This document shows, one piece after another, positions 1 to 64,000 of a stretch of 64,000 nucleotides of DNA. The stretch covers positions 1 through 64,000 of the forward strand of contig DYKQ01000002.1 in assembly GCA_020722545.1 (NCBI GenBank). Reading direction: 5' to 3'. The notes under the pieces were generated by a model. The model saw nothing but the letters and a program-made list of their open reading frames with translations, was not told where the DNA came from and ran no database searches. This DNA comes from Thiomonas intermedia. Lineage in GTDB: Bacteria > Pseudomonadota > Gammaproteobacteria > Burkholderiales > Burkholderiaceae_C. Position numbers and translations under genes: made by a program. Position 1 is the stretch's first letter, and each line of letters starts with the position of its first letter.

Positions 1-39
1 CTGGTTTTCGCCACAGGCATCCTGATCGGCAGCGCGTAA
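1..39 (+). CDS. 3' end of an unknown gene, probably membrane protein
   Basis: The first 13 codons read LVFATGILIGSA and then a TAA stop, in the frame that begins with base 1. The segment is hydrophobic, like the last membrane helix of an inner-membrane protein. It would converge with the leftward hydrolase gene that ends 13 bases later. With so little sequence no family can be named, and it could be chance. Confidence 0.35.
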   Translation: MVFATGILIGSA

Positions 40-52
40 TCACGGCGAACGT

Positions 53-1183
53 TTAGGCTCTGTCAACGCCCTTGGTCTTAATCCACGCGCCGATTTGCGG
101 CCACGCCTCGTCGAGCGTGCGCTTGCCCATGAACAGGCCCACATGTCCGCCAGGCACGATGCGCTTCTCGATCTGGCTGGCGGGCGTGCCGCAGAGGGTT
201 TCAGCGGCGAAGACTTGCTCGTGCGGCGTAATGTCGTCGCTCTCGCCAGCAAGCAGATACAGCGGGCAGGTGATGTCTTTGAGGTGCAGCGCACGGCCCT
301 GGCCGATGAACTCGCCTTTGGCCAGCAGATTGCGCCTGAACAGCTGGTCGATGACCTGCAGATACCAGCGCCCGGGCAGATTCAGCGGATTTTCATACCA
401 GCGCTCGAAGGCTTCGGTCTTGCTCAGCCAGACCGGATCGTCGATGTGTTCGTACAGGTCGATGTGCTCCTGCACATAGTGCTGCTCGGGGTGCATGTTC
501 TTCCAGCCGGCCAGCATGTATTTGCCCAGCATCAGCCCGCCGCCGCTTTCCACCAGCTCTTCATAGAAGCTCATCGGCGTTTGCTTGACCATTTTCAGCA
601 GCGGGCCGTGGCCGGCGTGGGTGTCGATGGGCGAACCCGCCAGCACCAGGCTGGCGACCTTGTCGGGAAAGCGCGCGGCCAGCATCGCCGCCATCCAGCC
701 GCCCTGACACAGGCCGACGAGGTTGACGCGGCCGCCGAGGTCGTCGATGCAGGCGAGAAAGTCGCCGAGGTATTGATCGACTTCGAGGTCTTTCATGTCC
801 GGCGTGGCGCTGTGCCAGTCGGTGAGAAACAGCGGGCCGACGCCATTGTTTTTCAAGGTCTGCATCAGGCTCTGGCCCTTGTGATAGTCGGCGATCATCG
901 AGGTATGGCCGGCATAGGGCGCATTGACCAGGGTGGGAATGCCCTTGGCGCCGGGCGCGGAGTAATCGCACAGATCGAGGGTGCGCAGCTTCAGCCGCAC
1001 CGTGTGCTCGGTGGCGAGTCTGGGTTTGATGCCGCCGTGCAGGCGCAGTTCCTCATCGAGAAACTTCACATTGCGCGCGGCCAGTTCCATGCCCGCCTCG
1101 GCCATGCTGGCGGCAAGCTGTATGGGCCAGAAAAACGGCACGTTGATATTGGGTGAGATCGGGGCGGGTTGGGGCGTGGACAT
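53..1183 (-). CDS. PhaZd-type intracellular PHB depolymerase / class III PHA synthase-like alpha/beta hydrolase
   Basis: This 376-aa soluble alpha/beta hydrolase has the nucleophile elbow GLCQGG (Cys159), so the catalytic residue is cysteine as in PHA synthases and intracellular PHB depolymerases. The acidic residue probably lies in AGESDD and the histidine in PGGHVG near the C-terminus. A segment NPLNLPGRWYLQ resembles class III PHA synthases, the similarity reported for PhaZd depolymerases of Cupriavidus. The likely role is mobilisation of stored PHB; a synthase-like or thioesterase role is not excluded. I chose the ATG at 1183 because AGGAG lies 7 bases upstream; an upstream in-frame start at 1201 would overlap the ATPase. 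It is the last gene of a three-gene operon, 10 bases after the ATPase stop. Confidence 0.75.
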   Translation of the reverse strand: MSTPQPAPISPNINVPFFWPIQLAASMAEAGMELAARNVKFLDEELRLHGGIKPRLATEHTVRLKLRTLDLCDYSAPGAKGIPTLVNAPYAGHTSMIADYHKGQSLMQTLKNNGVGPLFLTDWHSATPDMKDLEVDQYLGDFLACIDDLGGRVNLVGLCQGGWMAAMLAARFPDKVASLVLAGSPIDTHAGHGPLLKMVKQTPMSFYEELVESGGGLMLGKYMLAGWKNMHPEQHYVQEHIDLYEHIDDPVWLSKTEAFERWYENPLNLPGRWYLQVIDQLFRRNLLAKGEFIGQGRALHLKDITCPLYLLAGESDDITPHEQVFAAETLCGTPASQIEKRIVPGGHVGLFMGKRTLDEAWPQIGAWIKTKGVDRA

Positions 1184-1193
1184 GAGGACTCCT

Positions 1194-3581
1194 TCAGGCA
1201 ATGGAAAAACGGTGAAATAGCGGGCGCTTGAGCAGCGTGTCCAGCAACAGGGTGAAGACCACCGTGGCCAGCAGAATCACGCACACGACCAGCCAGGGCA
1301 GGGCGGCCATCAGCACGCCGAAGGCCGCCAGCAGACAAACGATGACCACGTCGCCGATGCTGGCTGCCGCCATCCAGCGCGACGGGGCGAGCGACCATAG
1401 CGGGCCGTTGCTGCGCAGCAGATAGATGCCAGCCTGATTGCCGAACACCAGGATGAGAAACACCACGGTCTGCAACTGCGCCAGGCTCAGCCCCTGCGCC
1501 TGCGCCCAGACATACATGCCAAGGGCGAACAGCAGGCTCAAGGCCGCCAGCACGATGGACGCGCCCATGAGTCGGCGCACATGCCAGTGCTGCGGCTGGG
1601 GCGATGGGTGGACGCGGTCGGTGGCGATGCTCATGGTGGCGAAGTCGTTGGCGAACAGCATCAGCACGATGAGCAGCGGCGAGATGACGAAATGCCCGGT
1701 CAGCAGCAGGCCGAAAGTGAGGAACACCACGATTTCCAGCGTGCGCAGCACCTTGTTGAGGGTGTAGGTGAGCATGCGCCGGTGCACCTGCCGCCCGGCG
1801 CGCACCACGGTGAGCACCCCGCCCAGCCCCGGGTCGGTGAGCACCACCCCGGCGGCCGCCTTGGCCACGTCGGTGGCGCTGGCCACGGCGATGCCCATCT
1901 CGGCCTGGCGCAGCGCCGGCGCGTCGTTGACACCATCGCCGGTCATGCCGGTGACATGCCCGGCCTTTTGCAGCGCGGCGACGATGTGGTGCTTGTCCTC
2001 GGGTAGCACGCGCGCGTAGAGATCGCACTGCGAGGGGTCGAGCGCCACGTCTTTCTGAATGTGGCACACGCGGGTGCCAAGGCCCAGATCGCCGCCGACG
2101 GCGCGCGCGGTTTCTTCGGCATCTCCGGTGGCCATGCACACGCGCACGCCGAGCTGCGCGATCTGGGTGATGAGGTTGGCAGCGTCTGCCCGGGGTGGAT
2201 CGGACAAGCCCACCACGCCGAGCAACTGCAGCGCATCATTCGCGCCCGCCGCCACCGCGAGCACGCGCGCGCCGCTGGCGGCGAGCTGTTTCTCCGCCGC
2301 ATCCAGCGCAGCCTGCTGCGCAGCGTCGAGATGACACAGCGGACCAATGACCGTGGCGGCGCCCTTCATCGCGCGCCAGGGCTGGCCGTCCACGGTGTAG
2401 AGCCCTTCGCTGCGCCGCGTCGCGGGGTCGAAGGGGCGAAAGGCGCTGCGCACAGGCGCATCGGCCAGCAGCCTGCGTTCGCGTGCGGGGGCAAGGAGGG
2501 CCAGATCGAGCGGATCTTGCGTGGCATCGTCGCTGGCCAGCGCGGCAGCGCGCAGCACGGCGTTTTCATCCGCGCCCTGCACGAGCGCCGTGGCGCCCGC
2601 ATAGCGCAGGCTGTTCTGCGTGAGCGTGCCCGTCTTGTCGGACACCAGCGTGTCCATCGCCGCGGCTTCCTCCACTGCGGGCAGCCGCGTGACCAGCACG
2701 CCCTGATGCGCCAGCAACTGGCTGCTCACGGCCGTCGCCAGGGTGTAGGTGGCGGGCAGCGCCACCGGCACCGAGGCCACCAGCAGCATGAGCGCGAACA
2801 CCGCCGTGTCGAGCAGGGGCAGGTGATGCCACAGCGCAAAGCCGATGACGATGGCCACGAGCACGAGGTCGAATACCACCAGCCGTTTGACGATGGCGAA
2901 GATGGTGCGCTGCATGTGGCTGGGCGCATTGGAGGTGCGCACCAGTTCGGCGGTGTGGCCGAAGAAGGTGCGTGCGCCGGTCGCGGTGACGACGCCCGTG
3001 GCTTCGCCCTGCCGCACGATGGCGCCGGTGTAGGCCGGTTTGCCGACGCCCGCATCCACCGGCAGCGATTCGCCGGTGAGCGCCGACTCATCGAGCGACA
3101 CGGCGCCATCGAGCAGCCGCAGATCGGCCGGCACGATATCGCCCGCGCGGATGTGCACCACATCGCCCGGCGCCACCTGCTCGGCGGCAATCTGCCGCCA
3201 CTGCGCGTCGCGCAGCACGCGCGCGTTGACGTGCAACTGCTTGCGCAATAGCGCCAGCGCATCCTTGGCGCGCTGTTCCTGCACGAACGCCACCACGGCG
3301 TTGAACACCAGCAGCACGGCGATGACCAGCGATTCCAGCCCGCGCCCGAGCAGCACCTGCAGCACGATGACGGCTTCGAGCATCCACGGCACCGGCGCCC
3401 AGAACTTCGCCAGCAGTTGCCGCCACGGCGCCACCGTTTGCTCGGCGATGGCATTGGGCCCAACACGGGCCAGCCGTGCGGCGGCCTCGCTCGCGCTCAG
3501 CCCCTTGCCTGGATCTGTCTCTGGCCAGTCGCCCGGCTGCACGGGCTCGGTTTCAGCTTGGGCAGGGGTCGTTGCGGCCAT
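1194..3581 (-). CDS. P3A-type plasma-membrane proton ATPase (first copy)
   Basis: This is a 795-aa P-type ATPase. The actuator motif TGES is at residues 169-172, the phosphorylation motif DKTGTLT has Asp315, and the hinge motif TGDGVNDAP is at about 547-555. There is no N-terminal heavy-metal domain. The membrane segment reads VASVPVALPATYT, and the overall layout matches the P3A (proton-pumping) group found in fungi, plants and some bacteria. It probably exports protons from the cytoplasm at the cost of ATP, which would help pH homeostasis in an acid-producing or acid-exposed cell. It sits 9 bases after the disulfide reductase and 10 bases before the PHB depolymerase-like gene, so the three are very likely cotranscribed. 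A second P3A ATPase at 14224-16731 is clearly a separate gene. Cation specificity cannot be read from sequence alone. Confidence 0.85.
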   Translation of the reverse strand: MAATTPAQAETEPVQPGDWPETDPGKGLSASEAAARLARVGPNAIAEQTVAPWRQLLAKFWAPVPWMLEAVIVLQVLLGRGLESLVIAVLLVFNAVVAFVQEQRAKDALALLRKQLHVNARVLRDAQWRQIAAEQVAPGDVVHIRAGDIVPADLRLLDGAVSLDESALTGESLPVDAGVGKPAYTGAIVRQGEATGVVTATGARTFFGHTAELVRTSNAPSHMQRTIFAIVKRLVVFDLVLVAIVIGFALWHHLPLLDTAVFALMLLVASVPVALPATYTLATAVSSQLLAHQGVLVTRLPAVEEAAAMDTLVSDKTGTLTQNSLRYAGATALVQGADENAVLRAAALASDDATQDPLDLALLAPARERRLLADAPVRSAFRPFDPATRRSEGLYTVDGQPWRAMKGAATVIGPLCHLDAAQQAALDAAEKQLAASGARVLAVAAGANDALQLLGVVGLSDPPRADAANLITQIAQLGVRVCMATGDAEETARAVGGDLGLGTRVCHIQKDVALDPSQCDLYARVLPEDKHHIVAALQKAGHVTGMTGDGVNDAPALRQAEMGIAVASATDVAKAAAGVVLTDPGLGGVLTVVRAGRQVHRRMLTYTLNKVLRTLEIVVFLTFGLLLTGHFVISPLLIVLMLFANDFATMSIATDRVHPSPQPQHWHVRRLMGASIVLAALSLLFALGMYVWAQAQGLSLAQLQTVVFLILVFGNQAGIYLLRSNGPLWSLAPSRWMAAASIGDVVIVCLLAAFGVLMAALPWLVVCVILLATVVFTLLLDTLLKRPLFHRFSIA

Positions 3582-3590
3582 CGTGGGTTC

Positions 3591-5018
3591 CTATAGCTTG
3601 AAGGCGCGTGCGGCCTTGTTGATGCCTTCGCTGAGCATGGGATGCGGAAACACCGTATCGGCCAGGGCCTTGGCGCCGAGCCCTTGTTCGAGCGCCAGCG
3701 CCAGCGGGGCGATCAGTTGCGCGGCGTCCATGCCCGCGATCTGTGCGCCCAGCAGGCGGGCGTCCTGGCGATTGAACACCAGTTTGATGAAGCCTTGCGT
3801 CTCGGCATAGATCTGCGCCCGCGAGTCTTCGGCGTAGTCGTAGCGCATCACGGCCACGGCGTCGGCGCCGAGCGCCGCTTCGGCCTGCGCTGCGGTCTGT
3901 CCTGCGTGCGCCAGTTCGGGCTCGGTGAACACCGTCATGGGCACGGCGTGGAAGGGCATGCGATCCACCGCCTGCCCGCCAGCGGCGATGCAGCGCGCAG
4001 CCACCAGGCTTTGCCGCACGGCGGAATGGAACAGCATGCTGCGTCCATTGACATCACCCGGCGCCCACACCTGCGGGTTGGACGTGCGCAGGGTGTCGTC
4101 CACTTTGACATGCCCGCGCTCCATCGCCAGACCGAGGTGCTCCACGCCTTCGGGCAGCACAGCCACGCGGCCGGTGGCCATGAGTACGGCGTCGCCCTGC
4201 ATGCTGCGCTCGCCGCCGTCCTGCTTGTAGCGCACGTGATAGCCATCGCCCTCGCGCGCGATGCTCAGCACCTGCGCGGAGCGTTCGATGCGCACGCGCT
4301 GCGACAGACTGGCGTGCAGAAAAGACGCCAGCTCGGCGTCGAAACCCGGCAGGATCTGCGGCGCATATTCGAGAATGCTGCACTGGGCGCCGAGGGCCTG
4401 CAGCATCGACGCCGTCTCCACCCCGATGTAGCCGCCGCCGATGATGACAAGATGTTGCGGCAGCGGCAGATCGGCGCCGAGACGAAACAGATCGTGCGAA
4501 GTCAGTGCCAGATCGGCCCCGAGTATGGGCAGGCGCGCGGGCGCCGAGCCGGTGCCGAGTATCAATTGGCGAAAGCGGACTTCGCGCGAACCGCTGCCAT
4601 CGCCGGCATCGATGCGCACGCGATCCGGCGCGACGATCACGCCGCGCCCCTGCACGAAGGCGACGCCGCCCGCGGCGATCTCGCGCGCATGCTGCGCGTA
4701 GCGGGTGTTCTGCACGCGATCCTTGTGCGCCAGCACCGCGCCCCAGTCCACCGCGGGCTTGCCGCCGCGCAGACCGAAGCCGTCGAATTTGTCCGCCAGA
4801 CCGCGCACCAGCGCCGCCTCGCGCACGGCCTTCGAAGGCACGCAACCTTCGGCCAGACAGTCGCCGCCGAGATTGCCGATGGGATCGACCATCAGCACCG
4901 ACAGCCCGGCCTGGGCGAGAAAAAAGGCCCCTGGATAGCCAGCGCCACCGGCGCCGAGCACGAGCACATCCACGTCGTGGCTCAGGCTGGTGAGCGGGGT
5001 TAGAAATTCGAGTGCCAT
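3591..5018 (-). CDS. Dihydrolipoamide dehydrogenase-like FAD pyridine nucleotide-disulfide oxidoreductase
   Basis: This 475-aa flavoprotein starts with a Rossmann FAD motif (VLGAGGAGYPGA, residues 20-31) followed by the redox disulfide CLAEGC (Cys54 and Cys59). A second dinucleotide motif, IIGGGYIGVE, lies mid-protein, and the C-terminal dimerisation domain ends with HPMLSE, which carries the catalytic His-Glu pair. This is the lipoamide dehydrogenase / mercuric reductase class. It is not next to genes for a 2-oxoacid dehydrogenase complex, so its substrate is unclear; CoA disulfide, lipoyl or other disulfides are possible. The ATG at 5018 is supported by GGAGG 7 bases upstream; a longer reading to 5135 would run through the FNR box. 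It is the first gene of the operon with the ATPase and the depolymerase-like hydrolase. Confidence 0.8.
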   Translation of the reverse strand: MALEFLTPLTSLSHDVDVLVLGAGGAGYPGAFFLAQAGLSVLMVDPIGNLGGDCLAEGCVPSKAVREAALVRGLADKFDGFGLRGGKPAVDWGAVLAHKDRVQNTRYAQHAREIAAGGVAFVQGRGVIVAPDRVRIDAGDGSGSREVRFRQLILGTGSAPARLPILGADLALTSHDLFRLGADLPLPQHLVIIGGGYIGVETASMLQALGAQCSILEYAPQILPGFDAELASFLHASLSQRVRIERSAQVLSIAREGDGYHVRYKQDGGERSMQGDAVLMATGRVAVLPEGVEHLGLAMERGHVKVDDTLRTSNPQVWAPGDVNGRSMLFHSAVRQSLVAARCIAAGGQAVDRMPFHAVPMTVFTEPELAHAGQTAAQAEAALGADAVAVMRYDYAEDSRAQIYAETQGFIKLVFNRQDARLLGAQIAGMDAAQLIAPLALALEQGLGAKALADTVFPHPMLSEGINKAARAFKL

Positions 5019-5079
5019 TGCATCCTCCAGACTCCATGCAGAATGCAAAGCATTGGATTGCGGCGGCGCAACATGGCGG

Positions 5080-5093
5080 TTGATGTGCATCAA
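5080..5093. promoter_or_regulatory. Perfect FNR/ANR box
   Basis: The 14 bases are TTGAT-GTGC-ATCAA, a 10/10 match to the FNR/ANR consensus TTGAT-N4-ATCAA. The centre (5086.5) would be 41.5 bases upstream of a transcript start near 5045 on the minus strand, leaving a 27-base leader before the disulfide reductase start at 5018. This is the class II activator geometry, so low-oxygen activation of the reductase-ATPase-depolymerase operon is inferred. Confidence 0.7.
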
Positions 5094-5140
5094 TCTCGCC
5101 AGACCTGCGAATGTCAGACACGCTCCAAAATGCAACGTCG

Positions 5141-5476
5141 TTAATCGTTGCCCGGCGGCATGTTTTCAGGCTGTTCCAGGCCCAATGCGGCGCGGCGGCG
5201 CAATGCCAGCCAGGCCAGAACACAGCCAATGATCCATGCCACTGCGCGCGCGGCCAGCAGCATGCCCGGCGAAAACCCGGTCAGCGAGTCGCCACCGAAA
5301 TCCTGAACCAAATGCGGATCGACCACGCCCGAGGTCAGTGCGCTGATCAATGCGATCAGCAGCAGGCTGATGCCCCACACGACCCAGGTTCGGCTGATAA
5401 AGGCATACAGCAGGCGAAACGCCACCGCGCCAAACGCGGCAAACAACAGGCATTCGATGATCAGCACGCGCAACAT
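5141..5476 (-). CDS. Small hypothetical inner-membrane protein
   Basis: The 111-aa product has three hydrophobic stretches (about residues 4-27, 31-51 and 69-91) and a charged C-terminal tail, so it should be a small inner-membrane protein. I recognise no family. The start is supported by AAGGAG about 8 bases before the ATG. It is the last gene of the exporter operon, 24 bases after the second ABC-2 permease, which suggests an accessory role in that exporter. That link rests only on position. Confidence 0.65.
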   Translation of the reverse strand: MLRVLIIECLLFAAFGAVAFRLLYAFISRTWVVWGISLLLIALISALTSGVVDPHLVQDFGGDSLTGFSPGMLLAARAVAWIIGCVLAWLALRRRAALGLEQPENMPPGND

Positions 5477-5500
5477 GATGACGTCTCCTTGTCTTGTGGC

Positions 5501-6610
5501 TCAGTCCATGCGGTGACGGAACAGCCAGGCGGCAAACGCCATGCTGACGACGCCGATCAGCGCCAGCGGCCAGTACTGCGACAGCAGGTCGCTCACGCCA
5601 TAGCCTTCGAGATAGACCCCGCGGGTGATGATGAGGAAATACCGCATGGGGTTGATGTAGGTGAGCAACTGCACCGCCTCGGGCATATTGGCAATGGGCG
5701 TGGCAAAGCCGGAAAGAATGATGGACGGCACCAGGAACATGAACACGCCCAGCAAACCCTGCTGCTGGGTCACGGCGATGGACGAGATCATCAGCCCGAT
5801 GCCGGTGGCGGCGAGCAGGAAGAAAAACAGCCCGACTCCCAATGCCAGCACGCTGCCCACGAACGGCACCCCGAACCAGAGTATGGCGACGATGGCGATG
5901 AAGGCGGCCTCCAGCCCGCCGATGATGAACCCCGGCAAAGCCTTGCCCAGCAGGATTTCCACCGGCCGCAAAGGCGTGACCAGCAACTGATCGAAGGTGC
6001 CCATCTCGCGTTCGCGCGCCACCGACAGACCCGTAACCAGCAAGGTGACCACCAAGGTGAGCAAGGCGACGATGCCTGGAAGAATGAACCAGCGCGACAG
6101 CAGATTGGGGTTGAACCAGGAGCGAATTTCCAGCCTCGCCGGCGGGCCGCGCCAGCCGTGTTGCGCAGCCCATTGCTCATTGAAACCGAGCAGCACGCTG
6201 TTGGCGTCGTTCAGCGCCAGCGATGCAGTGTTGGAATCGCGGCCATCGACCAGCAATTGCACTTTGGCCGGCTGATGTCGCAGCAGATCGCGGGTGAAGT
6301 GCGGACCGATGTGCAGCACCAGCAGCGCATCCTTGTTGTCGATCAGCGGGGCGATCTGCGCATCGTGGGTGATGGCGGCCACCTGGCGAAAGGTGTCCGT
6401 GCCGGAAAAGCGCGCGATCAGTTCCCGCGAGGCGTAGCCCGAGTCTTCGTTGTAAACCGCATAAGGAATGTGGTTGAGGTCGAAGCTGGCGGCATAGCCG
6501 AACACCAGCAGCTGAATGAGGGGCGGGCCGATCAGAACCGCGCGGCTGGCCTTGTCGCGCAGCAGCATGAGCAGTTCCTTGATGACGAGTGCAACAACTC
6601 TGGCGAACAT
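5501..6610 (-). CDS. ABC-2 type permease (YbhR/YhhJ-like)
   Basis: The 369-aa protein has one N-terminal membrane helix, a large periplasmic domain (about residues 45-170) and five or six C-terminal helices. The loop ATTR-like signature is represented by ERGT/EREMGTFDQL, typical of ABC-2 permeases of the YhhJ/YbhR/YbhS group. It should form the membrane channel with the permease encoded just upstream; the two genes are 4 bases apart. Together with the dual ATPase and the HlyD-like adaptor it makes a tripartite exporter of the ybhGFSR type. Substrates of such pumps include drugs and cations, but nothing here fixes the substrate. Confidence 0.85.
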   Translation of the reverse strand: MFARVVALVIKELLMLLRDKASRAVLIGPPLIQLLVFGYAASFDLNHIPYAVYNEDSGYASRELIARFSGTDTFRQVAAITHDAQIAPLIDNKDALLVLHIGPHFTRDLLRHQPAKVQLLVDGRDSNTASLALNDANSVLLGFNEQWAAQHGWRGPPARLEIRSWFNPNLLSRWFILPGIVALLTLVVTLLVTGLSVAREREMGTFDQLLVTPLRPVEILLGKALPGFIIGGLEAAFIAIVAILWFGVPFVGSVLALGVGLFFFLLAATGIGLMISSIAVTQQQGLLGVFMFLVPSIILSGFATPIANMPEAVQLLTYINPMRYFLIITRGVYLEGYGVSDLLSQYWPLALIGVVSMAFAAWLFRHRMD

Positions 6611-6614
6611 GTTT

Positions 6615-7730
6615 TCAGTCCAGCCTCTTGTGCGATTTGCGCCAGGCGATGCCCATGAAAATCACCCCCATCAGGGCCAGCGCGGCGCTGTTGGTCAAAA
6701 TCACCGGCCAGACATCGCCGGCCAGAAAAACCGTCTGCAGGATGGCCACGAAATAGCGGGCAGCCACCAGATGCGTGAGGAACTGCACCACCGCCGGCAT
6801 GGAGTCGATATCGAAAATGAACCCGGACAGAATGAAGGCCGGCAGAAACGTCACGATGACCGCCACCAGCGCAGCGACGAACTGGCTGTTTGCCAGAGTG
6901 GAAATGAGCAGCCCCATCGCCAGCGCCACCAGCAGGAACAGCGCCGAACACAGCACCAGCAGCCACAGGCTGCCGACCAGCGGCACGGAGAACAGCCACA
7001 CCGCCATGGCCACCGACAGCGCCATGCCGCCCATGCCGAGCACGAAGTAGGGAATGAGCTTGCCCAGCAGGATTTCCGCCATGGTCACCGGGCTGGCCAT
7101 GAGCGCTTCCATGGTGCCGCGCTCGCGTTCACGCGCGATGACCAGCGCAGTGAGCAAGGCGCCGATCAGGGTCATGATGACGGCAATCAGCCCCGGCACC
7201 AGAAAGTCGCGGCTGCGCACCGCGGGGTTGAACCAGATGCGCGGCTGCACGCTGACGGGCATGAGCAAGGGCTTGCCCTGCTGCTCCGCTTCAAGCTGCA
7301 GCCAGTTTTTCCAGACGCCTTGCAGATAACCCTCCATGATGCGGGCGTTGTTGGCGTCCACGCCGTTCATCCACACCGCCACGGGAGCGGAGCGGCCGGT
7401 GAGCGCCAGCCGGGTGAAATCGCCCCGCAGCCAGACGATGCCGTCCACCTGACGGGTCATCAGCGCATGGCGGGCGGCGGCAATGTCGGGATAGGCCTTG
7501 GGCGCGAAAAACGCCGACTGCTGCAGCCCGCCGACAAAACTGCTGGTCTGCGCGCTGGGCTGATCGACCACCACCGCCAAGGGCACGTCGCGGGCGTTGA
7601 GCGACACGCCATAGCCGAACAGCAGCAGCAACAGCACCGGCAAGACAAAAGCAATGGCGATGGCGGAGGGGTCGCGGATGATCTGCAGAGATTCCTTGCG
7701 GACCAGGCCGCGCAGGCGTTGTCGGTTCAT
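6615..7730 (-). CDS. ABC-2 type permease (YbhS-like)
   Basis: The 371-aa protein has the same plan as its neighbour: an N-terminal helix at about residues 25-45 (FVLPVLLLLLFGYGVSL), a long periplasmic domain and a bundle of C-terminal helices, with the cytoplasmic loop RERERGTMEALM. It is presumed to heterodimerise with the product of the next gene. GAGGAG is present about 10 bases before the ATG. The gene starts 13 bases after the ATPase stop. Confidence 0.85.
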   Translation of the reverse strand: MNRQRLRGLVRKESLQIIRDPSAIAIAFVLPVLLLLLFGYGVSLNARDVPLAVVVDQPSAQTSSFVGGLQQSAFFAPKAYPDIAAARHALMTRQVDGIVWLRGDFTRLALTGRSAPVAVWMNGVDANNARIMEGYLQGVWKNWLQLEAEQQGKPLLMPVSVQPRIWFNPAVRSRDFLVPGLIAVIMTLIGALLTALVIARERERGTMEALMASPVTMAEILLGKLIPYFVLGMGGMALSVAMAVWLFSVPLVGSLWLLVLCSALFLLVALAMGLLISTLANSQFVAALVAVIVTFLPAFILSGFIFDIDSMPAVVQFLTHLVAARYFVAILQTVFLAGDVWPVILTNSAALALMGVIFMGIAWRKSHKRLD

Positions 7731-7743
7731 CGGCCGGGTCTCC

Positions 7744-9537
7744 TCATGCGGCGCGGCGAATCTGCGCCTCGTGCGACTGGATCAGGGCGATGAAGGCGTC
7801 TTCCATCGTCGGATCGGGCAGCGCGTCGGTGCGAATGCGCCCGCGAATCTCACGGGGCGTGCCAAAAGCCAGAATCTCGCCCAGCGACATCAGCACCAGA
7901 TGATCGCAATACTCGGCCTCGTCCATGAAGTGGGTGGTGATCATGACGGTCACCCCCGATTCGGCCAGATGGTTGATGCGCTGCCAGAACTCGCGCCGCG
8001 CCAGCGGATCGACGCCGGAGGTCGGCTCATCGAGAAACAGAATGGACGGCTCGTGCATCAACGCGCAGGCCAGCGCCAGGCGCTGCTTGTAGCCCAGCGG
8101 CAGGTCCATGGCCTCGGCATCGGCATACTCGCTCAGGTCGAACTCATCAAAGGCCCAGGCCAGCCGCTGTTTGCGCCGTGCGCCACGCAGACCATAGGCC
8201 GAGGCGAAGAAATTCAGGTTCTGCCGCGCACTGAGATTGCCGTAGAGCGCAAACTTCTGCGACACATAGCCGATGCGCTCGCGCGCGTCCGCGCGAGCCG
8301 TGCGCAGGTCGGCGCCCGCAACGCGCAGCGTGCCGGAAGACGCCGGCAGCAGGCCGCAGAGCATGCGAAAAGTCGTGCTCTTGCCCGCGCCATTGGCGCC
8401 GAGCAAACCGAAAATCTCGCCCTTCCCCACGTTGAAGCTGATGCCCTTGACCGCCTGAAACGCCCCAAAAAAGCGGCGCAGCTCCTTCACTTCGATCACG
8501 GTTGGCGCCGCTTCATCGGGCTTGGCTGCGATGGCAACAGCCGCCTCGGCCCTGGGCGCTGCCTGTGCCTGCGCGGCAGGCGTCCCCGTGCGCAACAGAC
8601 TGACGAAGGCATCCTCGAAACGCGGCTCGACGGCCTGCCAATCTTCACCGGGCTGCTGCAGGGGCAGGGTGTCCTGCAACACCACCCGCACCCCTTCGGC
8701 CTGCACCAGCGCATCGACCACTCCGGCGCGCGCATGCAGCGATTCCTGCAAAGTGCGGCGATGCCATTGCGCATGCCGCACCAGAAACACATGGCCTTTC
8801 AAGGGCGCACGAAAAGCCAGGGGCGGCTGATGCGCCAGCACATTGCCCTCATGCAGCAGCACGATGTCATCGCACTGCTCGGCCTCATCGAGATAGGCGG
8901 TGCTCACCAGCACGGCGACATTCTGGCTGCGCAACAGTTTGATGATGCTCCAGAGCTCACGCCGCGAAATGGGATCGACCCCGACGGTCGGCTCATCGAG
9001 CAGCAGCAGGCGCGGCGCGCGCAGCAGGGTGCAGGCCAGCCCCAGCTTTTGCTTCATGCCGCCGGAAAGCGCCCCCGCCCGTCGATGCGAAAACGGGCCG
9101 AGCGCGGTGAGTTTGAGCAACTCGTCGAAGCGCTGTTGCCGCTCGGTGGCTTTCAAGCCCTGCAGATCGGCATAGAGGTCGAGATTTTCCTGGACGGTGA
9201 GATCTTCATAAAGACCGAAGCGCTGCGGCATGTAGCCGATCATCTGCTGAATGGCCGAGGCTGACTGCCGCACGTCCAAGCCCAGCACCCGCACCTCTCC
9301 AGAACTGGGCAGCAGCAAGGCGGCGGCAAGACGGATCAGGGTGGTCTTGCCCGCGCCGTCCGGCCCGAGCAGGCCGGTGATGCACCCCTGCTGAATGCGC
9401 ACATCGACGCCCTTGAGCGCATCGATCACACTGCTGCCCTGCCTGAACTGCTTATGTACCGCCGCCAATTCAAGCGCCACATCAGCTGGTATTTCAGCCG
9501 ACTGTTTCTGAGGCGTTGTCTCAGTTTTGGCAGACAT
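7744..9537 (-). CDS. Dual ABC ATPase of a YbhF-type exporter
   Basis: The 597-aa protein carries two complete ABC cassettes in one chain. The first has Walker A GPDGAGKTT (58-66), signature LSGGMKQ and Walker B LLLLDEPTVGVDP. The second has GANGAGKST, the degenerate signature LPLGYKQ and LFLDEPTSGVDP. An Ala/Gln/Pro-rich linker of about 30 residues joins them. The fused arrangement is that of YbhF (E. coli) and RbbA-like proteins. The gene overlaps the upstream adaptor gene by 17 bases, so translation is probably coupled. It powers the two ABC-2 permeases encoded downstream. Confidence 0.88.
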   Translation of the reverse strand: MSAKTETTPQKQSAEIPADVALELAAVHKQFRQGSSVIDALKGVDVRIQQGCITGLLGPDGAGKTTLIRLAAALLLPSSGEVRVLGLDVRQSASAIQQMIGYMPQRFGLYEDLTVQENLDLYADLQGLKATERQQRFDELLKLTALGPFSHRRAGALSGGMKQKLGLACTLLRAPRLLLLDEPTVGVDPISRRELWSIIKLLRSQNVAVLVSTAYLDEAEQCDDIVLLHEGNVLAHQPPLAFRAPLKGHVFLVRHAQWHRRTLQESLHARAGVVDALVQAEGVRVVLQDTLPLQQPGEDWQAVEPRFEDAFVSLLRTGTPAAQAQAAPRAEAAVAIAAKPDEAAPTVIEVKELRRFFGAFQAVKGISFNVGKGEIFGLLGANGAGKSTTFRMLCGLLPASSGTLRVAGADLRTARADARERIGYVSQKFALYGNLSARQNLNFFASAYGLRGARRKQRLAWAFDEFDLSEYADAEAMDLPLGYKQRLALACALMHEPSILFLDEPTSGVDPLARREFWQRINHLAESGVTVMITTHFMDEAEYCDHLVLMSLGEILAFGTPREIRGRIRTDALPDPTMEDAFIALIQSHEAQIRRAA

Positions 9538-10558
9538 GCTCGGGAACCGATTGCGGCGCGTTGTTCAACAAAGGCACCTGCACGGTAACCGGCATGCCCA
9601 GGCGCAGTTTCTGATCGGGATTGCAGGCATACACCCGCACCCGATACACCAGTTGCGCACGCAACTCGGTGGTCTGAACCGACTTGGGCGTGAACTCCGC
9701 CGTGGGGGAGATATTGCCGATCCAGCCCTTGAACGGCTGGCCGGGAAAGCTGTCGCTCAGAATGTCGGCGCGCATGCCCGGCGCGATTTTGCCCAGATCT
9801 GTTTCCGGCACATAGGCGCGCACCCAGACCGGGTTGTTCACCGCGATAGTCATCACCGGAGTTTGCGGTGAGGCCATGTCGCCCACTTCCAGAATGCGGT
9901 TTTCCACCACCCCATTCTCGGGCGAATGCAGCACCGCATCGGTCAGTTGGCGCCGGGCCAGCGCGAGCGCAGATTCATCGGCCTTGACCATCGCCTCAGC
10001 CGCGGCGATGTCTTCCTTGCGCGGGCCTTGCAGCGCCAGGCTCAGCGCCTGGCGCGCGCGCTGCACGCCGGCGGCTGCCGTGTCGAGCTGCTGGGTGACG
10101 TTGTCCAGACTTTGCCGGGGCAGGAAACCCGATTCCACCAGCGTCTTTTGCCGCGCATAAGTGGCCTTGGCGTTGGCCTGCGCGGCCAGCGCCGCGTCCA
10201 CCCCGGCGCGCGCCTCGGCAATTTCCTGCGGACGGCTGCCCGCCTTGAGCTTGGCCAGCACACTCTGCTGCGCGAGCAATGCCGCCTGCGCACGGTTGAC
10301 CGCATCCTGGTAGCGCACCGCGTCGATGCGGGCCACCACCTGGCCCTTGCGCACGGCATCGCCTTCCTGCACCAGCAGTTCAGACACCCGCCCGGCATCG
10401 TTGAACGCGAGCTGCACCTGCCGAATGTCGATATTGCCGTAGAGAGTGAGCGTGTTCGCAACCGGTTTCTCCCTCTGGCTCCACCAGTAAGCCCCGCCGA
10501 CTGCGAGCACGACGATGAGCAACACCACGACGATGAAGGGCCGTTTTTTGTTTTTCAT
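9521..10558 (-). CDS. HlyD/YbhG-like periplasmic adaptor
   Basis: The 345-aa protein has an N-terminal membrane anchor (about residues 7-25), a biotinyl-lipoyl-like half (GRVSELLVQEGDAVRKGQVV), a long coiled-coil hairpin (about 85-190) rich in Ala and Gln, and a second lipoyl half plus beta-barrel domain. This is the membrane-fusion architecture of YbhG. It should bridge the ABC permeases to an outer-membrane channel, most simply the TolC-like protein encoded divergently at 10727. Longer in-frame readings start at 10645 and 10618; I prefer the ATG at 10558 because the 10645 start lies inside an FNR-type box and the first 29 residues of the longer form are not membrane-fusion-like. No strong Shine-Dalgarno is visible before any of the three. 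Confidence 0.82.
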   Translation of the reverse strand: MKNKKRPFIVVVLLIVVLAVGGAYWWSQREKPVANTLTLYGNIDIRQVQLAFNDAGRVSELLVQEGDAVRKGQVVARIDAVRYQDAVNRAQAALLAQQSVLAKLKAGSRPQEIAEARAGVDAALAAQANAKATYARQKTLVESGFLPRQSLDNVTQQLDTAAAGVQRARQALSLALQGPRKEDIAAAEAMVKADESALALARRQLTDAVLHSPENGVVENRILEVGDMASPQTPVMTIAVNNPVWVRAYVPETDLGKIAPGMRADILSDSFPGQPFKGWIGNISPTAEFTPKSVQTTELRAQLVYRVRVYACNPDQKLRLGMPVTVQVPLLNNAPQSVPEHVCQN

Positions 10559-10643
10559 GGGAGTGCGAATGCCTGGGTTGAAGCTGGGTTGAGACGGGCG
10601 AGCGGACTGTTTTTTCATTGTCGCGCCAGCTTGCCGCGCGGCC

Positions 10644-10657
10644 ATGATTTACATCAA
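10644..10657. promoter_or_regulatory. FNR/ANR-type box in the divergent exporter promoter
   Basis: Read on the minus strand the site is TTGAT-GTAA-ATCAT, 9 of 10 positions of the FNR consensus. Its centre at 10650.5 lies about 41.5 bases from possible start sites on both sides (about 10609 leftward, 10692 rightward), which would leave leaders of 51 and 35 bases to the adaptor gene and the tolC-like gene. One bound dimer could therefore serve both promoters. Confidence 0.55.
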
Positions 10658-10726
10658 TCATGCCTGTGCTGCGGGGCGTAGCATCCACCGCAACATTCCA
10701 CAACATTCCACTCCTCAACCGTCCCG

Positions 10727-12139
10727 ATGGCAACGTCTGTTTTCACTGCCCGCCGCTGCGCGCGGCGCCTGCGTCACCTTCGGCTCCTGCGCGTCGTCTG
10801 TTTCATCGGCGGCGTGGTCGGCGTCGGCCTGGCCTTTTCGGGAGCGTCCAGCGCAGAAACTCTGGCGCAGGTCTTCACGCTGGCGCAACAGCACAACCCG
10901 GCGCTGCGCAGTGCGCAGGCGAACTATCAAGCCGCCTTGTCCGGCGTGCCGCTGGCGCGGTCGAAGCTGTTGCCGCAACTGGTGGCGGGCGCCAATTTGA
11001 GCGCCAACGCGCAGGACAACAGCGACAACCCGCTGCTGCAGAAATTCGGCCTGCCCACGCAGTGGAACTACACCTCGCGCGATGTCAATCTGGTGGCCAC
11101 GCAGGCGCTCTATCAACCCGCCGATCATCTCGGGGTCGAACAGGCGGATGTCGCCGCACGCATCGCCTACCTGAAATTCGTGCAGCAAGACCAGGATCTG
11201 ATGCTGCAAGTCGCTGCGCGCTACTTCGACGTGCTCGCCGCGCAAGACAGCCTGCATTCGCTCAAGGAACAGCAAAAAGCGGTGACCCAACAGGTCAAAT
11301 CGGCACAGGCCAATTTCGACGCGGGCAACGGCACCATTGTCGATGTGCGCGATGCTCAGGCGCGCGTCGATCTCACCGCCGCGCAAGTGCTGGCGGCTGA
11401 GAACCAGCTTCAACTCGCGCGCAACAGCCTGCAACAGTTAGTGGGCGCTGCCGTGCACACGCTCGCGCCTCTGCCCAGCAGCACGGCACTGCAGGCGCCG
11501 CTCGGCGACATGCACGCGTGGAGCCGCAAGGCCGAAGAGCACAACCTCGGGGTCGATGAGGCGCTATTGGGCGTGAAACTGGCGCAGCTCAGCGCGAAAA
11601 AGGCCGATGCCGGCTACCGGCCCACCGTCTCCGCCTATGCCCGCGTCGACCACAACGCGACGACGGGCGGCAGCCCGCTGTTTCCCTTCAGCAACCGCGC
11701 CAATGTCGCCAGCGTGGGCGTGCAGATGCGCTGGCCGTTGTTCACCGGCTATGCGGTGCAAAGCGATGTCGAACAGACGGCGCATCTGCTCGAAAAATCG
11801 CAATCCGATCTGGATTCGGCCCGTCTCGCCGCCGCGCAGGAAGCGCGCGCCGCCTACCTCAGCGTGCAATCCGGGCTGGCGCAGGTGAAGGCGCTCGACG
11901 CGGCCATTGCCTCCAGCCGCAGTTCACTGCAGGCGAACGAAACCGGGTTCAAAGTGGGAATGCGGGTCAACATCGACGTGCTCAACGCCCTGTCCCAACT
12001 CTACGAAACCCAGCGTCAGGCCGACAAGGCGCGTTATGACGTGCTGGTCAACACCCTGCGGCTGAAAAACGCGGCAGGTCAGCTCGATCGTCGGGACATC
12101 GACGCGCTGAGCGCCCTGCTCGAACAAAGCGGGCAGTAA
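10727..12139 (+). CDS. TolC-family outer-membrane efflux protein
   Basis: The 470-aa protein has a basic N-terminus and hydrophobic signal segment (about residues 18-42, cleavage likely after ASSA), then two long alternating coiled-coil repeats rich in Ala and Gln, as in TolC. Characteristic stretches are LAQQHNPALRSAQ and the repeat-two copy VDEALLGVKLAQ. It is a trimeric outer-membrane channel of the outer-membrane efflux family. It lies divergently from the YbhGFSR-like operon and shares its putative FNR-controlled promoter, so it is probably that exporter's outer-membrane exit duct. It converges with the FNR-type regulator gene, 18 bases away. Confidence 0.85.
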   Translation: MATSVFTARRCARRLRHLRLLRVVCFIGGVVGVGLAFSGASSAETLAQVFTLAQQHNPALRSAQANYQAALSGVPLARSKLLPQLVAGANLSANAQDNSDNPLLQKFGLPTQWNYTSRDVNLVATQALYQPADHLGVEQADVAARIAYLKFVQQDQDLMLQVAARYFDVLAAQDSLHSLKEQQKAVTQQVKSAQANFDAGNGTIVDVRDAQARVDLTAAQVLAAENQLQLARNSLQQLVGAAVHTLAPLPSSTALQAPLGDMHAWSRKAEEHNLGVDEALLGVKLAQLSAKKADAGYRPTVSAYARVDHNATTGGSPLFPFSNRANVASVGVQMRWPLFTGYAVQSDVEQTAHLLEKSQSDLDSARLAAAQEARAAYLSVQSGLAQVKALDAAIASSRSSLQANETGFKVGMRVNIDVLNALSQLYETQRQADKARYDVLVNTLRLKNAAGQLDRRDIDALSALLEQSGQ

Positions 12140-12157
12140 AACAGGGCTTGACCGGGA

Positions 12158-12937
12158 TCACACCAGCTTGAGCGCGGCACGTTTGGCTGCGGGCTTGCGG
12201 CGAGACGATGTGGGCAGAGTCACTGTCCCGTCGAGCCAGACGCGCAATTCATCCTCTCGCACGATCTCGACATGACGTTTGTCCACCCGCACCACACCCT
12301 GCTCTTGCAGGTGCGACAGAAGACGACTGATGGTTTCCATACTCAGACCGAGGTAGCTGCCGAGTTCTTCTCGGGTCATCAGCAATTCGAACCGGTCGGA
12401 CTCTTCTCCGGCCTGACGCAATTGTTCCTGCCTGCGCAGCAGAAAGCTGGCGATTTTTTGCGTGGCGCTCATGCTGCCGAGCCTGAACTGGTCATGCTCG
12501 GCCCGAGCGAGGCTCTCGGACACATAGGTCAGCAGATGTTCGAGCAAGCTGCGGTCAGCGCCAACGATGGACTCCACCGCAGCCATCGAAAACTCGCAGA
12601 TCGTCGAAGGGGCCAGCGCGACCAGATCGGTCGTGTAGCGTTGCTGTGCAAACCCGCTCAGGCCCATCAATTCGCGTGCATAGTGAAAGCTGACGATCTG
12701 CGATTGCCCGTCTTCGCCAATCTCTACCGCCTTGAACCCCCCGCTCACCACCAGGTAGAGATGTTTGAAGGGCATGCCGCTGTGCACCAGGGTTTCACCC
12801 CTGCTCAATTCCAGCGTTGCGTCGGCGGCTTCGGTCACGCGCTGCCGCAAGACTGCGTTCAGGTCTGCAGGCAGATTGCCGTCGCAGGGATGCGGATGGC
12901 ATGAGCGGAACTGAGCCGGAATGGAATGGCGTTTCAT
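12158..12937 (-). CDS. FNR/CRP-family transcription regulator with incomplete cysteine set
   Basis: The 259-aa protein has a cyclic-nucleotide-type sensor domain (about residues 35-130), a long dimerisation helix and a winged helix-turn-helix. The recognition helix contains METISRLL, whose E..SR residues are those FNR uses to read TTGAT. Cysteines are at 13, 18 and 114. E. coli FNR needs four (20, 23, 29, 122) for its [4Fe-4S] cluster, so one N-terminal ligand is missing from this form. A TTG start at 12970 would add 11 residues including one more cysteine. I chose the ATG at 12937; neither start has a strong Shine-Dalgarno. It is the natural candidate to bind the FNR-type boxes at 5080, 10644 and perhaps 20096. 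Basic C-terminal tail (about 20 residues) is unusual. Confidence 0.82.
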   Translation of the reverse strand: MKRHSIPAQFRSCHPHPCDGNLPADLNAVLRQRVTEAADATLELSRGETLVHSGMPFKHLYLVVSGGFKAVEIGEDGQSQIVSFHYARELMGLSGFAQQRYTTDLVALAPSTICEFSMAAVESIVGADRSLLEHLLTYVSESLARAEHDQFRLGSMSATQKIASFLLRRQEQLRQAGEESDRFELLMTREELGSYLGLSMETISRLLSHLQEQGVVRVDKRHVEIVREDELRVWLDGTVTLPTSSRRKPAAKRAALKLV

Positions 12938-12962
12938 GTGCGAATTCAGTGAATTCGCGCAT
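12936..12962. promoter_or_regulatory. 27-bp near-perfect palindrome over the start of the FNR-type gene
   Basis: The core GCGAATTCA-G-TGAATTCGC (12940-12958) is a perfect 9-bp inverted repeat about one central base. It extends to ATG...CAT at 12936-12962 with one mismatched pair. It covers the chosen start codon and the stretch between the TTG and ATG start candidates. It does not match the FNR consensus, so it would be an operator for another regulator or an RNA hairpin over the start. Confidence 0.5.
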
Positions 12963-13018
12963 GCTAACAAGCCCTTTGCGAAAGGTTGTGAGCAAAGGTG
13001 CGCCGCGTGTTGGTCAAC

Positions 13019-13471
13019 TCAAACCTTGGGCTCTTCTCCAGCATGCACGATCAATACCGGAACCGTGCTGCGCTGTGCCACGCCTTCGGCCACGCTGCCC
13101 AGAATCAGGCGGCGCACGCCGCTGCGGCCATGGCTGCCGATGACAATCAGATCGGCGCCCCAGCGATGCCCTTCCGCCAGGATGGCATCGGCCACTCGCG
13201 GCAAGGCCTGCGTGGTTTCCACCACGGCGGAACTGACATCCATGCCCGGAGCACGCGCTTCATTGACCCAGCGGTCGAGCAATAGCCGGGCGTCGTTGCC
13301 CAGGACGCTGAGGAATTCTGGCGAGGAACTCAGCAGTCCGTTCGCCTCCACGACCACGACGAAACGAATCGCAGCCATTTGGTCCCGCGCCAAGGCTGCG
13401 GCCTGGGCGGCGGCGGATTGAGCGGTCCGACTGGCGTCTATGGGAACCAGGATTTTTTTGTAGGTGGACAT
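13019..13471 (-). CDS. Universal stress protein (UspA family)
   Basis: This 150-aa single-domain protein begins KKILVPIDAS, the first strand and Asp of the Usp fold, and ends with the nucleotide-binding motif GSHGRSGVRRLILGSVAE (G-2X-G-9X-G-S), so it should be the ATP-binding type. Such proteins accumulate in stasis or oxygen limitation and are common members of ANR/FNR regulons. It lies 51 bases after the next leftward gene and upstream of the FNR-type regulator. No FNR box is evident immediately upstream. Confidence 0.9.
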   Translation of the reverse strand: MSTYKKILVPIDASRTAQSAAAQAAALARDQMAAIRFVVVVEANGLLSSSPEFLSVLGNDARLLLDRWVNEARAPGMDVSSAVVETTQALPRVADAILAEGHRWGADLIVIGSHGRSGVRRLILGSVAEGVAQRSTVPVLIVHAGEEPKV

Positions 13472-13522
13472 GATGCCTCGTCGGGTGAATAGAACAGGAA
13501 TACAAAAAGAAAGGAAACCCCA

Positions 13523-13909
13523 TCAAATGCCGAGCATCTGGTCTTTGGCTTTGAAGTAATGCCGGGCGTGGGCGACGAGCTGAGCGTCGGTCGGATGATC
13601 GGCCGACTCCATACCCAGCACATGCTCGGCCACAGCGGGGTCATGATGCTGCAGATGCTTGAACAAAGCCAGCTTGGCCTGCCCAGGGCCGGTGATGAGC
13701 ACCTCGGGAATGCCGACCAGGGCTTGCGCCACCTTGTGATAGAAGTGCTGATCTTCAGGCGCCTTGCCGCTGCCGATGACGCCGCTCATGACGTGCAGAT
13801 GCGGATGCTCCTTGGGCATGATGATGGATTTTTCGATATCCGCCGGATCGATGAACAGCACGCGAGCCTGAGCATGATCGACCCAGACGACTGCATGACG
13901 ATGTGCCAT
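13523..13909 (-). CDS. Translational-machinery-type protein (eRF1 domain 3-like)
   Basis: The 128-aa protein is His-rich and contains VLITGPGQAKLALFKHLQ, resembling the C-terminal domain of archaeal/eukaryotic release factor eRF1 and Pelota, where a similar stretch occurs. Similar short proteins are annotated as translational machinery protein in Burkholderiales and Rhizobiales, often near stress and low-oxygen genes. It has no catalytic signature, and its function is unknown. GGGAG lies 8 bases before the ATG. It is followed at 51 bases by the universal stress protein gene and probably cotranscribed with it. Confidence 0.7.
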   Translation of the reverse strand: MAHRHAVVWVDHAQARVLFIDPADIEKSIIMPKEHPHLHVMSGVIGSGKAPEDQHFYHKVAQALVGIPEVLITGPGQAKLALFKHLQHHDPAVAEHVLGMESADHPTDAQLVAHARHYFKAKDQMLGI

Positions 13910-13986
13910 GATGAAACTCCCTTTGAAAGCGAATACACAAGAACAACGTTAGCAGCGCCCACCCGTCATTTCATTGACCTGGCTTG

Positions 13987-14241
13987 AACCAGATTGTCCA
14001 TTAGGCGGGGCTACGCCCCTACACGGGCGCTGGCGGGCGCCTTGGGGCGTCTTTGCCCCCGCGCTTCGCGCCCATAGCGACGGCTATGGGCGCGAAGCGC
14101 AGGGCCAAATCCATCCCCACCCCAACCCTCCCCACTCGTGGGGAGGGAGTGATCTCACCTCCCCCACGCCGTGGGGGAGGTCGGGAGGGGGATGCCCAAG
14201 GCGCCGCGCCCTCATCCCGTGTCCTAATGAACAATCTGGTT
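13987..14241. mobile_element. MITE-like element with 19-bp terminal inverted repeats
   Basis: The left end AACCAGATTGTCCATTAGG (13987-14005) and the right end CCTAATGAACAATCTGGTT (14223-14241) are inverted repeats matching at 18 of 19 positions. Subterminal ACACGGG and GGCGCCTTGGG blocks are also repeated in inverse order (14021-14046 against 14195-14222). Inside are three strong hairpins. There is no coding sequence and no target-site duplication that I can see. The region holds the whole 314-base gap between the 13909 start and the ATPase stop, and the right terminal repeat supplies the last codons and stop of the ATPase gene. It looks like a non-autonomous mobile element, but no second copy is present in this window. 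Confidence 0.6.
14061..14100. repeat. Perfect 18-bp hairpin inside the MITE-like element
   Basis: Bases 14061-14078 and 14083-14100 are exact inverted copies separated by GACG. Two further hairpins follow at about 14129-14146 (CTCCCCAC/GTGGGGAG) and 14159-14181 (CCTCCCCCAC/GTGGGGGAGG). None has a T-run, so they are not typical intrinsic terminators, though they could stop or stabilise transcripts from both sides. Confidence 0.75.
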
Positions 14242-16731
14242 GAATGTGCGCTGTTTGAGCAGATGCAAAAAGCTGCGGTGCCGCGGCGTGCTGCGATCGA
14301 AGTGGCGATAGACCGCGAGCTTGGCCTGGTCTTCGACGAAGGCCCAGAACACGCAATACACCCAGATCAACCCCACCGCCGACCAACTGATCGGCGCGAT
14401 CAGGCCCATGGGAAACACCACGAACAGCGTCGCCAGCGCCTTGGTGAGAATGGCTGACCACAGCAAAGCGGGCGACGGCCAGGGTTTTTTCCAGAAGGCA
14501 TTTTTGCTGCGCGCGACAAATAGCGTGAGATGGCCGGAGACGGCCAGTTTGAGGAAGATGAAGGTCTGGATGCTGCCCATGTCGAGCTTCATGTAATCGT
14601 GCGCAAAACTCAGCAGCAGCAGGGTTTCGCCCACGCCGATCAGACCCAGCACGGTGGACACGGTGATGACGCGCCGCATGTCCCAGCGCACCGGTTGCGG
14701 ATCGACGGCAGTGCGGTCGTAGGCGATGGTCATGATGGGCACATCGTTGAAGAAGGCCAGCAAGATGATCATCACCGCGGTGATGGGGTAGAAGTTGTAG
14801 GCGAGCATGGCCGCCACCACGAACACCATGATGCGGATGGTTTCGGTGATGCGGTAGATGGCGTAGCTGTTCATGCGCTCGAAAATGCGCCGCGCCTCTT
14901 CCACCGCCTTGACGATGGTGGACAGCCCCGGCGCGGTGAGGATGAGCGCGGCGGCCGCGCGCGCCGCGTCGGTGGCGCCGGATACGGCGATGCCCACATC
15001 GGCCTGTTTGAGCGCGGGGGCATCGTTGACGCCGTCGCCGGTCATGGCCACGCGGCGCCCGGCGTCCTGCAGGGCCTTGACGATGCCGTATTTGTGTTCG
15101 GGGAAGACCTGGGCGAAGCCGTCGGCGGTATCGATCCGGTCGGCCAGGCTCACTCCAGGCTGCTGCTTGCCCGCATCGAACACATCGCCCGCGGCCACGA
15201 TCTGCGTGCCGATACCGAGCTGCCCGCCGATTTCGCGGGCAATCGCCACGTTGTCGCCAGTGACCATCTTCACCGCCAGGCCGTGGCTGCGGGCGTCGGC
15301 GATGGTTTGTTTCGAGTCGCTGCGCGGCGGGTCGAACAGCGAGAGCAGCCCATCGAGTTGCCACGCGCCATCACCGCGCCTGCTGGCCACGCCGAGGGTG
15401 CGCAGCCCTTTGACGGCCTGGGCGTCGATCCAGGCAGTGGCCTTGCTGCGGGTGGCGTCATCCAGTTTGCACAGATCGAGAATGACCTGCGGCGCGCCCT
15501 TGGTGGCGGCGAGCGGCGTGCCCTGCGCGTCGGTCCAGCGGCCTTCGCTGCGCTTGCCCACCGGGTCGAAGGGGGTGAAACCGGCGGCGGTGTAGCCGGC
15601 GGGCGTGGCGGTTTGCACGGGCTGCGCGGCGTACACCGCCTGATCGATGGCGTCGCCGTTGTCGGGCTGGCTGGCCAGCGCAGCGTGCAGGTTCAGCGTG
15701 GCGGCATCGGGCGCGGCCAGCAGCAGCGGGTCGCCCAGGGTGAGCTTGTTCTGCGTGAGCGTGCCGGTTTTGTCGGAGCACAGCACATCCACCGCGGCCA
15801 GTTCCTCGATGGATTCCAGCCGCGAGACGATGGCCTTTTCTTTGGAGAGCGCCAGCGCGCCCAGCGCCATGGTCACCGACAGCACCGCGGGCATGGCCAC
15901 GGGAATCGAGGCCACGGTGAGGATGAGGGCGAATTGCAGCAGATCGATCCACGGCAGACCGCGCTGCAGTTCGACCAGCACCAGAATCGCCACCAGCCCG
16001 AGGCTGACATAGATGAGGTAGTCGCCGATATTGAGCACGGCCTTCTGGAAGTGCGACACCGCGCCGGCTTTCTGCACCAGTTGCGCGGTCTTGCCCAGAT
16101 AGGTGTTGACCCCGGTGGCATAGACCACGCCGACCATCTCGCCCTGCTTGGCAATGGAGCCGGAATACACCACCTCGCCCAGCTTGCGGCTGACCGGCAG
16201 CGACTCGCCAGTGAGCGCCGACTGATCGACGCTGAGATAGTCGCCCTCGATCAGCTTGAGGTCGGCCGGAAGAATGTCGCCCAGACGCACGCGCACCACA
16301 TCGCCGGGCACGAGCTGCGCGGTGTCGATCTGCGCCCACTGGCCGTCGCGCTTGACGCGGCACTTGAGCGCGAGCTGCTTTTTCAGCGCATCGAGCGCGC
16401 TGCTGGCCTTGAACTCCTGCCAGAAGCCGATGCCCGCGTTGAACAGCAGCAACAGCACGATGATGATGAAATCCGGCCAGTGCCGCACCAGCGCCGAGAG
16501 CAGCGCGGCGACTTCGATCATCCACGGAATCGGCCCCCAGAAATAGCGCAGCAGGCGCATGAGCAGGCTGACATGCTGCTCCGGCAGGCTGTTGGCGCCG
16601 CCCTGCGCCAGCCGCCGCGCGGCTTCGGCCTGGGTGAGGCCATCCGCGGTGCTGCCCAGCGATTGCAGCAGCGCCTCGGCCGACATCGCGGCAACGGCCT
16701 TGGCATCGAGTGTTGGATTCGTCGGATTCAT
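14224..16731 (-). CDS. P3A-type plasma-membrane proton ATPase (second copy)
   Basis: This 835-aa P-type ATPase has TGES at 174-177, the phosphorylation motif with Asp320 in DKTGTLTQNK, and TGDGVNDAP in the P-domain. Core length and motif spacing fit the P3A proton pumps, and it is distinctly different in sequence from the 795-aa ATPase at 1194-3581. It should pump protons outward. The start at 16731 has GGAAGGTGG just upstream and overlaps the MFS stop as ATGA, so translation is coupled; a longer upstream reading lies within the MFS gene and was rejected. The last residues NQIVH and the stop come from the terminal repeat of the adjacent MITE-like element, so the native C-terminus may have been slightly altered. 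It ends the five-gene phasin operon. Confidence 0.85.
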   Translation of the reverse strand: MNPTNPTLDAKAVAAMSAEALLQSLGSTADGLTQAEAARRLAQGGANSLPEQHVSLLMRLLRYFWGPIPWMIEVAALLSALVRHWPDFIIIVLLLLFNAGIGFWQEFKASSALDALKKQLALKCRVKRDGQWAQIDTAQLVPGDVVRVRLGDILPADLKLIEGDYLSVDQSALTGESLPVSRKLGEVVYSGSIAKQGEMVGVVYATGVNTYLGKTAQLVQKAGAVSHFQKAVLNIGDYLIYVSLGLVAILVLVELQRGLPWIDLLQFALILTVASIPVAMPAVLSVTMALGALALSKEKAIVSRLESIEELAAVDVLCSDKTGTLTQNKLTLGDPLLLAAPDAATLNLHAALASQPDNGDAIDQAVYAAQPVQTATPAGYTAAGFTPFDPVGKRSEGRWTDAQGTPLAATKGAPQVILDLCKLDDATRSKATAWIDAQAVKGLRTLGVASRRGDGAWQLDGLLSLFDPPRSDSKQTIADARSHGLAVKMVTGDNVAIAREIGGQLGIGTQIVAAGDVFDAGKQQPGVSLADRIDTADGFAQVFPEHKYGIVKALQDAGRRVAMTGDGVNDAPALKQADVGIAVSGATDAARAAAALILTAPGLSTIVKAVEEARRIFERMNSYAIYRITETIRIMVFVVAAMLAYNFYPITAVMIILLAFFNDVPIMTIAYDRTAVDPQPVRWDMRRVITVSTVLGLIGVGETLLLLSFAHDYMKLDMGSIQTFIFLKLAVSGHLTLFVARSKNAFWKKPWPSPALLWSAILTKALATLFVVFPMGLIAPISWSAVGLIWVYCVFWAFVEDQAKLAVYRHFDRSTPRHRSFLHLLKQRTFNQIVH

Positions 16732-18254
16732 GTTCCACCTTCCGTAAGAGATGCGGGCAGTGCAGCCTTGGGGCGGCGCCTCGGCAAAGTTTGAGTTTGA
16801 TGCTGTTCCAGCGTGAGCCCGTGGCCGTACATGCTGAACGCCCAGGTGCTGAGCAGCCCGAGCAGGCTCACCCCCGCCATCATCGCCAGCACCGTCGGCA
16901 CGCCCAGAGAAGACTTGATCAGCGGCAAGGTGAACACCCCGAGCGTGGCGCCCACCTTGGCGACCGAAGCGGCAAAGCCCGCGCCCGTGGCGCGCAACTG
17001 CGTGGGGTACAGCTCGGTCGGCAGGATGTAGGTGGTGCTGTTCGGCCCCATATTCATGAACAGGTTGAACACCACAAAACCGAAGAACACCAGCCCCGCG
17101 TGCGCCGCATCGCCCCCGGCGAGCACCGTGCTCAACCACAGCGCCGCCATGCCGAAGGCCATGCCGCCAAAGCCGATGAGCTGCATGCGAATGCGCCCGA
17201 ACTTCGCCACCGCCCACAGGCCGATGACAAAGCCGAGCAGCAAGAACACATCGATCAGCCCCGTGCCGCGCGCCAGTGCTGCCACATGCGGCGCCAGGGA
17301 CAGCCCCTCGCCCGCCACATGCATCTGCGCCAGCAGCACGGCGGTGAACAGCCCCACGCCATAAGTCGCAATATCCATCAAAAACCAGGGAACGGTGCTC
17401 AGCAGCGTGCTGCGCAGATAAGCCGGGTGAAACAGCAGGCCGTAGCCCTGCGTCTTGGCCGACTGCGGCACGCGCGCGACGTAATGCACCGTATCACCCA
17501 GGCGCGAGGCCATGCGTTCGAGCTGGCGGCGGTCCGAGGGCACGAAGCGTTCGAGCATGTGTACCGCTTCGCGGTTGCGGCCCTGCCCGATCAGCCAGCG
17601 CGGGCTTTCCGGCAGATTCAGCCGCCCCAGCAGAAACAGCAGCGCAAGCAGCATTTCCGTGGCAAAGAACCAGCGCCAGACTCCCGGCTCAGGCACAAGA
17701 TGCAGCAGCGCCAAGGACAGCAGCGCCGCGACGATGAGCCCGACCGACTGGCAGGCGATGGTGGCCACCATCATGCTGCTGCGTTTTTGATGCGGCATGC
17801 ATTCGGCGACATAGCTGCCGCTCACCGGAAAATCCATGCCGATGCCCACGCCGACCACGAACTGCGCGGCAATCAGCCCCCAGGCATTCCAGGTCAGCGC
17901 GCTGAAAGCCGCGGCCGCCGCCAGAATCGCCATGTCGAGCAGAAACACCGATTTGCGGCCAAAGCGGTCGGCCAAGCGCCCGCCCCAAACCGCGCCGCCG
18001 ATGGCCCCGGCCACCAGCGCCGCGCCCAGCAGCCCGGTTTGCAAGGCCGACAGACCCAGACCCGGAGTCAGCAGCGGAATGGCCATGCCCAGCATGAACA
18101 CCGACAGCCCGTCGATCAGCGTGCCGCCGCTGGCCAGCGCCCAGGCCAGATCGTGCGGCAGGCGCATCGGCGCCGCATCGAGCAGGGCGATGATCTGCGC
18201 GTGATCAGGGTGAACGGCAGCGCCCTGCGACTCGGCCTGGATGGTGGTTGCCAT
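16728..18254 (-). CDS. MFS transporter, sugar/metabolite:H+ symporter type
   Basis: The 508-aa protein has twelve predicted helices and the MFS loop motif GGRLADRFGRKS between helices 2 and 3, with a related PESPRWL at the end of helix 6, as in the sugar porter and phosphate/metabolite-proton symporter families. The N-terminus is about 35 residues longer than usual and hydrophilic. It lies 11 bases after ppk2 and overlaps the ATPase by 4 bases. Phosphate or an organic acid would suit its neighbours (polyphosphate kinase and proton pump), but this is inference. Confidence 0.8.
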   Translation of the reverse strand: MATTIQAESQGAAVHPDHAQIIALLDAAPMRLPHDLAWALASGGTLIDGLSVFMLGMAIPLLTPGLGLSALQTGLLGAALVAGAIGGAVWGGRLADRFGRKSVFLLDMAILAAAAAFSALTWNAWGLIAAQFVVGVGIGMDFPVSGSYVAECMPHQKRSSMMVATIACQSVGLIVAALLSLALLHLVPEPGVWRWFFATEMLLALLFLLGRLNLPESPRWLIGQGRNREAVHMLERFVPSDRRQLERMASRLGDTVHYVARVPQSAKTQGYGLLFHPAYLRSTLLSTVPWFLMDIATYGVGLFTAVLLAQMHVAGEGLSLAPHVAALARGTGLIDVFLLLGFVIGLWAVAKFGRIRMQLIGFGGMAFGMAALWLSTVLAGGDAAHAGLVFFGFVVFNLFMNMGPNSTTYILPTELYPTQLRATGAGFAASVAKVGATLGVFTLPLIKSSLGVPTVLAMMAGVSLLGLLSTWAFSMYGHGLTLEQHQTQTLPRRRPKAALPASLTEGGT

Positions 18255-18265
18255 GCGCCCCGCCC

Positions 18266-19060
18266 TCAGGCCGCCACGCGCCCTTGCGCCACCACGTCGT
18301 GGGTGTAGTTGAACACCACGTCGGGATCGGGGCAGAGCAGGGCGTGATCCTTGTCGGCGTAATCCAGCCGGGTGAGCAGATCCATGATGAGGTTGAGCCG
18401 CGCCTGCTTCTTGTCATTGGCGCGCACGATGGTCCAGGGGGCCGTGGGCGTGTGCGTGCGGGCGAACATGGCGTTGCGCGCGGTGCTGTAGTCTTTCCAG
18501 TGCTTTTGTGCGACGGCGTCGATCGGGCTCATCTTCCACTGCTTGAGCGGATCGGTGAGCCGATCCTTGAGGCGCCGCTTCTGTTCAGCCTTGTCGATGT
18601 CGAGGTAGTACTTGAACAGTTGAATGCCCGAACGCACCAGCATCTGCTCGAACGTCGGCACCGTCTCCATGAATTCCTCGTACTGCGCCTCGGTGCAAAA
18701 GCCCATCACCCACTCCACCCCGGCGCGGTTGTACCAACTGCGGTTGAACAGCACGAATTCCTCGGCCGCCGGCAGATGCGGCACATAGCGCTGGAAGTAC
18801 CACTCCGACTCATCGCGGGTGGACGGTTTGCCCAGCGCCACCACGCGGGTGTCGCGCGGCGAGAGGTGCTCGATGACGCGCTTGATGGCGCCGTCCTTGC
18901 CCGCGCTGTCGCGCCCTTCGAGCAGGATGAGAATGCGGTCGCCCTTGGCGATGAGGTGCTTCTGGAATTTGACCAGCTCGATCTGCAGGGCTTCGAGGGT
19001 TTTGCCATAGCCGTGATCGGGATCGACAGCCTGTTTTTTGGAAGCGTTTTTCTGTCTCAT
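18266..19060 (-). CDS. ppk2: Polyphosphate kinase 2, class I
   Basis: The 264-aa protein has one kinase domain with Walker A GRDSAGKDG (about 49-57), a lid region, and the PPK2 signature FNRSWYNRAGVE. A single domain with these motifs is class I, which usually phosphorylates NDP from polyphosphate. It links polyphosphate to nucleotide pools. The start at 19060 follows GGAGATTGAA; a reading 9 codons longer is possible but lacks a ribosome site. It lies 32 bases after the AhpD-like gene in the phasin operon. Confidence 0.9.
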   Translation of the reverse strand: MRQKNASKKQAVDPDHGYGKTLEALQIELVKFQKHLIAKGDRILILLEGRDSAGKDGAIKRVIEHLSPRDTRVVALGKPSTRDESEWYFQRYVPHLPAAEEFVLFNRSWYNRAGVEWVMGFCTEAQYEEFMETVPTFEQMLVRSGIQLFKYYLDIDKAEQKRRLKDRLTDPLKQWKMSPIDAVAQKHWKDYSTARNAMFARTHTPTAPWTIVRANDKKQARLNLIMDLLTRLDYADKDHALLCPDPDVVFNYTHDVVAQGRVAA

Positions 19061-19092
19061 TTCAATCTCCTTGATTCGGGATCTCACCGCCC

Positions 19093-19455
19093 CTAAACCT
19101 GCACCGCGTCTGGAAGAACAAACTCATCAATGGCCTCGAGCAAGGGCGTCATGTACATCATTGCGGGGCCGCCGTGCATCAGCACCGCCAGGAACCCGGC
19201 CTCGATCAGTTCGTCGCGTTTCGCCCCGGCACGCGCTGCCTGCTTGACGTGAAACGCGATGCACCACTCGCATTGCGCCGCGACAGACAGCGCCACATTG
19301 ACCAGTTCTTTCTGCTTGCCCGACAGCGCTGGGCCGGATTCCGCCTTGCCCATGAAGTTCATGAAGGCCTGCACTTCGTTGGGATGACTTTTGCCGAGCG
19401 TGGACAGCAACGACTCGATCTCGTGCAGACGCTCGCGCATGGAGCCTTCGGTCAT
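19093..19455 (-). CDS. AhpD-like carboxymuconolactone decarboxylase family protein
   Basis: The 120-aa protein has the family signature CEWCIAFHV with Cys62 and Cys65 three residues apart and a nearby His, the arrangement of AhpD-type disulfide/peroxidase-linked proteins. Alpha-helical throughout. It could act as a small thiol reductase or peroxidase partner; the lipoamide-dehydrogenase-like protein at 3591-5018 would be a possible electron donor, which is speculation. AAGGAAG precedes the ATG. It lies 31 bases after the phasin gene. Confidence 0.8.
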   Translation of the reverse strand: MTEGSMRERLHEIESLLSTLGKSHPNEVQAFMNFMGKAESGPALSGKQKELVNVALSVAAQCEWCIAFHVKQAARAGAKRDELIEAGFLAVLMHGGPAMMYMTPLLEAIDEFVLPDAVQV

Positions 19456-19486
19456 GATTCTTCCTTTCGTTTCAAGGGAGTGATGC

Positions 19487-20038
19487 TCACTTGCGGCGCG
19501 CAGCCGATGCCGCCGAAGCCCGGCTGGCTGCGGCGGTTGGCTTGGGCGCTTGGGCGCTCATCAACCTGGCGGCCTGCTGCTGCGTGTCTTGCAGGGTGTT
19601 GAGCGCCTGGGTGGTCCAGTTCATGGCGCTTTGCAGCAAGGCCTGCATCGGCTCAACTCCGGCGGGCGCTGCTGCGCTCGCGTTCTGCCCGAGGCTGTCG
19701 TGCAGGCTGTTTTGCAGGCGCTCAAGTCTGGACTGCAGAATCTCGGTCATTTCGGCCTGGGTCGCAGAGGCGATCTGCCCGAATTTCTCGACGTAGCTCA
19801 TCACGTTTTCGCCCCCTGCGCGCGCGGCATTCGCCCACTCAGCGCCGGGCGCAGATCGGGTTTCTTGCCCGCCGACCGCCGATTGCAGCGTCTGCGCCGC
19901 TTGCTGCGCCATCAGACGCATGGTTTGCATCTGCAACTGGGTCAGTTGCTCATAGCCGCGAAAAAGCACCTGATTCAAGGCCACGGCGGCTGCCAGCTCG
20001 GCCTTCTGCAAGTCTTTCAGCGATTCGGTCGGATTCAT
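19487..20038 (-). CDS. Phasin family protein (PHB granule-associated)
   Basis: The 183-aa protein is almost entirely amphipathic helix, rich in Ala and Gln, with the phasin-like stretches LFRGYEQLTQLQMQTM and FGQIASATQAEM, and a basic Ala-rich tail ending AARRK that may bind DNA or polyphosphate. Phasins coat PHB granules. GGGAG lies about 7 bases upstream of the ATG at 20038, better than a start four codons earlier. It is the first gene of an operon that continues with the AhpD-like protein, ppk2, the MFS carrier and the ATPase, tying PHB to polyphosphate and proton export. Confidence 0.82.
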   Translation of the reverse strand: MNPTESLKDLQKAELAAAVALNQVLFRGYEQLTQLQMQTMRLMAQQAAQTLQSAVGGQETRSAPGAEWANAARAGGENVMSYVEKFGQIASATQAEMTEILQSRLERLQNSLHDSLGQNASAAAPAGVEPMQALLQSAMNWTTQALNTLQDTQQQAARLMSAQAPKPTAAASRASAASAARRK

Positions 20039-20095
20039 GGCAACTCCCAAATGTGAATGTGAGTTTGCAGTGTGCTACAGAACAGCAGCGGGAGC

Positions 20096-20109
20096 TTGAC
20101 TTGCATCAT
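20096..20109. promoter_or_regulatory. Weak FNR-like box upstream of the phasin operon
   Basis: TTGAC-TTGC-ATCAT matches the FNR consensus at 8 of 10 positions. Its centre (20102.5) would be 41.5 bases from a start site near 20061 on the minus strand, 23 bases before the phasin start. The spacing agrees with the two stronger boxes, but an 8/10 site can occur by chance. Confidence 0.3.
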
Positions 20110-20229
20110 GTTGGTGCGACCCGACTTGCCACACCTGTAAGCAGATTTTGCTGCGACGCACACTGCGCAGAGACAGCCGCCCGCCAAGCTCGCATGGCCC
20201 CAAAAAGGCACTTGCCTTAATTTCAACAG

Positions 20230-20253
20230 TTCCATAAACTTCGAAATATGGAA
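20230..20253. promoter_or_regulatory. Putative ArsR operator over a leaderless arsR start
   Basis: TTCCATA (20230-20236) and TATGGAA (20247-20253) form a perfect 7-bp inverted repeat around a TTCGAA core. The right arm contains the arsR ATG at 20248. Upstream, TTGCCT (20212-20217) and ATAAAC (20234-20239), 16 bases apart, could be -35 and -10 elements placing transcription start at or just before the ATG. There is no Shine-Dalgarno, so a leaderless transcript is likely. ArsR bound here would block the promoter. Confidence 0.55.
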
Positions 20254-20601
20254 ACAAAAGCCGCGCTGCTTGTTCTCGCCGCCCTGTCGCAAGACTCGCG
20301 TCTGCGCGTGTTTCGCGTCTTGGTGCAGGCGGGCCCCGAAGGGCTGGCTGCGGGCAAAATTGCCGAGCTCACCGCCATTGCGCCCTCGTCGCTCTCGTTT
20401 CATCTGAAGGAGCTCGCCCACGCCGATCTGGTCGAGTCTCGCCAGGCGGGGCGCTTTGTGATCTACACCGCGCGCTTTTCCACCATGAATGATCTGATCG
20501 GCTACCTCACCGACAACTGCTGCGGCGGCAATCCCTGCGGCCCGGTCGAGGCGAACTGCACCACCCCCGTGCGCTCAACTGTTGAGGAGACCCGCCCATG
20601 A
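20248..20601 (+). CDS. arsR: ArsR-family arsenic-responsive repressor
   Basis: The 117-aa winged helix-turn-helix protein has the recognition helix IAPSSLSFHLKEL. It lacks the ELCVC site of plasmid ArsR; instead Cys91, Cys92 and Cys97 lie in CCGGNPC at the C-terminus, with another at 104. This is the layout of the Acidithiobacillus ferrooxidans type ArsR, whose As(III) site is Cys95/96/102. It should repress the island and release on binding arsenite, methylarsenite or antimonite. The stop overlaps the arsI start by 4 bases. Confidence 0.9.
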   Translation: METKAALLVLAALSQDSRLRVFRVLVQAGPEGLAAGKIAELTAIAPSSLSFHLKELAHADLVESRQAGRFVIYTARFSTMNDLIGYLTDNCCGGNPCGPVEANCTTPVRSTVEETRP

Positions 20602-21092
20602 AACGCTTCCATGTTCACGTCAGCGTGCCCGCGCTGGACGACGCCATTCGCTTCTACTCCGGCCTGTTCGCCGCCGAGCCCACGGTGCGCAAGGCCGACT
20701 ACGCCAAGTGGATGCTCGACGACCCGCGGGTGAACTTCGCCATTTCGCAGCGCGGCGCCGAGCCCGGTTTGAACCACCTGGGCATTCAGGTGGAAAGCGA
20801 TGCAGAACTGCTGGAGATGCAACAACGGCTCGAATCCACCGAGGCTGGCTTCATCGAAGAAACCGGCGCCGCCTGCTGCTATGCCCGCTCCGACAAATAC
20901 TGGGCCAACGACCCAGTCGGCATCGCCTGGGAGACCTATCACACCCTGGACACAATCCCCATGTTCAATGATTCGCCCGATGCCGGCGCTTGCTGCGTAC
21001 CTACAGAAGTGGTTGCCGTTCCGTCACCGGCGCCGCGCCCTGCGACCTCGTGCTGTGGCGGCGCCTCCACTTCCAAATCATCCTGCTGCTGA
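20598..21092 (+). CDS. arsI: ArsI-type C-As lyase (VOC fold)
   Basis: The 164-aa protein has the vicinal oxygen chelate fold, with metal-ligand candidates His5/His7, His62 region (LNHLG) and Glu in WETYHT. The vicinal pair in GAACCYA is the trivalent organoarsenical-binding pair of ArsI, which cleaves the C-As bond of methylarsenite and aromatic arsenicals using Fe(II) and oxygen. A Pro/Ser-rich tail carries three more Cys pairs (CC at ACCV, SCCG and the final SCC), unlike the short catalytic core. It overlaps arsR by 4 bases. Alternative name in databases: cadmium-induced protein CadI family. Confidence 0.85.
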   Translation: MKRFHVHVSVPALDDAIRFYSGLFAAEPTVRKADYAKWMLDDPRVNFAISQRGAEPGLNHLGIQVESDAELLEMQQRLESTEAGFIEETGAACCYARSDKYWANDPVGIAWETYHTLDTIPMFNDSPDAGACCVPTEVVAVPSPAPRPATSCCGGASTSKSSCC

Positions 21093-21116
21093 TCTTTTAC
21101 CCACTTGGAGATGTTC

Positions 21117-21665
21117 ATGGACAAGGTTTACAACGTACTGGTGCTGTGCACCGGCAATTCCGCCCGCTCGATCATGGGCGAGGGGCTGATCAACACGCTG
21201 GGCAAGGGCCGCTTCAAGGCCTATAGCGCGGGCAGCCATCCGGGCGGGGTGGTCAACCCCTACGCCATCGAGCAGCTCAAAAGCATCGGCTACCCGACGG
21301 ACACCCTGCGCAGCAAGAGCTGGGATGAATTCGCCACGCCCGATGCGCCGCAGATGGACTTTGTTTTCACCGTCTGCGACAAGGCCGCGGGCGAGACCTG
21401 CCCCATCTGGCCTGGACACCCGATGACTGCGCACTGGGGCTTTGAAGACCCGGCCGCCGTGGAGGGCAGCGACGAAGAGAAGCGGCGCGCCTTCCAGACC
21501 ATCTTCCGCCAGATCATGTGCCGGGTGCGTGCCTTCGTCAGCCTGCCGCTGGATCGGCTGGACGCAGCCGCGATCAAGCGGGAAATCGTGGACATCGGCA
21601 AGACCCAGGTCATGCCGTTGCCGGAATCCTGCGCCAAAGACGATCTCGACCCGGTCGTTCAATAA
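21117..21665 (+). CDS. arsC: Arsenate reductase, low-molecular-weight phosphatase (thioredoxin-coupled) type
   Basis: The 182-aa protein opens with the P-loop CTGNSARS (catalytic Cys11), the low-molecular-weight tyrosine phosphatase signature of thioredoxin-coupled ArsC. Further cysteines, including those in [13 protein letters not shown], could resolve the arseno-intermediate. It reduces arsenate to arsenite in the cytoplasm for export by ArsB. The ATG at 21117 has GGAG 6 bases upstream; two ATGs just before it are less well placed. At 182 aa it is about 40 residues longer than the standard enzyme. Confidence 0.9.
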
Positions 21666-21682
21666 TCGGTTTGCACACGCCC

Positions 21683-21720
21683 AACGGCAGGCAGAACGGC
21701 CTGCCGTTTGCGTTTCGTTT
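21683..21720 (+). terminator. Intrinsic terminator-like hairpin between arsC and arsB
   Basis: AACGGCAGGC (21683-21692) and GCCTGCCGTT (21699-21708) form a perfect 10-bp stem with a 6-base loop, followed by a T-rich TGCGTTTCGTTT. It would end or attenuate transcription after arsC, so less message might continue into arsB and the downstream genes. Confidence 0.55.
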
Positions 21721-21751
21721 GCGTTCATTTCCCAACAAAAATTCCACGCCC

Positions 21752-23053
21752 ATGATCGCCGCCCTGCTCATCTTCATCCTCACCCTGGTGTTCGTCATCT
21801 GGCAGCCGCGCGGTCTTGGCATTGGCTATAGCGCCCTGGGCGGCGCGGCGATCGCGCTGATGTTCGGCGTGATCAACTGGGGCGACATTCCGGTGGTGTG
21901 GCACATCGTCTGGGATGCCACCTTCACCTTCGTCGGGCTGATCATCATCTCGCTCATCCTCGACGACGCCGGGGTGTTTCACTGGGCCGCGCTGCATGTG
22001 GCGCGCTGGGGCGGCGGGCGCGGGCGGCGTCTGTTTCCGCTGATCGTGGTGCTGGGCGCGGTGATTGCGGCGTTCTTCGCCAACGACGGCGCGGCGCTCA
22101 TCCTCACGCCCATCGTGCTGGCCATGCTGCTGGCGCTGGGCTTCGGTCCGGCGGCGGCGCTGGCGTTCGTCATGGCCTGCGGTTTCGTCGCCGACACCAC
22201 CTCGCTGCCGCTGGTGATTTCCAATCTGGTCAACATCGTCACCGCGGGCTATTTCAACATTCCCTTCGACCGCTACGCCGCGGTGATGGCGCCGGTCGAT
22301 CTGGCCGCGCTGGCCGCGACGCTGGTCGTGCTGATGCTGTTTTTCCGCCGCGACATTCCCGCGGGCTACGACCTCGCCCGGCTCGACGCGCCAGCCAGCG
22401 CCATCAAGGATGCGCTGGTGTTCCGCTGGACCTGGCCGGTGATGGCCGCGCTGCTGGTGGCGTATTTCGTCACCGCCGCGTGGCAGGCGCCGGTGTCGCT
22501 GGTCACCGGCGTCGCCGCGCTGCTGATGCTGGCCTTGGCCGGGCGCTGGTGGCGCGGCGGGCGCGGCGCGGTCATCGATCTTCGTCACGTCATCAAGGGC
22601 GCGCCGTGGCAGATCGTGCTGTTCTCGCTGGGCATGTACCTCGTGGTCTATGGCCTGCGCAATGCCGGGCTGACCGACTACCTGGCGCTGGCGCTCGAAG
22701 CGCTGGCCCGCCACGGCGCCGTGGTCGCTGTGGTGGGCACGGGCTTCATCAGCGCGGTGCTGTCCTCGGTGATGAACAACATGCCCATGACCCTGGTGGG
22801 CGCCCTGGGCATCCACCACGCGCAAGGCATAGCCCCGGCGGTGCGCGAAGCCATGATCTACGCCCACGTCATCGGCTGCGATCTCGGCCCCAAGTTCACC
22901 CCCATCGGCAGCCTGGCCACGCTGCTATGGCTGCACGTGCTCGACCGCAAGGGCGTGCACATCGGCTGGGGTTACTACATGCGCATCGGGCTGGTGCTGA
23001 CCACGCCGGTGTTGCTGTTCACCTTGCTGGCGCTGGCCTGGCGTTTGGGCTGA
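21752..23053 (+). CDS. arsB: ArsB arsenite efflux transporter
   Basis: The 433-aa polytopic membrane protein has about twelve helices and the ArsB/NhaD-type features [14 protein letters not shown] and [20 protein letters not shown]. It exports arsenite and antimonite in exchange for protons. The ATG at 21752 was chosen over longer readings that begin inside arsC because the hydrophobic first helix begins there ([17 protein letters not shown]). No clear Shine-Dalgarno is visible (CCCACGCCC before the ATG). The ECF sigma gene starts 2 bases after its stop. Confidence 0.92.
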
Positions 23054-23055
23054 CC

Positions 23056-23622
23056 ATGACCGCCCCCCAAGCCGCCCCCTGCATGCTGCAAGCCTGGCAA
23101 TCCGCCGAGGCCGAGTTGCGCGGTTTTCTGCGCCACCAGCTGCATGACGCCGACGCGGCGGATGACCTGCTGCACGAGGTGTTTCTCAAGGCCATGCGGC
23201 AGGGCGGGCGTTTCTGCCAGATCGACAACGCCCGCGCCTGGCTGTTTCAGGTGGCGCGCAATGCGCTGGTCGATCTGCAACGCGCTGCGCGCCCGCACGA
23301 CCCCCTGCCCGACGATCTGCCCGCGATCAACGACGATCCGGCTCCGGTCGAAGCGCTGGCCGACTGTCTTCCGCTCGCGCTGGCGAGCCTGTCGGCCGAA
23401 GATCGCGACGCCATCGAGCAATGCGAGCTCGGGGGGCTGTCTCAGCTCGAATACGCCGAGCTGCGCGCGCTGAAGTTGCCCACGGCGAAGTCGCGCGTGC
23501 AACGTGCCCGCACCCGGCTGCGCGCCGCCCTGGTGGCGCATTGCGGCGTGCGTTTCGACGCGCAGACCGGCGCCGTGTGCTGCCACGTACCGCGCGACTG
23601 CTGCGGAAAACCGCAAGACTGA
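23056..23622 (+). CDS. ECF-type sigma factor with cysteine-rich C-terminal tail
   Basis: The 188-aa protein has sigma region 2 (about residues 20-85, with DADAADDLLHEVFLKAM) and region 4 (about 115-165, with LPTAKSRVQRARTRLRAAL), so it is an extracytoplasmic-function type sigma-70 factor of the SigZ-like kind. The tail carries VCCHVPRDCC, two Cys pairs 6 residues apart. No anti-sigma gene adjoins it. Position directly after arsB and before arsP suggests it responds to arsenic or drives part of the island; the cysteine tail could be the sensor. These roles are inferred. Confidence 0.8.
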   Translation: MTAPQAAPCMLQAWQSAEAELRGFLRHQLHDADAADDLLHEVFLKAMRQGGRFCQIDNARAWLFQVARNALVDLQRAARPHDPLPDDLPAINDDPAPVEALADCLPLALASLSAEDRDAIEQCELGGLSQLEYAELRALKLPTAKSRVQRARTRLRAALVAHCGVRFDAQTGAVCCHVPRDCCGKPQD

Positions 23623-23759
23623 CTTCGGCTGGCGAGTCTCGCTGCGAGTCGCATCTCCGGACAAACCCGTAGAAATCGCAAAAACGGCCCCTCCGCCTGC
23701 ATCCTTTTCGGCCCCCTTGCGTCTTCAAGGCGAGTTCCCCATTTTCAGTCCCCGTCGCC

Positions 23760-24827
23760 ATGAACACTCAAGTTCATTCCACCCCTGCCGCCGCACCCAA
23801 GCTCGCCCCCGCCTGGCGGGCCTGGGTCGTACCCGTGCTGTATGTCGTGGGCTGGTTTGTGCTCTACAGCCAGTTAGAGCCCGCCACCGACGCCTTCATG
23901 CGCTGGCTCTCCGCCGCCACCAGCCTGGCCGCCACCAGCCATCTCTACGGCGCGGTGAGCTTTTTCGCCTTCGAAGTGCCCAAGGTGTTGATGCTGCTGG
24001 CGCTCATCGTCTTTCTGGTCGGCGTCATTCAGACCTTTTTCACCCCGGAGAAAACCCGCGCCATCCTCGCGGGCAAACGTCAGGGCGTGGGCAATGTGCT
24101 GGCGGCGAGTCTGGGCATCGTCACGCCGTTCTGCTCGTGCTCGGCGGTGCCGCTGTTCATCGGTTTTCTCACCGCGGGTGTGCCGCTGGGCGTGACCTTC
24201 TCGTTTCTGGTATCAGCGCCCATGGTCAACGAGGTGGCGCTGGCGCTGCTGTTTGGCCTGTTCGGCTGGAAGATCGCCGCAATCTACCTCGGCCTGGGGC
24301 TCACCGTGGCCATCGTCGCCGGGCTGGTGATCGGCCGCATGAACCCGGTGAAACTGGTCGAGCCTTGGGTGTTCGACATTCCCGCCGTCAGCAACGAAGA
24401 GGGCGCGCTGGGCTGGGACGCCCGCTTCGCTCAGGGCTGGAAGCATGTGCGCGAGATCGTGCTCAAAGTCGCGCCCTACATCATCGCCGGCGTGGGCGTG
24501 GGCGCGTGGATCCACGGCTACGTGCCGCAGGACTTCATGGCGCATCTCATGGGCAAGGGCAACTGGTGGTCGGTGCCGCTGGCGGTGTTGATCGGCGTGC
24601 CGATGTATTCCAACGCGGCCGGCATCATCCCCGTGGTGCAGGCGCTGCTGGGCAAGGGCGCCGCATTGGGCACGACGCTCGCATTCATGATGGCCGTCAC
24701 CGCGCTGTCCCTCCCCGAATTCATGATTCTCAAGAAGGTGATGAAACCCAGGCTGATCGCGCTGTTCGCCGGTGTGGTCGCGGTGGGCATCATCGTTGTG
24801 GGCTATGTGTTCAACGCGGTGATGTGA
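23760..24827 (+). CDS. arsP: ArsP-type permease (organoarsenical efflux)
   Basis: The 355-aa membrane protein belongs to the DUF318/ArsP permease family, with the hallmark TPFCSCSAVPLFIGF (about residues 122-136) and SAPMVNEVALALL. ArsP exports trivalent organoarsenicals such as methylarsenite and reduced roxarsone. It has about eight to ten helices and a conserved second-half motif GVPMYSNAAGIIPVVQALL. ArsI, ArsP and ArsH together cover organoarsenical degradation, export and oxidation. There are 137 bases between the sigma gene and this ATG, enough for its own promoter. Confidence 0.82.
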   Translation: MNTQVHSTPAAAPKLAPAWRAWVVPVLYVVGWFVLYSQLEPATDAFMRWLSAATSLAATSHLYGAVSFFAFEVPKVLMLLALIVFLVGVIQTFFTPEKTRAILAGKRQGVGNVLAASLGIVTPFCSCSAVPLFIGFLTAGVPLGVTFSFLVSAPMVNEVALALLFGLFGWKIAAIYLGLGLTVAIVAGLVIGRMNPVKLVEPWVFDIPAVSNEEGALGWDARFAQGWKHVREIVLKVAPYIIAGVGVGAWIHGYVPQDFMAHLMGKGNWWSVPLAVLIGVPMYSNAAGIIPVVQALLGKGAALGTTLAFMMAVTALSLPEFMILKKVMKPRLIALFAGVVAVGIIVVGYVFNAVM

Positions 24828-24874
24828 CGCGCTCTCACATTCATTTCTCACATCTTTTTTGATCGAGGAGCACC

Positions 24875-25111
24875 ATGATCCATATAAAAATTCTCGGCAC
24901 AGGCTGTGCCAGTTGCAAGTCCACGCAAAGGCTCGTTGAAGAGGTGGTTGCCGCCAAAGGCGTGCAGGCGCAGGTGGAAAAAGTCGAAGACATCCCTTCG
25001 ATCATGCAATACGGCGTGATGCGCACCCCCGGCGTGGTGATCGACGGCAAGGTGGTGCATGCGGGCGGCGTTCCCAGCCGCGCGATGGTCGAGAGCTGGA
25101 TCAGCGCCTGA
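24875..25111 (+). CDS. Small thioredoxin-fold redox protein (CxxC), arsP partner
   Basis: The 78-aa protein has the redox motif GCASCK near residue 10 and the cis-proline stretch MRTPGVVIDGKVVHAG, a minimal thioredoxin fold as in the small redox-active disulfide protein family that is usually encoded beside ArsP/DUF318 permeases. It may deliver or reduce the arsenical for export. GAGGAG lies about 7 bases before the ATG. It follows arsP by 47 bases. Confidence 0.85.
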   Translation: MIHIKILGTGCASCKSTQRLVEEVVAAKGVQAQVEKVEDIPSIMQYGVMRTPGVVIDGKVVHAGGVPSRAMVESWISA

Positions 25112-25151
25112 GCCTTTTTCAACCTTTCTCTTTTCATAGACCCACAATCCC

Positions 25152-25655
25152 ATGAACAAAACCCTCATTGCTTTGACCCTGGCCGCGGCCAGCACCCTTG
25201 CCGCCAACGCCCAGGCCGAATCGGCTACCTGGACGCAGAAAATCATCACGCCGGAAACGGCGCTCAAGGCCGCCGAAGCCGCCAAGGCCGAATGCGTCAA
25301 GCGCGGCTGGCAGGTGGCGGTGGCCGTGACCGACCCGTCGGGGCTGCCGTTGGTGATGCTGCGCGACCGCTTCGCCGGCTGGCACACCGTGGCAGCGGCG
25401 GAAGGCAAGGCGCGCACGGCGGCGAGCTGGCGGGAGTCCACCAGCTCGCTGGCGGAGCGGGTGAACAAACCCGGCTCTGCCGAGCAAGCCATCAAGAACC
25501 TGCCCGGCGTGGTGATGATCGGCGGCGGCATGCCGATTGACGCGGCCGGACAGATGGTGGGCGCCATCGGCGTATCGGGCGCGCCGGGCGGCGCCAACGA
25601 TGACCTCTGCGCCAAAGCCGGGTTGAATGCCGTCGAGGGCGATCTGGCGTTTTGA
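25152..25655 (+). CDS. GlcG/HbpS-like secreted heme-binding family protein
   Basis: The 167-aa protein has a signal peptide (residues 1-22, cut probably after NAQA) and the GlcG/HbpS fold: AAEAAKAECVKRGWQVAVAV and the glycine-rich GVVMIGGGMPI. Members bind heme or degradation products or act as redox sensors. It should be periplasmic. The reason for its place in the arsenic island is unclear; GlcG-like proteins recur in such islands. No ribosome site is evident. Confidence 0.75.
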   Translation: MNKTLIALTLAAASTLAANAQAESATWTQKIITPETALKAAEAAKAECVKRGWQVAVAVTDPSGLPLVMLRDRFAGWHTVAAAEGKARTAASWRESTSSLAERVNKPGSAEQAIKNLPGVVMIGGGMPIDAAGQMVGAIGVSGAPGGANDDLCAKAGLNAVEGDLAF

Positions 25656-25727
25656 GCCGTTTTTGACTCTTTTTAACTGACTCAGCGCGCCGCCAGTGGC
25701 GGCTCTGCATTTCCTTGAGGTTCGGCG

Positions 25728-26453
25728 ATGTCCATCGACCTGCTGCAAGACCTACCCAACCTCGATACCGCGCTGCTGCCCTCAAACAGCGCGCGGGCGT
25801 TTGAGACCATCGGGCAAAGCACCCACCCGCCGCGTATCGGTCTGCTGTACGGCTCGGTACGCGAGCGCTCCTACAGCCGCCTTGCCCTGCTTGAGGCGCA
25901 GCGCATCCTGCACCATCTGGGCGCGCAGACGCGGCTGTTTCATCCGCACGGCCTGCCGCTGCCCGACGACGCATCGCCCGATCACCCCAAGGTGCAAGAG
26001 TTGCGCGAACTGGTGCAGTGGTCAGAAGGGATGGTGTGGTCGTCGCCCGAGCGGCACGGCGCCATGACGGGCATCATGAAAGCGCAGATCGACTGGATTC
26101 CGCTGTCCATCGGGGCGGTGCGCCCGACCCAGGGGAAAACGCTTGCAGTGATGCAGGTCTGCGGCGGATCGCAGTCTTTCAACGCGGTCAATCAGATGCG
26201 CATTCTCGGCCGCTGGATGCGCATGATCACCATCCCCAATCAGTCCTCGGTCGCCAAGGCTTACCAGGAGTTCGACGAGGCGGGGCGCATGAAGCCTTCG
26301 GCGTATTACGACCGCATCGTCGATGTCATGGAGGAACTGGTGAAATTCATCCTGCTCACCCGCGACATCTCCGACCTCCTGGTCGACCGCTACAGCGAGC
26401 GCAAGGAAAATGCCGCCGCCCTGAGCGCCCGAGTCGACCAGGGCCGGATTTGA
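25728..26453 (+). CDS. arsH: ArsH, NADPH-dependent FMN reductase / organoarsenical oxidase
   Basis: The 241-aa flavodoxin-like protein has the phosphate-binding loop [11 protein letters not shown] (about residues 43-53) and [22 protein letters not shown], both diagnostic of ArsH. It oxidises trivalent methylarsenicals and aromatic arsenicals to the less toxic pentavalent form and has quinone or metal reductase activity. GAGG is 10 bases before the ATG. It fits with arsI and arsP nearby. Confidence 0.93.
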
Positions 26454-26585
26454 TCGGCGCCAAAATCGCCAGACACAATTTGCGACACCTTGCCCAGCAT
26501 CTTTTTGGCTCCTGATGCGTCAACTTCCATGAGGCGCCGATCTACGGCGCCCAGATCCACCCAACCCCAACACAGGAGCTTCGAA

Positions 26586-26963
26586 ATGACCACCCCGACC
26601 CAACCCTCTGCCCAAGAACTGCTGGCCAAAATGCGCGCCGGCATGGGCCGTGTGCCTGCCGCGATCGAAAAATCCACCGTGGTCGATGACGGCCTGATTC
26701 AGGAGCACATGCGCTCGCGCATGTACGCCATGCCGGCAGAAGGCGCACTCGACGAACAGACCCGCACCCTCATCTACCTGGCCGCGGCGCTGGCCGGCTC
26801 CAGCCCGGCCTGCGTGCGCGCCATGGCCGACAAAGTGGTGCAGCAGGGCATCCCCAAGGCCAAAGTGCTGGAAACCGTGCACATCGCCCGCTTTGCCATG
26901 GCCACCAAGATGATCGGCGATGCCGAGCCGGTGTTCGACGCGCTGGTTGGCGCGCAGAAGTAA
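26586..26963 (+). CDS. Carboxymuconolactone decarboxylase-like protein without CxxC
   Basis: The 125-aa helical protein shows the family fold (TLIYLAAALAGSSPACVRAMADKVVQQG) but only one cysteine where AhpD-type members have CxxC, so the peroxidase-type redox activity is unlikely. The start at 26586 follows AGGAGCTTCGAA; earlier in-frame starts lack a ribosome site. It lies 132 bases after arsH and 21 bases before the next gene. Function unknown. Confidence 0.75.
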   Translation: MTTPTQPSAQELLAKMRAGMGRVPAAIEKSTVVDDGLIQEHMRSRMYAMPAEGALDEQTRTLIYLAAALAGSSPACVRAMADKVVQQGIPKAKVLETVHIARFAMATKMIGDAEPVFDALVGAQK

Positions 26964-26984
26964 TCCGCTTCCAGGAGATCCAGC

Positions 26985-27920
26985 ATGAACACCCTTTCAA
27001 GTCCCACGGCCCCCATGCACGGCTATACGCTTGCGCATCCCTGGTCTGCCGATGCCCTGCGCGGGCTCGACGGCGCCGTCACCCTGTACGCCGAGCTGCG
27101 TGTGATCGGCGCGCAGCACAGCGCCCTGCTCGCCGCCATCGATGCCCTGGGCGCGGCGCTGCGCGACAAGCCGGGCTTCGTGCAGCTCGCGCTCAAGCAG
27201 ATGAGCGGCGACTCCACCATGGTGAAGAACTATCCCGAGACCTACAAAGGCGTGTTGGCGACGGCCTATCTCGACGGCGCCGAAGCGGGCGTGCAGCCCT
27301 ACTTTTATAGCCTGTTCATCCGCTTCGCCGACGCGGCCAGCGCCGCGGCTGCCGATCTCGAAGCCGACTTCGCCACGCGCCTGCAACCCCTGCTGCATGC
27401 CGGTGCCGCGCCGCAGTCGCCCGAGATGGCGGCCTACCGCGCGGTGTATCAGACCGTGGGCGCAGGCGACCGCAAAGGCATCTACACCACGGCGCAGCAG
27501 ATCGAAGCCTTTTTGCGCGCTCCGCTCGACCGACCCGAGCGCAACACCGTCACCGTGGAAAACCATGTGATGATCAACGATACCGACCGTGCGGCATGGG
27601 AACCCAAGGTCATGGCTCTGCTCGAAGTGGCGCAAAACACCTTCGAGCCGCAGAGCGACCCGGCGGGCGTGGGCCAGCCCGGCACGCGCGACAACCGCCT
27701 CTATCGCAAAGCGCTGTCCACCGAGATCCTGCGCAACGCGCATGCCGATGGCGGCCTGCGCGCGTACATCATGCACGGGCTATGGGAGTCGGTGTGGGAT
27801 CACGAAAACTCGCACCTCGACGCCCGTTTCATTGCGGCCGCCGGACCGGTGGGCGCCGCGGCCGTGGTCGGCCCGGTGGAGCCCTTCTACCTCACTCGCC
27901 GCCTCGTGCTGGCTGACTGA
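26985..27920 (+). CDS. Unrecognised 311-aa soluble protein in the arsenic island
   Basis: I do not recognise this family. The product lacks a signal peptide and membrane segments. Notable are [15 protein letters not shown], the repeated Ala-rich helices and a C-terminal [10 protein letters not shown]. It contains no cysteine, so direct thiol-arsenic chemistry is unlikely. AGGAGATCCAGC precedes the ATG. It is followed without a gap by the aquaporin gene, so the two are translationally linked. Confidence 0.7.
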
Positions 27921-28652
27921 ATGAGCCCGCAGGCCGCCGTCGATTCCGCCCCGAGCGCCTGGGAGCGCCTGGGACGCCCCATGCTGGCGGAGTTTCTCGG
28001 CACCGCCGTGTTGCTCATCGCCGTGGTCGGCTCGGGCATCATGGCGGCGCAGCTCTCGCCGACCAACACCGGCGTGGCGCTGCTGGCCAACGCCATTGCC
28101 ACGGCCAGCGTGCTGTATGTGCTGATCACGGTCTTCGGGCCGCGCTCGGGCGCGCATTTCAACCCGGTGGTGACCGGCGTGTTCTGGCTGAAGCGCGACA
28201 TCAGGGGATCGCTCGCTCTGGGCTACATCCTGGCGCAACTGCTGGGCGCCGTGGTCGGGGTGTGGCTGGCCAATGCCATGTTCGATCTGCCCGTGCTGCA
28301 GGTCTCGACCCATCTGCGCGGCGGCAGCGGCCAGTGGCTGGGCGAAGTCATCGCCACATTCGGCCTCATCCTCACCATTCTCGGCGGCAAACGCCAGATG
28401 CCCGGACAAGTGCCGGTGCTGGTAGCCGCCTGGATTGCCGGAGCCTACTGGTTCACCTCGTCCACCAGCTTTGCCAACCCCGCAGTGACCTTGGCCCGCA
28501 CCCTCACCGACACCTTTGCCGGCATCGCCCCGGCCAGCGCGCCCGGCTTCATCGTGGCGCAGATCGTCGGCGCGCTGCTGGCCTTGCTCATCCTGCCACG
28601 TCTGTTTTACGGCACCTGGCTGGGCCTGGACAAACCGCCGCGCGAACCCTGA
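27921..28652 (+). CDS. Aquaglyceroporin-family channel (AqpS-like)
   Basis: The 243-aa MIP channel has six helices and two half-loops. The second NPA box is intact (FANPAVTLART) but the first reads NPV (HFNPVV). The selectivity Arg of the second loop is present. Aquaporins in ars operons (AqpS) pass arsenite down its gradient and can stand in for ArsB, or carry methylarsenicals. The start directly follows the previous stop (TGA-ATG). Confidence 0.82.
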   Translation: MSPQAAVDSAPSAWERLGRPMLAEFLGTAVLLIAVVGSGIMAAQLSPTNTGVALLANAIATASVLYVLITVFGPRSGAHFNPVVTGVFWLKRDIRGSLALGYILAQLLGAVVGVWLANAMFDLPVLQVSTHLRGGSGQWLGEVIATFGLILTILGGKRQMPGQVPVLVAAWIAGAYWFTSSTSFANPAVTLARTLTDTFAGIAPASAPGFIVAQIVGALLALLILPRLFYGTWLGLDKPPREP

Positions 28653-28695
28653 TCGCAGCGCTCACCTACTTCACTCGTTCACTGGAAAGACCACC

Positions 28696-29148
28696 ATGAC
28701 TTCCGCCCCCGCATTTCCTGCCGCCCATGAGTTCCACATGAGCCTGCGCGTCGCCGATCTGGAGCGCAGCACGGCGTTCTACACCGCGTTTTTCGGCCTG
28801 CCGCCCAAAGACCGCACCGCCCGCTACAGCACCTTCATCGTGCCGCATCTGCACCTCAATCTGGTTCTGCTGGTCAACGACCGTGGCGAGACGCTCGACA
28901 CCTACAGCCTCTACCACCTCGGTCTGGGTGTGGCGGGCAAGGCCGAGGTCATCGCCGCCCACCATGCCGCCGTGGCCGCGGGCGCAGAAATCGTCAAGCC
29001 CCCGCGCACCACCTGGCGCGGCACGCCGCTGCACGAACTGTGGCTGCGCGACCCCAGCGGCTATCTGCTTGAGGTCTATGCCCGGCTCACCGATGCCGAA
29101 CTGGCGCAGATGCCCGCCGATCAAGAGCCTGTGTTTCTGCTCGACTGA
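28696..29148 (+). CDS. VOC/glyoxalase-family protein (ArsI-related)
   Basis: The 150-aa protein is a two-module VOC fold (FHMSLRVADLERSTAFYTAFF and HELWLRDPSGYLLEVYARL, the latter ending with the metal-ligand Glu). It resembles ArsI and glyoxalase-like proteins but lacks the vicinal cysteine pair, so it is not a second C-As lyase. It may bind another metal or toxin. GGAAAG lies 10 bases upstream of the ATG at 28696; a longer reading overlaps the channel gene. Confidence 0.75.
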   Translation: MTSAPAFPAAHEFHMSLRVADLERSTAFYTAFFGLPPKDRTARYSTFIVPHLHLNLVLLVNDRGETLDTYSLYHLGLGVAGKAEVIAAHHAAVAAGAEIVKPPRTTWRGTPLHELWLRDPSGYLLEVYARLTDAELAQMPADQEPVFLLD

Positions 29149-29185
29149 CGCCCTCGTCCGAGCTTGATCGCGATAAGATCAGTTC

Positions 29186-29473
29186 ATGACCTGTGCCATC
29201 GGCTCCCACGACTGCCCCATCCGGTTCGAGATTCTCGGCTCCGGCCTCGATGCGGAAAAACTCAAACGCCGTCTGTCCTGCGCACTCGGCGGCCTGGGGT
29301 GGCGAGCGCAGATTCGGCTGCAAGCGGATGCGCATCGGGCCCTTGACCTGGGCGCCACCCGCGACCCGGTTCTGCTGGCCGACGGGGTTCTGTTTGCGCA
29401 GGGGCTGCCGCGCACAGAAGAACTCGAAGCGCTGCTGCGAGCGCGCATCGGCGTGCCCCCCGATCTCACCTGA
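29186..29473 (+). CDS. Small protein with possible thioredoxin-like fold
   Basis: The 95-aa protein begins MTCAIGSHDCPIRFEILGSG and contains PVLLADGVLFAQGLPRTEEL, which resembles the cis-proline half of small thioredoxins like the one at 24875. However, it lacks a proper CxxC: Cys3, Cys10 and a later Cys31 are not in that spacing. The weak -10 like TAAGAT 7 bases before the ATG and absence of a ribosome site suggest a leaderless start. Function unknown; 6 bases before the CDF gene. Confidence 0.5.
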   Translation: MTCAIGSHDCPIRFEILGSGLDAEKLKRRLSCALGGLGWRAQIRLQADAHRALDLGATRDPVLLADGVLFAQGLPRTEELEALLRARIGVPPDLT

Positions 29474-29479
29474 ACGACC

Positions 29480-30427
29480 ATGAGTCACGACCACGCTCAC
29501 GCGCATCACGACCTGCCGCAGGACTTCGGCGCCCGATTCGCTCTGGGCATCGGCCTGAACATCGCCTTCGTCGTGATCGAGGCGTTCTATGGCTGGCGCG
29601 CGGGATCGCTGGCGCTGCTGGCCGATGCGGGGCACAACCTGGGCGATGTCGGCGGACTGGCGCTGGGCTGGGCCGGACTGGCCGCGGGTCGGCTGCACGC
29701 CAGCGACCGCCACACCTACGGCTGGCAGCGTGCGTCCATCCTGGCCAGCTTCCTCAATGCCGTCCTGCTGCTGGTGCTCATGGGCGGGCTGGCGCTCGAA
29801 GCGTTCCAGCGCCTGGCGCACCCCGGCGGGGTCGATGAATGGCCGGTGCTGATCGTTGCGGCGGTCGGGATTCTGATCAACGGCGCCACGGCCTGGCTGT
29901 TCGCTTCGGGCGCCCGAAGCGATCTGAACATCCGTGGCGCCTTCCTGCATATGGCGGCGGACGCGCTGGTGTCGCTGGGCGTGGTCATCAGCGCGGTCGT
30001 GGTTCTGGCAACGGGCTGGATGTGGCTGGACCCGGCCATTTCCCTGGTCATCGTCGCCGTGGTGGTGTGGGGAACCTGGTCGCTGTTCTCGCAATCGCTG
30101 CACCTGATGTTCGACGGCGTGCCGCGGGAAGTCGATCTGCCGACGGTGCGCGGTCGACTCCTCGGGCTGGAAGGCGTCTTGGCGCTGCACGATCTGCATG
30201 TCTGGGCGCTGTCCACCTCGAAGGTCAGCCTGACCGCGCATCTCGTGGTACGCCAAGGGGTCGATTCCGCCGCGCTGCTCGAACACGCCGAACACATGCT
30301 GCATGACGCGTTCGACATCACCCATGTCACGCTGCAACTGGAAACCGAGGATTTCGCAGCGCGTTGCGCGCTTGCCGCCGCAGCCGCAGCCTGCCCGGGA
30401 AGCGCCGCGCCGAGCCCAGCCCGATGA
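29480..30427 (+). CDS. Cation diffusion facilitator (CzcD/ZitB-like)
   Basis: The 315-aa protein has a His-rich N-terminus (SHDHAHAHHD), six helices with the metal-site pairs HxxxD (LLADAGHNLGD and HMAADALVS), and a C-terminal cytoplasmic domain (LHDLHVWAL). It exports Zn2+ (or Co2+, Cd2+) in exchange for protons. The C-terminal tail past residue 300 is Ala-rich and Cys-poor. It lies 6 bases after the small protein gene and is the end of the arsenic/metal block. Confidence 0.9.
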   Translation: MSHDHAHAHHDLPQDFGARFALGIGLNIAFVVIEAFYGWRAGSLALLADAGHNLGDVGGLALGWAGLAAGRLHASDRHTYGWQRASILASFLNAVLLLVLMGGLALEAFQRLAHPGGVDEWPVLIVAAVGILINGATAWLFASGARSDLNIRGAFLHMAADALVSLGVVISAVVVLATGWMWLDPAISLVIVAVVVWGTWSLFSQSLHLMFDGVPREVDLPTVRGRLLGLEGVLALHDLHVWALSTSKVSLTAHLVVRQGVDSAALLEHAEHMLHDAFDITHVTLQLETEDFAARCALAAAAAACPGSAAPSPAR

Positions 30428-30525
30428 ACCGCCTGGCGACGGCAGCTCGGTCGTCCGATGCTGCGGTGGATGCGGAACTGAGCCTGCCCGGCTTCGCGCT
30501 GCTGTTTTCCACCTCCCTGCTGCCT

Positions 30526-30591
30526 GGCGTCGCGCCCGCGACCTGCTGGTGCTGCATGAAGGCGACCGCATTCCGGCCGATGCCCAGCCTG
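30526..30591 (+). pseudogene. Possible relic of a P-type ATPase actuator domain
   Basis: In one forward frame these bases read RARDLLVLHEGDRIPADA, the conserved stretch of the actuator domain in cation-pumping P-type ATPases (compare GD(I/L)V-x-GD-x-(I/V)PAD). No other ATPase motif survives between the CDF stop and osmC, which are 231 bases apart. The rest of the gap has no convincing gene: an 82-aa reading starts by an ATGA overlap with the CDF stop but has no recognisable composition. Confidence 0.35.
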
Positions 30592-30658
30592 GCTGCATCC
30601 TTTCACCCCGTGCATCGTCTTCTCTGCACAAGACAAACCAAAACCCCTGGAGGTTTCC

Positions 30659-31096
30659 ATGCTCACCTATGACGTGACGCTCGACCGCCTCGATGCGCAC
30701 GGCGCGCAGGCGCGTTGCAAAGACGCATGCATCGCCATCGATTCGGCGCTCGACGGCCGCTTGGACGCGTTCAATCCCGCCGAGTTGCTGCTCGCCGCGG
30801 TGGGCGCGTGCATGCTCAAGAACATCGAGCGCGTTGCGCCCATTCTCAAATTCCGCTTTCGCGGAGTGCACATCGCCGTGCACGGCGAGCGACAAGATGC
30901 GCCGCCGAAAATGGCGCGAATCACTTACCGCATCGTCATCGATACCGACGAAGACGACCACCGCCTCGCCTTGTTGCATCGCAATGTGCAGCAGTTCGGC
31001 ACGGTGTACAACACGGTCGCGGGATGTACCTCTCTCGAAGGCCGCATCGAACGCGGCAGTCTGCCCTCGCCCCAGCCCTGTGCCGATCCATCATGA
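30659..31096 (+). CDS. OsmC-family protein
   Basis: The 145-aa protein has the OsmC fold with the peroxidatic Cys in AELLLAAVGACMLKNIE and the second cysteine in VAGCTSLEG, so it may be a thiol peroxidase for organic hydroperoxides. GGAGG lies 5 bases upstream of the ATG. The stop overlaps the next start as ATGA, so it is tied to the efflux operon that follows. Confidence 0.85.
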   Translation: MLTYDVTLDRLDAHGAQARCKDACIAIDSALDGRLDAFNPAELLLAAVGACMLKNIERVAPILKFRFRGVHIAVHGERQDAPPKMARITYRIVIDTDEDDHRLALLHRNVQQFGTVYNTVAGCTSLEGRIERGSLPSPQPCADPS

Positions 31097-32508
31097 AGCG
31101 AAATTTTCCGCACCAGCCCACGCGGCTGCGCGCTCTTGCAGCGCTCGTTTTCCTTTCTGCGGCCCAGGCATCGCTGGCGCAGCAGCCTCCTGCGACGCAG
31201 GCGCCAAGCCCAGCCGTTGCGCTAACGGGCGCCGCCGCTGCCGCAGCCTCGGCGCCCGCGGCCGATCTGGCTGCGGTGTTGCAGACCATCGCCGCACGCT
31301 CCCCCGACGTGCTCGCCGCCCAGTCCGCCAAAGCGCAGGCCGATGCGCAGGTACGGCAGGCGCGCGCGGCGTGGTTCGGCAAGGTCGATGCCTACGCCAC
31401 GAGCCAGCACTACAACGACCCGCGGCTGACTCGCGCGATCACCCTGCCGCCCAATGTGGCGGCTTACCCCTTTTCGGCAGATCAGTTCGGCTACGGCCTG
31501 AACGCGCAACTCCCCATCGACCTCAGCGGCCAGATCGCCGCCGAGGTCGATGCCGCGCGCGCTCGCGCCGCCGGCGCGCAGTGGAGCGCCGAGGACGTGC
31601 GGCTGCGCGCGCTGCTGCAAGGCGCCACCCTCTACCGCAATCTGCAGGCGCTGGCGGGACAGCGGCAGGCGCTCGACAAGCAGTTGCAGTCGCTGCAAGT
31701 CAGCGAGCGCGTGGCCGAGGCGGGACTGAAGGTGGGCAATATCGCCCGCGTCGATCTGCTGCGGGTGCAGGCGGCGGTGGCCGCGGTGCAGGCGCAGATC
31801 GCCGGCGTGGACGGGCAGGAGCGCAAGATGCGCGCGCAGCTCGCCGCGCTCATGGGCGTGCCGCGTGTCGATGCCGCCGTGCCGACGCCCGACGCCGGGC
31901 CGACGCACTTCCCGGCCAACGGGAATGTGCTGCCCCCGTCGATCCAGGCGGCGCAAAGCGCGCTCAAGGCCAGCCAGGACAAGGTGCGCGCGGCGCAGCG
32001 CGCCATGTTGCCGCAGTTCGCCGCCACCGGCGGCTGGAACCGCAACGCGGTGCATTGGGACCATCGTCCTGTGGACACTTGGCAGTTCAACCTCGGCGTA
32101 ACCTTCAATCTCTGGTCGGGCGGGGCGCAGACCGCCGCCGTGGATGCCGCGCAGGCCGCAGCCAACCAGGCGCAGCAACAACTTCAGGCCGCGCAAGACA
32201 ATCTGCGCGCCGCGCGTGACGGCGCGGTAGCGCTGTGGAACGCGCAGGATCAGTCGTGGCGTGCCGCCGAATCGGGCTTGCGCGCTGCAGCCGAGAGTGC
32301 CCGCATCGAGCAAGACCGTTTCAAGCACGGCCTGGGTTCGGCCACCGATCTGATCGCCGCCGAGGCCGCGCTGGCTTCGGCCCGCGCCAGTGTCGCCAGC
32401 GCCCTGGCCGGCTGGTGGCAGGCCGATGACGCCCTGCGCTACGCCTATGGCGAGCCGCCCGCCGCACTGCAAGCCGTCGATTCCACCTCTTCGAGCACTC
32501 AGCCATGA
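31093..32508 (+). CDS. TolC-family outer-membrane efflux protein
   Basis: The 471-aa protein has a signal peptide ending about residue 30 (SLAQQ), an Ala-Pro-rich linker and two outer-membrane efflux repeats (PDVLAAQSAKAQADAQV and PPSIQAAQSALKASQDKV). It is the exit duct of a TolC-MFP-RND operon whose genes each overlap by four bases (ATGA). Confidence 0.88.
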   Translation: MKRNFPHQPTRLRALAALVFLSAAQASLAQQPPATQAPSPAVALTGAAAAAASAPAADLAAVLQTIAARSPDVLAAQSAKAQADAQVRQARAAWFGKVDAYATSQHYNDPRLTRAITLPPNVAAYPFSADQFGYGLNAQLPIDLSGQIAAEVDAARARAAGAQWSAEDVRLRALLQGATLYRNLQALAGQRQALDKQLQSLQVSERVAEAGLKVGNIARVDLLRVQAAVAAVQAQIAGVDGQERKMRAQLAALMGVPRVDAAVPTPDAGPTHFPANGNVLPPSIQAAQSALKASQDKVRAAQRAMLPQFAATGGWNRNAVHWDHRPVDTWQFNLGVTFNLWSGGAQTAAVDAAQAAANQAQQQLQAAQDNLRAARDGAVALWNAQDQSWRAAESGLRAAAESARIEQDRFKHGLGSATDLIAAEAALASARASVASALAGWWQADDALRYAYGEPPAALQAVDSTSSSTQP

Positions 32509-33683
32509 ACACACCCGTCAAATCCTCCGCCGTCAAACCTAAGCGCAAACCCTGGTACTTGCTGCCCATCCCCATCCTGCTGATTGCGGGCGGGTTGTGG
32601 CTGCACTTTCACCGCCTGCATCAGGCCGATGCCAGCCCGCCCGCAGTCGCCACGCCTTGGGCGGTGCAAACCGGCACGGTGCAGCGCGGCGCCGTAGCCG
32701 CGAGCATGCAGAGCGTGGCCACCGTTGAAGCGCCCAACACCATCACGCTGGCGCCGCAGATCCAAGGCACGGTGACCTATGTCGGCCCGCGCGCCGGGGT
32801 GGCGGTCAAACGCGGAGCGCTCTTGGTGCGCATCGACGCGCGGCAGATCGCGAGCAATATCGAGGCGCTCTCGCAACAACGCATCGCCGCACGCGCCAAT
32901 GCCGACTATGCCGCCAAACAGCAGGCACGCATCGACGCGGTGCTGGCCGAAGGCGGGGTGAGCCAGGCGCAGGCCGATCAGGCGCGCACTGCCACCGACG
33001 CCGCTCGCGCTTCGGTGCAGGCGCTGTCCGATCAGATCACCGCGCTGCAAGTGCAACTCGGCTATGGCGAGATGCGTGCACCGCAGGACGCGGTGGTGGC
33101 GCAGCGGCTGGTCGAGGTGGGCGACACCGCCGCGCCCGGCAAGCCGGTGTATCAACTCACCGCCGGCAAGGGCGCCATCGTGCGCGTGAGCCTGCCGTCC
33201 GACCAGCTCGCGCAGGTGAAGGTGGGCGACACCCTGCGCCTCACCCAGGGCGGGCAGACGCTGGATCTACCCATCACCCGCATCGCCCCGGCGGTTAACG
33301 CCGCAGGGCTCGGCACGGTCGAGGCCGATGCGCCCAGCAGCCCCTTCGGCCTGCCCAGCGGCAGCAGCGTGGCCGCGAGCATCGAGTTGCGGTCGCAGAC
33401 GGCCGCGACGCTGACCGTGCCGGTCGCCGCGGTAATCGGCAGCGGCGAACAGGCGCATGTGCTGGCGTTCACGCCGGGCGCCAAGGCGAGCGAGCCCGGG
33501 CGGTTGCGCATCGTGCCGGTCAAGGTCTTGCAGGAAGGCGCGAACCGCGCCGCAGTCAGCGGGTCGCTCAAGCCCGGTGAGTCGGTGGTGGTCGGCCAGA
33601 CGGCCGTGCTGGCGCAAATGCGCGACGGCGACGCGGCGGTAACGACTGCGGCGTCCACGGCGGCAGCAGGAGCGGCGCAATGA
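32505..33683 (+). CDS. RND-type periplasmic adaptor (membrane fusion protein)
   Basis: The 392-aa protein has a short cytoplasmic start, one helix (WYLLPIPILLIAGGLWL), lipoyl halves (GTVTYVGPRAGVAVKRGALLV and GEMRAPQDAVVAQRLVEVGD), a coiled-coil hairpin and a barrel domain. It links the RND pump to the TolC-like protein. It overlaps both neighbours by four bases. Confidence 0.88.
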   Translation: MNTPVKSSAVKPKRKPWYLLPIPILLIAGGLWLHFHRLHQADASPPAVATPWAVQTGTVQRGAVAASMQSVATVEAPNTITLAPQIQGTVTYVGPRAGVAVKRGALLVRIDARQIASNIEALSQQRIAARANADYAAKQQARIDAVLAEGGVSQAQADQARTATDAARASVQALSDQITALQVQLGYGEMRAPQDAVVAQRLVEVGDTAAPGKPVYQLTAGKGAIVRVSLPSDQLAQVKVGDTLRLTQGGQTLDLPITRIAPAVNAAGLGTVEADAPSSPFGLPSGSSVAASIELRSQTAATLTVPVAAVIGSGEQAHVLAFTPGAKASEPGRLRIVPVKVLQEGANRAAVSGSLKPGESVVVGQTAVLAQMRDGDAAVTTAASTAAAGAAQ

Positions 33684-36600
33684 ACTTCATGCAACGCCTG
33701 CTCGGCAGGCCGCACGCCATCATCGCCATCGCCCTGCTGGTGGTGGTGGCGGGCATCGCGGCGTACTTCACCATGCCGATGAACCTGTTCCCGGACAGCA
33801 ACCGGCCGATGATCACCGTGGTCACGCAATGGCCGGGCGCCGAGGCCAGCGATGTGGAACAGGACGTCACCCACCCGATCGAAACCCAACTCTCGGCCAT
33901 CGACGGCGTGCGTCGCGTCACCTCCGTGTCGCGCGACCAGGTCTCAGCGGTGACGGTGGAATTCGAATACGGCAACGACATCAACATCGCCGCCACCAAG
34001 GTGCTCACCGAGCTCAAACGGGTCGAGTCCAGCCTGCCCGCAGGCACGCGCGCGCCGGTAATCTTCCGCATCACCAATGCCGCGCAGCCGGTGACGGTGC
34101 TGGCGCTCACCCCGGCACCGCAGTCCAACCTCGATTTGAGCGAAGTGCGACGCATTGCCGAAAACCAATTACGCGACCGGCTGCTGCGCATTCCCGGTGT
34201 GGCCGAGGTCGAGGTGTTCGGCGGGCATGAACGGCAGGCGCAGATCGATCTCAACCGCAGTGCGCTCGCTTCGCATCACCTGAATGTGGCGCAAGTGGCT
34301 GCGGCGCTGGCGGCGAGCAATATCACCGCGCCCGAAGGCCTGGTGCACCGCGACGGCTATCGGTTCCTGCTCACGCTCAACAGCCTGGCGCACAACCCGC
34401 AGCAACTGGCCGACGTACAAGTGCCGCTACCCGGCGGCGGCTTCGTGCGCGTGGGCGATCTGGGAAAGGTGGGCTGGGGCGATGCCGACCCGACCTCCAT
34501 CTACCGCGGCAACGGCAAGGAGGCCATCGCCGTGTCGCTGCTGCGCGGAGAAAACGGCTATGCCGCAACCACCGCGCGCGCCATCGACGCGGCACTGCCC
34601 GCCGTCCGCGCCGAGTTCCCGATGCTCCACATCGCCCAGGCCGACGGCCAGTTGCGGCTGATCGACCTCACCGTGAACAACATGCTCGGCGCGCTGCGCG
34701 ACGCGCTGATCATGACGGTGTTCGTGATTCTGCTGTTCCTCGCCGACACCCGCGCGGCCTTCATCACCGCCTTGTCGCTGCCCTTCACCTATCTGCTCAC
34801 CTTTCTGGTGATGAAGCTGATCGGCTACGAGTTCGACATGATCACGCTGACGGCCATCATCATCGCGGTAGGGCTGCTGGCAGACGACGCCATCGTGGTG
34901 ATCGAGAACATCGAGCGGCGCATGCGCGAGCACGGCGAATCGGGGTTGGCGGTGGCGGCAGGCGGCACGCAGGAGGTGATGCTGGCGGTGCTCTCCGGCA
35001 CCCTCGCCAACGCCGTGGTGCTGCTGCCCATCGTGTTCATCGGCGGCTATGTGCAGACGGTGTTGCGGCCGCTGTCGGTGTCGTTGATGGTGGCGTTGGC
35101 CGCATCGTTCATCGTCGCCGTCACCATCATTCCGCTGCTCACGCCCTGGCTGCTCAAGCCCGGCGCGCGCGATCCGCTACGCAAGCCGCTGTCCTACTTC
35201 GACCGCTGGGTCATCCAACCGCTCAAGCGCTTTTATGCCGCCACGGTGGGCTGGGCACTGGAACACCCCAAGCGCGTGCTGTTCATTGCCCTGGTGCTCA
35301 CGGTCGTTTCGCTGCGGCAGTTGCCGGTGGTCGGCCGCGAACTCATGCCGCTGATGGACTCCGGCATTAGCCAGATCAGCTTCGAGGCGCAGCCCGACAC
35401 GGACGCCGCGCAAATGCAACGCATCGCCCAACAGGTGGATGCCGCGATTCGCGACTCGGTCAAACCGGACTGGCTGATTTCCACCTCGACCGTGGTCGGC
35501 GCCGAGCCGCAGGACAAATCCTTCGGTGCGGCGCGCATTTTTTCGCAAGGCATGACCACAGTGAACCTGGTCGACCGCTTCCACCGCAACGAGACCATTT
35601 TTCAGATCAACAAGGTCATTCAAGACAAGGTGCGCGCCATTCCCGGCGTGATCGACGCCAACGCCGTGGTCTATGGCGCCACGCCCTTGTCGTCGATTCG
35701 CGGCACGGTGGATCTGATGGTCAGCGGCCCCGACTGGCGAGTGCTCAACCAGATCGCCGACGAGATCGAACAGCGGCTGGCCAAGGTCGGCGGGCTGACC
35801 GGCTTCGAGCGCTCCTGGCAAGGCGATTCCAAACGCCTGCAGCTCGACGTGGATGCGGCCAAGGCGTCGAGCTATGGCCTGACGCCCGGCGCGATTGCGC
35901 AGCAGGTCGCCGCGCAGGTCAACGGCATCCCCGGCGGCAGCCTGCAGGTCGAAGGCGAAAACAGCATTCCGGTGTGGGTACGGCTGCGGGCTGACGAACG
36001 CTCCAGTCCGGCGGCGGTCGCGGCGCTCAACCTCACCACACCGAATGGCGCCATCGTGCCGCTGGCGCAGGTGGCCACGGTCAAGACCGTCTATGCGCCC
36101 ACGTCCTATACCCACCAGAACCTGATGCGCACGGTGGATGTGATCGGTTACCGCCGCAATATCGCGGTGACCGCACTCGACCAGCATGTGACCGAAGCGC
36201 TCAAGGGTCTGCAACTGCCGCGCGGCTACACAATCTCGGACGAAGGTGAGATGAAGGAAATGAACGCCTCGTTCGATCGGCTGGGCAAGTCGCTGGCTTT
36301 TGGCATCGTGCTGCTGGCCGTGGTGCTGGTGATTGCGTTCCGCTCCTTCATCACGCCAATCGCCATTCTGGTCACCCTGCCGCTGTCGGTGATCGGCGCC
36401 GCCTGGGCCATGCTCATCGCCGACAAGCACGGCTGCATGCCCTCCTTCATGGGGCTCATTCTGCTCATGGGCATCATCGTTAAAAACGGCATTCTGCTGG
36501 TGGACTTCGCGCAAGAGGCGCTGAGCCGGGGAGTGCCGCTCAAGCAGGCCATTTTGCAGGCGGTCGATCTGCGCACCCGCCCGATTCTGATGACCGCCAC

Positions 36601-36784
36601 TGCTGCCGCGGTGGGCATGGTGCCTGTGGCCTTCGAGTGGGCGGTGGGGCTGGAACGGCTGTCACCGCTGGCCGTGGTGGCCATCGGCGGGCTGATCGTC
36701 GGCACCTTCCTCACCCTGCTGATCGTGCCGGTGTTGCTGTTCCTGTTGCTCAGGCGGCGTTACCCCGAAGAGACGACACCCTGA
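33680..36784 (+). CDS. RND efflux pump (HAE-type)
   Basis: The 1034-aa pump has twelve helices, two large periplasmic loops and a relay Asp pair in GLLADDAIVVIENIERR (helix 4, about residues 395-410), which fits AcrB-type proton relay. It should export hydrophobic compounds, drugs or metal conjugates. It resembles the HAE family rather than CusA/CzcA because no metal-binding Met clusters are evident. The proximity to the arsenic and zinc genes does not prove metal export. It ends 9 bases before the lysE-type pseudogene. Confidence 0.88.
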   Translation: MNFMQRLLGRPHAIIAIALLVVVAGIAAYFTMPMNLFPDSNRPMITVVTQWPGAEASDVEQDVTHPIETQLSAIDGVRRVTSVSRDQVSAVTVEFEYGNDINIAATKVLTELKRVESSLPAGTRAPVIFRITNAAQPVTVLALTPAPQSNLDLSEVRRIAENQLRDRLLRIPGVAEVEVFGGHERQAQIDLNRSALASHHLNVAQVAAALAASNITAPEGLVHRDGYRFLLTLNSLAHNPQQLADVQVPLPGGGFVRVGDLGKVGWGDADPTSIYRGNGKEAIAVSLLRGENGYAATTARAIDAALPAVRAEFPMLHIAQADGQLRLIDLTVNNMLGALRDALIMTVFVILLFLADTRAAFITALSLPFTYLLTFLVMKLIGYEFDMITLTAIIIAVGLLADDAIVVIENIERRMREHGESGLAVAAGGTQEVMLAVLSGTLANAVVLLPIVFIGGYVQTVLRPLSVSLMVALAASFIVAVTIIPLLTPWLLKPGARDPLRKPLSYFDRWVIQPLKRFYAATVGWALEHPKRVLFIALVLTVVSLRQLPVVGRELMPLMDSGISQISFEAQPDTDAAQMQRIAQQVDAAIRDSVKPDWLISTSTVVGAEPQDKSFGAARIFSQGMTTVNLVDRFHRNETIFQINKVIQDKVRAIPGVIDANAVVYGATPLSSIRGTVDLMVSGPDWRVLNQIADEIEQRLAKVGGLTGFERSWQGDSKRLQLDVDAAKASSYGLTPGAIAQQVAAQVNGIPGGSLQVEGENSIPVWVRLRADERSSPAAVAALNLTTPNGAIVPLAQVATVKTVYAPTSYTHQNLMRTVDVIGYRRNIAVTALDQHVTEALKGLQLPRGYTISDEGEMKEMNASFDRLGKSLAFGIVLLAVVLVIAFRSFITPIAILVTLPLSVIGAAWAMLIADKHGCMPSFMGLILLMGIIVKNGILLVDFAQEALSRGVPLKQAILQAVDLRTRPILMTATAAAVGMVPVAFEWAVGLERLSPLAVVAIGGLIVGTFLTLLIVPVLLFLLLRRRYPEETTP

Positions 36785-36793
36785 AATGTTCTG

Positions 36794-37386
36794 ATGCACG
36801 CCTACCTCTCCGGTTTCGCGCTCGGTCTGTCACTCATTGTCGCCATCGGCGCGCAGAACGCCTTCGTCCTCAAACAAGGGTTGAAGGGGGAACACATCTT
36901 CTGGGTGGTGCTGGTGTGCGCGCTGTCCGATGCGCTGCTCATCGGCGTCGGCGTGTCCGGGTTTCATGTGCTGGTGGCGCGGGCGCCCTGGCTGATCACG
37001 CTCAGCCGTTACGCGGGAGCCGCGTTCCTGCTCTGGTATGGGGCGCGCAGTTTCCGGGCGGCCCTGCGCTCGTCAGCGGTGCTGGCGCCGGCCGGTGGCG
37101 GCGCCTGCCCGCTCGGCAAGACGCTCGCCACCGTGCTGGCGTTCACGTTTCTGAACCCGCATGTCTATCTCGACACCGTGGTCTTGCTCGACTCGGTGTC
37201 CGCCCAGTTTCCGGGACGTTCGGCGCGGGTGCGGCGTCGGCCTCGTTGGTGTTCTTTTTCGCTCTGGGTTATGGCGCGCGGCTGTTGCGGCCGGTGTTTG
37301 CGCGCCCTTTCACCTGGAAAGTGCTCGACGTGCTGATCGGATTGACGATGGGCGCGCTGGCCCTCAAGCTGTTGCTCGGCGGGTAA
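36794..37386 (+). pseudogene. LysE/ArgO-type amino-acid exporter, frameshifted
   Basis: The first frame reads a normal exporter start (LSLIVAIGAQNAFVLKQG) up to HVYLDTVVLLDSVSAQFPG, then continues as basic nonsense. The rest of the family sequence, FGAGAASASLVFFFALGYGARLL, runs on in another frame and stops at 37386. The change near 37213-37222 fits a single-base deletion, or a sequencing error. Intact, the protein would be about 200 aa and would export basic amino acids. Confidence 0.75.
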
Positions 37387-37398
37387 TCGCAGTCCACA

Positions 37399-38727
37399 TC
37401 AGGATCCGTCGATCGGCGAGACCGACGGCGCTGGGGCGGCGAGCAGATCGTCGGCGCGGCAGGTGCGATTGCGACCGCTTTCCTTGGCCCGATACAGCGC
37501 CAGATCGGCCTGATCGAGCAGCTTGTGCAACAGCGGCTGATCCTGCGGATAGCTCGCCAGCCCGATGCTGACGGTCACGTCGGGTACGCCGAGATCCCCT
37601 TCCCAGTCTTTGGCCTCGAAGGCCGCGTGAATATCGGCGGCGATCACGTCAGCGGTCTCGCGCCCGGTTGCGGGCAAAACCAGCACGAACTCTTCGCCAC
37701 CGGAGCGGTACACCAAATCACTCGGGCGCAAGGTCTGGCGCAGCAGCATGGCCACCTGATAGAGCACTTCATCCCCCACGGCATGACCGAAGCGGTCGTT
37801 GACCGATTTGAAGGTATCGATGTCGAGCACGCCGACACTCAGCGCGCCGCCGCTGCGCTCGCTCAAGGCGATCTGCTGGGCCAGCGCAGCCATGCCCGCG
37901 CGGCGATTGGGAATCTGGGTGAGATCGTCGATGCTGGCCATTTTTTCCAGCCGCAACTCCAGCAGCTTGCGGTCGGTGATGTTCTGCACCATGCCGACCA
38001 CCCGGGTTGGACGGCCCTGGTCGTCGCGCTCGCAGACCTGTCCGCGATCATGCACCCAGATGTCGTGACCGTTGCGGTTGCGCAAGCGGTATTCCGCCTC
38101 GAAACGCATCAACCGTCCGCGCAAATGCTGGCCGATCAGGGACATGACCTGATCGCGGTCATCCGGGTGGACATTGTGTTTCCAGGTCTCGACATGCGGC
38201 GTCATTTCATCCGGGCCGTATCCCAGCATGCGCTTGAGCTGCGGGCTGAAATAGACCTCGTCGGTGAGCAGGTTCCAGTCCCACAGCCCGTCCATGGCCT
38301 GTTCCAGGGCAAAGCGCAGCCGCTCATCGCGCGTGCTGCTTGCCCCATCCAGGCTCAGCCGCTTGCTGATATTGCGGGCGACGGACAGAAAGTAGTCGCG
38401 TCCCTGATGGCTGAAGTGCGTGGTGTTGACCTCGACCGGAATTTCGCCGCCGTCCTGGTGGCGATGGCGCCCGACGAAGGTGTAGCAGTCGGCCGCGCGG
38501 ATGACTTGGGCGATTTCGGCCCACTGCGGCAATCCCTGCACGTCCTTCTGCAGGCTGAGCACCGAGTGATGCAGCACCTCGCTGGCTTGCAGTCCGAGAT
38601 CGGCGTAGGCCGCGCGGTTGCACCAGAGGATGTTGGACGTCACCGGGTCGAGCAGATACACCGCATCGGCCATGTGCCCAAACAGAATCTCCAGCGACGG
38701 CAGGCCGCCTTGCTCCGCAAACGCCAT
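37399..38727 (-). CDS. Diguanylate cyclase with two PAS domains
   Basis: The 442-aa protein lacks membrane segments and has two PAS domains (about residues 12-125 and 145-260; the second with a PAC motif, EYRLRNRNGHDIWV) followed by a GGDEF domain. The active site reads GGEEF, and an RxxD inhibitory site (RPSD) precedes it by five residues, so it should be a c-di-GMP synthase with feedback control. I chose the ATG at 38727; a TTG start 6 codons upstream exists. Confidence 0.88.
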   Translation of the reverse strand: MAFAEQGGLPSLEILFGHMADAVYLLDPVTSNILWCNRAAYADLGLQASEVLHHSVLSLQKDVQGLPQWAEIAQVIRAADCYTFVGRHRHQDGGEIPVEVNTTHFSHQGRDYFLSVARNISKRLSLDGASSTRDERLRFALEQAMDGLWDWNLLTDEVYFSPQLKRMLGYGPDEMTPHVETWKHNVHPDDRDQVMSLIGQHLRGRLMRFEAEYRLRNRNGHDIWVHDRGQVCERDDQGRPTRVVGMVQNITDRKLLELRLEKMASIDDLTQIPNRRAGMAALAQQIALSERSGGALSVGVLDIDTFKSVNDRFGHAVGDEVLYQVAMLLRQTLRPSDLVYRSGGEEFVLVLPATGRETADVIAADIHAAFEAKDWEGDLGVPDVTVSIGLASYPQDQPLLHKLLDQADLALYRAKESGRNRTCRADDLLAAPAPSVSPIDGS

Positions 38728-38889
38728 GATGTATCGCCCAGCCAAGACATCCCGGAGAATTGCGTTGCGCAGGCCCGGGATGACCTGACGCTCGCTTTGC
38801 CGTGCGGCTTCCGTGCAGCTTCACTGCGCAGCAAAAAAGACTGATTTTAGCGATTTGTCAAAGCGCGAAGCAATCGTGCCGCAGGCGCA

Positions 38890-40002
38890 TCACCCGTGGC
38901 GATGTCGATGATGCGCGTCGGGAAAGTGCGCGTGCGCATGCCGCAGCGGCGCATGGCCATGCGGGTGGCTGTGCTGCGTGCCCACCGGCACGGGCGGCTC
39001 ATGCACATGATCGTGATGGCCGTCGTCTTTCGGCCCGCCGTGGACATGGCGATGCGTATGGTGCATCGCCTCGTGATCGTGCGCATGCGCATGGCGTTCG
39101 CTGACGTGCAGCCAGACGCCCAGCGCCATCAGTCCGCCCGCCAGCGCCAGTCCCGGCGTGAGGGCTTCGCCGAGCAAGAGCACGGCCAGCGCGGCGCCGA
39201 AAAACGGCGCCACGGCGAAATACGCCCCTGTGCGCGCCGTGCCCAGATGCCGCAGCGCGAGCACGAACAGCACCAGACTGAGGCCGTAGCTGGCGAAACC
39301 GAGCGCGCCTGCCGCCAGCACGACGGGCAAAGTCGGCCATTGCGCGCCGACCAGCATCGCCAGCAGCAGGTTCACAGTCCCGGCGATGAGCCCCTTGCTC
39401 ATGGCGATAAAACCGGCATCGGACAAGGCGACCTTGCGCGTGAAGTTATTGTCGAGCGCCCAGCCCAGGCAGGCGCCGATCACCGCCAGCCCCGGCCACA
39501 GACTGCTCCAGTCCAGCCTCACCCCCTGGCCGGGCCAGTTCAGCACCACGCTGCCCAGAACAATGGCCCCCATGCCCAGGGCGATGCGGCGATCAAAGTT
39601 TTCGCGGAACACAAACCAGGCCAGCAAGGCCGTGAGCACGCTCTCCAGATTGAGCAGCAGCGAGGCCCCCGCGGCCGACATGTGCGAGAGGCCGAACATC
39701 AGCAGCACCGGCGCCGCCACACCGCCGCTGAAAATCGCGGCGGCCAGCCAGGGCCACTCACCGGCTTGCAAATGGGATGTAGCCCTCTCGCCACTCAGCA
39801 CGGCGCGCAGCGCCCGCCAGGCGGCCAGGCCGACGCCCGAGCCCAGATACAGCAAGGCCGCCAACAACCACGGGCTGGTGTCGGCCAGCAGCAGCTTGGC
39901 CAGCGGCGTGCTCGCGCCAAACAACAAGGCGGCGGCCAGCGCCAGGGTGATGCCCTGATGGAGCGAAGCGTTCTGCGAAGAGGGTGTTGGAGAAGGGGTC
40001 AT
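38890..40002 (-). CDS. EamA/DMT-family transporter with histidine-rich C-terminal tail
   Basis: The 370-aa protein has ten predicted helices in two EamA repeats (residues about 15-150 and 160-298). The last 72 residues form a hydrophilic tail with 25 His, including RHAHAHDHEAMHHTHRHVH, that would lie in the cytoplasm. Histidine tails of this kind bind Zn, Ni or Co and are known in other metal carriers. The transport substrate is not known, as DMT proteins carry amino acids, nucleotide sugars or drugs. Confidence 0.85.
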   Translation of the reverse strand: MTPSPTPSSQNASLHQGITLALAAALLFGASTPLAKLLLADTSPWLLAALLYLGSGVGLAAWRALRAVLSGERATSHLQAGEWPWLAAAIFSGGVAAPVLLMFGLSHMSAAGASLLLNLESVLTALLAWFVFRENFDRRIALGMGAIVLGSVVLNWPGQGVRLDWSSLWPGLAVIGACLGWALDNNFTRKVALSDAGFIAMSKGLIAGTVNLLLAMLVGAQWPTLPVVLAAGALGFASYGLSLVLFVLALRHLGTARTGAYFAVAPFFGAALAVLLLGEALTPGLALAGGLMALGVWLHVSERHAHAHDHEAMHHTHRHVHGGPKDDGHHDHVHEPPVPVGTQHSHPHGHAPLRHAHAHFPDAHHRHRHG

Positions 40003-40171
40003 GAGAGGCTTACGAAAAGTACGCCGCCCTGTCGGGACGTATGGCTTGTGACGTTTGGTGAACCGGGCTTGCCTGCGGCGATTGGAGGGCTAATCTTCAA
40101 ACAACATCAGTTTGTGCGAATGCCCGCATGGACCTCGCCAGCCCTCTTCTTCTCCTTCTATCTGACGCATC

Positions 40172-40345
40172 ATGGGAACCAAAATCTATCTCACCGCGCT
40201 TGGCATTCTGTTCATCGTCTGTCTGTCGATTGGCTTTTATGTGGCCTACAGCCATGTTTTCGCGCCCAACGCGTACAGCGTGCCTGACCAGGACATTGCA
40301 CAGACTCCGGCGCTGTCGGCAAGCGCCGCCGCGCCGCAAAGCTGA
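40172..40345 (+). CDS. Small membrane protein, 57 aa
   Basis: The reading frame gives MGTKIYLTALGILFIVCLSI and on to AAAPQS. It has one helix (about residues 5-27) and an Ala-Pro-Ser periplasmic tail. It lies in the gap between the EamA transporter and cysM and converges with cysM, 3 bases from its stop. The reading is normal in composition, but there is no clear ribosome site and no family recognised. It is real or chance; I lean to real. Confidence 0.55.
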   Translation: MGTKIYLTALGILFIVCLSIGFYVAYSHVFAPNAYSVPDQDIAQTPALSASAAAPQS

Positions 40346-40348
40346 GCG

Positions 40349-41251
40349 TCAAGCCGGAAACACCCCGGTGCTCAGATAGCGGTCGCCCCGGTCGCAGACG
40401 ATGAACACGATGGTGGCGTTTTCCACTTCGCGGGCGATGCGCAGCGCCACTTCGCAGGCGCCAGCCGCGCTGATGCCGCAGAACAGCCCCTCCTCGCGGG
40501 CGAGCTTGCGCGCCATGTTCTCCGCTGCGGTCTGGCTGACATACTCCAGCCGGTCCACCCGCTGCGGTTCGTAGATCTTGGGCAGGTATTCCTGCGGCCA
40601 TTTGCGGATGCCGGGAATGCGCGAACCTTCCTCCGGCTGCGCGCCGATGATCTGCACCGCGGGGTTCTGCTCCTTGAGAAAGTGCGACACCCCGGTGATG
40701 GTGCCAGTCGTGCCCATGGCGCTGACGAAGTGGGTGATGCGCCCTTCTGTGTCGCGCCAGATCTCTGGGCCGGTGGTCTCGAAGTGCGCCCGCGGATTGT
40801 CGGCATTGGCGAACTGATCGAGCATCAGACCCTTGCCATCGCGCTGCATCTGCTCGGCCAGATCGCGCGCATATTCCATGCCGCCGCTTTTGGGGGTGAG
40901 CAACAGCTCGGCGCCAAAGGCTTTCATGGTCTGGGCGCGCTCGATGCTGAGGTCTTCGGGCATGATGAGCACCATGCGATAGCCCAGAATGGCGGCGGCC
41001 ATCGCCAGGGCGATGCCGGTATTGCCCGAGGTGGCCTCGATCAGCGTGTCGCCGGGTTTGATGGCGCCGCGCTCCTGCGCGTGGCGAATCATGGAAATCG
41101 CCGCCCGGTCTTTCACCGATCCGGCCGGGTTGTTGCCTTCGAGCTTGCCCAGGATCACGTTGCCGCGCCGCGCATTGTCGGCGCCGGGGATGCGCTGCAA
41201 CTGCACCAGCGGGGTGTTGCCGATCACCTGGTCGATGGTGAGGTAGGACAT
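40349..41251 (-). CDS. cysM: Cysteine synthase B (O-acetylserine sulfhydrylase)
   Basis: The 300-aa PLP enzyme has Lys47 in NPAGSVKDR, the pyridoxal-binding lysine, and the substrate loop TSGNTG. The asparagine loop and GTTGT phosphate cup are present. It makes cysteine from O-acetylserine and sulfide (or thiosulfate). GGAG lies about 7 bases upstream of the ATG. It is 53 bases after hemY in the same direction and may be the last gene of the hem operon. Confidence 0.92.
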   Translation of the reverse strand: MSYLTIDQVIGNTPLVQLQRIPGADNARRGNVILGKLEGNNPAGSVKDRAAISMIRHAQERGAIKPGDTLIEATSGNTGIALAMAAAILGYRMVLIMPEDLSIERAQTMKAFGAELLLTPKSGGMEYARDLAEQMQRDGKGLMLDQFANADNPRAHFETTGPEIWRDTEGRITHFVSAMGTTGTITGVSHFLKEQNPAVQIIGAQPEEGSRIPGIRKWPQEYLPKIYEPQRVDRLEYVSQTAAENMARKLAREEGLFCGISAAGACEVALRIAREVENATIVFIVCDRGDRYLSTGVFPA

Positions 41252-41304
41252 GGAAGTCTCCTGAAAGTGTCAGCGGAAATCAGCGGCGGGCAGCTTGGGC
41301 CGCT

Positions 41305-42528
41305 TCAGATCCGCTCGTTGGCCTTGCCCGGCAGATCGAGGGCGGAGAGATCCATCGCCGCCTCGCGCCAATGGCGCTGTGCTTGGTCTTCGCGCTCGAT
41401 GCCTTCGAGCAGTTGCGCCAGCGCGGCATGAATCTGCCCGCGCAAACGCCTTTCGTCGTCACTGCAAGACTGGATGGCCTTTTGCAGATGCTGCTGCGCC
41501 TTGCCCCAGAGCTGCATTTCGGCACAGGCCGCGCCCGCAGTGAAATACGCCTGCGCCTCTTGCGGCCAGCGGCCCAGCCACTGCTCGGTCTGGGCGACAA
41601 AACCGGCGTCAATGCCCGGCAACATGGCGCGCAGGCTGGGCATGAACAGACCCGGCTCAGCCTGCGGGCGGTTGAGCGCGTCGATGAGCAGTTGCCGCGC
41701 CTCGCCCACTTCACCGGCCGCAGCGAAGCCCCGGGCGGCCGCAATCACGAGGGTGGGGTCGGTGCGCTCCTGCGCGGTCAGCCGACGCCATGTCGTGCGC
41801 AGGGCCTGCGGGTCGTCGCCCGCCTGTCGCAACAGCCCGGTGGCTGCGGTATGCAGCATGGCCTGCGCGGCTGCGGGATGCAGCGCGCCATGTTTGAGCA
41901 GAGTGCGCGCCAGCCGCAGCACGGCAGCGTGATCGCCCACCTTGCGCGCGGCCTGCAGCTCGATGCGCAGCGCGTGGGTGCGCCGCTGCACCCCGGCGGG
42001 CAGCGCGCGCAGTTGGGCCAGCGCTTCGCGCGGCTGCTTGGCGTCGAGCTGCCACTGCGCCTTCAGCAGCGCGCCAGCGTCGCGGGCCGGTTGCGGCAGT
42101 TGTTCGAGGTAGGCGTCGCGCCGGTCATAGGCCTGGAGTTGCTGTGCCGACTGCGCCGCGGTCATCAGCGCTGCGGGGGCGAAATCGGTGAACTCGGCCG
42201 CGCGCTGCGCCGCCCGTTCGGCCCTGCGAAAGCGGCCGCCGAAATAGTCGAACATGCCGTTGTGCAGGGCCTGCGCGGCCAGTCGCATCCGCCGCCGCGC
42301 CCGGAACTCGGCCGCCGCCTGCGGCATGCCCAGCAGCAGTGACAGACCGCGCAGCACCAGGTAGAAAACCACAAAAGCCAGCAGCAGCAACAAAACCGCG
42401 AAGTTGAGCGATACATCCACCCGCCAGGGGGGCAGCAGCACGGCGACGTTGCCGGTATTGAGGGTCGTGCCCAGCGCCAGCAGCACGGCGGCCGCGGCCA
42501 GAATCAGCACCCAGATGAGCCAGCGCAT
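41305..42528 (-). CDS. hemY: HemY-family protein, TPR-containing inner-membrane protein
   Basis: The 407-aa protein has two N-terminal helices (about residues 5-22 and 40-65), then a HemY domain and TPR repeats rich in Ala and Arg. HemY of gamma- and beta-proteobacteria is a heme-pathway-associated membrane protein, not the Gram-positive protoporphyrinogen oxidase of the same name. It shares one base with the hemX stop (TGATG). Confidence 0.82.
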   Translation of the reverse strand: MRWLIWVLILAAAAVLLALGTTLNTGNVAVLLPPWRVDVSLNFAVLLLLLAFVVFYLVLRGLSLLLGMPQAAAEFRARRRMRLAAQALHNGMFDYFGGRFRRAERAAQRAAEFTDFAPAALMTAAQSAQQLQAYDRRDAYLEQLPQPARDAGALLKAQWQLDAKQPREALAQLRALPAGVQRRTHALRIELQAARKVGDHAAVLRLARTLLKHGALHPAAAQAMLHTAATGLLRQAGDDPQALRTTWRRLTAQERTDPTLVIAAARGFAAAGEVGEARQLLIDALNRPQAEPGLFMPSLRAMLPGIDAGFVAQTEQWLGRWPQEAQAYFTAGAACAEMQLWGKAQQHLQKAIQSCSDDERRLRGQIHAALAQLLEGIEREDQAQRHWREAAMDLSALDLPGKANERI

Positions 42529-43679
42529 CAGGGGGCTCCGCTATCCAGCGTGGAAAGCACGGCCAGCGACTCCAGATTGGCTGCGGGATTGGCCGAGAGG
42601 TCGAGCTGGGCGGCCTGACGGGCGAGCGACAGCGCCTGCACCATGCGCGGCTGGCGCTTGTCGAAATAGGTTTTCAGCGCTTCATTGATGCCGCGCATAT
42701 CGCTGCGATACGCCACCGCGTTGCGCGAAAGCAGATCGAGCCGGGCATTGAGGATGCGCAGTTTGAGGTTCTCGCGCAGGAATTCGCCCTGCTGCGGCGA
42801 AGCCAGCAAAGCGTCGCGCGAGCCCACGCGGGTGATGCCGAACAACTGCACCAGCGAGGCGCGAAAGCGTTCGAACCAGTCGCCCAGCCACGGCGCCCAG
42901 CGCGGGCCTGCGGCCGACGCCGCGGCCACGGGCGGCGTACTCGATGCGCTGGCGCCGTGGGCCGGTCCCGCCGCCGAAACCAGCCGCAAACTATCCACCA
43001 GCGCGGCCAGATCGTTGAGCTTGTGCGCGGCTGCGGCGATGTCGGGCGTGACGGCGCTGCGCAGCCGCGTCAGGTCGGACTGCACCGCGCGGCGCAGGAT
43101 TTGCGCCTTGGGGTTGGGCGAGCGCGCCAGTCGCGCATCGGCGCTTTGCAGGGTGGCGATGAGCGGCTGCACATTGCCGATCAGCTGGGCCTGCTGCTGG
43201 GCCAGGGCGATGAGCTGGCCGGTTTCAGACAAGCGGGCCTGATCGCGGGTTTTGGCAAAGTCTGCATACAGCGTTTCCAGCGCCTGACGCTGCGCCGCGA
43301 AGTCTTGCTGGCGCGATTCGAGCACGGCGAGCCGTGCCGTGAGATCGCGCACCGAATCGCTGGCCTGCTTGGTCAGGGTCTTGGCCTCGATGGCATCGGT
43401 CGTCGCGGTTTGCAGGCGCTGCGCAATTTCCGCCTGAGTGGCATACAGGCGGTTGTTCAGCCACCACGCCATCGCCACCAGAGCGACGACGAGCGCAACG
43501 AGAACCGGCCAGACCCAGCGCGCGCCCGGCAGACCGACAGGCGCCGGTTTCGTCAGTTCCGCCGATGGCGGCGTGGCCGCAGGCTCAGGAGAAGTAGCCG
43601 CCGAAGCAGCAACCTGCGCAGCCGCAGGCGCTTGCGCCGGAGAAGGCTCTGCCTCGGGAAGGGTGCTGGGCTCAGTCAT
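42528..43679 (-). CDS. hemX: HemX-like protein, putative uroporphyrinogen-III C-methyltransferase family
   Basis: The 383-aa protein has a long Pro-Ala-rich cytoplasmic start (residues 1-50), a helix (about 55-75) and a periplasmic coiled coil typical of HemX. The methyltransferase name is historical; this protein has no SAM-binding motif. It overlaps hemD by 4 bases (ATGA). Confidence 0.82.
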   Translation of the reverse strand: MTEPSTLPEAEPSPAQAPAAAQVAASAATSPEPAATPPSAELTKPAPVGLPGARWVWPVLVALVVALVAMAWWLNNRLYATQAEIAQRLQTATTDAIEAKTLTKQASDSVRDLTARLAVLESRQQDFAAQRQALETLYADFAKTRDQARLSETGQLIALAQQQAQLIGNVQPLIATLQSADARLARSPNPKAQILRRAVQSDLTRLRSAVTPDIAAAAHKLNDLAALVDSLRLVSAAGPAHGASASSTPPVAAASAAGPRWAPWLGDWFERFRASLVQLFGITRVGSRDALLASPQQGEFLRENLKLRILNARLDLLSRNAVAYRSDMRGINEALKTYFDKRQPRMVQALSLARQAAQLDLSANPAANLESLAVLSTLDSGAP

Positions 43680-44611
43680 GCGGGCATTCTAGGAGTTGAA
43701 TCACCTGGGGCGCAGACGAGGCGATGCAAAGTGGACAGCACCTCTTCAAGCGGCGCGCGGGTCAGTTCCACCCGCCCGAAACCTGCCGCGCGCAGGGCGC
43801 TGGCGATGCGCGGGTGGATGGCCAGCGCTCGCTGCGGGCGCAGCACGGCGGCGTCCAGCCCAGCCGGTTCGAGCAAGCGCTGCAGGTTATGCACGGCCTC
43901 AGTCGAGGAAAACAGCCACCAGCCGCCGCTACCCAGCGCCGACTGCAGCAACGCCGCGGTCTGCGCGTTGTATTCGGGCGCCAGTCGGCTGTAGGCCTCG
44001 ATGACTTTGACCTTGGCGCCCGCCGCTTCGAGCTTGCGCTGCAGCAGGTCGCGCCCCGGCCCGCCCCGGAAGATCAGCGCATGGCGTCCGGCCCACGGAA
44101 AAGACGCCACCGGCCCCGGGGCGAAAGCGAGTTGAAGCGCGTTCCACAAAGCCTCGGAATCGCCCTCGCCGCCCGGCTCATCGCCTCTCAAGAAAACGCC
44201 GGGCCGCCCCAAGTTTTCTTGACCCCCCCGGGGGGCGGGCTGGGCGAAGCCCGGCCCTGGGGGCGCCGAGCCCGGTGCGATGAGCCGCGGCCATGGAACG
44301 TCGTCGGGCTGCGCCGTCAAAGCCCGGCGCACCGCGCGCAGACTGCCCTCGCCGACGACGCCGATGGCGCAACGCGCGGGCCAGGGCTGGCGCAGCGCCG
44401 CGAACACGGCAGCCACCGCCGTGGGGCTGACGGGAATGGCCAGATCGGTCTGCGGCAAAGCGGCCAAGGCGGCATGAAAACGGGGCAGATCGACTGGCGG
44501 GCCGATGTGTTGCAGCGGAAAGTCGAGCATCTGCACACCGGCCGCGGCCAAAAGCTCGTGCGCTCCTCCGGTCTGCGAGGAGGCCCGTGTGGAGATCAGC
44601 GTGGTGTTGAG
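43676..44611 (-). CDS. hemD: Uroporphyrinogen-III synthase with in-frame insertion
   Basis: The 311-aa protein closes and rearranges hydroxymethylbilane to uroporphyrinogen III. The N-terminal domain (LNTTLISTRA) and AWRHALIFRGGPGRDLL-like stretch (WAGRHALIFRGGPGRDLLQ) are recognisable. It is about 50 residues longer than usual. A 114-bp palindromic element (44174-44287) is inserted in frame at about residues 110-147, in the linker between domains, and adds GSAPPGPGFAQPAPRGGQEN and more Gly/Pro-rich sequence. The start at 44611 matches the normal N-terminus; a start 7 codons upstream also exists. It follows hemC by 42 bases. Confidence 0.85.
   Translation of the reverse strand, partial: LNTTLISTRASSQTGGAHELLAAAGVQMLDFPLQHIGPPVDLPRFHAALAALPQTDLAIPVSPTAVAAVFAALRQPWPARCAIGVVGEGSLRAVRRALTAQPDDVPWPRLIAPGSAPPGPGFAQPAPRGGQENLGRPGVFLRGDEPGGEGDSEALWNALQLAFAPGPVASFPWAGRHALIFRGGPGRDLLQRKLEAAGAKVKVIEAYSRLAPEYNAQTAALLQSALGSGGWWLFSSTEAVHNLQRLLEPAGLDAAVLRPQRALAIHPRIASALRAAGFGRVELTRAPLEEVLSTLHRLVCAPGDSTPRMPA
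44174..44287. repeat. 114-bp palindromic element inserted in hemD
   Basis: The ends CGGCTCATCGC (44174-44184) and GCGATGAGCCG (44277-44287) form an 11-bp perfect inverted repeat. Inside is a second one, CAAGAAAAC (44189-44197) with GTTTTCTTG (44213-44221), then CCCCCCGGGGGG and a GGGC-TTC-GCCC-type hairpin. The length, 114, is a multiple of three and the element is read through without a stop on the hemD strand. It looks like a coding-tolerant repeat similar in principle to the Rickettsia palindromic elements. Confidence 0.7.
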
Positions 44612-44653
44612 CATCCTCGCCCCGCTTTGCATGGAGCCAGCAAACGGGAGAAC

Positions 44654-45610
44654 TCAATGCGAACCGAGTTGCGCCAGCAGCGCGTCGGCGCCCTGTTCGC
44701 GCAGCTGCCGGGCCACCTGCCGCCCCAGCGCCTCGGCCTGCGCCAGATCGGTGACGCGCCCGCGCTGCTGCGCGTGCAGCGCCTGGCTGCCGTCGGGCAG
44801 CCCCAACACGGCGCGCAGATGCATTGCCTCGCCCTCCAACGTGGCATAGGCGCCCATCGGCGTGGTGCAGCTGCCGCCCAGCCCCCGCGACACCGCGCGC
44901 TCCGCATGGGTGCACAAGGCCGTGGGCGGATGGTTGAGCACAGCCAGCGCCTGCGCCAGATCGGGCCGGTCGGCGCGAATTTCGATGCCCAGCGCCGCCT
45001 GCCCGACGGCCGGGAGCATGTCTTCAGGTTCGATGACGGTGCGCACGCGCTCGCCCAGACCCAGCCGCTTGAGCCCCGCTGCCGCCAGCAGGATGCCGGC
45101 GTACTGCCCTTCGTCGAGCTTGCGCAGCCGGGTGTCGAGGTTGCCGCGCAGCGCCTGGACTTTCAGATGCGGATAGCGTGCGCGCAGTTGCGATTCGCGC
45201 CGCAAACTGGAGGTGCCGACCACCGCGCCTGCGGGCAGATCGGCCAGATTGGCGTAATGCGGGCTGACCCAGGCGTCTCGCGGATCTTCACGCTCCATCA
45301 CCGCGGTGAGCGCAAATCCGGTCGGCAGCACCATGGGCACGTCCTTGAGCGAATGCACGGCGAGGTCGGCGCGCCCTTGCTCCATGGCCACTTCGAGTTC
45401 CTTGACGAACAACCCCTTGCCGCCGATCTTGGACAGCGATTTGTCGAGAATCTGATCGCCCTGCGTGGTCATGCCGAAAATCCGCACATCGCACTGCGGA
45501 TACAGCCCCTTGAGCAGATCGCGCACATGCTCGGCCTGCCAAAGCGCCAGACGGCTTTCGCGGGTGGCAATGACGAGGGACGGGGGGGGAGTGAAGGAAG
45601 TGGAGGTCAT
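44654..45610 (-). CDS. hemC: Porphobilinogen deaminase (hydroxymethylbilane synthase)
   Basis: The 318-aa enzyme has the conserved start [17 protein letters not shown], the catalytic Asp90 in VHSLKDVP and Cys248 in [11 protein letters not shown], which carries the dipyrromethane cofactor. It links four porphobilinogens. It is the first gene of the hemCDXY operon, divergent from ppc, with a 197-base shared upstream region in which I see no clear regulatory motif. Confidence 0.95.
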
Positions 45611-45807
45611 GCGCGGATTCTAAGATCGCCCATCCATTGCCCTGCCGTGCAAAACCCCATTGCATTGCGCATGGCGAAAAATCATTTCATCGGCGCTGCG
45701 GCAGCGCAAATCCTGCGGCGATGCGGGCGCGCATCTTGCTTAAATTTGGCACGGCGCTGATAGCATCAGCCCGCCCTGTTTTCGTGCCCCTCACAACACG
45801 CCACGCC

Positions 45808-48618
<2,811 letters not shown>

Positions 48619-48624
48619 GGGCAG

Positions 48625-49605
48625 TTACGGCTTCCAGCCGCGCAGCGCCTGCATCGCCGCGTCATAGCCGATCTGGATCGATTCTTCGGCGCGACCGAAT
48701 TCGAGAAAGCGGATATCGCCCAGCGGCGGGCGGATGAGCAAATCGGGCGGCTCGATGCGCAGACGGCTTTCGGTGATGTGCATTTCCATCACATTCACCG
48801 AAGCCAGCAAGACCTCGAACACATTGGGCAGCGGCTCCTCGCGGTCGGCCCAGCGCTCGAACTGATCCTTGGCCGGGGCGCTCGGAGCTTGCAGGCGCTG
48901 CCTGAGATCGGCCATCACCCGCCGATAGTCGGCCGCCCAGCGGCCTGCCAGTTCTTCCACCGGAGTTTCGCTGCGCCGGGGTTTGGGCCGCGCCCGTCGC
49001 TTGAGCCGACTGTCCACCACGCCATGATTGAGATCGACCGCAATCACCTGGTCCGCCCCCATGGCGCGCACCACGCTGACCGGCACCGGGTTGCTCAAGC
49101 CCCCGTCCACCAACACCCGCCCATTCACGCGCACCGGGGTGAACACGCCCGGCACCGCAATGCTGGCGCGCACCGCTTCGATCACATCGCCCGAGCGCAG
49201 CACCACCTCGGCGCCGCTGTGCAGATCGGTGGCAATCGCGGCAAAAGGAATGGACAGCGCCTCGATCTGCGTCGCCGGCAGATGCTCACGCACCAGTTCG
49301 GTGACCTTGGCGCCGTCGATCAGCCCCGAGCGAGGAAACACCACGTCGAAAAACGACAGGGTCTTGCGCCAGTCGAAGGTCTTGAACGTGGCCTCCAGTC
49401 CGTCGGTGCGCCCTGCTGCGGCAATGGCGCCAACCAGCGCGCCGATGCTGCACCCGGCGATGAAATCGATCCGCACTCCGGCGTCGGCCAAGGCCCGCAG
49501 CACGCCCAGGTGCGCCATGCCGCGCGCGGCGCCGCCGCCCAGCGCCAGGCCGAGCCGGGGTCTTGGCGTTGCGGTTGAAGAGGTGGAGAGAGGCGCTGCT
49601 TGCAT
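48625..49605 (-). CDS. Patatin-like phospholipase (RssA-like)
   Basis: The 326-aa protein has the oxyanion loop GGGAARG, nucleophile Ser53 in GCSIG and the catalytic Asp167 in VDGGLSNP, so it should be an active serine-aspartate phospholipase. The C-terminal 90 residues are extra and basic-charged. No signal peptide: cytoplasmic. The ATG at 49605 replaces a TTG 2 codons upstream; neither has a ribosome site. Confidence 0.88.
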   Translation of the reverse strand: MQAAPLSTSSTATPRPRLGLALGGGAARGMAHLGVLRALADAGVRIDFIAGCSIGALVGAIAAAGRTDGLEATFKTFDWRKTLSFFDVVFPRSGLIDGAKVTELVREHLPATQIEALSIPFAAIATDLHSGAEVVLRSGDVIEAVRASIAVPGVFTPVRVNGRVLVDGGLSNPVPVSVVRAMGADQVIAVDLNHGVVDSRLKRRARPKPRRSETPVEELAGRWAADYRRVMADLRQRLQAPSAPAKDQFERWADREEPLPNVFEVLLASVNVMEMHITESRLRIEPPDLLIRPPLGDIRFLEFGRAEESIQIGYDAAMQALRGWKP

Positions 49606-49650
49606 GACCAAAGGATAAGCCTGCCCCGTGCTATGTGTGCGCTAAGACGG

Positions 49651-49709
49651 GCTCCCTAAAGTTCTTCTCACGCCAAGTCGGCGTTTGTTCAACTTCTTCT
49701 TTAGGGAGC
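49651..49709 (+). promoter_or_regulatory. Inverted repeat sequestering the pepSY ribosome site
   Basis: GCTCCCTAAAG (49651-49661) and CTTTAGGGAGC (49699-49709) are perfect 11-bp inverted repeats 37 bases apart. The right arm contains the Shine-Dalgarno AGGGAG, 7 bases before the PepSY start. If transcribed, the left arm would cover the ribosome site, as in RNA thermometers or attenuators. Alternatively the two arms are operator half-sites. Confidence 0.55.
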
Positions 49710-49715
49710 TTCATC

Positions 49716-50051
49716 ATGAAAATTCGCCAATCCATCCTCATCGCCACGCTCGCACTCGCTTCGGCCGCCGCCGGGGTCAGCGCATTCGCATCAAGCGCTT
49801 CGGGCAACGACGCCCGCATCATCCCCAACGCCAAGATCAGCCTGAGCCAGGCTGTCATCGCGGCCGAACAGCATGTGGGCGGCACGGCCTCCAAGGCCGA
49901 AGTCGAGCAGCACGCGGGCAAGGCGGTGTATGACGTGGAAGTGGTCAAAGGCCCGCAGGTGTTCGACGTGAAGATCAGCCCGGATCAAGGCACGGTCATC
50001 GCCTCGACCGAAGACCGCAACGATCACGACGACCACGATCAGCAGGACTGA
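49716..50051 (+). CDS. PepSY-domain periplasmic protein
   Basis: The 111-aa protein has a signal peptide (residues 1-25) and a PepSY domain (about 35-95; SLSQAVIAAEQHVGGTASKA). The tail is Asp- and His-rich (DRNDHDDHDQQD), which may bind metal ions. PepSY proteins act as inhibitors or sensors in the envelope. It is upstream of a PAP2-RND-two-component operon and may be one of its outputs. Confidence 0.85.
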   Translation: MKIRQSILIATLALASAAAGVSAFASSASGNDARIIPNAKISLSQAVIAAEQHVGGTASKAEVEQHAGKAVYDVEVVKGPQVFDVKISPDQGTVIASTEDRNDHDDHDQQD

Positions 50052-50061
50052 TCGCTTCAAC

Positions 50062-50117
50062 CGCCCCCGCGCCGCCGGAAATCAACCGGGTTGCGCAGGG
50101 GCGATCTCGTTTTGCAA
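50062..50117 (+). terminator. Possible intrinsic terminator after the PepSY gene
   Basis: CGCCCCCGCGC (50062-50072) pairs with GCGCAGGGGCG (50093-50103) with one mismatch, giving an 11-bp stem with a 20-base loop, followed by ATCTCGTTTT. The T-run is short and begins a few bases after the stem. Confidence 0.45.
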
Positions 50118-50140
50118 AACCACAAGAACACCGCCACGCC

Positions 50141-50758
50141 ATGCTGCATTTCCCCGCTTTTTGGAACGCCCTCAATCTGGGGCTCTACACCCATTGGGCC
50201 GCCCACGGCACGGCGTCACAAGCCAGCATCGACGTAGCGCTGTTCTTTGCCGAATACGCCATCTACGCCGCGCCCCTGCTGTTGATCTGGGGCTGGTTGC
50301 GCCACCCGGACGCGCTGCGCCCGCCGCTGCTGCAAGCCGCAGTGGCGGCCCTCGTGGCGCTAGGCATCAATCAGCTCATCGGGCTGGCGGTGTTCGAGCC
50401 GCGCCCCTTCGCCATCGGCCTCGGCCCTGCGCTGCTGGCGCATGCGCCCGACAGCGGCTTTCCCAGCGATCACCTCACCGTAATCGCTTCGGTCGCGGCG
50501 AGCCTGCTCCTCACGCCGACATGGCGCCGGGCCGGTCTGCTGCTGGCGCTGCTGGGTCTGCCTGTGGCCTGGGCGCGGGTGTATCTCGGCGTGCATTGGC
50601 CGCTGGACATGGCGGGCGCCGCGCTGGTGGGATTGATGGCCGCGCTCGTCGTCCATCCGGCGCGGCATCGTCTGCTGGAGCCCGCCATGCCCATACTCAC
50701 TGGCCTCTATCGCAAACTGTTCGCACCGGCCATTCGTCAAGGTTGGGTTTTACGATGA
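50141..50758 (+). CDS. PAP2 phosphatase (BcrC-like undecaprenyl-diphosphatase)
   Basis: The 205-aa membrane protein has the PAP2 boxes EPRPF, PSDH and ARVYLGVHWPLD with the catalytic His, and about five helices. BcrC-like members dephosphorylate undecaprenyl diphosphate at the outer face, which recycles the lipid carrier and gives bacitracin resistance. The ATGA overlap with the next gene places it at the head of an efflux and two-component operon. Confidence 0.85.
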   Translation: MLHFPAFWNALNLGLYTHWAAHGTASQASIDVALFFAEYAIYAAPLLLIWGWLRHPDALRPPLLQAAVAALVALGINQLIGLAVFEPRPFAIGLGPALLAHAPDSGFPSDHLTVIASVAASLLLTPTWRRAGLLLALLGLPVAWARVYLGVHWPLDMAGAALVGLMAALVVHPARHRLLEPAMPILTGLYRKLFAPAIRQGWVLR

Positions 50759-52182
50759 AACAAATTGTCACCCCACAGCCCACTGCCATGACGGTTCCCC
50801 ATTTATCCCGCAGCATTCTGCTCGCCGCTCTGCTTCTAGGCGGTTGCGCCAGCTATCACCCCGAGCCGCTGCCGACTTCCGCCGATCTGGCCGCATCGAC
50901 GAACCGTCTGGATGTGGCGCGCGGCAAGATCGCGCTGCCCGCACTGGCGCATTACAACTTCGATACCGCCAAGCCGCTGGACGCCACCGGGCTGGCCATC
51001 CTCGCCGTGCTCAACAACCCGCAGCTCAAGGCCGAGCGCGCAAGGCTGGGCGTGGCCCGCGCGCAAGCCTTCGACGCCGGGCTGCTGCCCGATCCGCAAC
51101 TCGGCCTGTCGCAAGACTTCCCCGGAAACAGCGCGGGAGCAACGACTTCGGCGTACAACCTCGGGCTGTCTTACGACATTGCCGCGCTCATCACCCACCA
51201 CGCCGCGCAAAGCGCCGCACAGCACGCCGCAACCCAGGTCAACCTGCAAGTGCTGTGGGCCGAATGGCAGACCGTGGCGCAAGCCCGCCTGCTCTACACC
51301 CAGATCACCGGCAACGCTGCACGGCTGAAACTGCTGGAGCAGGAGCGCGCCTTGTTCGCGCAGCGCCTGCAGCGCAGCCAGACCGCGCTGGCGCAGGGCA
51401 ATGTCACCCGGCTCGACGTGGACGCCCAGCTCGTCCCGCTGCAAGCCCTCACCCAGACCATTCAGCAGATCGAACGCCAGCAGCTCGGCCTGCAGTCTCA
51501 GCTCCATGCCCTGCTCGGGCTGCAGGCCGATGTACCGCTGCCACTGGCCGCGCCCTCTGAACAAGCCGCGCCCGCCGCCGCGCAGGTGGCCGCAGCGCTC
51601 AAGCAACTGCCGCGCATCCGCCCCGATCTGATGGCGCTGCAGGCTGGCTATGCCGCGCAGGAGCAGAAAGTCTGGCAGGCCGTGCTCGGGCAGTTTCCGG
51701 CGTTCAATCTGGGCTTCACCCGCGCGCGCGACACCGCCGGAGTGAACACCGTGGGCTTTGGCGTGAGCATCAGCCTGCCGCTGTTCAACCGCAATCAGGG
51801 CGTGATTGCTACGCAGCGCGCCACTCGTGCGCAACTGCTGGCCGACTATCAGGCCCGGCTCGATCAGGCTGATGCCGATGTACGGCAGGCGCAGGCCGAC
51901 ATCGCGCTCCTGCAGCAGCAGCGTCAGACTCTGCTGAAGGCCCTGCCCGCGCTGGAATCGGCAGATGCCGCCGCACAACAGGCGCTGCAGCAGGGCGGCA
52001 TGAGCCTGCTGGAATTCATCAACCAGCGCACCGCCCTGCTCGACCAGCGCTTGGCGCTGCAAGCCAACGCGCAACAGCGCGCCGAGCAAATTCTGGCCTT
52101 GCAACTACTCACCGGTCTTGGCCCCTACCGTCAGACCGCCGCCCTAGTTTCCCCGTCCAAATCCAACGCCGCACCGCTATGA
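50755..52182 (+). CDS. TolC-family outer-membrane lipoprotein
   Basis: The 475-aa protein has a lipoprotein signal with lipobox LLGGC (Cys at about residue 31), then outer-membrane efflux repeats with coiled coils (VLNNPQLKAERARLGVARAQ). It resembles the CusC/NodT type of channel. It overlaps PAP2 upstream and the adaptor gene downstream by four bases each. Confidence 0.88.
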   Translation: MKQIVTPQPTAMTVPHLSRSILLAALLLGGCASYHPEPLPTSADLAASTNRLDVARGKIALPALAHYNFDTAKPLDATGLAILAVLNNPQLKAERARLGVARAQAFDAGLLPDPQLGLSQDFPGNSAGATTSAYNLGLSYDIAALITHHAAQSAAQHAATQVNLQVLWAEWQTVAQARLLYTQITGNAARLKLLEQERALFAQRLQRSQTALAQGNVTRLDVDAQLVPLQALTQTIQQIERQQLGLQSQLHALLGLQADVPLPLAAPSEQAAPAAAQVAAALKQLPRIRPDLMALQAGYAAQEQKVWQAVLGQFPAFNLGFTRARDTAGVNTVGFGVSISLPLFNRNQGVIATQRATRAQLLADYQARLDQADADVRQAQADIALLQQQRQTLLKALPALESADAAAQQALQQGGMSLLEFINQRTALLDQRLALQANAQQRAEQILALQLLTGLGPYRQTAALVSPSKSNAAPL

Positions 52183-53249
52183 CCCTGCCCACTCGTGCCC
52201 GCATCGCTCTTCTCGCCGCGCTGAGTCTGCCCTCGCTTTTCCTGACCCTTGGCCGCCTGCCGAGTGCGTTCGCTGCAGACAGCCCCATCTCCGCACAGGT
52301 ACAGACCGCGCCGCTGCAACGCGGAGAACTGCTGCATACCCTGCGCGCCTATGCCGTGGTGCAGGTGCCTGCCAGCCAGACTCAGGCCATCACCTTTCAG
52401 CATGCCATGCAGGTGCAAACCGTGGACGTGCATGTCGGCCAGGCCGTGCGCAAGGGCGCGGTGCTGGCCACGCTGCACAGCGATGCCAGCACCGCGCTGG
52501 CCTACAGCCAGGCGCAGACCGCCGTTTCTTTTGCGCAGGGCGAGTTGGGCCGCCTGACCGCGCTCAAGGCGCAACAACTCGCGACGCAGGCGCAGGTCGA
52601 TGCCGCGCGCAAGGCCCTGACCGACGCGCAGGCGCAACTGCACAGCCTGCAGCAACAAGGCGCGGGACAGGCGGCAACGCGGGTGCTGGCGCCGCAAGAC
52701 GGCATCGTGCTGGCGGTGAACGCCGCGCCGGGTGATCTGCTGGCCGCAGGCAGCCCGTTGCTGCAACTCGGGCGCAGCGGCAGCCTGCAAGCGCTGGCCG
52801 GCGTGCCTCCGGAAGACGCGCCGCGCCTGCAGCCCGGGCAACCCGTGCGGCTGACCTCGGTGTTCGACCCGGCGCAGCACTGGCAGGGCACCATCCGCAG
52901 CGTTGGAGCGGCCATCAACCCCAAGACCCAGCGCCTGGACGTGCAGATCGCCCTGCCTGCTCAGGCCGGTCTTCCTCCGGCCGGAGCCAGCGTGCAGGCC
53001 GACATGGTGCTCGGCCGCTGGCGCGGCTGGGTCGTGCCGCGCGACGCCGTGCTGCAGGACGAGCGCGGCGCCTTCGTGTTTCAGGACGACCACGGCAAGG
53101 CGCTACGCATCCCCGTGCAGATCGCCATTGAAAGCGGCCTGCAAACCGGCATCACCGGCGCCTTGAACCCGGCCATGCCGCTGGTCGTCGCCGGCAACTA
53201 TGAACTTCGCCCCGGCATGGCGCTGCGTGTGACAGGAGCCCAGCGATGA
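52179..53249 (+). CDS. RND-type periplasmic adaptor
   Basis: The 356-aa protein has a signal or anchor helix (about residues 8-31), lipoyl halves (VQTVDVHVGQAVRKGAVLATL and TRVLAPQDGIVLAVNAAPGD), a short coiled coil and barrel domains. It joins the RND pump to the TolC-like lipoprotein. Overlaps on both sides are 4 bases. Confidence 0.88.
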   Translation: MTLPTRARIALLAALSLPSLFLTLGRLPSAFAADSPISAQVQTAPLQRGELLHTLRAYAVVQVPASQTQAITFQHAMQVQTVDVHVGQAVRKGAVLATLHSDASTALAYSQAQTAVSFAQGELGRLTALKAQQLATQAQVDAARKALTDAQAQLHSLQQQGAGQAATRVLAPQDGIVLAVNAAPGDLLAAGSPLLQLGRSGSLQALAGVPPEDAPRLQPGQPVRLTSVFDPAQHWQGTIRSVGAAINPKTQRLDVQIALPAQAGLPPAGASVQADMVLGRWRGWVVPRDAVLQDERGAFVFQDDHGKALRIPVQIAIESGLQTGITGALNPAMPLVVAGNYELRPGMALRVTGAQR

Positions 53250-56200
53250 GCGGCGCCTCGGTCTGGCTGCAACGCCATCGACGCTCCATCCTGTTTCTGC
53301 TCGCGCTGCTGGCAGTCGGCGGGGTGTTTGCCGCGTTCAAGCTGCCGGTGGGACTGTTTCCCAATGTGGACTTCCCCCGCGTGGTGGTCAGCGCCGATGC
53401 GGGCGACCGCCCCGCCAGCCAGATGATGTTGCAAGTCACGCAGCCGCTGGAGCAGGCGGTACGCCGCGTGCCCGGCGTGGTGGATGTGAGATCCACCACC
53501 AGCCGCGGCACCGCCGATATTTCGGTGAGCTTCAACTGGGGCACGCCCATGGCGCTGGCCGCGGTGCAGGTCAACGAAGCGGTCACGCAGATGCTGCCGC
53601 AACTGCCGCCCGGCACCCAGGTGTCGAGCAAGCGCATGGACCCCACGGTCGATCCGGTCATCGCCTACAGTCTGACCTCCAAAACGCTCACCCCGACTCA
53701 ACTCTACGACCTGGCCGAATTCCAGTTGCGGCCGCTGCTCTCCAGCATCGGCGGGGTGGCGCGGGTGCAGATTCAGGGGGGTGCGCAGGAGGAATATCAC
53801 GTCACTCTCGATCCGCTGAAACTTCAGGCGCTGGGTCTGGCGCTGCAGGACGTGAGCAATGCGGTCAGCGCCGCCAACGGCGTGCAGGCCGTGGGCCATC
53901 TGCAAGACCGCTACAAGCTCCTGCTCGCCCTGGCCGACTCGCGCCTGCATGATGCCGCGCAAATCGGTGACATTGTGCTGCGGGCCGGGCCGGACGGCGT
54001 CATTCGGCTCAAAGACGTGGCGCGCATCTCGCGCAGCACCGTGCCGCAATGGGTGCGCATCACCGCGAACGGGCAAGACGCCGTGCTGCTCAACATCTAC
54101 CAGCAGCCGGGCGGCAACACCGTGCAGATCGCCCGCCATGTGCGCGAACTGCTCGCCAAAACCCCGCTGCCGCCCGGCGCGCACCTAGCCAGTTGGTATG
54201 ACCAGAGCACCCTGGTGGTGGACAGCGCCGCCAGCGTGCGCGACGCCATTCTGATCGGCGTGGCGCTGGCCGGGCTGGTGCTGCTGCTGTTTTTGCGCAG
54301 CCTGAAAATCACCCTCATCGCCATGATCACCGTGCCCGCCGTGCTGGCCGCCACCGTGGTGCTGCTCTACGCCCTGGGTATGAGTTTCAACATCATGACC
54401 CTGGGCGGCATGGCGGCCGCTGTGGGCCTGGTGATCGACGACGCCATCGTGATGAGCGAGCACATCGTGCGGCGATTGAGTGAAGCGCGCCATCGCGGCG
54501 AAGCGCAAGCGCGGCACAGCGGCATCCTGCATGCGGCGATGGAGTATTTGCGGCCGCTGGCCGGGTCGAGTGCGTCCACCGTGGTCATCTTCCTGCCGCT
54601 GGCCTTCCTCTCCGGCGTCACCGGCGCTTTTTTCAAGGCGCTGTCGCTGACCATGGCCGCCGCCCTCGTCATCTCCTTTTTCGTCGCCTGGCTGGCCGTG
54701 CCGCTGCTGGCCGACAAGCTGCTCTCGCCCAAGGACATCGCGCGCGAAGCGCAGCGTGAAAACGGCCGCTGGCTCTCCGCAGTGCAACGCGGCTATGCGC
54801 GGGTGCTGGGCGCTAGCCTGCGCCGCCCGTGGCTGGCCGCGCTGGGACTGGCGCCGCTGCTGCTCGCGGGCTGGCTGGCTTACGGGCAAGTGGGCAGCGG
54901 CTTCATGCCGCATATGGACGAAGGCGGTTTTATTCTCGACTACCGCACCCCGCCCGGCACCTCGCTGACCGAGACCGACCGCATCCTCGCGCAAGTGGAG
55001 CAGATTCTGCGCACCACGCCCGAGGTGCAAACCTGGTCGCGCCGCACCGGGGCGCAGCTCGGCGGCGGCGTGACCGAAGCCAACGAGGGCGACTTTTTCG
55101 TGCGGTTGAAGCCCCCGCCCCGCAAGTCGATCGATGTGGTGATGGAGGAGGTGCGCCAGCGCATCGAAACCCAGGTTCCCGGCGTGAAAATCGAAATGGC
55201 GCAGTTGATGGAAGACCTGATCGGCGACCTCACCGCCGTGCCGCAGCCCGTGGAGATCAAAATTTTCGACGACAACCCGAAGCAGCTCGCCCAGCTTGCG
55301 CACCGCACCGCGGCGGCCATCGGCAAGATTGCCGGCATCGTCGATGTGCGCAGCGGCATCAAGCCCGCGGGCGACGCGCTCGACATCCATATCGACCCCA
55401 CCCGCGCGGCACTCGAAGGCGTCGATCCGCAGCAGGTGCAGCAACAGTTGCAAACCCTGATCGGCGGCAGCGTGGTGACGCAAATCCAGCAAGGCCCGAA
55501 GATGGTCGGCGTGCGGCTGTGGACCCCGCTGGCGCTGCGCCAAACCACTGACGACATCGCCCGCCTGCCGCTGCGCGCGCCCGACGGCCATGTGTTCACC
55601 CTGGGGCGCATCGCCAGAATCAAGGTGCTCACCGGCCAACCAGAAATCAACCGCGAGAACTTCAAGACAATGGCCGCGGTCACCGCGCGCATCAGCGGTC
55701 GAGACCTGGGTTCGACCATTGCCGACGTCAAAAAAATCATCGACGCGCCCGGCTACTTTCCGCCCGGCGTCTATGCCCAACTCGGCGGGCTGTACAAGCA
55801 GCAGCAAATCGCGTTTCAGGGCCTGATCAGCGTGCTCGGCGCGGCGGTGCTGCTGGTGTTTTTGCTGCTGCTTTTTTTGTACGAGCGCTTCAAGGTGGCG
55901 ATCAGCATCCTGGCCATGCCGCTGCTCGCGCTGCCCGCCGTGTTCATTGGCCTGTGGGCGGCAGGCATCGAGCTCAACATCTCGGCCATGATGGGCATGA
56001 CCATGATCGTGGGCATCGTCACCGAGGTCGCGATTTTCTACTTCAGCGAAGTGCAGTCCTTGCTGCACGAGCACCCTGAGCAGGGCCTGGATGCCGCACT
56101 GGTGTCCGCCGGGCAGAACCGCATGCGCCCAATCGCCATGACCACGCTGGCGGCCATGCTGACGCTTGCGCCGCTGGCCCTCGCGCTGGGGCAAGGCTCG

Positions 56201-56368
56201 GCCATGCAACAGCCGCTGGCCGTGGCCATCATCGCGGGGCTGGCGGTACAGATGCCGCTGGTGCTGCTGGTCATGCCCGTGCTGTTCAAGCTGATGCGAG
56301 GCAAGCTGGATGACGCCGAGGCCGACGACAATCTTCCGCTGTCTGCAGTCTCCCCCCCTACCGAGTGA
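53246..56368 (+). CDS. RND efflux pump
   Basis: The 1040-aa pump has twelve helices and the relay site GLVIDDAIVMSEHIVRR in helix 4. It differs from the pump at 33680-36784 and resembles CzcA/HME-like or MdtB-like members only loosely; a metal substrate is possible but not shown. Its operon has the PAP2 phosphatase upstream and a two-component system downstream. Confidence 0.88.
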   Translation: MSGASVWLQRHRRSILFLLALLAVGGVFAAFKLPVGLFPNVDFPRVVVSADAGDRPASQMMLQVTQPLEQAVRRVPGVVDVRSTTSRGTADISVSFNWGTPMALAAVQVNEAVTQMLPQLPPGTQVSSKRMDPTVDPVIAYSLTSKTLTPTQLYDLAEFQLRPLLSSIGGVARVQIQGGAQEEYHVTLDPLKLQALGLALQDVSNAVSAANGVQAVGHLQDRYKLLLALADSRLHDAAQIGDIVLRAGPDGVIRLKDVARISRSTVPQWVRITANGQDAVLLNIYQQPGGNTVQIARHVRELLAKTPLPPGAHLASWYDQSTLVVDSAASVRDAILIGVALAGLVLLLFLRSLKITLIAMITVPAVLAATVVLLYALGMSFNIMTLGGMAAAVGLVIDDAIVMSEHIVRRLSEARHRGEAQARHSGILHAAMEYLRPLAGSSASTVVIFLPLAFLSGVTGAFFKALSLTMAAALVISFFVAWLAVPLLADKLLSPKDIAREAQRENGRWLSAVQRGYARVLGASLRRPWLAALGLAPLLLAGWLAYGQVGSGFMPHMDEGGFILDYRTPPGTSLTETDRILAQVEQILRTTPEVQTWSRRTGAQLGGGVTEANEGDFFVRLKPPPRKSIDVVMEEVRQRIETQVPGVKIEMAQLMEDLIGDLTAVPQPVEIKIFDDNPKQLAQLAHRTAAAIGKIAGIVDVRSGIKPAGDALDIHIDPTRAALEGVDPQQVQQQLQTLIGGSVVTQIQQGPKMVGVRLWTPLALRQTTDDIARLPLRAPDGHVFTLGRIARIKVLTGQPEINRENFKTMAAVTARISGRDLGSTIADVKKIIDAPGYFPPGVYAQLGGLYKQQQIAFQGLISVLGAAVLLVFLLLLFLYERFKVAISILAMPLLALPAVFIGLWAAGIELNISAMMGMTMIVGIVTEVAIFYFSEVQSLLHEHPEQGLDAALVSAGQNRMRPIAMTTLAAMLTLAPLALALGQGSAMQQPLAVAIIAGLAVQMPLVLLVMPVLFKLMRGKLDDAEADDNLPLSAVSPPTE

Positions 56369-56371
56369 ACC

Positions 56372-57049
56372 ATGCGCATTCTCCTGGTTGAAGACGATCA
56401 CATGCTGGGCGCCGCCACGCGCGAAGCGCTGCGCGACGCCACCCACGCGGTGGACTGGGTGCTCGACGGCGCGTCGGCGCTGAGCGCGGCGCAAGGCGGC
56501 GAATACGAGCTGATGCTGCTCGATCTTGGCCTGCCCAAGCGCGATGGCCTTTCGGTGCTGCAGGCGCTGCGGCAGTCAGGCAGCAACCTGCCCATCCTCA
56601 TCCTCACTGCGCGCGACGCGCTCGAAGACCGGGTGCGCGGCCTCGACCTGGGCGCAGACGACTATCTGGTCAAACCCTTCGAGAGCGCCGAGCTGCTGGC
56701 GCGCATCCGCGCGGTGGCGCGGCGCCAGGGCGGACAGGCGCAGCCAGTGCTGTCCAACGGTGTGCTCGAACTTGACCCCGTTTCCCGCGAGGTGCGGTTT
56801 CAGGGGCAGACGCAGCGTCTGACCGCGCGCGAATACGCCCTGCTCCACGCGCTATTGCTGCGCCCCGGCGCCATTCTGTCGCGCAGCGAACTTGAAGACC
56901 GCATCTACGGCTGGAACGAAGAAGTGGAAAGCAACGCGGTGGAGTTTCTCATTCACAGCCTGCGCAAAAAACTCGCACCCGAAGTCATCAAGAACGTGCG
57001 CGGCGTGGGCTGGCTGGCGCCGCGCGGCGATACGGACAAGACGCCATGA
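56372..57049 (+). CDS. OmpR/PhoB-type response regulator
   Basis: The 225-aa protein has a receiver domain with Asp51 (MLLDLGLP) and Lys in YLVKPF, and a winged-helix DNA-binding domain (about 135-220; RSELEDRIYGWNEEVESNAV), the QseB/PmrA/TctD type. It starts 3 bases after the pump stop and overlaps the kinase gene by ATGA. It probably controls this operon. Confidence 0.92.
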   Translation: MRILLVEDDHMLGAATREALRDATHAVDWVLDGASALSAAQGGEYELMLLDLGLPKRDGLSVLQALRQSGSNLPILILTARDALEDRVRGLDLGADDYLVKPFESAELLARIRAVARRQGGQAQPVLSNGVLELDPVSREVRFQGQTQRLTAREYALLHALLLRPGAILSRSELEDRIYGWNEEVESNAVEFLIHSLRKKLAPEVIKNVRGVGWLAPRGDTDKTP

Positions 57050-58386
57050 ATCCCCTGGCCGCACTGCGCCATTGGGGCGCGCAATCGCTGCTGCGTCGGC
57101 TATGGCTGTGGATGACAGTGAGTGTGGTTGTCGTCGGTCTGGGCACGGCGGCGCTGTCCTACTTTTTCGGCTATCAGGAAGCCAACGAACTACAGGACGC
57201 GCAACTGCGCCAAATCGCTAGCCTGGTGCACCGCTGGGGCCATCTTCCCGACAGCGCACTCAACCCCGCCGGGGCCGATGTCGACAAAGACGCCCGCATC
57301 GTGGTGCAGCGGCTGGGAGCGCCCGTGGGCGCGCACGGGCTGCAGCTTGCGGCCGATCTGAGCGACGGCATGCATGTGGTGCAAAGCGGCGACCATGCCT
57401 GGCGCGTGTTCGTGCAGCAGGGCGACAAAGGCCGCATCGCCGTGGCGCAGCGCACCGATGTGCGCACCGACGCCGCCATTGACAGCGCGCAGCGCACCCT
57501 ATTTCCGCTGCTCGCGCTCATTCCGCTGCTGGCCCTGCTGTCAGCTTGGGTGGTGCGGCGGGCGCTGCGACCGCTGCGGCAAATGGCGCAGGGCGTGGAC
57601 GCGCGCAGCGAAGCCGATCTGCAGCCCCTGCCGCAAACCGATGTGCCGCAGGAAATCCTGCCCTTCGTGCACTCCATCAACCGCCTGCTGCAACGTTTGA
57701 ATGCCTCGATGGAACAGCAGCGCCGCTTCGTCGCCGACGCCGCGCACGAACTGCGCACGCCCATCGCCGTGCTCAGCATGCAGGTGGACAATCTCAAGCC
57801 GCTGCAGCTCGAACCGCAGGCGCGGCAGCGCATCGGCGCGCTGCAAGACGGCCTGCGCCGCGCCCGCACGGTGGTGGAACAGTTGCTCAGCCTCGCCCGA
57901 TCGCAGGGCGAGCAGACGACGCAGCGGCAGACGCTCGACCCGGCCAGCGTGATGCGCGAAGTGATCACCGATCTGCTGCCGCTGGCCGAGAGCCGCGGCA
58001 TCGACCTGGGCATCGACCGCGCCGAGAAATTAGAGATCGACACCGACCCCGCCCAGCTCTACACCCTGCTGCGCAACGCGGTGGACAACGCCCTGCGCTA
58101 CACCCCGGAAGGCGGACGGGTCGATCTGCGGGTGCGGGCCGAGGGCGAACGCGCGGTCATCGAAGTGCAGGACAGCGGCCCCGGCATTGCGCCCGAGCAG
58201 TTGCAGCGGGTGTTCGACCCCTTTGTGCGCCTGCCAGGCGCGCAAAGCGAAGGCAGCGGGCTGGGCCTGTCCATCATCCGCCAGATCGCGCTGCGCCTCG
58301 GCGGCGAGGTGACGCTGCGCAACGCCGCAGAAGGCGGGCTGATCCTGCGCTACAGCCAACGTCTCACTTCGGCCAGATCCGGCTGA
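57046..58386 (+). CDS. Sensor histidine kinase
   Basis: The 446-aa protein has two helices (about 17-40 and 150-173) flanking a short periplasmic sensor of about 110 residues, a HAMP-like linker, the phosphorylation site His234 in AAHELRTPI, the N box RNAVDNALRYTPEGG and the G box DSGPGI. It is the QseC/TctE type. It forms a pair with the preceding regulator. The last 23 bases overlap the convergent Uma2 gene. Confidence 0.92.
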   Translation: MNPLAALRHWGAQSLLRRLWLWMTVSVVVVGLGTAALSYFFGYQEANELQDAQLRQIASLVHRWGHLPDSALNPAGADVDKDARIVVQRLGAPVGAHGLQLAADLSDGMHVVQSGDHAWRVFVQQGDKGRIAVAQRTDVRTDAAIDSAQRTLFPLLALIPLLALLSAWVVRRALRPLRQMAQGVDARSEADLQPLPQTDVPQEILPFVHSINRLLQRLNASMEQQRRFVADAAHELRTPIAVLSMQVDNLKPLQLEPQARQRIGALQDGLRRARTVVEQLLSLARSQGEQTTQRQTLDPASVMREVITDLLPLAESRGIDLGIDRAEKLEIDTDPAQLYTLLRNAVDNALRYTPEGGRVDLRVRAEGERAVIEVQDSGPGIAPEQLQRVFDPFVRLPGAQSEGSGLGLSIIRQIALRLGGEVTLRNAAEGGLILRYSQRLTSARSG

Positions 58387-58906
58387 AGTCGAAGGCGATG
58401 CGGCATTTTCCGAGGTCGAATTCCAGGGTTTCGTCCGCCGCATCGGCCAGCTTGATGTAGCGCCCCTGCTGCAGGTGAAAGACCTTGCAGACATGATCGT
58501 CCACGTTCACCAGGACGTAGTACCGCACGCCTTCGGTCTCGTAGATGGTGAACTTGGCATGCTGGTCTTTGCTCGCGGTGGACTTGGAGAGAATTTCAAA
58601 CACCAGTTCCGGCGCGCGGGTGATGTAGGCGCCCTCGACCGGATGGCAGACCACCAGATTGTCGGGCTGCACCACGGTATCGTCGCTGATGCGCCAGTCC
58701 ACGGGAAGCAGCGCGCGGCAATCGGCGCAATGTTCCAACGCGGCTTCCAGTTGCCAGGCAATCTTGTTGCTCACCGCCTGATGCGCAATCGACGGCGCGG
58801 GCGACATGGCGTAGGCCGTGCCGCCGATCAGCTCCCAGCGCCCTTCCCACAGTTTGTAGTCATCGTAGGTGTAATGCGGCGGGTCGAAGCCGTAGGCTCG
58901 GGACAT
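58364..58906 (-). CDS. Uma2 family protein (DUF820, putative restriction-endonuclease fold)
   Basis: The 180-aa protein has the Uma2 signature: WELIGGTAYAMSPAPS, VQPDNLVV and ELVFEILSKSTASKD..KF..YE, with PD-(D/E)xK catalytic residues Asp(PDN), Glu and Lys. The family is common in cyanobacteria and occasional in others; function unknown. AGGAG precedes the ATG. Confidence 0.85.
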   Translation of the reverse strand: MSRAYGFDPPHYTYDDYKLWEGRWELIGGTAYAMSPAPSIAHQAVSNKIAWQLEAALEHCADCRALLPVDWRISDDTVVQPDNLVVCHPVEGAYITRAPELVFEILSKSTASKDQHAKFTIYETEGVRYYVLVNVDDHVCKVFHLQQGRYIKLADAADETLEFDLGKCRIAFDFSRIWPK

Positions 58907-58955
58907 GGTTCGCTCCTGGGGTGAATGCGATCTTAACCCCGCTTCGAAGCCGCTT

Positions 58956-59750
58956 TCACACCGGCTGCAGCCGGTAAATCTTGGCCGACGCGCCGTCTGA
59001 AATCAGATAGATCGCGCCATCCGGCCCCTGGCGCGCGTCGCGGATGCGCTCGCCCAGATCGGTGAGCAGCGCCTCGCGCGACACCACCTTGTCGCCGTCG
59101 AGTTGCAGCCGCCACAGCGCCTGCCCGGCCAGCGCGCCGACGAACAGATTGCCGCGCCATTGCGGAAACACGCTGCCGGTATAGAACGCCATGCCGCAGG
59201 GCGCGATGGACGTCGGCGCCCAATAGGTCAGCGGCTGTTCCATGCCGGGCGCGCTGGCGGCCCCGCCCACGGGCGGGCAGTTGCCCACCGCGGCGCCGTT
59301 GCGCCCGGCCTCGGCTCCCGTACCCGCTTCGGCATAGCTCAGATACACGCGACGATTCGCCGCAAAGGCGTGATCGAGCGCCACGTCGAGCAGGCCGCCC
59401 TGCCCGCGCGCATCCACCGCGGGCACGCCGACAATCGGCGCTGCCGCCTTGCCGTCCAGACCGACGATGCGCAGCGCCCCGGTGCGCTCGGTCACCAGCA
59501 TGCGGCCATCGGGCAGGAACGTCAGCGCCCAAGGCCGCGACAGACCACTGGCCACAATCACCGCCGCCGCTTTGACCGCAGGCTGTGTATCGACCGGCAA
59601 CGGACTGGACGCCGCCGAGGCCGGCGTTTCGCCCCACACCAGCACCGTCCCGCCGCCGCAGGCGCCCAGCACGGTGCTGCCCAGACCTGCGCCCAGCCAG
59701 CGCAGGGCGTGGCGCCGCGTGGGCAAAGTCGGATGCGATGGCGTTTGCAT
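58956..59750 (-). CDS. PQQ-dependent sugar dehydrogenase-like protein with internal deletion
   Basis: The 264-aa protein starts with a twin-arginine signal (TRRHALRWLGAG) and lipobox-like LGAC. The first part (SRPWALTFLPDGRMLVTERT and LLDVALDHAFAANRRVYLSYA) and the last part (APGMEQPLTYWAPTSIAPCGM to the end) match the Asd/YliI-like beta-propeller family (usually about 370 aa). The middle, about 110-130 residues that include the SG-x-H-x-G active-site region, is missing between residues 147 and 168. The reading frame is intact. It is probably catalytically dead, but the remaining frame may be expressed. AGGAGG is 6 bases before the ATG. Confidence 0.75.
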   Translation of the reverse strand: MQTPSHPTLPTRRHALRWLGAGLGSTVLGACGGGTVLVWGETPASAASSPLPVDTQPAVKAAAVIVASGLSRPWALTFLPDGRMLVTERTGALRIVGLDGKAAAPIVGVPAVDARGQGGLLDVALDHAFAANRRVYLSYAEAGTGAEAGRNGAAVGNCPPVGGAASAPGMEQPLTYWAPTSIAPCGMAFYTGSVFPQWRGNLFVGALAGQALWRLQLDGDKVVSREALLTDLGERIRDARQGPDGAIYLISDGASAKIYRLQPV

Positions 59751-59796
59751 GGTCAGCCTCCTGGGATCGCGATGGGGGTGCGGAACAAAAACAGAT

Positions 59797-61890
<2,094 letters not shown>

Positions 61891-62036
61891 GGGCGGAAGG
61901 TGGGAATCGGAAACGCCGTCTGCACGGCGTCACAGCGCGCCATCAAAGGGCGACGCGGGGCGTAAAATTGCGGTTTTTCTGCGGCGCTTATTGTCCCGCA
62001 AGCCCGCTTTTCTCGTCACATCACCTCCCTTCTCCC

Positions 62037-63242
62037 ATGACCCAGTCGCTTTTTTCCCGCGTGGAAATGGCCCCGCGCGATCCCATCCTCGGCCTGAACG
62101 AACAATTTGCCGCTGACCCCAACCCCAACAAGGTCAACCTGGGCATCGGCGTCTATACCGACGCCGACGGCAAGCTGCCGCTGCTGGCCTGCGTGAAAGC
62201 GGGAGAAGCGCAACTCATGCAGGCGCCCAAGCCGCGCGGCTATCTGCCCATCGACGGCATCGCCGCCTACGACAAAGCGGTGCAGGGGCTGGTGTTCGGC
62301 GCCGACCACGAGGCCGTGACCTCCGGCCGCATCGCCACGGTGCAGGGCCTGGGCGGCACCGGCGGGCTGAAAGTGGGCGCCGACTTCCTCAAGCGCCTCA
62401 ACCCCAACGCGCAAGTGCTGATCTCCGACCCCAGTTGGGAAAACCACCGCGCGATCTTTGAAGCTGCGGGCTTCAACGTGGGCGCCTATCCCTATTACGA
62501 CGCCGCCAAACAGGGCGTGAACTTCGACGCCATGCTCGCCGCGCTGAACGCCGCTGCCGCGGGAACCATCGTCGTGCTGCACGCCTGCTGCCACAACCCC
62601 ACCGGCTACGACATCAGCCCGGCGCAGTGGGAACAGGTGATTGCCGCCCTCAAGGCGCGCAACCTCGTACCCTTCCTCGACATGGCCTACCAGGGCTTCG
62701 GCGAAGGCATTGCCGAAGACGGCGCAGTCATCCAGCAATTCCTCGCCGCCGGGCTCGACTTTTTCGTCGCCACCTCCTTCTCCAAGAGCTTCTCGCTCTA
62801 CGGCGAGCGCGTGGGCGCCCTGAGCGTGGTGTGCGCCAGCAAAGAAGAAGCCGGGCGCGTGCTGTCGCAGATCAAGCGCGTCATCCGCAGCAACTACTCC
62901 AACCCGCCCACCCACGGTGCGCAGATCGTCGCCACCGTGCTGGGCTCGCCCGAACTGCGCGCCCAGTGGGAGCAAGAACTTGCCGGCATGCGCGAGCGCA
63001 TCCGCGCCATGCGCAGCACCCTGGTGGAAAAACTCGCCGCCGCCGGCGTGAAGGGCGATCTGTCCTACATCACGCGCCAGAAAGGCATGTTCAGCTATTC
63101 CGGCCTTTCCGCCGCCCAAATGGAGCGCCTTCGCACCGAATTCGGCGTGTACGGCGTCTCCACCGGCCGCATCTGCGTGGCCGCGATCAACCTGCACAAC
63201 GTGGATTACGTCGCCAAGTCCATCGCGGCGGTGATGCAGTAA
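62037..63242 (+). CDS. Aromatic amino acid / aspartate aminotransferase
   Basis: The 401-aa class I PLP aminotransferase has the Schiff-base lysine in SFSKSFSLYGERVG and the nearby HNPTG and DMAYQGFGEG motifs of the AspC/TyrB group. It transfers amino groups between aspartate, tyrosine or phenylalanine and 2-oxoglutarate. The ATG at 62037 was preferred to upstream in-frame starts that lie in the uvrB promoter. It is followed directly by a cassette relic. Confidence 0.92.
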   Translation: MTQSLFSRVEMAPRDPILGLNEQFAADPNPNKVNLGIGVYTDADGKLPLLACVKAGEAQLMQAPKPRGYLPIDGIAAYDKAVQGLVFGADHEAVTSGRIATVQGLGGTGGLKVGADFLKRLNPNAQVLISDPSWENHRAIFEAAGFNVGAYPYYDAAKQGVNFDAMLAALNAAAAGTIVVLHACCHNPTGYDISPAQWEQVIAALKARNLVPFLDMAYQGFGEGIAEDGAVIQQFLAAGLDFFVATSFSKSFSLYGERVGALSVVCASKEEAGRVLSQIKRVIRSNYSNPPTHGAQIVATVLGSPELRAQWEQELAGMRERIRAMRSTLVEKLAAAGVKGDLSYITRQKGMFSYSGLSAAQMERLRTEFGVYGVSTGRICVAAINLHNVDYVAKSIAAVMQ

Positions 63243-63410
63243 GAAAAACGAAGTGGCGCGCCACCTACACGAATCGGTGTTCCGCTTTGGGTTGTGTTTG
63301 GGGCAGGCGCTGCGTTTCTCGGTGTTCTATACGAGAAGATCACAGGAGAACACCTGGCTGAAAAAACGACATACCGGGTCATCGACGCAGAGCGTGAGGA
63401 AGGTAAGTGA
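63243..63410 (+). pseudogene. Start-less fragment of an integron-cassette ORF
   Basis: This frame continues directly from the aminotransferase stop, so no ATG exists. It reads KRSGAPPTRIGVPLWVVFGA and then a charged EKITGEHLAEKTTYRVIDAE before TGA at 63408. The hydrophobic segment PLWVVFGAGAAFLGVLYEK looks like a membrane helix. It ends 4 bases before an attC site, where cassette genes normally end. I take it as the 3' end of a truncated cassette gene. The other frame, ending at the TAA in attC, is less protein-like. Confidence 0.5.
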
Positions 63411-63414
63411 TGCC

Positions 63415-63477
63415 GAATAACTATTCGTCCAAGCGGACGCGCGAAAAGCCGCGCGCCGCCCAATTCCGGCGTTAGCA
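63415..63477. repeat. attC recombination site (integron cassette)
   Basis: The 63 bases begin TAACTATTCGTCCAAGC and end CCGGCGTTAGC, with inner arms GCGGACGCGCG and CGCGCGCCGC around an AAAAGC loop. This is the imperfect palindrome of a short attC: outer TAAC/GTTA, L-box AAGC, inner stem and GCGTTA terminus. No integrase gene (intI) or attI is in the window. Its R core box is GTTAGCA, short of the strict GTTRRRY consensus by one base, so activity may be reduced. Confidence 0.7.
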
Positions 63478-63479
63478 GG

Positions 63480-63542
63480 CTGCTGAAACTTTCAGCAGGT
63501 GGTCAGGTCTGGCCTCGTAGCACTTGTTTCTGCACTTGTTTC
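63480..63542. repeat. Palindrome and 12-bp tandem repeat in the gap before phaZ
   Basis: CTGCTGAAA-C-TTTCAGCAG (63480-63498) is a perfect 9-bp palindrome 3 bases after attC. CACTTGTTTC occurs twice 12 bases apart (63521 and 63533). I see no gene in 63478-63666. TAAAAT at 63626 could be a -10 element for phaZ, but no good -35 accompanies it. Confidence 0.5.
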
Positions 63543-63666
63543 GGGTTGCAGCGCACGCTGTTAGCTCGTTTGCGCCAAGAAGACGCGGTAGCAAAACCCC
63601 TGCTGCGCTGGCAGCCCTGCGCGAGTAAAATTTGTGCATCGCAACAAGAAAAGGTCGGAGTCCATC

Positions 63667-64000
63667 ATGGTGTATGACCTGTATGAAACCCAGCGCTCGC
63701 TGATGCGGCCGCTGGCTGATTTTGCCGAGGCTGCCGCCAAGTTTTACGCCCATCCGGTATGGCCTGCGGTGCCGCACAACGTCACCCAGCGTATCTCGGC
63801 CAGCTACGACCTGATGCACCGGCTGCTCAAGGACTACGAAAAACCCGAGTTCGGCATCAGCAGCGTGCAGATCGAGGGCAAGACTGTCGCAGTGCAGCAA
63901 CAGGTCGCGCTCGAAAAACCCTTCTGCCGTCTGCTGCGGTTCAAGCGGTTTTCCGACGATGTCAGCCTGCTGGGCAAGCTCAAGGATGACCCGACCGTGC
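63667..64000 (+). CDS. phaZ: Intracellular PHB depolymerase PhaZ (5' part; runs off the window)
   Basis: The first 111 codons read MVYDLYETQRSLMRPLADFA and further EKPFCRLLRFKRFSDD, which match the N-terminal region of the intracellular PhaZ1-type depolymerase of Cupriavidus and rhizobia (LY-x-L-x-E-x-QR and VLEKPFC-LVRFKR). It degrades native PHB granules to 3-hydroxybutyrate oligomers. The catalytic region lies beyond the end. GGAG lies about 8 bases before the ATG. Confidence 0.85.
   Translation, partial: MVYDLYETQRSLMRPLADFAEAAAKFYAHPVWPAVPHNVTQRISASYDLMHRLLKDYEKPEFGISSVQIEGKTVAVQQQVALEKPFCRLLRFKRFSDDVSLLGKLKDDPTV

Follow-up and report, generated by a model that had tools for sequence, protein, structure and literature searches.

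In the 64,000-nucleotide stretch of Thiomonas intermedia DNA analysed here (the window), the CRP/FNR-type regulator that we call FNR2 is best read as a genus-restricted FNR paralog that would carry no [4Fe-4S] cluster (Table 1). The open reading frame 12158-12970 (minus strand) reported in a preliminary description of this DNA was confirmed, its ATG form starting at 12937. FNR2 matched the Pfam domains cNMP_binding, HTH_Crp_2 and Crp, each above its cut-off, and the closest solved structures were FNR-type regulators (5cvr/8qto series). The recognition helix reads E201-T-I-S204-R205, and the E..SR DNA-reading residues recognised earlier (E201, S204 and R205) are present in 8/8 FNR2 proteins and likewise in 42 canonical relatives. 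The NCBIfam Fnr model NF008365 gave 114 bits, below its cut-off of 228. Its domains and recognition helix are those of FNR. FNR2 has neither the ligand motif nor a sufficient score in the curated family model, however, and so is best classed not as an oxygen-sensing FNR but as an FNR-derived member of the CRP/FNR family that lacks the cluster motif. The gene is real and held by purifying selection, as the dN/dS among the FNR2 orthologs is 0.10-0.25. No paper describing the FNR2 group was found in a literature search of incomplete coverage.

Table 1. Features of the FNR2 gene and of the array upstream of it (window coordinates)
Feature	Coordinates	Strand	Remark
FNR2, CRP/FNR-type regulator, 259 aa	12158..12937	-	ATG 12937, stop 12158
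Recognition helix E201..S204-R205	12323..12337	-	Same as FNR (alignment)
Cys114 codon	12596..12598	-	Equivalent of E. coli FNR Cys122; invariant 8/8
Cys18 codon	12884..12886	-	Sole N-terminal loop ligand kept; invariant 8/8
Cys13 codon	12899..12901	-	Window-specific, not a ligand position (ortholog alignment)
Palindrome/hairpin over the FNR2 ATG, CATGCGCGAATTC ACT GAATTCGCACATG	12935..12963	-	Kept in the four closest orthologs
Proposed TTG extension, 11 codons	12938..12970	-	Judged non-coding: TTAGCAT -10-like element and 5' arm of the palindrome
UspA, universal stress protein	13019..13471	-	Directly upstream of FNR2 in 8/8 FNR2 genomes
128-aa conserved protein	13523..13909	-	No Pfam match
P-type (E1-E2) cation ATPase	14224..16728	-	Start codon provisional
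MFS (sugar-type) transporter	16728..18254	-	
Polyphosphate kinase 2 (PPK2)	18266..19087	-	
Carboxymuconolactone decarboxylase/AhpD-type protein	19093..19455	-	
Phasin_2 protein	19487..20038	-	Heads the co-directional array
Conserved putative FNR box, ATGATGCAAGTCAA	20096..20109	-	58-71 nt upstream of the phasin ATG

Thiomonas sp. and a Burkholderiaceae assembly both carry close relatives of FNR2. The gene is present in 8 of the 13 genomes of the genus, the seven other copies being 53-91% identical to that of the window, and no further FNR2 was detected outside the genus among 399 genomes of the order and 369 of the class at the thresholds used. Viral contigs yielded no FNR2 relatives, and plasmid records only relatives of 33-36% identity. 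The same genome encodes a canonical FNR (L002; C18-x2-C21-x5-C27 plus the central cysteine) that is approximately 40% identical to FNR2; a CcoG-like ferredoxin protein is encoded near L002. The eight FNR2 sequences formed one group on one side of a branch in the tree (support 94/91). Two other paralogs, both from a single genome, joined this group on a long branch; the topology does not identify the FNR from which FNR2 descends. FNR2 and the canonical FNR of the lineage have in common the PHPCD motif and, in the dimerization helix, a Leu143/Ala146 pair. Genome G207 encodes two FNR-like paralogs lacking the cysteine loop (L022 and L030), one of them without the N-terminal cysteine and the other without the central one.

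The preliminary description had listed cysteines 13, 18 and 114 in the ATG form, which translation confirmed, and had considered the protein one ligand short. The loss is larger. Compared with L002, FNR2 lacks six residues of the C-x2-C-x5-C loop (PHPCD[LCFQSKFC]LPIAL in the canonical protein, PHPCDG-NLPADL in FNR2), and the deletion takes away two of the three N-terminal ligands, leaving one loop cysteine and the central cysteine. The deletion is present in 8/8 FNR2 orthologs, while the loop motif is intact in all canonical copies of the genus examined and in 29/29 FNR relatives drawn from the order. The Cys13 column reads H/H/H/Q/Q/H/S in the other seven orthologs. At window positions 12898-12903 the TCG-CAT of the nearest relatives reads TCA-TGC, as if four bases had been inverted (GCAT to ATGC). 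Cys18 and Cys114 are invariant (8/8), compared with 0/9 of the other cysteine-containing columns (Fisher p=0.018); which loop cysteine matches Cys18 varies with the alignment, being the first in one and placed otherwise in another. His16 is invariant as well, and the lineage's canonical FNR has PHPC too. The earlier view of a non-canonical FNR-type regulator without the standard four-cysteine site thus stands, with a redox role as a possibility only.

FNR2 is the last gene of an array running phasin, AhpD-type protein, PPK2, MFS transporter, P-type ATPase, 128-aa protein, uspA and FNR2, and this order is conserved across the genomes compared. In genome G166 the genes from PPK2 to uspA are present, FNR2 is cleanly absent and other genes come next. 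In six genomes examined, the site upstream of the phasin gene (ATGATGYAARTCAA) starts 71-78 nt before the phasin start; it matches TTGAT-N4-ATCAA at 8-9 of 10 positions. In five diverged promoters, 12/14 of its positions were invariant vs. 2/100 flanking positions (p=1e-12). The site occurs in 1-2 copies per genome. G202 and the eight FNR2 genomes all have it, and it precedes a phasin gene in nine genomes. The box and FNR2 co-occur (8/8 vs. 1/5, p=0.007), but this is not independent evidence because both belong to the same array. Allowing one mismatch, the whole window contains six FNR boxes against 2.7 expected, modestly above chance; the phasin box is the only one of these candidates backed by cross-genome conservation.

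Other box-like sites were observed. A perfect box (TTGATGTGCATCAA, window 5080-5093) lies just upstream of a dihydrolipoamide dehydrogenase-type gene (3591-5135, minus strand), and L031 has a perfect box (TTGATTTGCATCAA) at the corresponding side of the array. A box-like site between divergent HlyD-type and TolC-type genes (ATGATTTACATCAA, window 10644-10657) is kept only in L031, the closest relative. The genome of the window has a second ATGATGCAAATCAA site (G000, contig 130, L093), preceding a gene that encodes a cytochrome c motif (CIACH).

We consider it reasonably likely that FNR2, starting at the ATG, works free of a cluster, and that the canonical FNR drives the array while FNR2 sustains or tunes it together with other FNR-box genes. 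The oxygen signal would probably enter at transcription: the cell's canonical FNR would be the sensor and, acting at the conserved box, would turn on the phasin-led array. FNR2 would then be produced as the last product of this array, and its dimer would bind FNR-type sites with no need for the standard cluster, acting back on the array and on other genes with such boxes. The stress-gene cluster ending in FNR2 thus probably answers to low oxygen, and its reading as a single operon would be less secure if, as is possible, a promoter lies between uspA and FNR2. Heterodimers of FNR2 with the canonical FNR are a possibility, since an interaction between Fnr1 and Fnr3 was detected in Herbaspirillum (PMC5934665).

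Cluster-free dimerization is predicted from the dimerization helix. Leu143 and Ala146 of FNR2 align with Ile151 and Asp154 of E. coli FNR, and the D154A substitution allows E. coli FNR to form dimers without the cluster (PMC5934665); because Ala146 occupies the equivalent position, FNR2 dimers are predicted to form likewise. Alanine is found at this position in 8/8 FNR2 and in 13/13 canonical FNR of the lineage, compared with D or E in 28/29 other relatives. The alanine is therefore not special to FNR2, as the canonical FNR of the lineage has it too, and this counts against the preferred reading. It occurs naturally in the canonical proteins L002, L009-L013, L021 and L023-L028, other Burkholderiales having Asp/Glu. 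The invariance of Cys18, Cys114 and His16 also counts against the preferred reading, as plain loss of sensing would not predict it.

The conservation of Cys18 and Cys114 is the main reason to take seriously a reversible disulfide between them as a control of DNA binding, a mechanism put forward for the Lactobacillus casei two-cysteine FLP. FLP-type proteins have two conserved cysteines, one N-terminal and one central, and L. casei FLP and Streptococcus suis FlpS resemble FNR2 in having only two (Cys18 and Cys114 in 8/8 FNR2) and no ligand loop; the likeness is one of general placement rather than of aligned residues. These proteins are from Gram-positive bacteria, whereas FNR2 looks derived from a proteobacterial FNR. 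Two-cysteine FNR-like proteins are possibly cluster-independent (PMC5039431). Cys18 and Cys114 should lie close together, because both contact the same cluster in FNR; the structure predicted for FNR2 from four sequences had a mean pLDDT of 50, falling below 50 over residues 1-148. The invariance was scored in a small sample of one genus, and Cys114 falls in a stretch that is generally conserved (29/29 FNR relatives). On balance we regard the disulfide as possible but doubtful. It is compatible with the transcriptional route and would add a second, post-translational input. Also doubtful is a scenario in which, in one betaproteobacterial genus, FNR was duplicated and its loop excised, the two leftover ligands being kept as a thiol/disulfide or mixed-ligand metal switch, so that the cell has an oxygen-labile and an oxygen-stable FNR sharing DNA sites.

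A metal or Fe-S cluster held by mixed ligands (His16, Cys18, Cys114 and another residue) appears unlikely. His16 is invariant along with the two cysteines, and PMC5039431 cites a suggestion of non-cysteine ligation in L. lactis FlpA, but two of the three loop ligands are gone, and with PHPC in canonical FNR too, His16 may be mere inheritance. Binding of heme or nitric oxide, as in DNR/NnrR, is improbable. DNR and HcpR likewise lack the FNR cysteine motif (PMC1274295) and FNR2 has a weak PDB match to DNR (E 1.5e-10); nevertheless, FNR2 is much closer to FNR (about 1e-25), DNR/NnrR/HcpR are more distant in sequence, and the array neighbouring FNR2 contains no nitrogen-oxide genes.

The preliminary description had also suggested that the choice of start decides whether the protein can hold a cluster. 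An in-frame TTG 11 codons upstream of the ATG does exist and adds one cysteine. M1, K2 and R3 at the ATG are invariant in all eight orthologs, and the TTG, its open 11-codon frame and the extra cysteine are kept only in the window copy and its three closest orthologs (L014, L015 and L016). Orthologs L017, L018, L019 and L020 have no ATG, GTG or TTG between the conserved ATG and the upstream stop; an in-frame stop lies 8-10 codons upstream of the ATG in L018 and L019. The DNA of L020 reads ATGA, its uspA stop overlapping the FNR2 ATG. The extra cysteine precedes Cys13 by approximately 20 residues, a distance far outside any FNR spacing, and just 1-2 nt separate AAGGG from the TTG.

DNA elements, rather than coding, account for the apparent conservation of the extension across the four closest genomes. 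TTAGCAT is suggestive only as a -10-like element; its counterparts TAGCAT, TAGGAT or TAACAT are found at -28 to -33 in L017-L019, and no good -35 element was found beside it. The palindrome over the ATG gives a good RNA fold (z -3.4 for the window sequence) and was not found in L017-L019. As its covariation, from four sequences only, was not above that of shuffles, it is not claimed as an RNA element; it could be an operator or a translation-blocking hairpin. One compensated pair was seen in L016, and Rfam gave no match within 12000-14000. The TTG was rejected as a functional alternative start because there are orthologs without any upstream start. The TTG form is very unlikely to matter, given these orthologs, the invariant M-K-R and the DNA elements that better explain the stretch; that it is made and restores a four-cysteine cluster is barely credible, as the ligand loop remains missing even with the extra cysteine.

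FNR2 shares with FNR/ANR (E. coli FNR, P. putida ANR and L002) the domain order, the E..SR helix and the C122-equivalent cysteine, and would likely read the same DNA site; it differs in the six-residue deletion with its two lost loop ligands and in a basic C-terminal tail absent from the canonical copy. Herbaspirillum seropedicae has several FNR paralogs per cell, as here, but its Fnr1 and Fnr3 keep the cluster cysteines. In that organism, Fnr3 directly activates a phasin gene, and Fnr1 and Fnr3 co-activate two usp genes at low oxygen (PMC5934665). Both Herbaspirillum and the low-oxygen-activated (lxa) locus of B. cenocepacia have phasin and/or Usp genes under low-oxygen control.

FNR2 thus offers a natural FNR that has lost the cluster loop and is still under selection, in a conserved stress cluster and with an intact FNR in the same cell. 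The lineage-wide alanine at the E. coli D154 position may have freed dimerization from the cluster, a testable route to cofactor loss. The arrangement would help to explain the low-oxygen wiring of phasin, polyphosphate, cation-pump and stress-protein genes in Thiomonas-type bacteria.
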